Shown here in pieces: positions 1 to 47,053 of a DNA stretch of 47,053 bases. Made by a program: the position numbers and the translations under genes. Every line of letters starts with the position of its first letter. The first letter of the stretch is position 1. Source of the stretch: Spirochaetes bacterium RBG_13_51_14. Lineage in GTDB: Bacteria; Spirochaetota; UBA4802; UBA5550. The DNA lies in NCBI GenBank assembly GCA_001829455.1, contig MIBH01000029.1, forward strand, positions 20,661 to 67,713, in the 5' to 3' direction. The notes below the pieces were generated by a model. The model saw only the letters and a list, made by a program, of their open reading frames with translations, was not told the origin of the DNA and did not search any database.

Positions 1-77
1 AGATGCGACTGAATTCATATGGGAATTCTTTTCCCGGCACCGGCGGCTCTGAACTGAGGAGCCGGGACTCACGCCAT

Positions 78-1070
78 CTATCGGCAGTTCTGTTCGAGCA
101 TTCCCTGGGCGCTAAACCACTCAAGGGTATCGCGGATTGTATCATTAATTGGCCGGGGCGTGTACCCGAGCTCGCGGGTGGCCTTCTCATGAGTGATGTA
201 CCGGTGGCTCCGTATCGTTTTCAGTGCATAGGGGGTGAATTTCGGCGTGACGTTTCGCATCTTCGAGACGGCAAGCACGCAGTATGACGGCAGGCTGCAG
301 AGCCATACCGGCGTGGCGAACCGCGGCGTTTTTTTGCAGTATATCTCCGATATGATGCGCGCAATGTCGCAGACGTGATGCCATGTGCCGCTCGCCAGAT
401 ACGCCTCGCCCGCTTTACCCTTTTTCTCCGCTGCGAGGGCGCAGTCGGCCACGTCGCGGGAATCGACCCAGTTGTATCCGCCATCTATGAGCGCCGGATA
501 ACGGCAGTGATAGATGTCGAGGAGCACCTCGCCCATGCGGGACGGCTTGAAATCGCAGGGTCCGATCACGGCGGTTGGATTGATGACGACGGTGTTGAGC
601 CCCCGGTCCACGGCCTTCAACGCTTCCAGCTGACCCATGGCCTTCGAGCGGTCGTAGTAGAATTCGTCATCATCGAGCGCGAGTCTCCGGGTTTCGTCGA
701 TAACCTGGTCCTTGGGATGCGATGAGTAGGCGTGGATCGAGCTGAAATGAACAAGCCGCTGAACGCGGTTCCGGAGACACGCTTCAATGACGTTCTGCGT
801 TCCCTCGATGTTTATTTTTTCAACCATGCCGCCCTCGGACCCGACAATGGAGATCTTCGCGGCCAGATGAAACACGGTCGTAACACCCCGACACAGCTTC
901 ATGAGGGAGTCCGGGTCAAGCACGTCGCCCCTGGCTGTTTCAACGTCAAGCCCCTGGATCGCCCGCAGGTCGTTGCGGACCAGGACCCGTACGGATCTTC
1001 CCTGCTCGAGAATTTTCCGCACCAGGCTTGCGCCCACGTGTCCCGTGGCGCCGGTTATTGCTATATCCAT
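78..1070 (-). CDS. NAD-dependent epimerase/dehydratase (extended SDR family)
   Basis: 330 aa ORF; N-terminal Rossmann motif MDIAITGATGHVGASLVRKIL, YDRSK active-site-like YxxxK, NPTAVIGP motif. Confidence 0.9.
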   Translation of the reverse strand: MDIAITGATGHVGASLVRKILEQGRSVRVLVRNDLRAIQGLDVETARGDVLDPDSLMKLCRGVTTVFHLAAKISIVGSEGGMVEKINIEGTQNVIEACLRNRVQRLVHFSSIHAYSSHPKDQVIDETRRLALDDDEFYYDRSKAMGQLEALKAVDRGLNTVVINPTAVIGPCDFKPSRMGEVLLDIYHCRYPALIDGGYNWVDSRDVADCALAAEKKGKAGEAYLASGTWHHVCDIARIISEIYCKKTPRFATPVWLCSLPSYCVLAVSKMRNVTPKFTPYALKTIRSHRYITHEKATRELGYTPRPINDTIRDTLEWFSAQGMLEQNCR

Positions 1071-1252
1071 GTATCAAAACCTCGAACATTAAAAATCCGT
1101 ATGTCGCCGGTACGGATGCAACGGCGCTGTATCAGAGGTATCAACTATTATTTCGATTCTGTAAAAATCAAGTGAAAAACATTTTTTTGAGAAGATACCT
1201 TGAATTGATGAAATAATCATAAAAAATTACTTGCAAATCGGGCGGGTAAAAA

Positions 1253-2209
1253 TTGTATCATACAGAGAATCACCACAGAGGAGGAGCGGTCATCAGCGTT
1301 CTGGATGCAATAGGGAACACCCCCCTGGTCGAGATGAACCGGATATGGGACTCGAAAGAAACCGGCGTTCGGATATTGGCCAAGCTCGAGGGCGCCAACC
1401 CGGGAGGCTCGGTCAAGGACCGTCCGGCTTTCTATATGATTAAAAAGGCGATTAAATCGGGGGAGCTCACCAAGGACAAGATAATCCTTGAACCGACATC
1501 GGGGAACACCGGCATTGGCATGGCCATGATCGCCTCCGCAATGGGGTACCGGATCAAGCTCACCATGCCCGCCTGCGTGAGCGAGGAGCGGCGCTCCATA
1601 CTCATCGCCATGGGGGCTGAGCTGGAGCTGACTCCCGGCTGCGACAAGACCGACGGCGCCATCACGCGGGCGCATCACATCATCGAACACTTTCATGAAA
1701 CGTACTACATGCCGAACCAGTTCGGGAATCCAGTCAACTGGCTCGCGCATTACGAGACCACGGCGCCGGAAATCGTGCGCGATACCGGGGGTGAGGCCGA
1801 TGTCTTCGTGGCCGGCATGGGAACCACGGGCACCCTTATGGGCTGCTCGCGATATTTCCGCGAGCATAACCCGCGCACCAGGGTGATGGGCATCGAACCG
1901 GCGCTCAATCACCGGATACAGGGGCTTAAGAACATGAACGAATCCATCGTTCCCGCCATCTACGATCCATCTCTCCTTGACGGAAAACTGGAGTGTTCCG
2001 ACGACGACGCCTTTGACACCACGCGAAACCTGGCGCTCATGGAAGGCCTCTTCTGCGGCATTTCCAGCGGCGCCGCCATGTGGGGCGCAATGACGGCGGC
2101 CCGTGACCTGCCGCGCGGCTCCACCGTGGTCGTCCTCTTTCCTGACCGGGGGGACCGGTATCTTTCGACCGAAGTTTTCCGCTCGGTATGCGCAATCTGC
2201 CCCCCGTAA
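1253..2209 (+). CDS. cysK: cysteine synthase (PLP-dependent, CysK/CysM type); start uncertain (1253 TTG or about 1292)
   Basis: IGNTPLVEMNRI, KLEGANPGGSVKDRPAFYMI (PLP lysine), PTSGNTGIGMAM and GTTGTLMG motifs. Confidence 0.92.
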   Translation: MYHTENHHRGGAVISVLDAIGNTPLVEMNRIWDSKETGVRILAKLEGANPGGSVKDRPAFYMIKKAIKSGELTKDKIILEPTSGNTGIGMAMIASAMGYRIKLTMPACVSEERRSILIAMGAELELTPGCDKTDGAITRAHHIIEHFHETYYMPNQFGNPVNWLAHYETTAPEIVRDTGGEADVFVAGMGTTGTLMGCSRYFREHNPRTRVMGIEPALNHRIQGLKNMNESIVPAIYDPSLLDGKLECSDDDAFDTTRNLALMEGLFCGISSGAAMWGAMTAARDLPRGSTVVVLFPDRGDRYLSTEVFRSVCAICPP

Positions 2210-2268
2210 TTCGGCCATCATCATGATACAATTGAAGGCGTCGTCCTTCGCCACAAGAGGAGGCATCC

Positions 2269-3225
2269 ATGAAATGCGGCATCGGGAATTATGAAAACGA
2301 CCGGCTCACGGAGCGGATTCTCAATGAGATCGTCGGTGAGCTCTGCAGACCCGAATCATACCAGGCGGTGTATCACCGGACCTATCACGACTTTCTTATG
2401 CCGTCGGTCGAGGCTCTCCGGGAGATCGTCGATCTGCTGAAATCGATACTCTTTCCCGGGTATTTCATCCATTCTGACGTCAAGCCCGAGACCATGAAGT
2501 ACTACATCGGGTCGACGATCGACAAGGTGTACCGGAATCTGGCGGAGCAGATCAAGCGCGGTTTCTGCTTCTCCTGCGCTGAAGCTGGGGACGATGATCA
2601 TGTCTGCGAGGACTGCGAGCGGAAATCGAAGGATGTGGCTCAGAAATTCCTTCACCGGCTGTCTCGGTTGCGGGCTTTTCTCACGCTCGACGCCCTGGCC
2701 GCCTACCGGGGCGACCCGGCGGCGAAGGGCGTGGGGGAGACCATATTCTGCTATCCCAGCCTGTCGGCCCTGGCCAATCATCGAATCGCCCACGAGCTCT
2801 ACATTCAGGATGTTCCGCTCATTCCGAGGATCATTTCCGAGATGGCCCATTCGGACACGGGGATCGATATCCATCCCGGAGCCAAAATCGGCGAATCGTT
2901 CTTCATAGACCACGGCACCGGGACCGTCATCGGGGAAACGGCGATTATCGGGAACAACGTACGCATCTACCAGGGCGTAACCCTGGGCGCAAAGAGCTTC
3001 CCGCTCGACGCCACGGGGAATCCCATCAAGGGAATTCCCCGCCACCCGATCGTTGAGGACGACGTGATCATTTATTCCGGCGCCACGATACTGGGGAGAG
3101 TTACAATTGGCAAGGGCGCCGAGATCGGCGGCAACGTCTGGCTCACGCACGACGTCCCGCCCGGGGCTCGCATCGTGCAGGGGAAGGCGGAAGAGATCTA
3201 TTTCAGCAGCGGTCTGGGGATCTAG
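2269..3225 (+). CDS. cysE: serine O-acetyltransferase (EpsC/CysE-like, left-handed beta-helix)
   Basis: DIHPGAKIGESFFIDHGTGTVIGETAIIGNNVRIYQGVTLGAKSF hexapeptide repeats; directly downstream of cysteine synthase. Confidence 0.93.
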   Translation: MKCGIGNYENDRLTERILNEIVGELCRPESYQAVYHRTYHDFLMPSVEALREIVDLLKSILFPGYFIHSDVKPETMKYYIGSTIDKVYRNLAEQIKRGFCFSCAEAGDDDHVCEDCERKSKDVAQKFLHRLSRLRAFLTLDALAAYRGDPAAKGVGETIFCYPSLSALANHRIAHELYIQDVPLIPRIISEMAHSDTGIDIHPGAKIGESFFIDHGTGTVIGETAIIGNNVRIYQGVTLGAKSFPLDATGNPIKGIPRHPIVEDDVIIYSGATILGRVTIGKGAEIGGNVWLTHDVPPGARIVQGKAEEIYFSSGLGI

Positions 3226-3282
3226 ACGTTTCTTTTCATCAGGGTCTGGGCCGCGGCGATCACCGGAGTACACACGTAATTA

Positions 3283-3344
3283 TAGAATTTACTAAAATTC
3301 TCAATATTTAATTTGACAAAGTTTAAGAACATTAGTAAATTCTA
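3283..3344. repeat. perfect 13-bp inverted repeat TAGAATTTACTAA / TTAGTAAATTCTA flanking the candidate promoter
   Basis: Left arm 3283-3295, right arm 3332-3344, exact reverse complements; right arm overlaps the -10 candidate. Confidence 0.8.
3313..3341 (+). promoter_or_regulatory. candidate sigma70-type promoter TTGACA-17-TAAATT
   Basis: TTGACA at 3313-3318 (6/6 to consensus), 17-nt spacer, TAAATT at 3336-3341 (4/6); 32 nt before the proposed TTG start at 3373. Confidence 0.55.
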
Positions 3345-3372
3345 ATTAATGGCTCTTTTTATGGAGGTCACT

Positions 3373-3675
3373 TTGAATATAAAGGTCACTGAAACAGCAC
3401 GGGATAAACTGAACAAGGTATTTTCTGAATCTGAATTAAAAAATCCAACTCTGAGACTTATATTTTCGGGATATGGTTGAGGCGGACCCCGTTTGGGGCT
3501 GGCTCTGGATGAGCTGGAAGGCAGCGGGGATCAGATTTTTGACAGCAAAGGATTGAAGATACTGGTCGATAAAAGGGTAATCGGATACCTGGATACTATT
3601 CCTGCTCTTACCGTTAATTTTTTGGAAACACAATACGGATCAGGTTTTGTCATAGAGGGAACCGGTTCGTGCTGA
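3373..3675 (+). CDS. HesB/IscA-like selenoprotein candidate (in-frame UGA at 3478-3480, Sec36)
   Basis: TTG start with GGAGG 5 nt upstream; reading through TGA gives MNIKVTETARDKLNKVFSESELKNPTLRLIFSGYG-U-GGPRLGLALDELEGSGDQIFDSKGLKILVDKRVIGYLDTIPALTVNFLETQYGSGFVIEGTGSC, co-linear with the A-type/HesB-like fold, UGA at the first conserved Cys. The track shows only the 3493-3675 fragment. Confidence 0.85.
3499..3517 (+). promoter_or_regulatory. candidate bacterial SECIS hairpin
   Basis: CUGGCUC-UGGAU-GAGCUGG, 7 bp including G-U pairs, 5-nt loop with G at position 2; loop begins 26 nt after the UGA. Confidence 0.55.
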
Positions 3676-3692
3676 TACGATATAGTCAGAGG

Positions 3693-3721
3693 ATCGCAGC
3701 GTGCCTGAGGCACGCTGCGAT
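3693..3721. terminator. bidirectional hairpin between convergent genes
   Basis: ATCGCAGCGTGCC-TGA-GGCACGCTGCGAT, 13-bp perfect stem between the hesB-like stop and the rubrerythrin stop; no clear U-tract. Confidence 0.5.
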
Positions 3722-3734
3722 TGATTCTAAAGCA

Positions 3735-4310
3735 TTAGAATTTTTCCGCCAGAACCTCGAAGTATGATTTCGGGTGCAGGCATGTAGGGCAGGCGTCCGG
3801 CGCGCTATCGCCTTCATGAATATACCCGCAGTTCCTGCATTTCCACTTGGTTTTCTCTTTTTTCTTGAATACAGTCCCGTCCTGGATATTCTTTAAAAGA
3901 GCCAGGTAGCGAGCCTCATGATGAACTTCGACGTCAGCTATTCGACGCCAGGCTATGGCGATATCCTTGAAGCCTTCCTGATCGGCGATATCGGCGAATC
4001 CCGGATATAATGTGGTATGCTCCTCGTTTTCACCAGCCGCAGCTGCTTTCAGGTTTTCCGCGGTGCTCCCGATGACGCCGGCGGGATAGGAGGCGTTTAT
4101 TTCGACCATGCCACCCTCGAGGAATTTGAAAAAGCGCTTTGCGTGCTCTTTCTCATTCTCGGCTGTCTCGATGAATATCGCCGCTATCTGCTCGTAACCC
4201 TCTTTCTTCGCCTGAGAGGCGAAAAAGGTATAGCGGTTCCGCGCCTGTGATTCACCGGCGAAAGACGCCAGAAGATTTTTCTCGGTTTTTGTGCCTTTTA
4301 TGCTTTTCAT
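3735..4310 (-). CDS. rbr: rubrerythrin
   Basis: N-terminal ferritin-like diiron domain ([20 protein letters not shown]) and C-terminal rubredoxin domain ([30 protein letters not shown]). Confidence 0.96.
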
Positions 4311-4330
4311 CTGTACCTCCGTAATTTTAA

Positions 4331-4864
4331 TTAGGCAGTGGCCGGGCCGGCGAGCCCGGCAAAGAGCAATGGGTTCAGGGCCCGGCCGCCTAGTTCGCGG
4401 TCTTTCATCAGCAGACCGTTTCCGTCGTTTCCTATCAGCTTCAGTTCGTCGAGAATCTCGAGCGCCGAAGCCTCCTCCTCAACCTGTTCCGTGACGAACC
4501 ACTGGAGCATGGCGTTGGACGCATGGTCCTTTTCGGCGATCGCCAGGTTGACGAGTTCGTTGATCAGTCCCGTTACCTTTTGCTCGTGTTTGAGCACTTC
4601 CTCGAACACGTTTTCCGGCGACTTCCAGTCAGTGGCCGGGCCTTCAATCGGTTTCATGAGAACGCGCCCCCCCCGGTCAAAAAGATAGGTGTAGAACTTT
4701 CTCGCATGGCCGAACTCCTCAGCCGTCTGCACTTCCATCCAGTGAGCGAACCCCTTGAGGCCCCTGTTCTGAAAATATGCCGACATGGACAGGTAGAGGT
4801 ACGCGGAATAAATTTCCGCGTTAATCTGGTTGTTGATCGCTTCTTCTATTTTCTTGTTTATCAT
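4331..4864 (-). CDS. ferritin
   Basis: [48 protein letters not shown] ferritin core motif. Confidence 0.95.
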
Positions 4865-4882
4865 GGGATATGGTCTCCTGAG

Positions 4883-5260
4883 TTATTTTTTCCAGAGTCC
4901 GTGGAGATTGCAGTATTCCCGGACCGTAGCTTTTTCATCCACGCAGCAGAATTCGGCCGCGGGCGACTGGCCCGGTTTCAGGAACTTTCGGTCCGACGTT
5001 CCGTCCGGGGCGATGACCTGTATCCACTCGATGTAGTGCTTCTCTTCCATCGGATGCGCCACTTCTCCGACCTGGGCTTTTATGCCGCTGGCGGTTTTGC
5101 TGGCGACGGGCACGTGTTTCTCTTTTGCGGCGTCGGTCGTGTTTTCTTTCATGAGGATCATGTCCTCTCCGCAGCAGACGAGCGTACCGACCCCTTCATG
5201 CATTACTTCAACTATGTTGCCGCACACCTGGCATTTGTAAATCTCCAGTCGTTTTGTCAT
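4883..5260 (-). CDS. dfx: desulfoferrodoxin / superoxide reductase
   Basis: N-terminal [27 protein letters not shown] plus HYIEWIQV and [10 protein letters not shown] neelaredoxin motifs. Confidence 0.95.
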
Positions 5261-5292
5261 TTTGTTACCTCCATAAATATGATATGTAATAA

Positions 5293-5324
5293 ATGGAACA
5301 GGAATGTCTGAATGTCTGTTCCAT
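5293..5324. terminator. inverted repeat with 9-bp arms between cydB and dfx
   Basis: ATGGAACAG (5293-5301) / CTGTTCCAT (5316-5324); on the minus strand followed by TTTATTACAT. Possible weak terminator or attenuator. Confidence 0.35.
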
Positions 5325-5339
5325 GATTTCTTCCATGCA

Positions 5340-6338
5340 TTACAGATTCACCTTTCCTTTAAAGATCCGGTATGCATAAACAGTATATACAAGAACCATC
5401 GGCATGCCGATCGCGGCTATGGTCAGCATCACCGTGAGCGTCAGTTCGCTGGATGAGGAATTATAGATGGACAGGTGAAGGCCGGAACCTCCCGCGGCTT
5501 TCACCAGATGGGGGAATTGGTACGATCCGGCAATGCCCCATAATCCGATGAATGAGAGTGATGTCATGAGGAATGGCACTTTATCATTGGTGCGGCCCAT
5601 CCATACTCTGCCGATGACGAGGGAGATGATCACTACGGCGGCACCTATCCAGCCAAGCGGGCTTTTCAAACTGCCGGGAAGATACAATCCGGACATGATT
5701 GCTGAAATTATCAGCATGATGAGGAAAAGAATCCAGAGCCGCTTGCCCATGAGCCGGGCGCGATCATGGAGCGGCCCTTCGGTTTTCAAGGCAGCGTAGG
5801 TGCAGCCGTGCACAAGAATGGCCGATAGGCCCGTAAGGCCGACCGCGATCGGAAACGGCCGGAGCAAGGTAAAAAAGCTGCCGGTGAATTCCATGCTGTC
5901 GCTCAGGGGGATGCCCTCGACGACGTTTCCGAGCGCGACCCCGAACAGCAGTGAAGGGAGCAGGCTGCCGATCGCGAACGCCCATTTCCAGAAGGAGCGC
6001 CTCGGCTCGTCGAGCGACCAGAACTCCAGCGAAACCGCCCTGAAGATCAGGGCGAAGAGGACGAGCATCAGGGCGAGATAGAAGCCGCTGAACACGGTCG
6101 CGTACGCATGGGGAAACGCTGCGAAGAGCGCGCCCCCGGCGGTAAGGAGCCATACTTCATTGCCGTCCCATACGGGCCCGATAGCGGTAAACAAAGCCAC
6201 GGTGTCGTTTTTGTCCTTCGCCATGAAGGGGAGGAGTATGCCGATTCCCAGGTCAAACCCGTCCAGTACGGAATATCCGGCCAGGAGAATGCCGATGAGG
6301 AAAAACCAGATTATCTGTAAAACTTGTAGCGTGTCCAT
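5340..6338 (-). CDS. cydB: cytochrome bd ubiquinol oxidase subunit II
   Basis: [18 protein letters not shown] and [23 protein letters not shown] motifs. Confidence 0.96.
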
Positions 6339-6339
6339 G

Positions 6340-7671
6340 CTATTCTCCGATATATCCGAGAGTGACGTTATCCGGCCCCTTTTTTACAATGCTAACCAAT
6401 ATCTTGATAAACACCGCAAAGAGTAGAAGGTAGATGACGCTGAACATAATAATAGTAAACAGGATCTGTCCGGCCGGGACCACGACCGATGCCGCATCGA
6501 TTGTTTTGAGGACCCGGTAAACGGCCCAGGGCTGCCTGCCGATCTCAGCGGACATCCACCCGAGTTCGTTTGATATAAAGGGAAGCGGCGTAGCGAGTAC
6601 AAGAATCCAAAGATACCACCGCGAATCAAAGAGCCTGTTCCTGAACCTGAGAATGAGCGCGATCAGGGCCAGGAGGGCGAAGAAAGACCCGAGGCCGATC
6701 ATGCCGTGGTAGGTGAGGTACGATATGAATACCGAGGGTAGTTCATCAGGCTGAAATTCGTTCAGTCCCTGTACCGTCGCATTGGGATCAAAATAAATGG
6801 CGATGCTCAGGAGTTTGGGCACGGCGATCTCGAATCGGGTTTTTTTCGCTGCCGTGTCGGGAATCCCGATGACGGACATGGGCGCTCCCGCGCGGCTCTG
6901 CCAGAGCGCTTCAAAGGCCGCCATTTTCTCCGGCTGGGTTTTGGCCACCTGCACCGAATGGGAGTGACCGGACACGAACTGAATGATCGCCGTCGCGGTG
7001 AATATCCAGAGCGCGAGCGAGAGGAGCGGCCGCGCCGCCTCGGTGTCGCGCTCTTTCAGAAGGTACCACGAGCTGACGCCCGCCGTAAAGAGCGTACCCG
7101 TTATCCATCCGCCGATGATCGTGTGAAGAAAACGCACGATTGTGGAGCCGTTGAGCGCGGCCTCGTAAAAGTTTGTGAGAACGGCCCTGCCTCCTTCGAT
7201 GGTGTAACCGGCGGGCGTCTGCATCCATGAGTTGGCGATGATGATCCAGAGACCGGAAAGATGGGAGGCGAAAAACACCAGGAACACGGAGAGCAGGTAG
7301 AATCGTTTGGAGACCCTGTTCCTGCCGAATATCAGAATACCGAGGAACACCGACTCCATGAAAAAGGCGAATATCCCTTCGGCGGCAAGGGGGGCTCCGA
7401 ATATATCGCCCACCATTCTCGAGTAATTCGACCAGTTCGTGCCGAAGGAGAATTCCAGCACGATTCCGGTCGCGACTCCCATCACGAAGACCAGCCCCAT
7501 AATCTTGACCATAAACGTGGAAATTTTTTTATACAGCTCGCTGTCAGACGTGTAATAAATTATTTCAAGAATAAGAATCACCAGCGAGAGCCCGAGGGTC
7601 AGCGGCGGGAAAATGAAATGAAAGCCGGCTGTCAGGCCGAATTGAATTCTTGAGAGTAATACCGGATCCAT
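6340..7671 (-). CDS. cydA: cytochrome bd ubiquinol oxidase subunit I
   Basis: RIQFGLTAGFHFIFPPLTLGLS, FSFGTNWSNYSRMVGDIFGAPLAAEGIFAFFMES and GRQPWAVYRVLKT motifs; adjacent to cydB. Confidence 0.97.
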   Translation of the reverse strand: MDPVLLSRIQFGLTAGFHFIFPPLTLGLSLVILILEIIYYTSDSELYKKISTFMVKIMGLVFVMGVATGIVLEFSFGTNWSNYSRMVGDIFGAPLAAEGIFAFFMESVFLGILIFGRNRVSKRFYLLSVFLVFFASHLSGLWIIIANSWMQTPAGYTIEGGRAVLTNFYEAALNGSTIVRFLHTIIGGWITGTLFTAGVSSWYLLKERDTEAARPLLSLALWIFTATAIIQFVSGHSHSVQVAKTQPEKMAAFEALWQSRAGAPMSVIGIPDTAAKKTRFEIAVPKLLSIAIYFDPNATVQGLNEFQPDELPSVFISYLTYHGMIGLGSFFALLALIALILRFRNRLFDSRWYLWILVLATPLPFISNELGWMSAEIGRQPWAVYRVLKTIDAASVVVPAGQILFTIIMFSVIYLLLFAVFIKILVSIVKKGPDNVTLGYIGE

Positions 7672-7721
7672 GATTGTATGCTCCCTGATTTATCAGTATA
7701 AGCGGTGACGGCCGCTCGCGA

Positions 7722-7886
7722 CTAATCCTCGTACGGTTCGAACTGGTCCTTTGCCACGCCGCACTGCGGGCAGGTCCAGTCGTCGGGAAGGTCCTTGAAT
7801 GCCGTTCCCGGTTTGATGCCTGAATCCGGATCGCCCGCCGCCGGATCGTAGATATACCCGCATACTGAACAGATGTATTTCTTCAT
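7722..7886 (-). CDS. rubredoxin (54 aa; below the ORF-track length cutoff)
   Basis: [54 protein letters not shown]; CxxCGYxYDP...CPxCG; GGAG upstream of ATG. Confidence 0.97.
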
Positions 7887-7925
7887 CCTTTACTCCTCCA
7901 ATCGCGTTTATTTTGTGGTAGGGGT

Positions 7926-7981
7926 TGTCCCAAAAGTCGGAATTTCCCTCCCCTATCCCCTCCCATCGAGGGAGGGAAAGG
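7926..7981. repeat. candidate dispersed intergenic repeat (C-rich, translates to SLPRWEGIGEG on the minus strand)
   Basis: gttgtcccaaaag...ttccctcccctatcccctcccatcgagggaggga with 7-bp stem CCCTCCC-ATCGA-GGGAGGG; resembles LPSxxGEG-type repeats found between genes in many bacteria. Single copy in this window. Confidence 0.4.
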
Positions 7982-8033
7982 GTACTTATTAGACAGCCCC
8001 ATCGGGTTAATCGATATTGTATGACGCGCAATA

Positions 8034-8456
8034 TTAATTTTTCTGACATTTCTTACATATACCCTTCACATAGACCTGACTTTCTTTTATTAAGTGGCCG
8101 TTGATCTTCCTGTTGGCGCCCAGCTTTTTTTCGAGCTGAAGCTGACTAAGGTCGATATCGTAGAGGGAGCCGCAGGTGAGGCACTTGAAATGGCCGTGGA
8201 AATAAACATCGGCGTCGTACCGGACTTCGTTATCCTCAATGGTAATTGAAGCGACAAGTCCCTTCTCGGCGAAGATCTTGAGGGTGTTATAAACGGTAGT
8301 CTTGGATAGCGTGGGTATATGCGCGATGATAGTGGCGTATATCATATCCGCCGTCGGATGCGTGCGGTTGTTCATCAGGCATTCGTAGATTTTCAGCCGG
8401 TGATACGAAGGGCTGATTTCGTTCTTGACGAGTATTTCCTTCAGATTGGTAAACAT
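8034..8456 (-). CDS. perR: Fur-family transcriptional regulator, PerR-like
   Basis: HPTADMIYATI...TLSKTTVYNTLKIFAEKGLV winged helix; RYDADVYFHGHFKCLTCGSLYDID metal site and CKKCQ zinc pair. Confidence 0.9.
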   Translation of the reverse strand: MFTNLKEILVKNEISPSYHRLKIYECLMNNRTHPTADMIYATIIAHIPTLSKTTVYNTLKIFAEKGLVASITIEDNEVRYDADVYFHGHFKCLTCGSLYDIDLSQLQLEKKLGANRKINGHLIKESQVYVKGICKKCQKN

Positions 8457-8520
8457 GATGTTATGCTCACCACCATGGGTATTGCAGCCGCGGAGCTGCG
8501 GTGTCGCGTCCGTCGCACGT

Positions 8521-9684
8521 TCAGGATATCTCCTTTTCCAGTTTTTCGGTTATGCGGTTCAGGGTGTCGGCGTCGGGAATATATTTGATTTTGATGCTTT
8601 CCAACATGGCATATCCGCATGACTTCAGCACTTCTTCAACCTGGCCTACGCTCTGTCCGCCCCAGCCGAATGACCCGAAGGAGAGAGCGATCCGGTTTTT
8701 AGGCGCCAGTCCCTTCAGGTACGTGAGGAAGGCGGAGACCGTGGGAAGCATGTTGTTGTTCAGGGTGGGCGAGCCGACGCAAATGTATTTCGCGTCAACA
8801 AGCTCGGTCATGATGTCGGAGATATGATTGGTCTGGAGGCTCATCAACAGCGTCCGGAACCCACGGTTTTCAAAGGCCCGGGCTATGGCGCGTGCTATTT
8901 TCCTGGTGGATTCCCACATGGTATCGTAGATCACCAGGGCCTTGTCAGACGTTTTGTTGCCGGCCCAATCGGCGTAGGCGCTCATGATGGCGCCGATATT
9001 TTTTCTCCAGATGATTCCATGGCTGGGGGCGATGGTTTCGATGTTCAGGGATGAAGCGGCCGCCAGGGCCTTCTTCACCTGCTCTCCGTAGGGAAGTACG
9101 ATATTGGCGTAATATTTGCGCGCCTCCTGCATGATGATGTCCAGTAGATACTCGTCGTCGAATCGCTCTGCGCTGGCGATGTGCTGGCCGAACGCGTCAT
9201 TGGAGAACAGGATACGCTCTTCCGGCAGGTAGGTCACCATGTTGTCGGGCCAGTGCACCATGGGCGTGAGTACGAAGTGGTAGGTGTATGCGCCGGTGCT
9301 GAGGGTTTCGCCGGCGCCGACCGCTTTCAGGTTCAGGCCGGATGGATAGTGCGCGGTGAGCCCTTTATGGCCGCTCGGTGATGTGAGGATGGTCGCCGTG
9401 GGGGCGATCTCTGCCAGTATCGGCAGGGATCCGGAATGGTCCATTTCCACGTGGTTTGATATTATATAATCGATTTTTGACGGATCCGCGACGGATTGTA
9501 TCCGCTCGATCATCTCATCGCACAGATAGCGTTTGACGGTATCGATCAGGGTGATTTTTTTATCGATGACCAGGTAGGCGTTGTAGGTCGATCCGCGCTG
9601 GGTCAGATACCCGTGGAAGTTCCTCAGGTCCCAGTCTATGCCGCCCACCCAGTAAATGTTGTCTTTTATGGCTATCGCTTTCAT
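8521..9684 (-). CDS. fprA: FprA/ROO-type A-type flavoprotein (flavodiiron protein)
   Basis: NHVEMDHSGSLP diiron motif, metallo-beta-lactamase plus flavodoxin domains (VIYDTMWESTRKIARAI; SFGWGGQSV). ORF open to 9702; start at 9684 favoured by a GGAG upstream. Confidence 0.95.
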   Translation of the reverse strand: MKAIAIKDNIYWVGGIDWDLRNFHGYLTQRGSTYNAYLVIDKKITLIDTVKRYLCDEMIERIQSVADPSKIDYIISNHVEMDHSGSLPILAEIAPTATILTSPSGHKGLTAHYPSGLNLKAVGAGETLSTGAYTYHFVLTPMVHWPDNMVTYLPEERILFSNDAFGQHIASAERFDDEYLLDIIMQEARKYYANIVLPYGEQVKKALAAASSLNIETIAPSHGIIWRKNIGAIMSAYADWAGNKTSDKALVIYDTMWESTRKIARAIARAFENRGFRTLLMSLQTNHISDIMTELVDAKYICVGSPTLNNNMLPTVSAFLTYLKGLAPKNRIALSFGSFGWGGQSVGQVEEVLKSCGYAMLESIKIKYIPDADTLNRITEKLEKEIS

Positions 9685-9812
9685 GAATTCACTCCGGAGC
9701 ATGATGCGGACGGCATGAGCAGAACGGTTGCTTGCCCTTCAGCACCGTTCTGCATTAACCGTACCACCGCGAACTATTTTGTCAACTAAAGTTTTGCCAA
9801 AAATAAAAAATA

Positions 9813-9847
9813 ATTACAATAATGTAATAATAACAATAATGTAATAA
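9813..9847. promoter_or_regulatory. two tandem dyads (candidate PerR/Fur operators) upstream of fprA
   Basis: ATTACAATAATGTAAT (9813-9828, 6-bp perfect arms) and ATAACAATAATGTAAT (9830-9845); 15-bp direct repeat ACAATAATGTAATAA spaced by 17 bp. Confidence 0.6.
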
Positions 9848-10031
9848 ATCTTAGTTATGGTTCCCCGACAGACTCAAGAAAAGCAGCAGCTATTTAATAA
9901 AAAGTGGTTGATTATAATGTTCAATGTAATATTTATGAACAGATTTAAGCAAGCGTTTTCTTTGCAAAACTGGCGTTGGCCGGCATCACGCCATTCGACA
10001 GTTTAGATATTACGGATACCGAGGCCTTTCT

Positions 10032-11357
10032 ATGATTCAACCAGCATCCATGCGCTGCATATTGTGCGCCGCGATCGCGGCGATGATCTGCGTTTCCTGT
10101 TCGAAAGTCAAACACTACGAGTTGTCGCGGTTCGTCTCACCAGAGACCTGCGGGGGGTGCCATACCGACATCTATGAGCAATGGAAGGGATCGCTGCATG
10201 ATCTCTCCCATGTGGACCCCCTGTACCGCGAAGTGGCCCTGCACGACCTGAAGGGCCTGACCGACGTGGATGAATTGGAAGAAGCCCAATTATGCGTGAA
10301 GTGCCACACACCGGTGGGGTACGTATCCGGCATGCCGGCGAAGACATCTGACCACCTGAAAAAGATTCCCGGGCTCGCGGCAAATGGGGTTCAGTGCGAT
10401 TTCTGCCATTCTGCGACAGGCGCCAAGAAACCGTATAACGCGGAACTGGACCTGGACCCCGGCCATGGCGAGGAAAACCCCGGTACCAAGCGGGGACCGT
10501 TCCGCGATTCCCGTTCCGATTTCCACCAGAGCGAGTACTCGGCCTTACATACCCGTTCGGAGATCTGCGGCTCCTGCCACGACGTGCGCCATGTCGTCTT
10601 CGGCACAAAGCTGGAGACGCCGTACGAGGAATGGAAAAAGGGACCCTACGCGGAAAGAGGGATAGCGTGCCAGGACTGCCATATGCGACAGCGCCCCGGA
10701 ATACCGGCCACGGGGTCGACCGAGCGGCCCGATAATCCTGGTGCTGCTGCCGCTGGCGGTCCCATTCGTAAGCACCTGTTCACCCATTACTTTGTCGGCG
10801 CGAATATTCTGATTCCTTCCCTATTCGGCAGCAGCGAGCAGGCGGCAATGGCGGAAGAGCGTCTCACAAATGCCGCTGTAGTTGCGATTGATGGATCCAT
10901 CGGAAGCGGCACGCTGAAAGTCGTGGTAAAAAATACCGGCGCGGGTCACTGTATCCCCACCGGCCTTTCCCACGTACGCCAGATCTGGCTTGAGGTGAAG
11001 ATCACCGGGGCAGGCGGAGCAGTGAGGTACCACAGTGGCAAGCTGAAACCAGACGGCTCTCTCGATGCGGGAACCGTGATATATACCACGGTTTTCGGCG
11101 ACGGTAAGGGAAGGCCGGTGATGAATGTTGCGAAAGCGCGTGAAATTTTAAAAGACAAGCGAATTGAACCGCTGAAAAGCGCGGTTGAGACCTACCGGAT
11201 TCCAGAAATCAAGGATTCAACCCTTACAGTGGAAGCGAAGCTCTGGTATAGGATCGCACCCCAGGATCTGGCGGATTCCGTGTTGGGAAAGGGTAAATTG
11301 AAGATCCCGGCGGTTTTGATGGCGACGGATAAAAAAATAATTCAACTCGACAGGTAA
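10032..11357 (+). CDS. multiheme c-type cytochrome lipoprotein (c554-like, five CXXCH)
   Basis: Lipobox-like MICVSCS; CGGCH, CVKCH, CDFCH, CGSCH, CQDCH; C-terminal beta-rich domain. Confidence 0.88.
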   Translation: MIQPASMRCILCAAIAAMICVSCSKVKHYELSRFVSPETCGGCHTDIYEQWKGSLHDLSHVDPLYREVALHDLKGLTDVDELEEAQLCVKCHTPVGYVSGMPAKTSDHLKKIPGLAANGVQCDFCHSATGAKKPYNAELDLDPGHGEENPGTKRGPFRDSRSDFHQSEYSALHTRSEICGSCHDVRHVVFGTKLETPYEEWKKGPYAERGIACQDCHMRQRPGIPATGSTERPDNPGAAAAGGPIRKHLFTHYFVGANILIPSLFGSSEQAAMAEERLTNAAVVAIDGSIGSGTLKVVVKNTGAGHCIPTGLSHVRQIWLEVKITGAGGAVRYHSGKLKPDGSLDAGTVIYTTVFGDGKGRPVMNVAKAREILKDKRIEPLKSAVETYRIPEIKDSTLTVEAKLWYRIAPQDLADSVLGKGKLKIPAVLMATDKKIIQLDR

Positions 11358-11366
11358 CAGCACACG

Positions 11367-12035
11367 ATGTACGAAAAGCGGAGAATACTATTGCTCCTTT
11401 GTTTCTTCATAACGCTTGCGGCGGCTTACGCCCGGGCTAAGGAAGGCGAGAAAGAAACACCCGTGCATGAACAACGCGGCGCTGACCTGTACATGCTCAA
11501 TTACAATAAATTCATACAGTACGGATTTTACCCGTCCGCCATCGGGCAGGCAGCGCACTTCAGCGGCGGTTGGGGAGTTCTCTTCGGGCAGCGCGCGGCT
11601 CTCCTGGTTGACCACATATTCGCAATTGGAGCCGGTTATGAGGTGTCGCTCTACGCCTCGCGCGGCAGGATAGACGGCGATCGAACCGGGCCTGAGCGCT
11701 ATACGAGCTATATCGCACCCCCGGCATCCAGGCCAAAATTCCTGTACGGGGGCGGGTATATCGCCTACCACATTTTTTCCGAAAAGATCGTCAATTTTTC
11801 ATTGGGGGCGCTGGCCGGATGGGGCCGCCTTGGGCAGGATTACGCTGCGGGACACGGCAGCACGTTTTTCATACTCGAGCCGGAACTGTACCTGTTTGTC
11901 AACCTTCCGCGCTATGCGCGGATCGGGGTCGGCACGTCATACCGCATATCCTGGGGAGTCAACTACCGGGGCATTACCGACAGGGACTTCCGCGGTTTTT
12001 CGCTGGGACTGCAGATCCAGGCCGGGTTTCTCTGA
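11367..12035 (+). CDS. predicted outer-membrane/exported protein, unknown function
   Basis: N-terminal signal peptide (LLLLCFFITLAAAYARA), alternating aromatic/Gly beta-barrel-like composition; 9 nt after the cytochrome gene. Confidence 0.6.
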   Translation: MYEKRRILLLLCFFITLAAAYARAKEGEKETPVHEQRGADLYMLNYNKFIQYGFYPSAIGQAAHFSGGWGVLFGQRAALLVDHIFAIGAGYEVSLYASRGRIDGDRTGPERYTSYIAPPASRPKFLYGGGYIAYHIFSEKIVNFSLGALAGWGRLGQDYAAGHGSTFFILEPELYLFVNLPRYARIGVGTSYRISWGVNYRGITDRDFRGFSLGLQIQAGFL

Positions 12036-12063
12036 TGCAATTATTTTCCCTTCAACCCAAGAA

Positions 12064-12708
12064 ATGGAAAAAAAGCGTGATACAATACTAAAGATACATT
12101 CAAAAATTGTGGACCGGATAGAGCTCCGTCTGAAGGAATTCGGAAAAATATGGGAACGGGGCGATGACGAAACGCTCTTCAGGGAACTGGTCTTCTGTCT
12201 GCTGACGCCGCAGTCAGGCGCGCGGAAATGCGGCCAGGCGCTGGAGAACCTCATCCGCTCGGGGCATCTCTTTCACGGTGGCTCTGAAGAGATCTGCCGC
12301 GAATTGAATATAGTCAGATTTAAAAACCATAAGACATCATACATCATTGAAGCAAGGGAAGCCTTGTATGGAGCGGGAAAATCCATCAGGGAGCATTTGA
12401 ACGGATGCGGATCCGTCTGCGAAATGCGCGAATGGATCGCCGCGAACGTCAAAGGAATCGGATACAAGGAGGCAAGCCACTATCTGAGAAATATCGGCCT
12501 GGGGGATACTATCGCAATCCTCGACCGGCATATACTCGGGAATATGCATTCCCTCGGACTTATTCATGAGATTCCGAAATCAATTCCGGCCCGCCGCTAC
12601 CTCGATTTGGAAAGACGATTGAGCAATTATTCGGAATCGATTCGAGTCCCGCTGAGCCATATCGACTTCGTGCTCTGGTACAAGGAGACCGGCGACATTT
12701 TCAAGTGA
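12064..12708 (+). CDS. ogg: N-glycosylase/DNA lyase (Ogg2-type 8-oxoguanine DNA glycosylase)
   Basis: HhH-like VKGIGYKEASHYLRNIGLGDTIAILDRHIL with catalytic Lys/Asp; ELVFCLLTPQSGARKCGQA. Confidence 0.9.
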   Translation: MEKKRDTILKIHSKIVDRIELRLKEFGKIWERGDDETLFRELVFCLLTPQSGARKCGQALENLIRSGHLFHGGSEEICRELNIVRFKNHKTSYIIEAREALYGAGKSIREHLNGCGSVCEMREWIAANVKGIGYKEASHYLRNIGLGDTIAILDRHILGNMHSLGLIHEIPKSIPARRYLDLERRLSNYSESIRVPLSHIDFVLWYKETGDIFK

Positions 12709-12711
12709 GCG

Positions 12712-13191
12712 TTATTGCGCGAGGCGGAATTTTTCGGCCAGATCGGCAAGCGTTACTACGTGTCGTCTTTCTTCTTCTATTATTTTATCTAAGAGCGAGG
12801 AGGCTTCCCGGTCGTGCAGGTATAATTCCACCATTTCGCTGTAAAACAGGATCGAGTCTTTTTCTGCGGCAAAAGCGTGCTTTATCGCGTCCATCGGCGC
12901 GGTGATGCCGGCCACTATCAGGTTAATATTCTTATCCCGGTAATCGAACAGCCTGGCGTCGCCGATCGCCTTCCAATAGGCGAGGTGTTTTCCGTCATGA
13001 ATTTCGGTTCCCCCCTGATGAATGAATGACTGTAGGAGAGCCTTGTGACGAAGCTCTTCCTGGGCGAGAAAATCAAACACATCTTCGATGGCCGTGTCTT
13101 TGAAGGTACGGCCGCACTTGAGATAGAATTGATATCCGTTTTCTTCTATACCGATGGCTATCTCGATGATTTCTTTAGTCGTCAAGGACAT
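12712..13191 (-). CDS. ferritin-like diiron / rubrerythrin-family protein (no rubredoxin domain)
   Basis: IAIGIEENGYQFYLKCG...LAQEELRHKALLQSF...AAEKDSILFYSEM...IIEEERRHVVTLADL, repeated ExxH pattern. ORF open to 13224. Confidence 0.88.
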   Translation of the reverse strand: MSLTTKEIIEIAIGIEENGYQFYLKCGRTFKDTAIEDVFDFLAQEELRHKALLQSFIHQGGTEIHDGKHLAYWKAIGDARLFDYRDKNINLIVAGITAPMDAIKHAFAAEKDSILFYSEMVELYLHDREASSLLDKIIEEERRHVVTLADLAEKFRLAQ

Positions 13192-13341
13192 GTCGTATTC
13201 CCGTAGAGAAAGTTTACTCTTCACGGTACCGGACGTTTGTCAAGACATAATAACCGAGGCGTCAACCGAGGCCCTGAAATTTCTTGACATGATAGTATTC
13301 CGTGGCATAGTGAAATACGGTTACAAAACCGGCGTATCGAG

Positions 13342-14808
13342 ATGAATTTTCGTAATTTAAATAAAAAACAGCTCATTGGTCTGATCCATGATCTTGAAGG
13401 CCAATTACAGCAGCTGAAAGACAAAGGACAGCTCAGTTCCCTTCTGAACAATATACGGACTATTGTCGTCGTGATCGACCATGACGGCGGCCTCCGGTAC
13501 ACCACGCCCTCATTCGAATGGTTTCTGGGATACCGACAGGATGACCTTGTAAAGAAGAAATTCATGGAATTCATCCATCCCGACGACGCCGAACGCGTGG
13601 AGGCCGTGTTTCGCATGGTTCTGAACGCGGAAGGTTCGTCCCTGATTCTTCCCGAGTTCCGCTTCCAGCACAACCGCGGTGCGTGGCTCTACCTGGAAGG
13701 CGACATTACCAACCAGCTCAACGACGAGTCGATCAGGGGGCTTATTCTCAACCTCTACGACGTCACTCAGAAAAAGCTCTTCGAGGTCGATTACGCGCGG
13801 CTTCTCGGCGCCATACGAATTTCAACCGATGGCTTCCTCCTGAGCGATAACGACGGGAACATCATCTTCGTCAACGACGCGACCATGCAGCTCCTCAACG
13901 CCAGCGGTAAGAACGAGATTATCGGCAAAAACATATCATCATTCATCAGGGAGGAAGAACTCCGGGAGTTGATCATGGGCGTGCAGCTCAACATGGGCCA
14001 GATCAAGAGCGTTGAGCACCAATTCATAACGGCCGCGGGCGCGGTGATTCCCGTCGAGTCAAGTATCGCGGTCATGAGCGACAGCGACCGGGAAAAAATC
14101 GGCTACGTGTACATCACCCGGGACATCAGCGAGCGCAAAAAGGTTGAAGCGGAGATAGACCAGTACCGGTACCACCTGGAGGACCTGGTGGACGCCCGGA
14201 CCGCCGAGCTGAATCAAAGCATGAGCCGGCTCCGGACCACCCTGGACGGGATCGTGCAGTCGATGGGATACGCGCTGGAATCGAGGGATCAGTACACCGC
14301 CGGCCACCAGCGGCGCGTGGCCGAGGTCGCCACCGAGATCGCGAAGGAGATGGGCCTGACCGTTGACACGATCGATGGAATTCGCATGGCGGGGCTCATC
14401 CATGACATCGGAAAAATTTACGTGCCGTCGGAGATTTTGAACAAGCACGGCAAGCTCGACGAGATTGAATTCATGCTCATCAAGAAGCATCCCCAGGTTG
14501 GATACGACATCCTGAAATCGATCGATTTTCCCTGGCCCATAGCCGAGATCGTGTACCAGCACCATGAGAAACTCGACGGTTCCGGGTATCCCCGGAGCTT
14601 GGAGGACACCGAGATTCTCCTTGAAGCCAAGATCATATGCGTTGCAGACGTCGTTGAAGCCATGACCATCGACCGGCCCTATAAAAACGGCCTCGGCCTT
14701 GATTCAGCGCTGGACGAGATAGGGAGGAACAGAGGCATCCTGTACGAGCCTGATGTCGTGGACGCATGCATCATGCTCTTCAAGGAGAAAGGGTTCAGGT
14801 TTGTTTAA
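13342..14808 (+). CDS. PAS-PAS sensor with HD-GYP phosphodiesterase domain
   Basis: Two PAS-like segments; AGLIHDIGKIYVPSEIL and YQHHEKLDGSGYPRSL HD-GYP signatures. Confidence 0.94.
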   Translation: MNFRNLNKKQLIGLIHDLEGQLQQLKDKGQLSSLLNNIRTIVVVIDHDGGLRYTTPSFEWFLGYRQDDLVKKKFMEFIHPDDAERVEAVFRMVLNAEGSSLILPEFRFQHNRGAWLYLEGDITNQLNDESIRGLILNLYDVTQKKLFEVDYARLLGAIRISTDGFLLSDNDGNIIFVNDATMQLLNASGKNEIIGKNISSFIREEELRELIMGVQLNMGQIKSVEHQFITAAGAVIPVESSIAVMSDSDREKIGYVYITRDISERKKVEAEIDQYRYHLEDLVDARTAELNQSMSRLRTTLDGIVQSMGYALESRDQYTAGHQRRVAEVATEIAKEMGLTVDTIDGIRMAGLIHDIGKIYVPSEILNKHGKLDEIEFMLIKKHPQVGYDILKSIDFPWPIAEIVYQHHEKLDGSGYPRSLEDTEILLEAKIICVADVVEAMTIDRPYKNGLGLDSALDEIGRNRGILYEPDVVDACIMLFKEKGFRFV

Positions 14809-16280
14809 CCCCGCCAGTTGATGACGGCCTCAACGAGGAGACGCACCCCGAAGCCGGTGGCGTTCTTGGGCCGGTATCCCCTCTGTTTCGAATGACGCGC
14901 AGTGCCGGCGATATCGATGTGCGCCCAGCGCGCGGTGCTCATGAAATGTTTGAGAAATGTCCCGCCGATAATGGTCCCCGCGTTCTTCTCTGCGGATATG
15001 TTGCAGATATCGGCGATGTCTGATTTGATGTTTTCCTCATAATCCTTGAAAAGAGGGAGCTTCCAGATGCGGTCGCCGGTGGCGTATCCGGCGTCTTCAA
15101 GAATTTTTCCCAGGGTATCGTCCGTGGTCATATAGCCGGCCACGATTTCTCCGAATGTCGTCAGGCAGGCACCGGTAAGGGTGGCTATGTCGACGATAGA
15201 GTCAGGCTTAAGGTTCTTCTGGGTAAAGGCGAGGGCGTCCGCCAGCACGAGGCGCCCCTCTGCGTCGGTGTTGCCGATTTCGACCGTGGTGCCGTTGTAG
15301 GCGGTGTAAACGTCGCCGGGACGGTATGAATCGCTGGAAAGAACGTTTTCCGTGAGCGGCAGCACCGCGTACAGGTTTTTTTTCAGCCTCAATTCAGCCG
15401 CGGACTTGAAAGCATACAGCGCGGCCGCGGCTCCGGCCATGTCCGTCCGCATGTCCTCGATGTGACCGGTGGGTTTCAGGTTCATGCCGCCGGAGTCGAA
15501 GGTGATCCCCTTGCCGATGATGGCGAGATATTTACTGCTGTGCCGGTTGCCCCGGTATTTCAGGACAACCAGCTGGGGAGGCTTTTTGCTCCCTCTGTTG
15601 ACGGCAAGAAGAAGCCCCATCTTCATTTTTTCGATTTCCCTTCTGCCGTAAACCGTGCAGGTGACTCCGGGGATACCCGCCAGTTTCTTTGCCTCGCGGG
15701 TGATCCCCACTGAATCTGATTTCTCGCTGGTTTCATTTATGAGATCGCGGCAGAGCAGGGTGTTGCGGGCGGTAACCGCCACTTTCTTCAGAATCATCGC
15801 GGCGTTGCTTACATCCGTGTAGAGCACCGCTCCCTTAAGGCGTCCCGTGTCGTTGTTATTTTTTTTAGTCTTGTACCGGTCGAAGCTGTAGTTGGAAAGG
15901 TACATACCTTCGGCGATGGCGGAAAGGGCGATGGCGCCATCGACCTCCGGCAGTTCCGGGACGACGGCATGTACGTGTTCGATGTGCCGGTCGCGGCAGA
16001 GCGCGACCGCACCGGCGACACATCTGCGCAGCGACTCGGCGTCTCTCTCGCCTTTCTTGCCGGTACCGCAGAGAATGACGGCCGGATTATCGGCGAACGG
16101 TATGAATATTACTTCCGACTGCTTCCCCTTGAAATATGACCGGTCGAGGCTTCTCCCGATGAACGAGCATTCAGGGGGCAACGTTTTCTTTTGCTCGGCG
16201 GCGCCGACTTCGCCTAGAAACAACATCACCGTATCGGCATTCTTGAATTTGAAATGTTTTCTCTTTAAAGAAAGATTCAT
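14805..16280 (-). CDS. pepA: leucyl aminopeptidase (M17 family)
   Basis: IGKGITFDSGGMNLKPTGHIEDMRTDMAGAAAA and NTDAEGRLVLADAL M17 signatures. ORF open to 16331; 16280 has GAGGA upstream. Confidence 0.95.
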   Translation of the reverse strand: MNLSLKRKHFKFKNADTVMLFLGEVGAAEQKKTLPPECSFIGRSLDRSYFKGKQSEVIFIPFADNPAVILCGTGKKGERDAESLRRCVAGAVALCRDRHIEHVHAVVPELPEVDGAIALSAIAEGMYLSNYSFDRYKTKKNNNDTGRLKGAVLYTDVSNAAMILKKVAVTARNTLLCRDLINETSEKSDSVGITREAKKLAGIPGVTCTVYGRREIEKMKMGLLLAVNRGSKKPPQLVVLKYRGNRHSSKYLAIIGKGITFDSGGMNLKPTGHIEDMRTDMAGAAAALYAFKSAAELRLKKNLYAVLPLTENVLSSDSYRPGDVYTAYNGTTVEIGNTDAEGRLVLADALAFTQKNLKPDSIVDIATLTGACLTTFGEIVAGYMTTDDTLGKILEDAGYATGDRIWKLPLFKDYEENIKSDIADICNISAEKNAGTIIGGTFLKHFMSTARWAHIDIAGTARHSKQRGYRPKNATGFGVRLLVEAVINWRG

Positions 16281-16339
16281 GGTGCTGTCCTCACGATAAT
16301 CCTTTATGGTGGATATCGCGTTATGATTCAAGAAAATTT

Positions 16340-18433
16340 TCAGGCAATTTCAAAATCTATGATCATCCTCTCAATCTCGACAGCGGAAAGCCTCACCCTG
16401 ATCCTATCACCCATTCTGAAGCGCCTTCCGTAGCGCTTGCCGATCACCGTGAAATCGTCTTCCTTGACAAGATAGTAGTCGTCGGTGAGCGCCCTGAGCG
16501 GCACCATCCCTTCGACGGGGATGTCCGCCAGGGTCAGATAGAAGCCGTACCTGCTGACCCCGCTCACGATCGCCATGAATGCCTCGCCCACGCGGTTCTT
16601 CATGAGACGGCAGGTCTTGAGCTTCTTGAAGTCGCGCTCGGCGGCCTGGGCGACGCGCTCCATTTCCGAGCTCTTGTCTCCGATCGCGATGAGTTCCTCG
16701 GTCGGATAGGGCGGATCTGTCCGGTCGATGAGACTCTTCACGCAGCGGTGGACCACCAGGTCGGGATACCGCCGGATGGGAGAGGTGAAGTGGGTGTAGT
16801 CCCTGAACCCCAGGCCGAAGTGCCCTCCCGGAAAGGCGGCGTATGATGCCTGCATGAGCGACTTCAGTATCACCAGGTTCACGACATGTTCAATTTCCGT
16901 TCCCGCTACCTGGCGCAGAGCCTGCTGGATGTTCTTTGTCGCGTCGCCAGTGATCTTAAACGGAATATTGATCTGCTTCAGGAAGCTCTTGAGGGTCGCC
17001 AACGAATCAGGGCTGATCGTCTCATGGTTGCGGTACAGGGAAGGCACTTCGTTCTCGCGGAGGGCGCGGGACACCACCACGTTTGCGCAGAGCATGAATT
17101 CCTCGATGATCTGGTGGCTCTTCAGGCGCGTGCTGTATTGTATGTCCACAACGACATTATTGTCGTAGATGAGAGAATCATCGGTCAGGGCGAGCTCAAG
17201 GCTGCCCTGTTCGATCCGGCGCGCATGGAGTTTCTCAGCCAGCTCAAACATGGTTGCAAGGACCTCGCGCGCGTTTCCGTTCTCTTCGCCGGCCAGTATC
17301 CGGTCCGCGCGCTCATAGGTGAGGCGTCGGTTCACCCGGATCACGCCGCGGGAAATCCGCTGATCCAGCACGGCACCGAAGCGGTTGATGTCCGCCTCGA
17401 CCGTCATGGTCAGGCGATCTACGCCCTCTCGGAGAGAGCAGAGATCGTTGGAGAGGATTTCCGGGAGCATGGGGATCACGCTGTTGCCCAGGTAATAGCT
17501 CGTACCGCGGGAAAGCGCCTCCCGGTCGAGGTCCGAACGCGCGCTGACATGTGCCGATACGTCGGCGATGTGGACATAGAGCGTATAGGCGTCGCCCTTT
17601 CGTTGGATGGAAACCGCGTCATCAAAGTCCTTTGCGCTCTCGCCGTCAATAGTGACGGTATAGATTCCGGTGTAATTGTTTCGTCGGCCGCTGCCGCCGT
17701 CACGGTCCCTGGACTCTGAGAGCTCGGGGTAGTCCCGGTACGGCGGCGGCAGGGAATGTTTGACGATGATCCGCGACAGATCATGGTGGTCGTCGTCGGG
17801 CGAGAAGGAGGTGATGACCGCGCAGCGCTGACGCTTCTGCAAAAAGCCCTCCTCAAGTCTGACAAGCGCCATATCGCCCGGTTCCGGCTCCTCCGGCGGC
17901 ATTGCCGCGCAGACTTCGGGGCTGCTGGGAACATCCAGCAGATTGTAGATAACGGCGTCACGCGTTTTGTGGACGACCCGGGCGAAAAAGGTCTGCTTTC
18001 CCCGCCGCACGATCTTCTCAACCGAGCCGATGACGGCTCCATGACGATAGTCGACGATCCGGACCGAAACCAGATCGTTATTGTGCGCCCCGCCGGTATC
18101 GTCCTTTTTTATGATGATTTCCTGTTCGAATGTGGTCTGGCAGACGCCGTTCCCCGAGGTGTTGATACGTATGGCGCCCTCAAGGATGAAGGGGTGAATT
18201 TTCATGTATCGATTTCGTTTTTTAGTGATGAGCCCGGCGGAAATGAATCCCTTCAGGATGTCGTCGATTAATGAAAGCTCTCTTCCCGATCCGGAGTGTT
18301 TTTTATTGCTCTTTCTTTTTTTACCGCGTTTTTCAGCTTCCGGATGGAGCAGAGCGCCAATAAGTTCATCCCTGGTGAAATTTCCCGGTCGAGAGCTGAT
18401 GTAGGATATGATCTTTCGTGAGGTAACGGCCAT
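16340..18433 (-). CDS. rnr: ribonuclease R (RNB domain, C-terminal S1)
   Basis: TIDGESAKDFDDAVSIQRKG..LYVHIADVSAHV, SYYLGNSVIPMLPEILSNDLCSL, YTHFTSPIRRYPDLVVHR. Confidence 0.96.
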   Translation of the reverse strand: MAVTSRKIISYISSRPGNFTRDELIGALLHPEAEKRGKKRKSNKKHSGSGRELSLIDDILKGFISAGLITKKRNRYMKIHPFILEGAIRINTSGNGVCQTTFEQEIIIKKDDTGGAHNNDLVSVRIVDYRHGAVIGSVEKIVRRGKQTFFARVVHKTRDAVIYNLLDVPSSPEVCAAMPPEEPEPGDMALVRLEEGFLQKRQRCAVITSFSPDDDHHDLSRIIVKHSLPPPYRDYPELSESRDRDGGSGRRNNYTGIYTVTIDGESAKDFDDAVSIQRKGDAYTLYVHIADVSAHVSARSDLDREALSRGTSYYLGNSVIPMLPEILSNDLCSLREGVDRLTMTVEADINRFGAVLDQRISRGVIRVNRRLTYERADRILAGEENGNAREVLATMFELAEKLHARRIEQGSLELALTDDSLIYDNNVVVDIQYSTRLKSHQIIEEFMLCANVVVSRALRENEVPSLYRNHETISPDSLATLKSFLKQINIPFKITGDATKNIQQALRQVAGTEIEHVVNLVILKSLMQASYAAFPGGHFGLGFRDYTHFTSPIRRYPDLVVHRCVKSLIDRTDPPYPTEELIAIGDKSSEMERVAQAAERDFKKLKTCRLMKNRVGEAFMAIVSGVSRYGFYLTLADIPVEGMVPLRALTDDYYLVKEDDFTVIGKRYGRRFRMGDRIRVRLSAVEIERMIIDFEIA

Positions 18434-18441
18434 TGGGACGG

Positions 18442-18792
18442 TTACTGCGAGCCGCTCTCGGGTTTCTTATCATGTTTCGATTCGGTTTTTTCCTTTGATT
18501 CGGCTTTAATCTTTTCAATATCGGCTTTCTTGCCCTCGATGCTCTTATTAAGCGAAGTTACCTTTTGGTGCATTTCCTTCACCTTCGCATCTGAAGCGTT
18601 GATGGTCGCCGTACCGCCGTCGATTTTCGTTATGACATGTCTGCCCAGCTCCTTTTCCGCAATTCCCTGGTCGATTTTGAGCCGTTTGATGTCAAGGTTC
18701 AGTTTCGCAATCTTGGCGATTTCTTCTGTTTTATTGATAATGATTTCGCCATATTTCACTATGGTTTCGCCCGCGTCTTTTAGTATTCCCAT
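18442..18792 (-). CDS. hypothetical coiled-coil, Lys/Glu-rich protein
   Basis: 116 aa ORF, heptad-like KAK/EIAK pattern, downstream gene rnr same strand. Confidence 0.65.
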   Translation of the reverse strand: MGILKDAGETIVKYGEIIINKTEEIAKIAKLNLDIKRLKIDQGIAEKELGRHVITKIDGGTATINASDAKVKEMHQKVTSLNKSIEGKKADIEKIKAESKEKTESKHDKKPESGSQ

Positions 18793-18918
18793 AATATACT
18801 CCTGTTGACAATGATAGTATTGAGATAGAATAAAATGTTACAGATGTCAATACAAAAGTTGATTTTTTATCTTGTATGACAGGAAAGATCTCGACAAGCT
18901 TCAATGAATCGCGGATGA

Positions 18919-19965
18919 TCAGAGCTTTGAAGCTATGACCTTCTGGGCCTCTTTCGCTTCTTTTACGATACGCTCGATTATCTGTTTTACCGTGGGGGTG
19001 TCATGGATGATGCCGGTTATCTGCCCGATGGGGAGGACGCCCGCATCGTTGTCGCCGTGAATGGTTCCCGCCCTGAATGCGAAGAAACCGCTTGCCATGC
19101 GCGCCATCTGCATCGCTTTTTTCGGTCCCATCAGAAGAATGCCGACGGCGACTTTCAGCCAGGGTAATCCCACGATGTTCGCGATCCGCCGGGAGAGAAA
19201 CGCGGCTTTTATGGGGTTCATTCTCTTCCTGATCAATCGCGCGGCGCCCCTGGATTTCATGACCCGCGCATGGAGTCCGTCGACCTTGTCGGTGTAGACC
19301 GTATCGTACGCGTCGATTTCGCTGCTCTTCATCTTCTGGCTCGCGTGGATCGGGCTTTCAACCGAATTCATGAAGCGCGTGCCCATGGAGATCCCGTCGG
19401 CGCCGAGGGCGAGAGCGGCGGCGAGACCGCGCCCGTCCGCGAATCCGCCGGCTGCGATGACCGGTATCTTCACCCCGTCGACGATGATCGGCACGAGGAC
19501 CAGGGAGGTCACCTCTCCGCCGTGGCCGGCCGCCTCATGGCCGGTGACGATGAGGGCATCGGCTCCGTCCCGCTGGGCGGCCAGGGAGTGCTTCATGGTT
19601 GTCACCGTGGCGATGACGGTGCCGCCATACGCGTGGACCGCCGTGCATATCCAGTCGCCCTTTCCGAGCGCATAATTAACGACCGGCACCTTTTCCTCGA
19701 TGATGATTTTCGCATTCTGCTCCGCGCCAGGGAAATAGAGGGTGACATTCGCCCCGAACGGCAGTTTGGTAAGTTTTCTGGTGCGGCGTATGTATTCACG
19801 CGTTTCTTCAGGCTTGAGGATGCCGGTGGCAAGAATGCCGAGACCGCCGGCGTTGGCGACGGCGGCCACCAGTTCCGGCGTGCTGATCCAGCTCATGCCG
19901 GACAGCACGATGGGATATCGGACGCCGAACAGTTTTGTTATTTTTGTTTTCATGCGTGACCTCAC
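18919..19965 (-). CDS. nitronate monooxygenase / 2-nitropropane dioxygenase-like FMN enzyme
   Basis: YPIVLSGMSWISTPELVAAVANAGGLGILA; VTGHEAAGHGG; IPVIAAGGFADGRGLAAALALGADGISMGTRF. Confidence 0.92.
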   Translation of the reverse strand: MRSRMKTKITKLFGVRYPIVLSGMSWISTPELVAAVANAGGLGILATGILKPEETREYIRRTRKLTKLPFGANVTLYFPGAEQNAKIIIEEKVPVVNYALGKGDWICTAVHAYGGTVIATVTTMKHSLAAQRDGADALIVTGHEAAGHGGEVTSLVLVPIIVDGVKIPVIAAGGFADGRGLAAALALGADGISMGTRFMNSVESPIHASQKMKSSEIDAYDTVYTDKVDGLHARVMKSRGAARLIRKRMNPIKAAFLSRRIANIVGLPWLKVAVGILLMGPKKAMQMARMASGFFAFRAGTIHGDNDAGVLPIGQITGIIHDTPTVKQIIERIVKEAKEAQKVIASKL

Positions 19966-19986
19966 CTAAGGGGGGTGTGGGATTAT

Positions 19987-21138
19987 CTAATATTCTCGCA
20001 ACACGTTGCTGGCGATGACGAGCCGCTGTATCTCCGATGTTCCTTCGTATATCTCGGTGACCCGTGCGTCCCGGTAGAACCGCTCAACCGGATAGTCCTT
20101 CACATAGCCGTAACCGCCAAGGATCTGGATGGCCTTGTGCGTCACGCGGTGGGAGGTCTCGGACGCGAAAAGCTTTGCCATTGCTGCGAATTTCGAATAG
20201 CGCTGCCGCTCAGCGGTGCCGATAAGGGAGGCGGCCTTGTAAACCAGGAGACGGGATGCCTCGATCTCGGTGGCCATATCCGCGATCATCCACTGGATGG
20301 CCTGAAAGTCGGCTATGGGCTTCCCGAACTGATTGCGATCCTTGGCATAGACCACCGCGGTGTCGAGCGCCGCCTGCGCGATTCCCACCGCCTGGGCCGC
20401 GATGCCGACCCTGCCGCCGTCGAGGGTGTGCATGGCGATCTTAAATCCATCCCCCCGCTTCCCCAGCATGTTCCCCTCGGGGATGGCGCAGTTGTCGAAT
20501 ACCAGCTCCGTGGTTGATGACGCGCAGATCCCGAGCTTGTCCTCGGTCTTGCCGACGCTGAACCCGGGCGTCCCTTTCTCGATGATAAAGAAGCTTAGCC
20601 CCTTATGGCCTATTCCCTTGTCGGTCACTGCGGTTACGACCGCAATCTGGGAAACGCCGCCATTGGTTATGAAGTTCTTGGTTCCGTTGAGGACCCACGA
20701 GCCGTTTTTTAGAACGGCGGTTGTCTTGGTGCCGCCGGCATCGGAGCCTGCTTCCGGCTCGGTGATGCCGAAGCAGCCGATCCATTCCCCGGTGGTGAGC
20801 CTGCTGAGGTATGTCTTTTTCTGCTGTTCGGAACCGAAATAATAGATAGGGGACAGGCAGAGAGAATTGTGGGCCGATACGATGACTCCCGTTGAAGCGT
20901 CTCCGCGGGAGACTTCCTCCACGGCTATGGCGTAGCTCACGTAGTCCATACCGGCCCCGTTGTATTCTTCCGGGTACACGATACCCATTATCCCCATTTC
21001 TCTGAGTTTTTTTACGTGTTCCATAGGGAATTCATGGGTCCGGTCGTAATGTTCCGCTTTCGGTTTCAGTTCATTTTCGGCGAATTGCCGTACGGTTTCC
21101 CTGAGCATCTGTTGTTCATCGGTAAGGTTGAAATCCAT
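19987..21138 (-). CDS. acyl-CoA dehydrogenase
   Basis: GCFGITEPEAGSDAGGTKTTA; QILGGYGYVKDYPVERFYRDARVTEIYEGTSEIQRLVIA. Confidence 0.96.
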   Translation of the reverse strand: MDFNLTDEQQMLRETVRQFAENELKPKAEHYDRTHEFPMEHVKKLREMGIMGIVYPEEYNGAGMDYVSYAIAVEEVSRGDASTGVIVSAHNSLCLSPIYYFGSEQQKKTYLSRLTTGEWIGCFGITEPEAGSDAGGTKTTAVLKNGSWVLNGTKNFITNGGVSQIAVVTAVTDKGIGHKGLSFFIIEKGTPGFSVGKTEDKLGICASSTTELVFDNCAIPEGNMLGKRGDGFKIAMHTLDGGRVGIAAQAVGIAQAALDTAVVYAKDRNQFGKPIADFQAIQWMIADMATEIEASRLLVYKAASLIGTAERQRYSKFAAMAKLFASETSHRVTHKAIQILGGYGYVKDYPVERFYRDARVTEIYEGTSEIQRLVIASNVLREY

Positions 21139-21433
21139 GATAAACCTCGCGGTGTGAAGTTATATGATCGCCGGTTATTCTGCGGTTTATGCGTCCGTTC
21201 CGCATTTTTCACTATCTTTTATGATGCCTTTTTTTGTCAAGGCGAATAACACCTCTCATGGGCCCATGCATGGTTTAAAGCAATATTTTAACGCGTCCTC
21301 AGATAAAATTATCTTGATAATTATTATATCGTCGCTTCTAATCGCCTTGATGATGAAGAGATGAGCTATCAACGAATGCCGGCGCGCCCAAACTACGCAT
21401 GCGGCATAGGATCAAGACTCCTGATGAGGCGGT

Positions 21434-22504
21434 ATGAAAAGACTTCTGATAATTATATTCCTGTTGCCGGTGGCCCTGACTGACTGTTCATTCCTGAAGG
21501 CGACAACGCTGAATCCCATCCGGCTTGTCTTTATCCGGAACGGCACGAAACCGGGTCAGGTGGTGGTGAAGACCGATGAATACGGTCTTGAAGATCTTTC
21601 ACTAGGAGTCAACATTTATAATGGAACGATTTGCATTGCCGATAACGAGCTCAGGCGGGTGCAGGTCGTGAAGCCAAAGGGCGATGTCGAACTGATCATC
21701 GGGCCCATGAAAAACGTATCTGACAAAGATACGAACACGCAGAAATTCAATTTCGGCGTCATCGGATATATCGCCATGGACGATTCCATGATCTATATCC
21801 AGAATAAGTTCTCCCACATCAGGGACAGTAATACCGAAGCCATGTCCGACAACGACAGCATCGATTTTTCGCCATCCTATATTCTGGTCTTTAACAGAAG
21901 CGGGGAGCTACAGTACACCCTTGGGCAGAAAGGAACCCCCGACACTCCCTTCTACCATATCGAGCGTCTGGTCGTTGATTCGAAGGGGAGGCTCTTCGTC
22001 ATCTCCCGGTCTACGGACTCATGGAGCATATACAGGTTCCGCGGCAAGAAGCGTGATTATTTCCTCAACCTGGGCACGCTGGAATTCAGGGACCAGGAGG
22101 AAGGGAACGTGTATGAGGGAAAGATCGACAACATCAAAATATTCGACCGCGGAGAGAAGATGCTGATTTCCGTGTCCTACTATCATGGTCTGCGGCTCAA
22201 GTATATCAAGATTTTTGAATTTTCGATAGGAAGCGGCAGGGTGGAGAGAACCGTCATGGAAATACCCGATCCGAAAAACGTTCTCTTCGATATAATCGAT
22301 GACAAGTATATCTACCTCTGGAACGTCAGTAATGACGAGGTTAAATTCGAGGTATCCAACCTGGATGGAGCAATAATCAATAACGTATACCTCAATATGA
22401 AATACAAGAGGAACTACTACACGCGCATCCTTCTGGATGAATCCGGACAGATATACTCCTACCACATCATGGGGAGCGGCATAGATATAGTGAAATGGGA
22501 GTAA
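21434..22504 (+). CDS. beta-propeller-like lipoprotein
   Basis: Signal with Cys (LLPVALTDCSF) and repeated propeller-like strands; no recognised enzyme motif. Confidence 0.65.
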   Translation: MKRLLIIIFLLPVALTDCSFLKATTLNPIRLVFIRNGTKPGQVVVKTDEYGLEDLSLGVNIYNGTICIADNELRRVQVVKPKGDVELIIGPMKNVSDKDTNTQKFNFGVIGYIAMDDSMIYIQNKFSHIRDSNTEAMSDNDSIDFSPSYILVFNRSGELQYTLGQKGTPDTPFYHIERLVVDSKGRLFVISRSTDSWSIYRFRGKKRDYFLNLGTLEFRDQEEGNVYEGKIDNIKIFDRGEKMLISVSYYHGLRLKYIKIFEFSIGSGRVERTVMEIPDPKNVLFDIIDDKYIYLWNVSNDEVKFEVSNLDGAIINNVYLNMKYKRNYYTRILLDESGQIYSYHIMGSGIDIVKWE

Positions 22505-22507
22505 CCG

Positions 22508-24085
22508 ATGAAGGTTGTCACTGCGCGGGAGATGCGGGAGATTGATCGGATCGCTATCGAGGAACGCGGCATGCCCGGCCCGGTGTTGATGTGCCTTGCC
22601 GGAAAGGCCGTCGCCGACGATATCACGAACATGTTCCCCGGCCTGAAGCGCGTCGCGGTCTTTTCAGGTACCGGCAATAACGGGGGTGACGGTTTCGTCG
22701 CCGCCTATTTTCTCGCCAACCGGGGAATCCGCGCGGACATATTCCTCGCCGGCGAAGCCGGAAGAATTGCTGATGACGCGCGGGTTTATTTCACGCTCTG
22801 CAAAAATTCCGGGATCACAATCATCCCGGTACAGGGTGCCGATGATCTTAACGGAATTGACCTGAGCGTGTACGAATGCGCCGTGGACGCTCTTCTGGGC
22901 ACCGGGTTCGAGGGAACCGCGCGGGGGCCCGCCGCGGACATTATACGGCTGATCAATGATTCAGATCTATTCGTTGTTTCCGTGGACATCCCCAGCGGCC
23001 TGGGAGCAGATGGTATCGCTCCGGAAGGCGAAGCGGTGATTGCTGACCGTACGGTGACCATCGGCCTGCCGAAACTTTCGCTCGTGACCTATCCCGGCAA
23101 AGAATATGCCGGTGAACTGCTCGTCGCCGATATCGGCTTCCCGCGCTCCCTCACCGAAGCAGACACTCTCACAAGCGAGCTTATCGACGCCGATTATTTC
23201 AGGCGCCATTCGATCCCGGAAATAGAATCCGAACAGTACGCCCTTGCCGACGCGCACAAAGGCGAACGGGGGCACCTGCTCCTCATCGGCGGATTTGACG
23301 GCATGGAAGGCGCCGCCATGATGACAGCCAGCGCCGCATTCGAAACCGGCACGGGCCTGATCACCCTGCTCACGACCCCGGCGGCGCGATCCGTCATAGC
23401 GGGAAGGATACCGGAGCTTATTACCATTTCCATACCCGCTTCGCTCGAAGGAGATTCGGCGGATCCAGGTCTGGTGCAGGACGCCGTCGAGTCGGCACTC
23501 GGGCAGGGGAGATACAACGCGCTGGTTATAGGTCCCGGCATGGGCCGCTCCGGTTTGGCGCGTCTTGTTTTTGAATCGGCGGTAACGCGCGCCAGGCATT
23601 ACGGAGTGAGGAGGATTCTTATCGACGGTGACGGGCTCTTCCACCTTGCCGGATTCATCAAAAAGGAGAGCCTCGACCGCGCGGTTGAATATATCGTGAC
23701 CCCCCACTTCATGGAAGCGTCGCGAATTCTGGAGCGCCCCCTCGATGAAATAAAAGATAACCGGCACGCTTCCGCTGGACTCCTGGCGCGAACGCTGTCA
23801 TGCATAGCGCTCTTGAAAGGACCCTCGTCCATCGTGACCGACGGGGACAGCTTCCTCATCAATACCACCGGGAGCGCCGCATTGGCGACGGCCGGGTCCG
23901 GAGACGTGCTTTCCGGAATTATCGGCGCGTTGATGTTGCGGAGATTCACAGCGCTCCAGTCAGCGGCATACGGGGTCTGGGTTCACGGGAAAGCGTCGGA
24001 TCTCTACTGCGCTGAAAATGCGAGTGATGTGTTGAAGTCGACCGATTTGCTGAACTGTATCCGCAAAGCGAAAAAGCTCATATAA
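22508..24085 (+). CDS. nnr: bifunctional NAD(P)H-hydrate epimerase / ADP-dependent NAD(P)H-hydrate dehydratase
   Basis: VFSGTGNNGGDGFVAAYFL (YjeF_N) and RGHLLLIGG...LLKGPSSIVTDGDSFLINTTGSAALATAGSGDVLSGIIGAL (carbohydrate kinase-like). Confidence 0.95.
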   Translation: MKVVTAREMREIDRIAIEERGMPGPVLMCLAGKAVADDITNMFPGLKRVAVFSGTGNNGGDGFVAAYFLANRGIRADIFLAGEAGRIADDARVYFTLCKNSGITIIPVQGADDLNGIDLSVYECAVDALLGTGFEGTARGPAADIIRLINDSDLFVVSVDIPSGLGADGIAPEGEAVIADRTVTIGLPKLSLVTYPGKEYAGELLVADIGFPRSLTEADTLTSELIDADYFRRHSIPEIESEQYALADAHKGERGHLLLIGGFDGMEGAAMMTASAAFETGTGLITLLTTPAARSVIAGRIPELITISIPASLEGDSADPGLVQDAVESALGQGRYNALVIGPGMGRSGLARLVFESAVTRARHYGVRRILIDGDGLFHLAGFIKKESLDRAVEYIVTPHFMEASRILERPLDEIKDNRHASAGLLARTLSCIALLKGPSSIVTDGDSFLINTTGSAALATAGSGDVLSGIIGALMLRRFTALQSAAYGVWVHGKASDLYCAENASDVLKSTDLLNCIRKAKKLI

Positions 24086-24201
24086 GCGATGACGCTTCAT
24101 TTCAAACCAAAAGGCCATGAGTCATGACCATCCATACGATTTTCCCGATCATTGTCTTCCGCTTGAAAAAAAGTGGACAAATAAGGAATTCGATTTAGTG
24201 A

Positions 24202-24225
24202 GTGCTTAATAATTATCATAAGCAC
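24202..24225. repeat. dyad GTGCTTA-N10-TAAGCAC
   Basis: 7-bp perfect arms 18 nt upstream of the YkgJ-like ATG. Confidence 0.6.
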
Positions 24226-24243
24226 ACAAACGAGTAACGATTA

Positions 24244-24636
24244 ATGAATAAACCGATTAAACCCTTCAGGCCGCCCTGCGGCGACTGCGGCGGAAGATGC
24301 TGCCAGTACACCGCCATTGAAATCGACCGGCCCGTATCAAAAACCGCTTATGACAACATCCGGTGGTATCTGTGCCATACCGACGTCCATGTATTCGTCG
24401 ACCATGACAGGAAATGGCATGTCGAGTTCAGGAGCAGGTGCGAAAACCTTGCTGTTGACCACACGTGCCGTATCTACGATGACCGGCCGCAGTTGTGCCG
24501 TAATCACGGGAACGCCGAAGACGAATGCGAATATTATGATTCCCCGTATCTTCATTACTTTTCGTCCAGGGAGGAATTCGAGCATTATCTCTGCAGCAAG
24601 GGTGTCGACTGGAGATTCAAGCAGCCCGGGAAATAA
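24244..24636 (+). CDS. YkgJ-family cysteine cluster protein
   Basis: PCGDCGGRCCQYT...CENLAVDHTCRIYDDRPQLCRNHG cysteine spacing. Confidence 0.85.
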   Translation: MNKPIKPFRPPCGDCGGRCCQYTAIEIDRPVSKTAYDNIRWYLCHTDVHVFVDHDRKWHVEFRSRCENLAVDHTCRIYDDRPQLCRNHGNAEDECEYYDSPYLHYFSSREEFEHYLCSKGVDWRFKQPGK

Positions 24637-24807
24637 AACCCGGCGGCCTAATAATTGTTAACGGTCATTCGCCCGCCATAATAACAACGAGAACTATTTT
24701 TTACTTGCGCTTTGCACCGTACTGGCGTAGTATCAATACAAGGTCCGGTACATGAGCCGATATGGCTCCGCGGCCGTCAGCCGGGCTTTTCACTCAGGGA
24801 GGTCACT

Positions 24808-26121
24808 ATGGCAGGAAGAATCTCCGCGTTATTCAATCTCATTTTCACTGTGTTATTCGCTTTATCTTCGTTCGGCATGGCCGCGGGTGAGGATATGGAT
24901 GATATGACCCCGCGGAAAAAGAAACAAGAATATCGGCATGTATTGGCGCTGGGCGTCGACCAGCCCTTCGGCAACGGGTCAAACGAGCTGTCGCCGCTTA
25001 TCGCATACTACTGGTTTGGAGAGAATTTCCGTAATCCGGATCTTTACGCGCAGTTCACCTTTACCACAACCAGGATCTATGCAATCCTGGCGTACAGAAC
25101 GAACAGGGTGTACACCGGCGTCAAGCCGATGATCGAGCATTCCACCTTCTCGGCGTGGCGATCCTATAACCGGGGCTATGAGGACGAACGGCGTTCAATA
25201 CGCGGAAACAATCTGGGTGTCGGAGGGTTCTTCCAGTACAGCTGGTTAAGGACTTTATCAACCAGGGTCTTTTTTCATCCATCGTATTATCTGTATCGCT
25301 TCCCAATCCTTGCGGATAATGATAATAAATATGTGAATATGCCTCACCGCCACTGGCAGCTCAAGCCGGGAATTGAAATGCTGCTCAGCGACGTAAAGGA
25401 AACGAACCTCAACCGGGTCAAACACGGCTACCTGGTGCGGGTAGAATACCAGTATGCGCGCCGCATCGGATACGGGACCTGGTATGATTACGACCGGCTC
25501 TGGTTCAGGGAAAAATATAACGGGATGTGGCTTCCTCCGACCGGCGTGACGCAAGGAATCTGGTACAAATCAAGCATCAGGGACACCCATCGTATTTATT
25601 TCAACGCCGGAGGCTATTACAATTTTACGGGCGATTATACCGTCCTGTTTGATTTCTACGGCGGATATTTCAGTGGCGTCGACCGCAACAATGCGGAGCA
25701 GATCGGATATTACCAGGCCGATTATGCGATCATGCCCGGCTACTTCAATTCTGAATTTTACCATAATTTTTACCTCATATCAAGTCTGCAGGTCGGATTT
25801 CCGATACCGTTCTGGAGCGCCAGGATACAGCCCGGTTTTTTCGTGCTCTCCATGCCGAAAAAAAACGAGGTGATCGGCCAGGACCGGGGGGCAGTTACAA
25901 ACTGGTGGCTCGTGCGCGGTTATCCGCGGAGATTCTATACCAGCGCCACCGTGTCCTTTTCACTGCTTGTGGGGAATCTCCTGCCGCTCTTCATCGATTA
26001 CGCGTATGGCATCGACGCCATGCGCGCGAAATCGTCGCATACGGTGTTTCTCCAGAAGCTGAGCCGCGGAAGCCATGAACTACAGGTGATCGTCGTCATG
26101 GCTTTTGGCAAAAACGAGTAG
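24808..26121 (+). CDS. predicted outer-membrane beta-barrel protein
   Basis: Signal peptide (FNLIFTVLFALSSFGMAAG), Tyr/Phe-rich alternating strands; GGAGG 5 nt before ATG. Confidence 0.65.
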   Translation: MAGRISALFNLIFTVLFALSSFGMAAGEDMDDMTPRKKKQEYRHVLALGVDQPFGNGSNELSPLIAYYWFGENFRNPDLYAQFTFTTTRIYAILAYRTNRVYTGVKPMIEHSTFSAWRSYNRGYEDERRSIRGNNLGVGGFFQYSWLRTLSTRVFFHPSYYLYRFPILADNDNKYVNMPHRHWQLKPGIEMLLSDVKETNLNRVKHGYLVRVEYQYARRIGYGTWYDYDRLWFREKYNGMWLPPTGVTQGIWYKSSIRDTHRIYFNAGGYYNFTGDYTVLFDFYGGYFSGVDRNNAEQIGYYQADYAIMPGYFNSEFYHNFYLISSLQVGFPIPFWSARIQPGFFVLSMPKKNEVIGQDRGAVTNWWLVRGYPRRFYTSATVSFSLLVGNLLPLFIDYAYGIDAMRAKSSHTVFLQKLSRGSHELQVIVVMAFGKNE

Positions 26122-26170
26122 TATAAGGATAGTTTTAAAGATAATCATCCCACATTCCGATTTTGTAAGT

Positions 26171-27247
26171 ATGAAAAAGTACATCCTTATCGGCACATTC
26201 GCTTGTATTGGAGCCGTCATTACCCTATTTTTATATCAGGCGATTCTGGCCCGCAATGCGGTGGACGACGAGGTCAGGCTCGAGGATTCAATTATAATAC
26301 ATGGAATCGAGATGGAATCAGAAACGCCTATCGCGGAAAACGATGACGAATACGAAGGGCAGATTATATACGATGATTCTTTTGATGACACCATTAACAA
26401 ATATGACCAGGTCAAAAAGAAAAAAAATGCTGCCGTAATATCACATCATGAAAAAAATGCATTTGATACATTGAGGAGCATGGATAAACGCTGGCATCTG
26501 TGCCGGTACAAGATAAAAAAGATGGACAACCTCTGGAACATAGCACGGCGTTTCGGCGTCCATCAACATCTCATTATTAGCATAAATGAGATCAAAAATC
26601 CCGATATGCTGAAACCGGGGAAATACATTGATGTGCCGACGCGTAAGGGTATCTATTACCAGGTACGGAAAGGAGATACCCTGTCCGGGATCGCGAGACG
26701 ATACGCCGTAAGCACCGGGAATATAATCGAACATAACCGCCTGAAAGGGGCGGTCATACGGCCGGGTCAGAAGATATTCCTGCCCGGCGCCCGTGAGCGC
26801 TCGGATGCCCGCATCATCGCCCGGAATAAGAGAAGGGGACCGGATCACGTGGCTGCGCAAGAGAGAAATTTCATCTGGCCCCTCCGCGGAAGGATCACTT
26901 CGGGCTTCGGAAACCGCCTTGACCCGCTGACACGGGATAGCCGCTTCCATTGCGGCATCGATATCAGCGCCAATGTCGGCACGCCGGTCAGAACCGCCGG
27001 AGGCGGTAGGATCATATACAGCGGTTGGAAGGCAGGCTACGGCAAATGCGTGATCGTTCGTCACGAGGGGGGGTATATCACGGTGTACGCACACAACAGC
27101 AGGAACGTCGTTTCCGTTGACGACACGGTCAAGCGGGGGGAACTGATCGCCTATTCCGGCATGACCGGCGCGGTAACGGGCGCGCACCTGCACTTCGAAA
27201 TACGGAAGTATGTCAATCCATTAAACCCGATGAGGTTTTTACGATAG
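26171..27247 (+). CDS. M23 metallopeptidase with two LysM domains
   Basis: YKIKKMDNLWNIARRFGVH and YQVRKGDTLSGIARRYAVS LysM; FHCGIDISANVGTPVRTAGGG...GAHLHFEIRKYVNPLNPMRF. Confidence 0.95.
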   Translation: MKKYILIGTFACIGAVITLFLYQAILARNAVDDEVRLEDSIIIHGIEMESETPIAENDDEYEGQIIYDDSFDDTINKYDQVKKKKNAAVISHHEKNAFDTLRSMDKRWHLCRYKIKKMDNLWNIARRFGVHQHLIISINEIKNPDMLKPGKYIDVPTRKGIYYQVRKGDTLSGIARRYAVSTGNIIEHNRLKGAVIRPGQKIFLPGARERSDARIIARNKRRGPDHVAAQERNFIWPLRGRITSGFGNRLDPLTRDSRFHCGIDISANVGTPVRTAGGGRIIYSGWKAGYGKCVIVRHEGGYITVYAHNSRNVVSVDDTVKRGELIAYSGMTGAVTGAHLHFEIRKYVNPLNPMRFLR

Positions 27248-28306
27248 ATGAAACGGATTCTGATCGGCATCGCACTGGCGATCATTCTAGCATATCCGGC
27301 GCGTTCAAACATGATTATGGACGAGAACCAGGCCAGGATGAAGGTATTCTTCACCATGACGGATACGGTGGGCTGGTATGCGGTTTTAAGGGGTAAAATC
27401 GTTTCGTATTCGTCGAAGGACGAGTTCGATGAAAACGACCTGTTCGGCAGGTCCCAGGATAAGAGCAAGGCCACCGTGCGTCTCTACGGCGGGGAAGGAA
27501 TCAATGTAGGCGACACGCTCTACGTCGTCAATGAGAAGAACCTCATTGTGGCAAAAATGACGGTGCGGACGATGTTCAGGAGCAAGTCGTTTGGAGACAT
27601 GCTCGTGGGATACGGAAATTTCAAGCTCAGCTCTATCGGGGACCGGGTCATCCAGCGGGAGGAAGACGCAAACGCGAAATATTCATTCATATATAAAGCC
27701 CGAGGTGATTATTACGACAATACGGGGAATCGGGGCGAGGCCATCCGCGAGTACAAGACCGCCCTCACGCTTGACAGCAACAATCCCGAGGCGCATCTTG
27801 CCCTTGGATTGATTTACTGGAGGCAGGGACTCGATCAGTTCGCGCTGCGGGAGTTTCAGGAAAGCTACCGGAACATACGGAGGCTCTATGATAACGACGA
27901 TAAGCAGCGGCTCCTCGCGAGCATGGCGGAAATCCGTTTTCATCAAGTCTACGAATCCTTTATTCCGAGAAAACTGAGGGAAGAGTATCGGGAAGAGGGA
28001 ATACGGTTCTGCAAGGAAGCGCTGAGCGTCTATCCGCGGTCGGAAAAGATGAATTATTACCTGGGAGTATTTCATTTCCGGTCTCCCAATCCGGATGAAA
28101 GGGCCGCCCGCGACTATTTCCTGAAAGTTGTCGAGCTCAACCCGTCACACGCGGACGCCTGCGTTGCGCTGGCGGAATTGTACTACCGTCACGACAATAT
28201 GCGCAAGGCCCTCCTTTACGCGGAAAAGGCTCTTCAAGCCGATCGCTCCAATCCGCGGGCCCAGAAGATGCTGAAATACCTTGAGGCACAGCATCAGGTG
28301 GAATAG
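27248..28306 (+). CDS. TPR-repeat exported protein
   Basis: Signal peptide; EAIREYKTALTLDSNNPEAHLALGLIYWRQG and ALLYAEKALQADRSNPRAQKML TPRs. Confidence 0.85.
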   Translation: MKRILIGIALAIILAYPARSNMIMDENQARMKVFFTMTDTVGWYAVLRGKIVSYSSKDEFDENDLFGRSQDKSKATVRLYGGEGINVGDTLYVVNEKNLIVAKMTVRTMFRSKSFGDMLVGYGNFKLSSIGDRVIQREEDANAKYSFIYKARGDYYDNTGNRGEAIREYKTALTLDSNNPEAHLALGLIYWRQGLDQFALREFQESYRNIRRLYDNDDKQRLLASMAEIRFHQVYESFIPRKLREEYREEGIRFCKEALSVYPRSEKMNYYLGVFHFRSPNPDERAARDYFLKVVELNPSHADACVALAELYYRHDNMRKALLYAEKALQADRSNPRAQKMLKYLEAQHQVE

Positions 28307-28395
28307 ATGCGTTACGGATCGGCGCCAGCCGGCCGGGCTTAAACTTTTTGACATTTTATCATCCTATTTAATTCCTATGGGGTTAAGGTTTTCCC

Positions 28396-28647
28396 ATGGT
28401 TGTGTATACGCTGTTAATCTGTCTCCTCACCTCGTTCACGTTTCATATTATCATCATAACATTGTACATCAGGAGCAGGGACCCCCAATGGTATCATATC
28501 AACTACTTCGGGGAAAAAGTGTATGAGAAGGGGATCGTGAAGCAGATAGAGTTTCTCGGCATTTTTTTCACCCTGCCGTTTTTCCTGCTCATCGGAGCGT
28601 TTTTCGTTTCCCGGCTGATAACCATAATAATGTTTGGACATATTTGA
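28396..28647 (+). CDS. small membrane protein with two TM segments
   Basis: 83 aa; two hydrophobic stretches; sits between the TPR and ParB-like genes on the same strand. Confidence 0.55.
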   Translation: MVVYTLLICLLTSFTFHIIIITLYIRSRDPQWYHINYFGEKVYEKGIVKQIEFLGIFFTLPFFLLIGAFFVSRLITIIMFGHI

Positions 28648-28661
28648 TCAGGAGGCCTATC

Positions 28662-29075
28662 GTGAAGGTGCGGATTGAGGACATCATCGTGAAGAAACGG
28701 ATACGCGGTGATATCGGCAATATTTCTGACCTTATGGAATCGATCAGCAGGTACGGACTCCTGAATCCGGTCACGGTGACTGAAAAAATGGAGCTCATCG
28801 CGGGGTTCAGGAGGCTTGAGGCGTGCCGGGCGCTGGGCATGGAAGAGATCGAATGCAGGGTGCTGCCCGTTCAATCTAAGATAGACCGGCTCCTGATCGA
28901 GGCTGATGAAAATCTTACGCGGAAAGATCTCACGATCGGCGAGATCGAGCAGTACGAGGATGAGAAGCGTTTTCTGCAGTCCCGCGGCCTTGGTAAAATT
29001 CGGCTCTGGTTCATTCGTCTCTTCAAGAGTATCAGGTCCTGGATCCAAAAGGTTCTCGTCCGGCGCGGAGTCTAA
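28662..29075 (+). CDS. ParB/Spo0J N-terminal-domain-like protein
   Basis: GTG start with AGGAGG 6 nt upstream; ISDLMESISRYGLLNPVTVTEKMELIAGFRRLEACRALGMEEIECRVL ParB box I/II-like; basic C-terminal tail. Confidence 0.82.
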   Translation: MKVRIEDIIVKKRIRGDIGNISDLMESISRYGLLNPVTVTEKMELIAGFRRLEACRALGMEEIECRVLPVQSKIDRLLIEADENLTRKDLTIGEIEQYEDEKRFLQSRGLGKIRLWFIRLFKSIRSWIQKVLVRRGV

Positions 29076-29207
29076 GGATCCTACGACCGGGTCAATGATA
29101 TGACATCCGGGGCCGAAGGTTATAAATGTTTTCGGTGTTCAAAATTCTATTTGACAACCGTTAAAAGCCGACGTATTACAGGTGTGGTATTCATACCAGT
29201 AACAGTC

Positions 29208-30761
29208 ATGAGGATCATAACAACAACTATCATTCTTATCCTGCTTGCTATTTGTTCATCCTGTTCGAGAAAAGGGCAGGAGGAGAAGGAGCCGAATAAC
29301 TCCTTCGCCGAGTCAAATGCGGTCGTCCCGGATACCGCAATGACGGGATACATGAACTCCGCCAATGACCGTGATTATTTCGTCCTGGATGCGGTGCCGG
29401 GTTCGATTTATGACATTCAGCTCTCCGGTGTCAAGGGGATTAACTGCTCTATCGTGATATGGAAGGGATATGATGAGCCGAAGCTGGTCAAGTGGATCGA
29501 CGACAACCGAAAGTCTTCGCCTGAGCGGTTCGCCAATCTGTCCGCGACCGGCGGCACGTACTACATCGAAATTCTCGAGAGCGACCGTGACCCTAAAAAA
29601 GAGAACAGGGAAACCCCCTACGAGCTCCGGGTCAAAGCCAGGGAGGCCATATCGGAGGAGACCGAGCCCAATGATTCGAAGGAGGAGGCTGTGCCGTTGA
29701 CGCCTGATCGGGAAGTCACCGGTTTTTTCTCACCCGCCTACAACCGCGGCAATGAGAACAAGGATAATCTCCACCGTGAAGAGGACTGGTACATGTTTGA
29801 AGCTAATCTCGCGTCGGATTCTCCGGCGCTGGCTGACGCCACGCTCTCCGGCGTGTACGGCGTCAATTCGGTTCTCTCCCTTTATGACGACGACGGTGAT
29901 GAGATCGAGGTCTCGGATAACGGCGGCGTCGGCGAGCCGGAAAGCATCAGCGGTGCAGGAATCCAGAAACCGGGCAGATATTACCTGTTCGTCGCTTCAA
30001 AGGGATATGCCTCCAATAACGATGAACCCTACACGCTGAAGGTATCGCTGAGAGAGCATGATCCGGGGACCGAAATGGAAAAAAACGACGATTTTGATTC
30101 AGCCAACACTATCGTGAATAATGTCATCACCGGCGCCATTAATTCACGAGACGACCAGGATGTGTATCTCTACCAGGTGAGCGGCTCCACCCTGTATCGT
30201 ATAGAACTGCGGCCTTCTGAAACCATGGATGCCATGCTCGCGATATACCGCGGCGATAAGGAAAAAATCATAGATATAAACAATGGCGGTCGGGGGAAGA
30301 AGGAGGCATATCCCAACTTCTTCACCGATGCGAACTTTAACATTGTGGTAGCATCAAAATCAAGCGCCGGGACACCCGGCGAGGAATACGTGCTGTCCGT
30401 GACGCCTTTCATGAATACGGATAATCAGGAATCCGAACCAAACAACGAGCTCTCGCAGTCGAACAGGATACCGGGGACGGTGATGAAAGGATTTACGTCG
30501 TATAAAGGAGACAAGGACTTTTTCCTGCTCTCCTATAAAAGCAGGGTCAAGGAAAAATTTGAAATAAAGGGCGTCAAGGGGGGGCAGATCAGGGTATCCA
30601 TCACCGATCCACTGGGATATATTACCAAAAGCGTTGATGTGCGGGGGGAGCGCACGGTCACGTTCAGTGAAATGATAGATAAGAAAGGGTATTGCATCGT
30701 TGAGTCCGTTGCCGAAAATTATGATAATCCCTATACCATTATCCTCGGAGGTGGCCCATGA
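29208..30761 (+). CDS. lipoprotein with four PPC (pre-peptidase C-terminal)-like repeats
   Basis: Lipobox LLAICSSCS; four segments starting EKEPNNSFAESN, ETEPNDSKEEAV, GTEMEKNDDFDSAN, ESEPNNELSQSN. Confidence 0.8.
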   Translation: MRIITTTIILILLAICSSCSRKGQEEKEPNNSFAESNAVVPDTAMTGYMNSANDRDYFVLDAVPGSIYDIQLSGVKGINCSIVIWKGYDEPKLVKWIDDNRKSSPERFANLSATGGTYYIEILESDRDPKKENRETPYELRVKAREAISEETEPNDSKEEAVPLTPDREVTGFFSPAYNRGNENKDNLHREEDWYMFEANLASDSPALADATLSGVYGVNSVLSLYDDDGDEIEVSDNGGVGEPESISGAGIQKPGRYYLFVASKGYASNNDEPYTLKVSLREHDPGTEMEKNDDFDSANTIVNNVITGAINSRDDQDVYLYQVSGSTLYRIELRPSETMDAMLAIYRGDKEKIIDINNGGRGKKEAYPNFFTDANFNIVVASKSSAGTPGEEYVLSVTPFMNTDNQESEPNNELSQSNRIPGTVMKGFTSYKGDKDFFLLSYKSRVKEKFEIKGVKGGQIRVSITDPLGYITKSVDVRGERTVTFSEMIDKKGYCIVESVAENYDNPYTIILGGGP

Positions 30762-31219
30762 AGACAGCCTGTTATCTTGTATCGGCGGTTATGATACTTG
30801 CCTCCTTCGCGGGATGCCGCTCGACAAACGGAAAGGACGCGGGCGTCATTGATTACCGGAAGCCGGATAAATACAATGTCCGGTTCATCGGATTTGACAC
30901 GGACATTGACAATCCCGAGGGCGACCGGCGATCTTACTACAAGGTATTTATCGATAAGGCCGATGAAGGGAGGACGACTACCGGCCTTGAGTCCCAGGAA
31001 AAAATCTATGAAGCAACGCTATCGCCCAACCGGCATCTTATCACTGTGGAGAAATGGGTCCTGGACGAGAAAACAGGCCGTTACGTCAAGCTGAACAATA
31101 TCGACCAGCCGAAGCCCAATTTCCTGTATTTCGATATACCGGAAAACAAGATCGTATTAATCGAGATGAAGTCGTCGAGGGACGGGTCCGCGGAATTTTC
31201 CGTGGATTATGAGAGGTGA
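30758..31219 (+). CDS. small lipoprotein, unknown
   Basis: Lipobox ASFAGC; ATGA overlap with the preceding PPC gene. Confidence 0.7.
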   Translation: MKTACYLVSAVMILASFAGCRSTNGKDAGVIDYRKPDKYNVRFIGFDTDIDNPEGDRRSYYKVFIDKADEGRTTTGLESQEKIYEATLSPNRHLITVEKWVLDEKTGRYVKLNNIDQPKPNFLYFDIPENKIVLIEMKSSRDGSAEFSVDYER

Positions 31220-31222
31220 GTA

Positions 31223-32254
31223 TCAGTCAACATAGGCCGAAGGGGGTTTGTCCTTCTTCGATATCTGATTAAGATAAAAGTCTTTTACGACCGCCAGCGG
31301 AGTCTCGTATTCCTGACGGGCGTTCCACATGATGAAGCCTTTGATCCCGGAGTCATGCACTGCCTTGAGCTGGTCCATTATGTATGTTTCAAAGGGAATG
31401 CCCGCCATCTTCATCTTAAAGGCCTGGATATACGTCACGATCATCGCGTTCCTGCTTCTCAATTTCGCCTGCGTTGATGTCACGCGCACCGTATAGTAGG
31501 GGTCGGTGTAATACTTTTTGTTCCAGGTGTAATGCGACGGATACGCCATCGGGCAGATCAGGTCAACCACCTTGTCGAGGCTCTCGATTTTCTGACCGAT
31601 GATATCGTCCGTGTTCAGGGGGATCCGGCCGAAGATGTCGGCGGCGATCCTCGCATTGAATCGCTTTGTCCGGATCCGGGCCCTGGTTATGAAGTCCTCT
31701 ATGAACTTGTAGCGCTGGCTGTAGGTCAGATGGCGGGTGCTATCGGAATCGTGGAAACGAATATAGTCAAATTGAATCTCCTTGAACCCGTTTTTGCAGG
31801 CATCCTCCGCGATCGCCAGTTTGTCCTCGATGTAGCTTTCGGGCACGGGATAATTCCTCAACCCGTCGGGAAAAACAACGATGCGGGCCACCGGATGGAG
31901 GCCGTTGTCCTTGCAGTACCGAACGTGCGATTCCGGCACCATGCAGGTAACGTTGCGGGCGCTCTGCACGTCCAGCACCAGGGTATTCAGCGTGGCGGCT
32001 TTCGCCTTTTCAACGAAAGCCTGTAGTTTTTTGAAATTATTTGCTGAAGATACGTTGAGATACATGCCGCGGTAGAATTCCGGATATCGATAGCCGGTAT
32101 CGGAATCGCGAGCGGCATCGTATCCGGATCTGACCTGGGCCACGACGATCGAATCTTTCACATTGGTATTCCAGGAACCGGATATGCCCACCGGCAGGTT
32201 GCTGATAAAGATGGTTGCACCGGCAAGAAACAGCAAGGTGCCGAATTTTTCCAT
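31223..32254 (-). CDS. putative glycoside hydrolase (DUF4015-like TIM barrel)
   Basis: GMYLNVSSANNFKKLQAFVEKAKAATLNTLVLDVQ; FKEIQFDYIRFHDSD; VVDLICPMAYPSHY; GIKGFIMWNARQEY. Confidence 0.85.
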   Translation of the reverse strand: MEKFGTLLFLAGATIFISNLPVGISGSWNTNVKDSIVVAQVRSGYDAARDSDTGYRYPEFYRGMYLNVSSANNFKKLQAFVEKAKAATLNTLVLDVQSARNVTCMVPESHVRYCKDNGLHPVARIVVFPDGLRNYPVPESYIEDKLAIAEDACKNGFKEIQFDYIRFHDSDSTRHLTYSQRYKFIEDFITRARIRTKRFNARIAADIFGRIPLNTDDIIGQKIESLDKVVDLICPMAYPSHYTWNKKYYTDPYYTVRVTSTQAKLRSRNAMIVTYIQAFKMKMAGIPFETYIMDQLKAVHDSGIKGFIMWNARQEYETPLAVVKDFYLNQISKKDKPPSAYVD

Positions 32255-32682
32255 ATGAACCTCGCATTCAATATTTATGTAGAGAATTAAATACAGCCTA
32301 AAATCTGTAAAAGGATATTTTCATCCGTCTGAAAAAAAATTATGCCCTCGCTCAACGTAGTGAACGGAGGAACAGGATGCATCCACACTTTGAATATCGA
32401 CACTATGGGATCTAATTAATTATTTTTATAGACAATTTTTCATATAAATACTAAATATTTTTTGTATTCTATTGACGCCGGTCTTTTTTTTTATTATCTA
32501 TTAAAATAAAGTATTCAAATTGTCTGCACTGTATAATCAAAAGGATACCTCAACTCGGATTTAACGTTTACATGTTTCTGGAGTGGTTGGAGCTGTGGGC
32601 GCGCCCCTTTTTTCCGGTGTATCCCCCTATCCGGATATTTCCTTTTACGAAGTGCATAAATTTTTCATAATACGGTGTTACA

Positions 32683-34452
32683 TTGTATATTCCTCCCGAA
32701 ACATTAGACCTGATAAGAGGTAAGGTTGTCATTCAGGATGTAATCAGGCGATACGTGCCTTCCTTAAATAAAAGGGGCAAAAATTATATTGGACTATGCC
32801 CGTTTCATAAAGAGAAAACGCCTTCCTTCACCGTTTCTCCGGACAAGCAGATATTTTACTGCTTCGGGTGCCATACGGGCGGAAATATTTTTAATTTCAT
32901 TTCGAAAATGGAACGACTGGAGTTCCCTGAAAGCGTGAAGCACGTGGCCGGACTCGTCGGCATTGAGATACGTGAAGAAAAAAAAGGGGATGCGGCCGTA
33001 CGGGAATCGATATATCGTCTGAACAGGCTCGCCATGGATTTCTACCATGCTCATATCAAATCACCGGCGGGCAAGATGGGATTATCATACATAATGGGGC
33101 GGGGCGTTACCGGAAAAAGCATTGATGATTTCAGAATCGGGTACGCCCCGGATTCTTGGGACTTCCTTATCCGGGGTATCATAAGATCAAAAAAGGATTT
33201 CGAACTTGCCGATCAGGTCGGACTCATCAAACCGAGCCGGAACCGGGACGCCAGCTATTACGACGTGTTCCGGAATCGCATCATGTTCCCGATAATCGAC
33301 ATCAGCGGCAATGTGACCGCTTTCGGCGGAAGAACCATCGGCGATGATACCCGCAAGTATATCAATTCGTCCGAATCCGCGGTGTTCAAAAAGAGGTCCC
33401 TGCTGTATGGACTTGACCGGGCGCGGGATTCAATCAAGGACGTTGACCGGGCCATCGTGGTGGAAGGCTACTTGGACGTGATCGGGTGCCACCAGGCCGG
33501 CATTGAGAACGTCGTGGCCCCCCTGGGAACGGCCATTACCGTTGAACAGATACGGATGCTGGGGTACTACTGCAATGAGATCATTTTCATGTTCGATGCG
33601 GATTCAGCCGGCATGAAGGCGGCCGTGCGTTCGCTCGATTTATCCGAGGATTCTAATGTCCGCGTTCGGGTCGGCATGCTCCCCGAAGGCGATCCCTTTG
33701 AATTCATTACCGCGAAGGGGGTCCGCGAGTTCATGTCGGTGGTTGATTCGTCGGTGAATCCGGCTGATTTTCGCATAGCGCGCATTATGGATAATTACCG
33801 GGATATCGGCAGGGTGAACACCCTGCTGCAGCTTTTCGGCGTGGTCAGGGAAATGAAACTTGAGACGGAACGCAGCGCGTATCTGAAAAATATCGGATCT
33901 CTTCTTGACGTTGATGAGAACTCCGTCCGGGCCGATTTTAAGAATTTCTTAAACAGAGGGCAGACGCTTCTTCCCAAAAGCGAACAAACGCTTAAAAATG
34001 GGCAGTCCGATTTTATAACCAGGAGTTACCGTGACCTCATAAGCCTCATATGCCACTATCCGGAGCTGATAGAAAAAGCGGTTATAGACTACAACATTAA
34101 CGATATCCCGGATGAGCTGTCGCGGAATATCCTACACAAGATTTCTGAGTTATATAACGCTGATCAGCAGTTTACGATTGATAAAATATTTGACTTTTTT
34201 ACCAGCGGTCCGGAAATGGAACTCTTGAACAGAATGTTCAACACCGAATCCACCATCGCGAATCCCAGTGCCGCGTACACGGACATATTTATTAATATGA
34301 AGGTCCACGAAATTGACGGTAAGATTGATAAATACGCTTCATTGATCAAATCATCAACCGACAGGAACTTCCATGAGTATATAACAGAAATTGAAATTCT
34401 GCGCAGAGAGAAAGAGAAGCTCTCGCAGTATCGTTACAACAAGTTCATGTGA
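32683..34452 (+). CDS. dnaG: DNA primase
   Basis: KNYIGLCPFHKEKTPSFTVSPDKQIFYCFGCHTGGNIFNFI zinc finger; VVEGYLDVIGCHQAGIENVVAPLGTAIT Toprim; TTG start. Confidence 0.97.
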   Translation: MYIPPETLDLIRGKVVIQDVIRRYVPSLNKRGKNYIGLCPFHKEKTPSFTVSPDKQIFYCFGCHTGGNIFNFISKMERLEFPESVKHVAGLVGIEIREEKKGDAAVRESIYRLNRLAMDFYHAHIKSPAGKMGLSYIMGRGVTGKSIDDFRIGYAPDSWDFLIRGIIRSKKDFELADQVGLIKPSRNRDASYYDVFRNRIMFPIIDISGNVTAFGGRTIGDDTRKYINSSESAVFKKRSLLYGLDRARDSIKDVDRAIVVEGYLDVIGCHQAGIENVVAPLGTAITVEQIRMLGYYCNEIIFMFDADSAGMKAAVRSLDLSEDSNVRVRVGMLPEGDPFEFITAKGVREFMSVVDSSVNPADFRIARIMDNYRDIGRVNTLLQLFGVVREMKLETERSAYLKNIGSLLDVDENSVRADFKNFLNRGQTLLPKSEQTLKNGQSDFITRSYRDLISLICHYPELIEKAVIDYNINDIPDELSRNILHKISELYNADQQFTIDKIFDFFTSGPEMELLNRMFNTESTIANPSAAYTDIFINMKVHEIDGKIDKYASLIKSSTDRNFHEYITEIEILRREKEKLSQYRYNKFM

Positions 34453-34552
34453 CGGCGCAGCGGCGGGTGTTTTTTGACGATCTAAATAAGAACGTAACAT
34501 ATAACCATTGAATCAATCAGAACAATACAGGCGACAAGGATAGGATTTCACC

Positions 34553-36322
34553 ATGAGTAAAAAAGAGATGACGCTGGATGCCGTTCCCGAGGTCAAGAAA
34601 CTTATCGAACTCGGAAAACAGAACGGCGAAATAACCTATGATGAGATCAACGAGATACTTCCTGACAAGCTACTCAATTCAGAAAAAATCGACGACGTTT
34701 TTATATTGCTGAACCAGCTGGGTATCGAAGTGGTCGAAGAGTCGACCCGGAAAGAACAGGCCCTGCCGGGGGTTAAGAAGAAAAGCGGGAGCGCGTCGAA
34801 GAAAAACGTCGCGACCCAGAGCGAGGCGTCCCATGTCGACGATCCTATCCGTCTCTACCTGAAGGAGATCGGGAAGGTGTCGCTCCTTTCGGGCGACCAG
34901 GAGGTTGACCTAGCCAAACGAATTGAAGCGGGCGAGATCCTGATAGAAGAGACCGTGTATAACTCTTCGCTGCTGATAAACGACCTGATAAAAAACTATT
35001 CGAAAATCAAAAGCGGAAAGATCAAGCTCACCGACGTGCTGAAAGTCAACCGCCTCTACTACTTTTCGTCGGTTGACCTGGACAAGCTCGAGAAGAAGTT
35101 CCATGAGACCATGAAGGTCATCATCGAAGATGACAACAGAATGATACAGATGGGGAACAAGCTCAAAAAGGTCGATCCCGAGTCCAAGAAGGCGGAAGAA
35201 TACACGACGAAGATGGTGACCGCAAAGGCGAATATACGCAAAACCATAAGAAATTTGGACATCAACGATAACGAGATAAACAAGCTGTCGGCGAAGATCA
35301 AGTCGATGGTGGCCCGGATACAGGAGACCTATGAGTTCTTCATGGATATCGAGGACAAATACCGCAAGGACCTGAAGGAGCTTAAGCACTTGGCCCGGAA
35401 GCTGGAAAAGGGCGAAACCGTGACGAAGATCGTCAGGGAGTTGGGCATGAAAAACAAGGACGAGCTCCTGGAGGCGATCAAGAACGTCCGGAACAACGAG
35501 CGGAAGATCCGGAGAATCGAGCAGGAGGCGGGCGCCTCGGCCGACGATATCATGGAATGGGGAAAGCAGATAAACTCCGGGCAGAGGAAAATATCGGTCG
35601 CCAAGAAGGAGCTCATCAACGCGAATCTGCGGCTGGTGGTGTCCATCGCGAAAAAGTACGCGAACCGCGGCATGCACTTCTTTGACCTGATACAGGAGGG
35701 CAACATCGGCCTCATCAAAGCCGTGGATAAATTCGAATACAAAAAGGGATACAAGTTCTCAACCTACGCGACATGGTGGATACGCCAGGCCATCACGCGC
35801 GCCATTTCGGACCAGGCCAGGACCATCCGGGTTCCGGTTCACATGATCGAGCAGATAAACAAGGTGATGCGGGAGACGAGGCTCTTTCAGCAGGAATTCG
35901 GACGGGAGCCGAGCCCGGAGGAGCTGTCCGACCGGCTGGGATGGGTCGTCGGGAAGGTCAAGGCGGTCAAGAACGTCGCACGGGAGCCCATATCCCTCGA
36001 AACCCCCGTCGGCGAAGAGGAGGATTCCCTGCTGGGGGATTTCATCGAGGACAAGGAAGTCGATTCGCCCGCGAATACGGCCGCGTACCGGCTCCTTTCC
36101 GAGCAGATCAATACGGTCCTTTCCACGCTTCCGGCCCGCGAGCAGAAGGTCATCAGGATGCGATTCGGGCTCGATGACGGGTATTCGCATACCCTTGAGG
36201 AAGTGGGATACGTGTTCAAAGTCACCAGGGAACGGATACGGCAGATCGAGGCAAAGGCGCTGCGGCGGCTGCGGCATCCGACCAGGGCCCGCAAGTTAAA
36301 AGATTATCTGGACCACGCCTGA
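34553..36322 (+). CDS. rpoD: RNA polymerase primary sigma factor RpoD
   Basis: [42 protein letters not shown]-terminal [19 protein letters not shown]. Confidence 0.98.
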
Positions 36323-36375
36323 GCCGCCGCGGACGCGCTATCTGCATGGATCATCCGGTGTAACACGGGAACGAA

Positions 36376-38703
36376 ATGCGCCAGATAAAAAGAGTCGCCA
36401 TTATCGGTGCCGGATCATGGGGTACCGCGGTAGCGAAAAATATAGCGGAGTCGAAGCCGCATATCACCGTGCGATTCTGGGCCCATGAGAAACCAGTCGC
36501 CGCGTCAATCAATACAACCCACGAGAACGCCGCGTTCCTGCCGGGCGTGAAGCTCCCCCCCAACATCACGGCGACGAACAACCTGAAGGAAGCGCTGGAT
36601 GGCGCCGATGTTGTGTTGCTGGCAACTCCCTCACGGGTGGTGTACGACATGTCACAGCGCATGGGCAGATTCATCATGGACGACATGCATGTCGGCTTTC
36701 TTACCAAGGGCTTCTGTAAAGTCCAGAATGAGATATTAACGATCTCCCAGACCATGGAAAGGGCAATCCCCCGTTTGAAGGGAAAAGTCGTCGCCATCTC
36801 GGGGCCGAGCCACGCTGAGGAGGTGTCCCTGAGGTTTCATACCTGCCTGAATGTCGCGAGCACTAACGCGGGGTCCCGCGCCGCCGTGGCTTCGCTTCTC
36901 GAATCTGAATATCTCCGGTGCCGCGAGACCGAGGACATCCGCGGCGTCGAAGTGGGGGGCACGCTCAAAAATCCGGCGGCGATTGCGGCCGGCATGATCA
37001 GCGCGCTGCCCCGGTGCGGGGATAACCTCGCCGGCGCCCTCATCTCGGAGGCGCTCAAGGAGATGGTGCGGCTGGCCGAAGCGTTCAACATCAGCCGCGA
37101 GAGCATGCTGGACATCTCGGGCCTGGGCGACCTTGTGGCCACCGCCCTGAGCAGGCACAGCCGTAACCGGAGGTTCGGCCGGGACATAGCCGGCCAGATC
37201 ATGACCAAAGGCAGGACCCTGAGCCTCTGGGACCGTATGGCGCTGAGAATCAGGCCTGAGAGCGTGATCGAACGGATGAGCGAGAAGCTCCATTACCTGG
37301 CCGAAGGGGCATACGCCATCGAACCCATTATAGATTTTGCTGAATCGAAGAACATCTCCATACCCGTATACCGTGCCCTTTACGAAGTTCTCCTGAACAA
37401 GAAGGACCCGTCCCTGCTCATAGAGACCATCAAGAATCCGGAACGGTTCGACGAGCTCTTCTTCAGTACGAAAATCCATATTTCAGACAGGAAGAAGGGC
37501 CTTGAGCGGGTGAAGGGAAAGGTCTTCAGGAGCATGATCATATCCCTGACCGTGGAAAAGTTTCTCTCGAATCAGGGCGGTGGCAGCGCGGCACCCGGGC
37601 CGGCGGCGATAATCAGGACGCTCAGAGAGATCAATGGCGCGCACGCGGGCGGCTCGCCGGCAGGCGATGACGGCCGTGAAGCCGGGATCATTGCACGGCT
37701 CAACAGCGGGAATTACGCTGAATCAGTGCGCCAGCTTTCACGCCTGTATATCAATGGCATCACTGACAATTTCCATTCAGCGTTCAAATGGATATTTTTC
37801 ATATTTATCGCTTTCATCCGTATAGCAGCAATTCTGAAGCGGAAGAAGGGCGGAGTGACGATTTCTGGACGGCTGGATGATGTCCGGCGAATCAAGCAAT
37901 CCGTCAACATCCTGTATGTCGCGGACAACACCGAAGCGTATCATCCAATCTTCCCGGTCCTGGCGATGGTCAGAAAAAGGCTTCCGTATCCGCGCTTCTT
38001 CATCGACGCGGACGCGACGCACCCGCGGGACATTTTCGTGCTGAAGCGATGCGGAGGGTTTGTCGTCGATACGAAAAAGCTCTCCAATCCGGTATACCGC
38101 GAGACCCTGTGCAGCTACCTGTCCACGCTTGCCGGCCACGGAGTGCCGATTCTCTATTTCACCTCCCGCGGCCGCGGCGGGAGCGACGCGCCCGAATGGA
38201 ATGAATTCCTGTCAGCCGTTACCGAAACGCTGTACCGGCACGCGGTGGAGCTGGCCCTGATCCCGGTCGAGATTTCGTATCTGCGCCGGCCCGCCGTGGT
38301 CGGCGGCCGAGCCGCCCGCTACAGCGATCTCTTGTCAGCCGGCGCCCACGTGCATTTCTCGAAGCCGATATACCTGTCGGAATACACGAAACAGCCGCAT
38401 ATGATCATCGGCCTTTCCGGAATTATCGCCACAATATGGAAGCAGGATCGAAAAATATTTCCGCATCACCTTCTTTGTAAAATACTGGCGGATAACAATT
38501 TCAGCATGAAATCCGACACGGCGGTGAAGCTGGCCAGGGATTACATGGGCCACGCCGGCCGGCGCTTCGACTACGCCCCGGCGAAAATGGTCAAGAAGGG
38601 AGCCCGGTTCCTCGAAGACAATGGCATAGCCACCCAATCGAATGGCTCCATAATAGTCCTCAACCGGGAACTGGCGGAATACTATGCGGGCTTGCTCGAA
38701 TGA
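36376..38703 (+). CDS. gpsA: NAD(P)-dependent glycerol-3-phosphate dehydrogenase fused to a PlsB-like acyltransferase domain with degenerate motifs
   Basis: Residues ~1-360: VAIIGAGSWGTAVAKNIA, GTLKNPAAIAAGM, SRNRRFG. Residues ~400-775: NILYVADNTEAYHP...FVLKRCGGFVVDT...YRETLCSYLSTLAGHGVPILYFTSRGRGG...LALIPVEISYLRRP, co-linear with PlsB blocks. Confidence 0.88.
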   Translation: MRQIKRVAIIGAGSWGTAVAKNIAESKPHITVRFWAHEKPVAASINTTHENAAFLPGVKLPPNITATNNLKEALDGADVVLLATPSRVVYDMSQRMGRFIMDDMHVGFLTKGFCKVQNEILTISQTMERAIPRLKGKVVAISGPSHAEEVSLRFHTCLNVASTNAGSRAAVASLLESEYLRCRETEDIRGVEVGGTLKNPAAIAAGMISALPRCGDNLAGALISEALKEMVRLAEAFNISRESMLDISGLGDLVATALSRHSRNRRFGRDIAGQIMTKGRTLSLWDRMALRIRPESVIERMSEKLHYLAEGAYAIEPIIDFAESKNISIPVYRALYEVLLNKKDPSLLIETIKNPERFDELFFSTKIHISDRKKGLERVKGKVFRSMIISLTVEKFLSNQGGGSAAPGPAAIIRTLREINGAHAGGSPAGDDGREAGIIARLNSGNYAESVRQLSRLYINGITDNFHSAFKWIFFIFIAFIRIAAILKRKKGGVTISGRLDDVRRIKQSVNILYVADNTEAYHPIFPVLAMVRKRLPYPRFFIDADATHPRDIFVLKRCGGFVVDTKKLSNPVYRETLCSYLSTLAGHGVPILYFTSRGRGGSDAPEWNEFLSAVTETLYRHAVELALIPVEISYLRRPAVVGGRAARYSDLLSAGAHVHFSKPIYLSEYTKQPHMIIGLSGIIATIWKQDRKIFPHHLLCKILADNNFSMKSDTAVKLARDYMGHAGRRFDYAPAKMVKKGARFLEDNGIATQSNGSIIVLNRELAEYYAGLLE

Positions 38704-38737
38704 TTCCGCGCCGGGCGGGATGTTTTTCCACGATCTG

Positions 38738-40150
38738 TCAGACCCTGAGCAAATGTTCGAATGTTCCATAGAGCACCTGCACCAGCTGGGCGCGCCCTTC
38801 GATAGACCCCGACAATCCGTACAGGGCACTGCTTCTGGGTTTTGTTCCGGCTGCCGATTGTGCGTATGCAACTCCCGCGCGGAGATCATGCAGAAGTTGT
38901 TCGGCGATATCCGGCACCATGGTCTGCGGCATGGTGACGCAGAAATGAATCGCAGGCGGATTCTGCAGTCCGTTGAACCTCCATCCCTTTGATATCATAT
39001 AGTCGTTAACGTGATAGATATCAACCTGTTTGGAGCGAAGGCTGATGAGAAACGTCGGGTTTCCAATCACTTCCAGTTCAGGGATCTCACCCGCTCCCCG
39101 CTTGATCCGTTCAGCGATTTTCATAATGGCGGCGGCGGATCGCAGGTATCCTTCCTCCCCCAGGTATACCATCGCGGCCCAGGTCGATGCGGTCAGACCG
39201 CCTGACCGGCTTCCGGTCATCGACGGGGAAGCGTAGATGCCGCCGGGCCAGTGCGCCATTTGATAAAATTGATACCGGCGGAGCTTCAGGTTACGGTAGA
39301 GAACGACCGAATTTCCCTTGAGGCCAAAGCCGAATTTATGGGTATCGGCGGAGATGGACGTCAATCCGGGTAGACGGAAGTCAAAGACCGGCACGTCGTA
39401 GCCGAGCTTTTCGATCCACGGCAGGATAAAGCCGCCGAGGCAGCCGTCCACATGAAAGCCGATCCCGCGCGCCAGCGCGATATCGGACAACTCATCCATG
39501 GGATCAATCAGCCCGTATGGGTAATTGCCGGCGCTGCCGACAAGAGCGACGGTACGCTTGTTGATCAGCTTTTTAACTTTATCCGGTCTTACCAGGAAAT
39601 CAGTTTCATTCACCGGCGCCAGCACAATTTTTATTCCGAAATATTCACCCGCTTTGTGAAATGCCGGGTGCGCCGTGACGGGCAGGATTATCTCCGGCTT
39701 CGTTATATTTTTTTCCGCCCGGGCCATGTCTCGATACACCTTCATGGCCATCATGATGCTTTCACTGCCGCCGAACGTGACGCTGCCGCACACCTCGTCG
39801 TCCGGATTGCGGTCTCTCACTGCATCGCCGTTCAGCATTCTGGCCGTCATGGAGACAATTTCGCTTTCAAACTTCGACATGCTCGGACACAGATCAACCT
39901 GGAGGACATTGACGTGCGAATAGAGCGAAAAAATTTTATTGAGAAAGGCGCGGTGATCGTCACCCGCGTGATAGAATGTGCCGGATACCATGCCGTTTTT
40001 CCATTTCGCATCCTCCTCTTCCGCCATGGCCGAGAGCTCTCTGAATATATCCTCCCGGTCCCTCCCTTTTTCAGGGAGCCGCTCATAGCTCTTGTAACGA
40101 TTCTTGTAGGGTTTGAAGGGATCTTTGAATCCGCTCTTCTGGTCCGACAT
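38738..40150 (-). CDS. sphingosine-1-phosphate lyase-like PLP enzyme
   Basis: MVSGTFYHAGDDHRAFLNKIFSLYSHVNVLQVDLCPSMSKFESEIVSM; FGGSESIMMAMK; SADTHKFGFGLKGNSVVLYRN PLP-lysine motif. Confidence 0.92.
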   Translation of the reverse strand: MSDQKSGFKDPFKPYKNRYKSYERLPEKGRDREDIFRELSAMAEEEDAKWKNGMVSGTFYHAGDDHRAFLNKIFSLYSHVNVLQVDLCPSMSKFESEIVSMTARMLNGDAVRDRNPDDEVCGSVTFGGSESIMMAMKVYRDMARAEKNITKPEIILPVTAHPAFHKAGEYFGIKIVLAPVNETDFLVRPDKVKKLINKRTVALVGSAGNYPYGLIDPMDELSDIALARGIGFHVDGCLGGFILPWIEKLGYDVPVFDFRLPGLTSISADTHKFGFGLKGNSVVLYRNLKLRRYQFYQMAHWPGGIYASPSMTGSRSGGLTASTWAAMVYLGEEGYLRSAAAIMKIAERIKRGAGEIPELEVIGNPTFLISLRSKQVDIYHVNDYMISKGWRFNGLQNPPAIHFCVTMPQTMVPDIAEQLLHDLRAGVAYAQSAAGTKPRSSALYGLSGSIEGRAQLVQVLYGTFEHLLRV

Positions 40151-40177
40151 GGCAACCTCCGTTGGAATTATTGCATG

Positions 40178-41848
40178 TTATCCGTTCAATGCGGCGAATA
40201 TCCGTTTATTTCTGATGAACAATTGACGGAACTGTCCGTACATGGTATCGTAAACAGGGCGGTTGGCTTCATTCGGCTCGAAGACCTTTTTGATCTTTAC
40301 CAAATCCGCCAGCTCCTCGATGGTGCGGCAGCCGAGCTTGTTGAACGCGAGCATTGCCGCGCCGCGGAGCGTCGTTCGCGCAGGATCGGCAACCTGATGA
40401 ATGGGCACCCCCAGTACGTCTGCATGGATCTGGGCCCATATGTCGGAGAGGGCTCCTCCGCCGGCGAATCTGAAGTTCGTGAATGGACGGCCGGTGAATG
40501 TTTCCGCCGACCCCATCGTCCAGCGGTTATTATAGGCAAGACCTTCCATGACGGCCCGGGTCATGTGTCTCCGTGTTGAACCGAGGGAGAGGTTGAAAAA
40601 ACCTCCACGGGCGCTGCCGTTTTCATCCGGCGTCATCGTCCCGTTCAGCCAGGGCATGAAGATGATACCCTCGCTGCCGGCTGGCGTACCAGCGGCCATG
40701 CTGTCTGCCCGCGCGTATACGTCACCCGGCATCGGGCCCGTCTCGAATTCATCGTCGGCATAAACGATGTTATTGAGATAGAACTCAAGGGCCTTGCCGC
40801 CCGTAAGCTGTTCGGCCATCATGAGGTACCGGTTCTCCAGCGGACTCGGCATTGTGGTAATGGTGTGGAAGAGGTCCGTCTTTTTAAAGGGAAGATGGCA
40901 GGTAAGAACCAGGGAAGTCCCGATACATATGATTCCATCGAAATCGCGAACCACTCCGGAGCCGATGGCCGAGGCGTTGGTGTCATTAGTTCCCGCGATC
41001 ACCCGGGTGGAAGCGGGCAACCCCAGTTCATCCGCGACGGAGGGGAGGAGGGTGCCGATGAAGTCCTTGTTGGGTACCAGTTCGGGAAATTTTTCCCGCT
41101 CGAGACCGGCACACTTCAGAAGTTTGTCGCTGTATTCGGTGCTGCCCCATATACGGTTGTCCACGACCAGCATGGGTATGACGGTTTCCTGTGAGGCCGC
41201 GCATCTACCGGTGAGGCGGAAGTTCAGGTAGTCCATCGGTTCAAGGAATTTCCATGTTTTCCTGAAAATTTCGGGACGCTCGTTCTTTATGAACAGGATA
41301 TGGGCCAGGGAATCGACCCCGGACCGAGTGGGGGCGAGACCGGTCAATCTGACCCACCGGATCAATTTGCTCAGCCCGTATCCCCTGATGCTGGGGAAAC
41401 CCCGGATTACCTCGCGGTTGTACCGCGCGCCGCGTGAATCCAGCCAGTGGACCGCATTCATCAACGGGTCGCCGTTTTCATCGATCGGAAGTACGACCGA
41501 CCACTGCGATGTGCAGCTGACGGCCTGGATGCTATCGGGAGAAACCCGGGATTCGCTGACGGCCTTCCGTGCGGATCTGATGACGCCTTCCCACCACGCA
41601 CCGGGTTCCTGCTCGGCGCCCCCCCGGGGAAGGATATGGATGGGAACCCGTTCTGCGGCGCTTGATTTAACCTCCCCGGTGTCGGATACTACCGCGGCCT
41701 TCGGTCCGCCGCTGCCGAGATCGATTGCAAGCACGTACCGCTGCGTCGCCGGTGGGTTGTCATCTTTTTTCGGGTCGCTTTGCATTACTAATTTCTTGAC
41801 TGCGCTCATCATCATAATAAGATTGTTGGCTATATTGCCATTGATCAT
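40178..41848 (-). CDS. FGGY-family carbohydrate kinase (xylulokinase-like); start uncertain
   Basis: LAIDLGSGGPKAAVVSDTGEV; AGTNDTNASAIGSG; FRFAGGGALSDIWAQIHADVLGVPIHQV. Confidence 0.92.
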   Translation of the reverse strand: MINGNIANNLIMMMSAVKKLVMQSDPKKDDNPPATQRYVLAIDLGSGGPKAAVVSDTGEVKSSAAERVPIHILPRGGAEQEPGAWWEGVIRSARKAVSESRVSPDSIQAVSCTSQWSVVLPIDENGDPLMNAVHWLDSRGARYNREVIRGFPSIRGYGLSKLIRWVRLTGLAPTRSGVDSLAHILFIKNERPEIFRKTWKFLEPMDYLNFRLTGRCAASQETVIPMLVVDNRIWGSTEYSDKLLKCAGLEREKFPELVPNKDFIGTLLPSVADELGLPASTRVIAGTNDTNASAIGSGVVRDFDGIICIGTSLVLTCHLPFKKTDLFHTITTMPSPLENRYLMMAEQLTGGKALEFYLNNIVYADDEFETGPMPGDVYARADSMAAGTPAGSEGIIFMPWLNGTMTPDENGSARGGFFNLSLGSTRRHMTRAVMEGLAYNNRWTMGSAETFTGRPFTNFRFAGGGALSDIWAQIHADVLGVPIHQVADPARTTLRGAAMLAFNKLGCRTIEELADLVKIKKVFEPNEANRPVYDTMYGQFRQLFIRNKRIFAALNG

Positions 41849-41880
41849 TTATTATTTTCATGAGAGGAATAGCCGTTTCA

Positions 41881-42264
41881 TTATTTCATGGTGATTTGAG
41901 AATTATTGTATTCAATGATTTTATCAACAACCAGCCGGGCAATAACCTCATCGATGTTTATGCAACTTCGTCTGAATTTTTTAATAAGCTCGGAATAGGG
42001 GAAGGTCCCATCAGGGACGAGAATAGGCGTCACCGGATGGCGGAAAACTCCCGGGTAATCGTCTATCCTGTTGTGGCTGAATCTCTTTTCTCTGTGCCAG
42101 GTGAAAGCGTGTTCATTGACCAGTTTATTATAACAGAGCTGAAAGCCGATTATTTCCCGACTCTGTACGTCATGCCACACTATCAGATCAAAGTAATCGT
42201 CCTCGAACCAGCGTCTGAAGATGTGATCTTCTTTCTGAGTTATGTTGTAATTTTCCTGAAGCAT
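41881..42264 (-). CDS. hypothetical protein
   Basis: 127 aa ORF on the same strand as neighbours; no recognised motif. Confidence 0.5.
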   Translation of the reverse strand: MLQENYNITQKEDHIFRRWFEDDYFDLIVWHDVQSREIIGFQLCYNKLVNEHAFTWHREKRFSHNRIDDYPGVFRHPVTPILVPDGTFPYSELIKKFRRSCINIDEVIARLVVDKIIEYNNSQITMK

Positions 42265-42377
42265 TGGTCTCGTCTGATAGCGATATGATATTCATGGGTA
42301 TCGCGAATGGTTCACGTTATACGCGGCACCGCGAACAGGTCCATTTATACTGGCAACTGGCTAATAAATCAACCACA

Positions 42378-42878
42378 TTATGCCAGCTTTTCTATGTGCC
42401 TGCAGGTTTCTTCCACATCCCGTGCCGTCACGACCGGCGCGCCCTGGTAATCATCGATCGCGGCCTCCGGGAAAGCCGCGCTCCATCCGCCGGCGAACAG
42501 GCAGCAGATCAGCGGCTTGCAGTGGATCCGGGCGTACGCGATCTCCGAAAGAGTCCCGGCCTTGCCGCCGATGGCGACAATGACGTCCGCCGCCAGGACA
42601 TTGATGGCGTTTCGCGCGTGTCCCATTCCCGTCGGGATTACTATCGAACAGAAGCGGTTTGCCTCATCAAGTCCGTCCCCCGGAACGATTCCGATAACGG
42701 TGCCTCCGCGTTCAGACGCGCCACGCGACGCCGCTTCCATGATGCCGCCGCGGCCCCCGGTTATGAGCACGTAACCCCGGTCTGCGATGAAACGGCCAAT
42801 GGCTCGGGCCTCATCGTTAAATCCCGTTTCGTCCGATGATCCGATAACGACAACCTGCTTTTTTCTCATGGTATTCAC
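42378..42878 (-). CDS. LOG/SLOG-family protein (TIGR00725-like)
   Basis: VVVIGSSD...YVLITGGRGGIMEAASRGASERGGTVIGIVPG; DVIVAIGGKAGTLSEIAYA. Confidence 0.9.
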   Translation of the reverse strand: MNTMRKKQVVVIGSSDETGFNDEARAIGRFIADRGYVLITGGRGGIMEAASRGASERGGTVIGIVPGDGLDEANRFCSIVIPTGMGHARNAINVLAADVIVAIGGKAGTLSEIAYARIHCKPLICCLFAGGWSAAFPEAAIDDYQGAPVVTARDVEETCRHIEKLA

Positions 42879-42911
42879 CTCGCCTGGGTTTTCCGTACTG
42901 CCGAGCGTCGC

Positions 42912-43841
42912 TTATAGCTTTTCAAGAAAAAGATACAGCGACTGCGGCGTGTCGATTTCGGTATGAAGCACCTTGTAGGGAATGTTGTTGCCGTGGAAAT
43001 CGAAATCTATCCTGTTGCGCTTTATGTCCAGGCGCTGTTTGGTGTTTTCATCATAAAGAACAAGGTAGCTGGAGAGTGATAGGGCGAAGATCCTGACGGT
43101 ATCCGGGTAGGTTCTTTTCAGGGTGTTCACGATGAAGTTTGAAAATTCTATCAGTTTGTAGATGCCGGCGTGATAGAGCGATTCGTGGGGATTGTACAGC
43201 GTGAACCGGTCAACATACACGGCGTCGCCTTTGCCGTCGTTGAATATTTTCGAGATCTGGGACGAGATATCATGCATGTAATTGAGCATCACGGGGGTAA
43301 AGAATTCGCTGTTTTTCTCGTAAATCGTTTTCAACAGCTCAGCGAGAAACTTGAAATCGTCTGCGTTGAAAAGAGGAGAGGACGTGACAGTGCCCGCGAC
43401 GATAGTTTCTCTCACTGCCGCTATTGTTGTGAGCATCAGTGTGAATGCCTGGCCGCCCTGCTCTCCCAGAGGGATCCGCGTGATTACACTATCCCTCAGT
43501 GATCCGTATTCCCGGCTTATTAATTCGGGCAGGGCGTTCATGAGAATTTTATCGCCCGCTGAGGCAAGCGGGACCGGGTTGCCGTTTTTCATAACGTAAA
43601 TCGCGGTCAGATGGGCGCTATTGGCCGTGTTATGATGATAGAGCAGGCCTTTTATAAAGCCCGTCACATGATCGGATACGTATTTCCTTTCTAATTTCCT
43701 GTATTGGAGTAATAGCTTTTTGTAGGCGTCTCTGGTTTTCTCAAGGGTCAGGTTCCCTACGGAACGCGCTTTTATGACGTCCCTGATCTGGTCCAGGAGA
43801 ATGTTGATATCTGTACCGGCGCTCATGCGATCCATCTTCAT
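42912..43841 (-). CDS. hypothetical protein, 309 aa
   Basis: Intact ORF on the same strand as folC/aroE; no recognised motif. Confidence 0.7.
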   Translation of the reverse strand: MKMDRMSAGTDINILLDQIRDVIKARSVGNLTLEKTRDAYKKLLLQYRKLERKYVSDHVTGFIKGLLYHHNTANSAHLTAIYVMKNGNPVPLASAGDKILMNALPELISREYGSLRDSVITRIPLGEQGGQAFTLMLTTIAAVRETIVAGTVTSSPLFNADDFKFLAELLKTIYEKNSEFFTPVMLNYMHDISSQISKIFNDGKGDAVYVDRFTLYNPHESLYHAGIYKLIEFSNFIVNTLKRTYPDTVRIFALSLSSYLVLYDENTKQRLDIKRNRIDFDFHGNNIPYKVLHTEIDTPQSLYLFLEKL

Positions 43842-43939
43842 TGCAGATTATTATGTAATACTATTCGACCGGTTGATGAATTTCAAGAACAATTTCATTG
43901 CCGTTTGCGTTGTTAAATCGTGCGGGGGGCACGGCCCCG

Positions 43940-45238
43940 TCACGATCGCCGGTGATGATGCGCATAATGCTGGGCAGTGCCGTACAGCCGGAAGGAGCCG
44001 ATGAAAAAAAAGACCGTATCTTGGGCGATCATCCGGTCAAGCCTTCGGTGAAGTTCTGTTTCATCGGCGGTGATGATATCCTTGATGACCCGGGGATGGT
44101 CACCGGGCCGCGGGCGGTGGCACCGCGGATCGGTGAGGATGAAGTAGATCCCCTTCATCCCGTGTTCTTCCAGAACCTTCATGATCCCTCCGATATCCTT
44201 GTCCTTCATCAGGGTTATGACAAGGGTGAGGTTTCGAAGGTTGAATTTTTTACTCGCCAGTTTCGCCATTTCATGCATGGCGGCCCTGTTGTGGGCGGGA
44301 TCGTACACCACCACCACCGGGTCCCGCGATAATACCTGAAATCTGCCCGGCGCATTGAAGTTTTTCATGCCTTCCCTTATGGCGTCATCAGTCAGGCTCT
44401 GAAAATATGAACGGGCGATAATCGATGCAGTCACCGCCAGAGAACTATTGGCGACCTGTCTCCCCATCGGGTGGCTCACTTCGAGGCCGATAATCTGCTG
44501 CGGGGGTTTCCCCGCCAACCGGTAATCATACCTGAACCCGTTTTCGAGTTCAACGATATTCTCCGTGGTAAAATCGCGGCCCAGGGCGTAGAAATCGGCC
44601 TGCCGGACCCGCGCATGAGAGGCGAGTATTTCATTGACATCCGCGCTGGTGTTGGAAGTAACGACGGGGACCCCGTTCTTGATGATGCCGGCTTTCTCGC
44701 GGGTGATGGCCTCAAGCGTATTTCCCAGTATATGCGTGTGGTCCATCGAAATATCAGTTATGACGGATACGAGGGGGGTTATAACGTTGGTTGAGTCAAG
44801 CCTGCCGCCCAGCCCGGTCTCTATGACGGCGATATCGACCCGTCGATCGCTGAAATGCCGCAAGGCGCACACGGTCAGAATGTCGAAGTATGTCGGGCGG
44901 AGGGATCTGTCCGAATCGGCCAGCCCGATGATGTCGTCAATGTAGCGCTCAAGTTCCCCGTCCTGAATATGTTCGTCATGAATCGCTATACGCTCATTGA
45001 TGTCAAGCAGGTGGGGGGAGGTATACCGGCCGGCGGCGTATCCGGCATGCGAGAATATGTCGTGGAGCATGTGCGCCACCGATCCCTTTCCATTGGTGCC
45101 GGCGATATGAATCATCCTGAGGGAGCGGTGCGGGTTCCCGAATCGATCGAGGAGCATAAGCACGCTCTCAAGCGAGTAGGATCGGAAGTCAGGCCGGTTT
45201 TCGTTATTGATGAATCTGCTGAGTTTTTCCTGTATCAT
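43940..45238 (-). CDS. folC: folylpolyglutamate synthase / dihydrofolate synthase
   Basis: MIHIAGTNGKGSVAHML P-loop; SPHLLDINERI; ETGLGGRLDSTNVI; VVYDPAHNRAAM. Start at 45238 overlaps the aroE stop (ATGA). Confidence 0.95.
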   Translation of the reverse strand: MIQEKLSRFINNENRPDFRSYSLESVLMLLDRFGNPHRSLRMIHIAGTNGKGSVAHMLHDIFSHAGYAAGRYTSPHLLDINERIAIHDEHIQDGELERYIDDIIGLADSDRSLRPTYFDILTVCALRHFSDRRVDIAVIETGLGGRLDSTNVITPLVSVITDISMDHTHILGNTLEAITREKAGIIKNGVPVVTSNTSADVNEILASHARVRQADFYALGRDFTTENIVELENGFRYDYRLAGKPPQQIIGLEVSHPMGRQVANSSLAVTASIIARSYFQSLTDDAIREGMKNFNAPGRFQVLSRDPVVVVYDPAHNRAAMHEMAKLASKKFNLRNLTLVITLMKDKDIGGIMKVLEEHGMKGIYFILTDPRCHRPRPGDHPRVIKDIITADETELHRRLDRMIAQDTVFFFIGSFRLYGTAQHYAHHHRRS

Positions 45239-46128
45239 GGGCCGATCTGCAGATGTTTCAGGACCGCCCGCCGCATGGTTTCCACGGGCGCGGAAGTGCC
45301 GGTCCACAGCTCGAACTGCCGGGCGCCCTGGTGTACGAGCATTTCGATCCCGTGCACTATTGTTGATCCGCGTTCCTCCGCCGCGGAAAGGAGCTTTGTC
45401 ATGTGTGGCGAATACACGATATCGAAGACCGTGTGACGGGCGGAAATAAATCCGGGGTCAATTGGTACGGCGTTGATATCGGGCGACATGCCGACGGGTG
45501 TTGTATTGATGATGATATCGACGGTCTCCATGAGTTTGCGGTCGATGTCGCTGAGCGGCACGGCACGCACGGAAGGCTCGGTTTTTCGAAGTTCGGCCGC
45601 GAGTCCCTCAATTCTGGTTACATTCCTGCCGGCGATTATAATCGAGGCGCCTCGCGCGAGCAGAGTAAACGCGATCGCCCGTGCTGATCCTCCGTTGCCG
45701 ATAACCAGGCACGTGGCGTTTCCCAGTGGGATATTTTCATTTTCCAGCGCGCGAATTGCGCCGTAACCGTCGGTGTTGAAGCCGGTGATTTTACCATCCC
45801 AATTCACGAGCGTGTTTACCGACCCGATACGGGCGGCGAGTTGGTCGATGCCGTCGATGTGCTTGATGACGTCAATTTTAAAGGGAATGGTGACGCTGGC
45901 GCCCAGTATATTCAGGGTTCTCATGGACTGAATCGCGTCTTCAATTGACGGAGGCTCGAAAGCGAGGTATACCGCATTGATCCCCAGTTGGTTGAAGGCG
46001 GCATTATGAATTACCGGGGAAAAGCTGTGGCGCACCGGCATCCCGAATATGCAGTACATTTCGGTGGAGGAATTTATTTCAGTGGTTATCACCTGCTCGT
46101 TATAGCGGGAGCAATTTATTTTTGTCAA
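45235..46128 (-). CDS. aroE: shikimate dehydrogenase
   Basis: MPVRHSFSPVIHNAAFNQLGINAVYLAFE; ASVTIPFK; GFNTDGYGAIRALE; VIGNGGSARAIAFTL. Confidence 0.95.
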   Translation of the reverse strand: MTKINCSRYNEQVITTEINSSTEMYCIFGMPVRHSFSPVIHNAAFNQLGINAVYLAFEPPSIEDAIQSMRTLNILGASVTIPFKIDVIKHIDGIDQLAARIGSVNTLVNWDGKITGFNTDGYGAIRALENENIPLGNATCLVIGNGGSARAIAFTLLARGASIIIAGRNVTRIEGLAAELRKTEPSVRAVPLSDIDRKLMETVDIIINTTPVGMSPDINAVPIDPGFISARHTVFDIVYSPHMTKLLSAAEERGSTIVHGIEMLVHQGARQFELWTGTSAPVETMRRAVLKHLQIGP

Positions 46129-46168
46129 TATATTTTAGCCGCCCATCCTCCATGAGGGGAGCCGTCTC

Positions 46169-47053
46169 TCATCGCACGAGAAAATAGATCAGGATCACGA
46201 AAATAAAAGAAACGTCAACCAGTACTTCGTACTTCAACGAGATGAGGTAATTCAGCCTATTGATTATGTTCATCAAGATCAAAAGGTAAATAATAGCAAG
46301 AATGAAGATGAGAAACAGGTAATGATGTGTCGCAATGGCGCTGTATCCGAATACGGCAATGCATATCGCAGATACGATACTTGAAAGGATGCGCATGTTG
46401 TCGCTTCCGAACCAGAGAGGGAGCGTTTCCCTCCCGATGATCAGGTCGCCCTGGAAGGCGATCAGATCAAGGAGGGTTGTCCTGAGAAAGATCAGCGTGA
46501 ATACATACCCGCCGAGCGTCGTAAAGTGGGTTATCGACATCCCCGTTCCGAGGATCGGGATCAGAACGGTAATAACAACCCATCCGAATATTGTTACGAT
46601 TTTCGAGTTGTACAGCTTTTGAAAAAATCCGGGCTTGACCCTCCTGATCACCTGTTTCACCGGAGCGGTTGAATACATGAATCCCAGGGCATACGAGCCC
46701 GTGAGTACAGCGATGGTGACGGCATTGTATTGCAATGCCATGAATATTGACGCCGCCATGGCCGCGAGAGAAACGATCAGGAGAGACTTTCCGAATTTTT
46801 CATATATCACGTATTTATAGGGATTGCTGAGTTTCAGAAATTCCTTCTCGAAATAATTGTTGATGGAATACATGGAAAAAATATAGAAAAAAGAGATCGA
46901 CGCGAATATGTAATCGGCCTGGATGCCCGCATATGCGAGGGTCGTGAGTGTTATGAAAAAAGCAGCCACCGCGGACAGGAGATTGGTCCTGACGATGAAC
47001 TTCAGGAGCGACATGGCAGTTTTGAACGCGAAGTTGCTGTTCAGGAAATTGAT
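46169..47053 (-). CDS. UbiA-like prenyltransferase family membrane protein (probably truncated by the window edge)
   Basis: Many TM segments; FSMYSINNYFEKEF and LIAFQGDLIIGRETLPLWFG; frame remains open upstream of ATG 47014 to the last base. Confidence 0.75.
   Translation of the reverse strand: MNFLNSNFAFKTAMSLLKFIVRTNLLSAVAAFFITLTTLAYAGIQADYIFASISFFYIFSMYSINNYFEKEFLKLSNPYKYVIYEKFGKSLLIVSLAAMAASIFMALQYNAVTIAVLTGSYALGFMYSTAPVKQVIRRVKPGFFQKLYNSKIVTIFGWVVITVLIPILGTGMSITHFTTLGGYVFTLIFLRTTLLDLIAFQGDLIIGRETLPLWFGSDNMRILSSIVSAICIAVFGYSAIATHHYLFLIFILAIIYLLILMNIINRLNYLISLKYEVLVDVSFIFVILIYFLVR

Follow-up and report, generated by a model that had tools for sequence, protein, structure and literature searches.

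In a window of 47,053 nucleotides, the whole stretch of DNA analyzed here from Spirochaetes bacterium RBG_13_51_14, one gene joins GpsA, the glycerol-3-phosphate (G3P) dehydrogenase, to a domain related to the acyltransferase PlsB. The reading that we favor, with a probability of roughly one half, is that the protein consists of a working GpsA and a dead PlsB-fold domain derived from an ancestral fusion, and that the dead domain now acts as a docking module that couples G3P synthesis to the membrane and to PlsB.

Little is understood of how bacteria balance the supplies of G3P and of acyl chains in the first step of making phospholipids, and when consecutive enzymes are fused, physical coupling is naturally suspected. 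In the protein described here a single chain makes the coupling permanent, and it appears to have outlasted the loss of the second active site. A relative with that site intact is available for comparison; the comparison could show whether, and why, GpsA and an acyltransferase need to be held together. In Escherichia coli the activity of PlsB sets the flux by means of an unknown post-translational control (PMC7439487). Fusions of consecutive enzymes have precedents, and so do pseudoenzymes; their combination, with an intact relative at hand, is new, and the open-access literature searched, the coverage of which was incomplete, yielded no account of a GpsA-PlsB fusion. Automated annotation calls the protein simply GpsA and so leaves half of it out of sight throughout an entire class in which it is conserved.

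The fusion gene and its GpsA half

The reading frame of the fusion has no internal stop and lies directly downstream of rpoD. The features of the region, in positions of the window, are the following:

32683..34452, dnaG, preceding rpoD
34553..36322, plus strand, rpoD, directly upstream of the fusion
36376..38703, plus strand, gpsA::psi-plsB fusion gene, 775 amino acids (open reading frame; kept in 38 genomes)
36376..37440, plus strand, GpsA domain, residues 1-355, catalytic residues intact (NF000942, E 8.8e-78)
37201..37263, plus strand, GpsA insert of about 20 residues, at about residues 276-296 (alignments)
37441..37596, plus strand, linker, residues 356-407, with the short conserved stretch TKIxxxxRKKGLExxxGxxF (consensus)
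37597..38412, plus strand, putative pseudo-acyltransferase core, residues 408-679, aligned with PlsB (hhalign E 1.2e-13; 9vuq E 9.7e-11)
37777..37836, plus strand, hydrophobic helix FHSAFKWIFFIFIAFIRIAA, residues 468-487 (helix in the AlphaFold2 model, homologous to a PlsB helix)
37927..37944, plus strand, motif I equivalent NTEAYH replacing HX4D, residues 518-523 (alignments)
38059..38073, plus strand, motif II equivalent FVVDT replacing AYAVDR/AFFMRR, residues 562-566 (alignments)
38161..38184, plus strand, motif III equivalent TSRGRGGS replacing EGTRSRTG, residues 596-603 (alignments)
38263..38265, plus strand, motif IV proline P630 (invariant in 37 of the 37 fused domains compared)
38413..38700, plus strand, C-terminal helical region, residues 680-775 (common to the fusions of family f34, described below, over its full length)

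Four long loci retain the order dnaG-rpoD-gpsA, and a further three retain rpoD-gpsA. Convergent to the fusion are the genes of a PLP-dependent decarboxylase-family protein (38738-40150, minus strand) and of an FGGY-family kinase (40178-41848, minus strand); the same pair adjoins the fusion in a second locus (L032).

Residues 5-352 match NF000942 with an E value of 8.8e-78 and 261.8 bits, above the curated cut-off of 257, and PF01210 and PF07479 both score above gathering in this half. The GxGxxG motif (G11, G13 and G16), K111, K198 (in GTLKNPAAIAAGM), D252, R263 and N264 are conserved with E. coli GpsA and retained in effectively all of the 38 fusions, and T256 is likewise present in the window protein. 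The complete GpsA with a conserved lysine that had been recognized in an earlier note on this DNA is thus borne out by the profile score and by K111 and K198, and the window fusion is predicted to encode a working NAD(P)-dependent G3P dehydrogenase.

The fusion was found in 38 genomes belonging to six families among 59 relatives, and a scan of the host's class, for which 46 genomes were available, returned the same 38; in a 39th genome (G019) the fusion is cut off by a contig end a short way into the fused domain. Conservation of the fusion had been proposed earlier as a check, and with 38 of the 46 class genomes carrying it, in six families, it is not confined to one assembly; an assembly artefact or a single-genome oddity was rejected on the same count. 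Stops are absent from the reading frames across the fusion genomes, the fused domain is retained at about 280-410 residues in the six families, and none of the 38 genomes has a strong gpsA match other than the fusion (in one of them, G045, it is split over contigs), so that the GpsA half looks essential. In the four genomes of family f3, of the same class, a standalone GpsA takes the place of the fusion, and its grouping with the fused GpsA was rejected in the GpsA tree (AU p 0.004). Three genomes (G017, G018 and G033) show neither a fusion nor a standalone GpsA, which may reflect incompleteness. The plasmid records searched contained ordinary GpsA matches only.

A PlsB-fold domain with altered motifs

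The C-terminal domain of the window protein, searched alone, has no match in Pfam, NCBIfam or PDB, so that its recognition by eye was needed; the likeness to PlsB is clear once 37 relatives are added. When an alignment of 38 fused domains (A1) was compared by hhalign with an alignment of 31 PlsBs (A3), the probability was 98.1 and the E value 1.2e-13, and A1 searched against the PDB sequences retrieved a single entry, the glycerol-3-phosphate acyltransferase 9vuq (E 9.7e-11). PF01553 is matched by 17 of the 38 fused members searched singly, and the plsB HMM matches several fused domains directly (best E 3.6e-14). For TIGR03703, which has a cut-off of 618.5 bits, the window domain gave no match and the best fused domain reached 52 bits. 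GPAT_C (PF19277) was not found in the window domain; the separate PlsB of the host has it (E 6.8e-53). An AlphaFold2 model of residues 360-775 (pLDDT 86.1, pTM 0.85) was compared with the PDB using Foldseek, and human GPAT1 (8e4y; E 3.5e-13, probability 1.00) and squash GPAT (E 5.2e-4, probability 1.00) were the only structural matches below E 0.001. In the full-length model (pLDDT 83.9, pTM 0.64) the relative placement of the two halves is unreliable. The PlsB-like domain suggested by the earlier note, and the fold that it had set as a check, are therefore recovered by profile comparison and by the model alike; on these grounds the residues after GpsA are assigned to a predicted PlsB/GPAT-fold domain. 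Its C-terminal helical region (680-775) resembles the C-terminus of a short PlsB paralogue and is missing in family f5 and a few other members.

The hydrophobic stretch FKWIFFIFIAFIRIAAIL, which had been put forward as a possible means of recruiting GpsA to the membrane, exists in the window (Kyte-Doolittle 19-residue mean of 2.25) and aligns with an ordinary PlsB helix. The hydrophobicity at this position exceeds 1.6 in just 16 of 38 homologues, and a conserved transmembrane anchor was rejected for this reason.

In glycerol-3-phosphate acyltransferases motif I is catalytic, motifs II and III bind G3P, and motif IV is catalytic or binds acyl-CoA (PMC4207751, PMC7613133). The window has N, H, D-T, S, R and P at the motif residues I to IV. 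The alignments agree with the earlier placement of NTEAYH at HxxxxD and of FVVDT at motif II, where the aligned equivalent of GAFFxRR is GGFVVDT. The motif III block reads YFTSRGRGGSD; its Glu is replaced by Ser, and the Arg that happens to occupy the EGxR position looks like chance, so that TSRGRGGS had rightly been taken for a lost motif, with an exact pairing that was off by about one residue. Of the 37 fused domains compared, 2 retain the His of motif I and 31 its Asp, 9 retain the Arg of motif II, and 11 and 3 retain the Glu and the Arg of motif III, respectively; the motif I His and Asp never occur together with the motif III Glu and Arg (0/37). All these residues are intact in the 32 PlsBs and the 15 f34 fusions compared. 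The positions that are invariant across the fused domains are D464, P539, R540, G560, Y581 and P630. At motif II, VDR is present in 15 of 15 intact fusions and in the genus-mates of the host; the fused lineage probably never had RR at this place and its ancestral form looks like VDR, in which case the change in the window would be from VDR to VDT. The loss of this block, as reported earlier, stands, and RR was probably not its ancestral state.

From these replacements we infer that the fused PlsB-fold domain is catalytically dead. It could be argued that the domain still transfers an acyl or another group using different residues, given that two fused domains (L018 and L020) have both H and D at the motif I positions, and that yeast Loa1 is active with a Cys replacing the motif I His (PMC7613133); nonetheless, motifs I and III are nowhere kept together, and the replacements vary by lineage (F, Y, A, L, G, N), none of the lineages sharing another nucleophile in their stead, which makes an altered enzyme very improbable.

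Of the 38 genomes with the fusion, 35 also encode a separate full-length PlsB; that of the host (G000:C58) has HKSHMD, GAFFMRRSF and EGGRSRTG intact, which answers the earlier question of a separate motif-intact PlsB in the same genome. One genome (G011) has a short PlsB paralogue only, without the full-length protein. In two others (G028 and G041, with assemblies 96 and 98 percent complete) the fusion is present and a full-length PlsB was not found, possibly because of a gap or because another acyltransferase is used. PlsX is absent from all 46 genomes of the class and PlsY is present in few of them; a PlsY-like gene (G000:C43:55333-55854) occurs in the host and its genus, and PlsY without PlsX is odd. 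The host also encodes a third PlsB-family protein of 511 residues with intact motifs and an N-terminal hydrophobic segment (L141:1277-2809, minus strand, G000:C54); this protein occurs in many genomes of the class.

A fusion with intact motifs in another class and the probable origin of both

In a phylum-wide search of 296 genomes, A1-type matches were obtained in 16 genomes of family f34, which belongs to another class. The matches span almost the whole fused domain (E 1e-46 to 1e-62), and most of the proteins are GpsA-acyltransferase fusions of 800-877 residues (L163-L178) in which HRSHLD, GAYAVDR, EGTRSRTG and VPLALSY are intact. This fusion, which would be bifunctional judging from its residues, is the sole plsB-HMM match in the f34 genomes; PlsY is also present in 7 of the 16, and a separate strong GpsA match in 13. 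In one locus (L169; G195:C1:19500-24500) a fusion of the f34 type is split within the GpsA half into open reading frames of 169 and 568 residues; the break leaves the acyltransferase part open and could be a sequencing error.

In the GpsA tree, from which the insert of about 20 residues was left out, the fusions of the host's class and of f34 fall on one side of a branch with a support of 98-99, and joining either set with the standalone GpsA of its class-mates was rejected (AU p 0.004 each). The insert itself is common to both sets of fusions and is found neither in E. coli GpsA nor in the standalone GpsA of spirochaetes. With the A1 profile the f34 domains score 165-207 bits over nearly the full length, the linker included, and for PlsBs the score does not exceed 46 bits and covers the core only; since this profile was built from the host's class, the scores compare f34 with PlsB only. 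The acyltransferase tree groups both sets with a support of 93, which becomes 99 after the catalytic columns and the fast rows are removed. Taken alone, this tree does not reject the PlsB of the host, or the short paralogue, as the source of the domain (AU p 0.43 and 0.39); these sources are not favored in view of the full-length and far higher f34 score. The same two values are what could be said for two independent events, in which GpsA would have been joined to a PlsB-type domain once in the host's class and once in f34, the copy of the host being dead already or dying alone; this is very improbable, given that the GpsA tree groups both sets, that the insert is shared, and that the order is the same and the domain matches over its full length, including the linker and the C-terminus. 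The best reading of the sequences is that both fusions descend from one ancestral GpsA-PlsB fusion, which was probably bifunctional. Because the sister fusion has intact motifs, the dead domain would be the decayed half of a fusion and not a PlsB copy that was added dead.

The host's class and f34 differ in the half that diverges faster. In the host's class the mean identity is 58 percent for the GpsA halves and 30 for the acyltransferase cores, with GpsA higher in 666 of 666 pairs, and in f34 it is 40 and 63 percent, with GpsA lower in 91 of 91; the pairs are not independent, and these counts describe a pattern and give no probability. Within a genus, within a family and between families of the host's class, true PlsB cores are 84, 69 and 65 percent identical, and fused cores 48, 32 and 25 percent. 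In the f34 GpsA half GPSFAxE and T256 are altered, and K111, K198, D252, R263 and N264 are nearly all kept, which weakens the idea of a mirror-image dead GpsA in this family.

Real loss in a GpsA half was seen only in fusions of reverse order, termed type C (L206:1083-3221 and L207:942-3053, both on the minus strand, and L208, a partial open reading frame). These proteins of about 700 residues, found in f34 and in G049 (family f11), carry an HX4D acyltransferase followed by a GpsA-like domain; the acyltransferase motifs are intact, GxGxxG is gone, and the catalytic R and N are gone in most members. In Leptospira interrogans the gene MY479_RS05255 is named gspA in a table that gives its product as 1-acyl-sn-glycerol-3-phosphate acyltransferase, and the accompanying text calls gpsA a G3P dehydrogenase (PMC13066512); the gene may encode a reverse-order fusion. 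We consider as a tentative idea, and a rather doubtful one, that a single ancestral two-step enzyme, both G3P dehydrogenase and acyltransferase, has preserved its architecture in two classes of spirochaetes. Standalone proteins would have taken over, or be taking over, catalysis from one half in one class and from the other half in the other, and in each case the half without catalysis would persist as an internal regulator or scaffold of its catalytic partner. If this were true, the reverse-order fusions, in which the GpsA half is degenerate, would exemplify this principle independently.

Proposed role of the putatively non-catalytic half and comparison with known systems

We propose that an ancestral GpsA-PlsB fusion would have had both sites active, an architecture that persists in f34 with its acyltransferase motifs intact; that in the host's class the acyltransferase half would have lost its catalytic and substrate-binding residues, with the separate PlsB carrying out acylation; and that the folded dead domain would have been kept as a docking module by which G3P is produced at the membrane, next to the PlsB machinery. 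The module may also tune GpsA according to the status of PlsB or of the acyl chains. A non-catalytic role is argued by the retention of a folded domain of 280-410 residues on the only GpsA. Glycerol-3-phosphate acyltransferases are membrane enzymes. Docking appears the most likely role because the domain is a homologue of one of them, and because E. coli PlsB is reported to co-precipitate with ACP and PssA, suggesting a complex for phospholipid synthesis (PMC7439487). Against docking beside PlsB, G028 and G041 carry the fusion and a full-length PlsB was not found in them. Channelling of G3P through the fused domain, which the earlier note had entertained, is unlikely through the domain's own site, since the substrate-binding residues of motifs II and III are gone too.

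The dead domain could instead be a feedback sensor for acyl-ACP, acyl-CoA or lysophosphatidate, the binding of which would switch the attached GpsA with no need of docking to PlsB, so that G3P would be made only when acyl chains are available. The conserved PlsB fold, with the motif IV proline in 37 of 37 domains, the persistence of the motif I Asp in 31 of 37 despite the loss of the His, and the coupling to the only GpsA on a single chain would suit a sensor; its active-site region, however, is among the most variable parts of the domain, and the host lacks the motif I Asp as well, for which reasons we regard it as unlikely. Similarly unlikely is a structural relic, in which GpsA came to depend on the fused domain for folding or oligomerization by constructive neutral evolution, which would make the dead half impossible to lose even with no signalling or docking role. 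The fast divergence around a handful of invariant positions and the shortening in f5 are in line with a relic, but about 280-410 residues have been retained in six families, and the f3 genomes of this class do without the fusion, having a standalone GpsA that is not orthologous. The fast evolution (30 against 58 percent), the C-terminal loss in f5 and the unconserved hydrophobicity of the helix fit weak constraint as well as a new role. The docking module remains the reading that we prefer.

Compared with standalone GpsA (NF000942, PF01210/PF07479), the window protein is a full-length member with all the catalytic residues; the fusion adds the insert of about 20 residues before the EG motif, and a C-terminal domain of 375-420 residues that is found in no standalone GpsA. 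With PlsB (TIGR03703) and human GPAT1 (8e4y) the window domain has in common the fold, the order of the blocks, the pre-core helix and the motif IV proline; it differs from them in that it is placed behind GpsA, has neither the N-terminal region of PlsB nor a match to GPAT_C, and has lost motifs I, II and III. The short paralogue L141 of the host has a homologous acyltransferase core and a C-terminus similar to that of the fused domain; unlike it, L141 is a separate protein with HRSNVD, YFLRR and EGGLTRDG intact, and by its A1 profile score it is no closer to the fused domain than PlsB is. The type C fusions (L206, L207 and L208) resemble the window in having an HX4D-type acyltransferase and GpsA on one chain; in contrast, their order is the opposite, their acyltransferase motifs are intact and their GpsA half is degenerate. 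The f34 fusion shares with the window the order of the domains, the GpsA insert and the homology of the C-terminal part over its full length, whereas its acyltransferase motifs are intact and GpsA is its diverging half.
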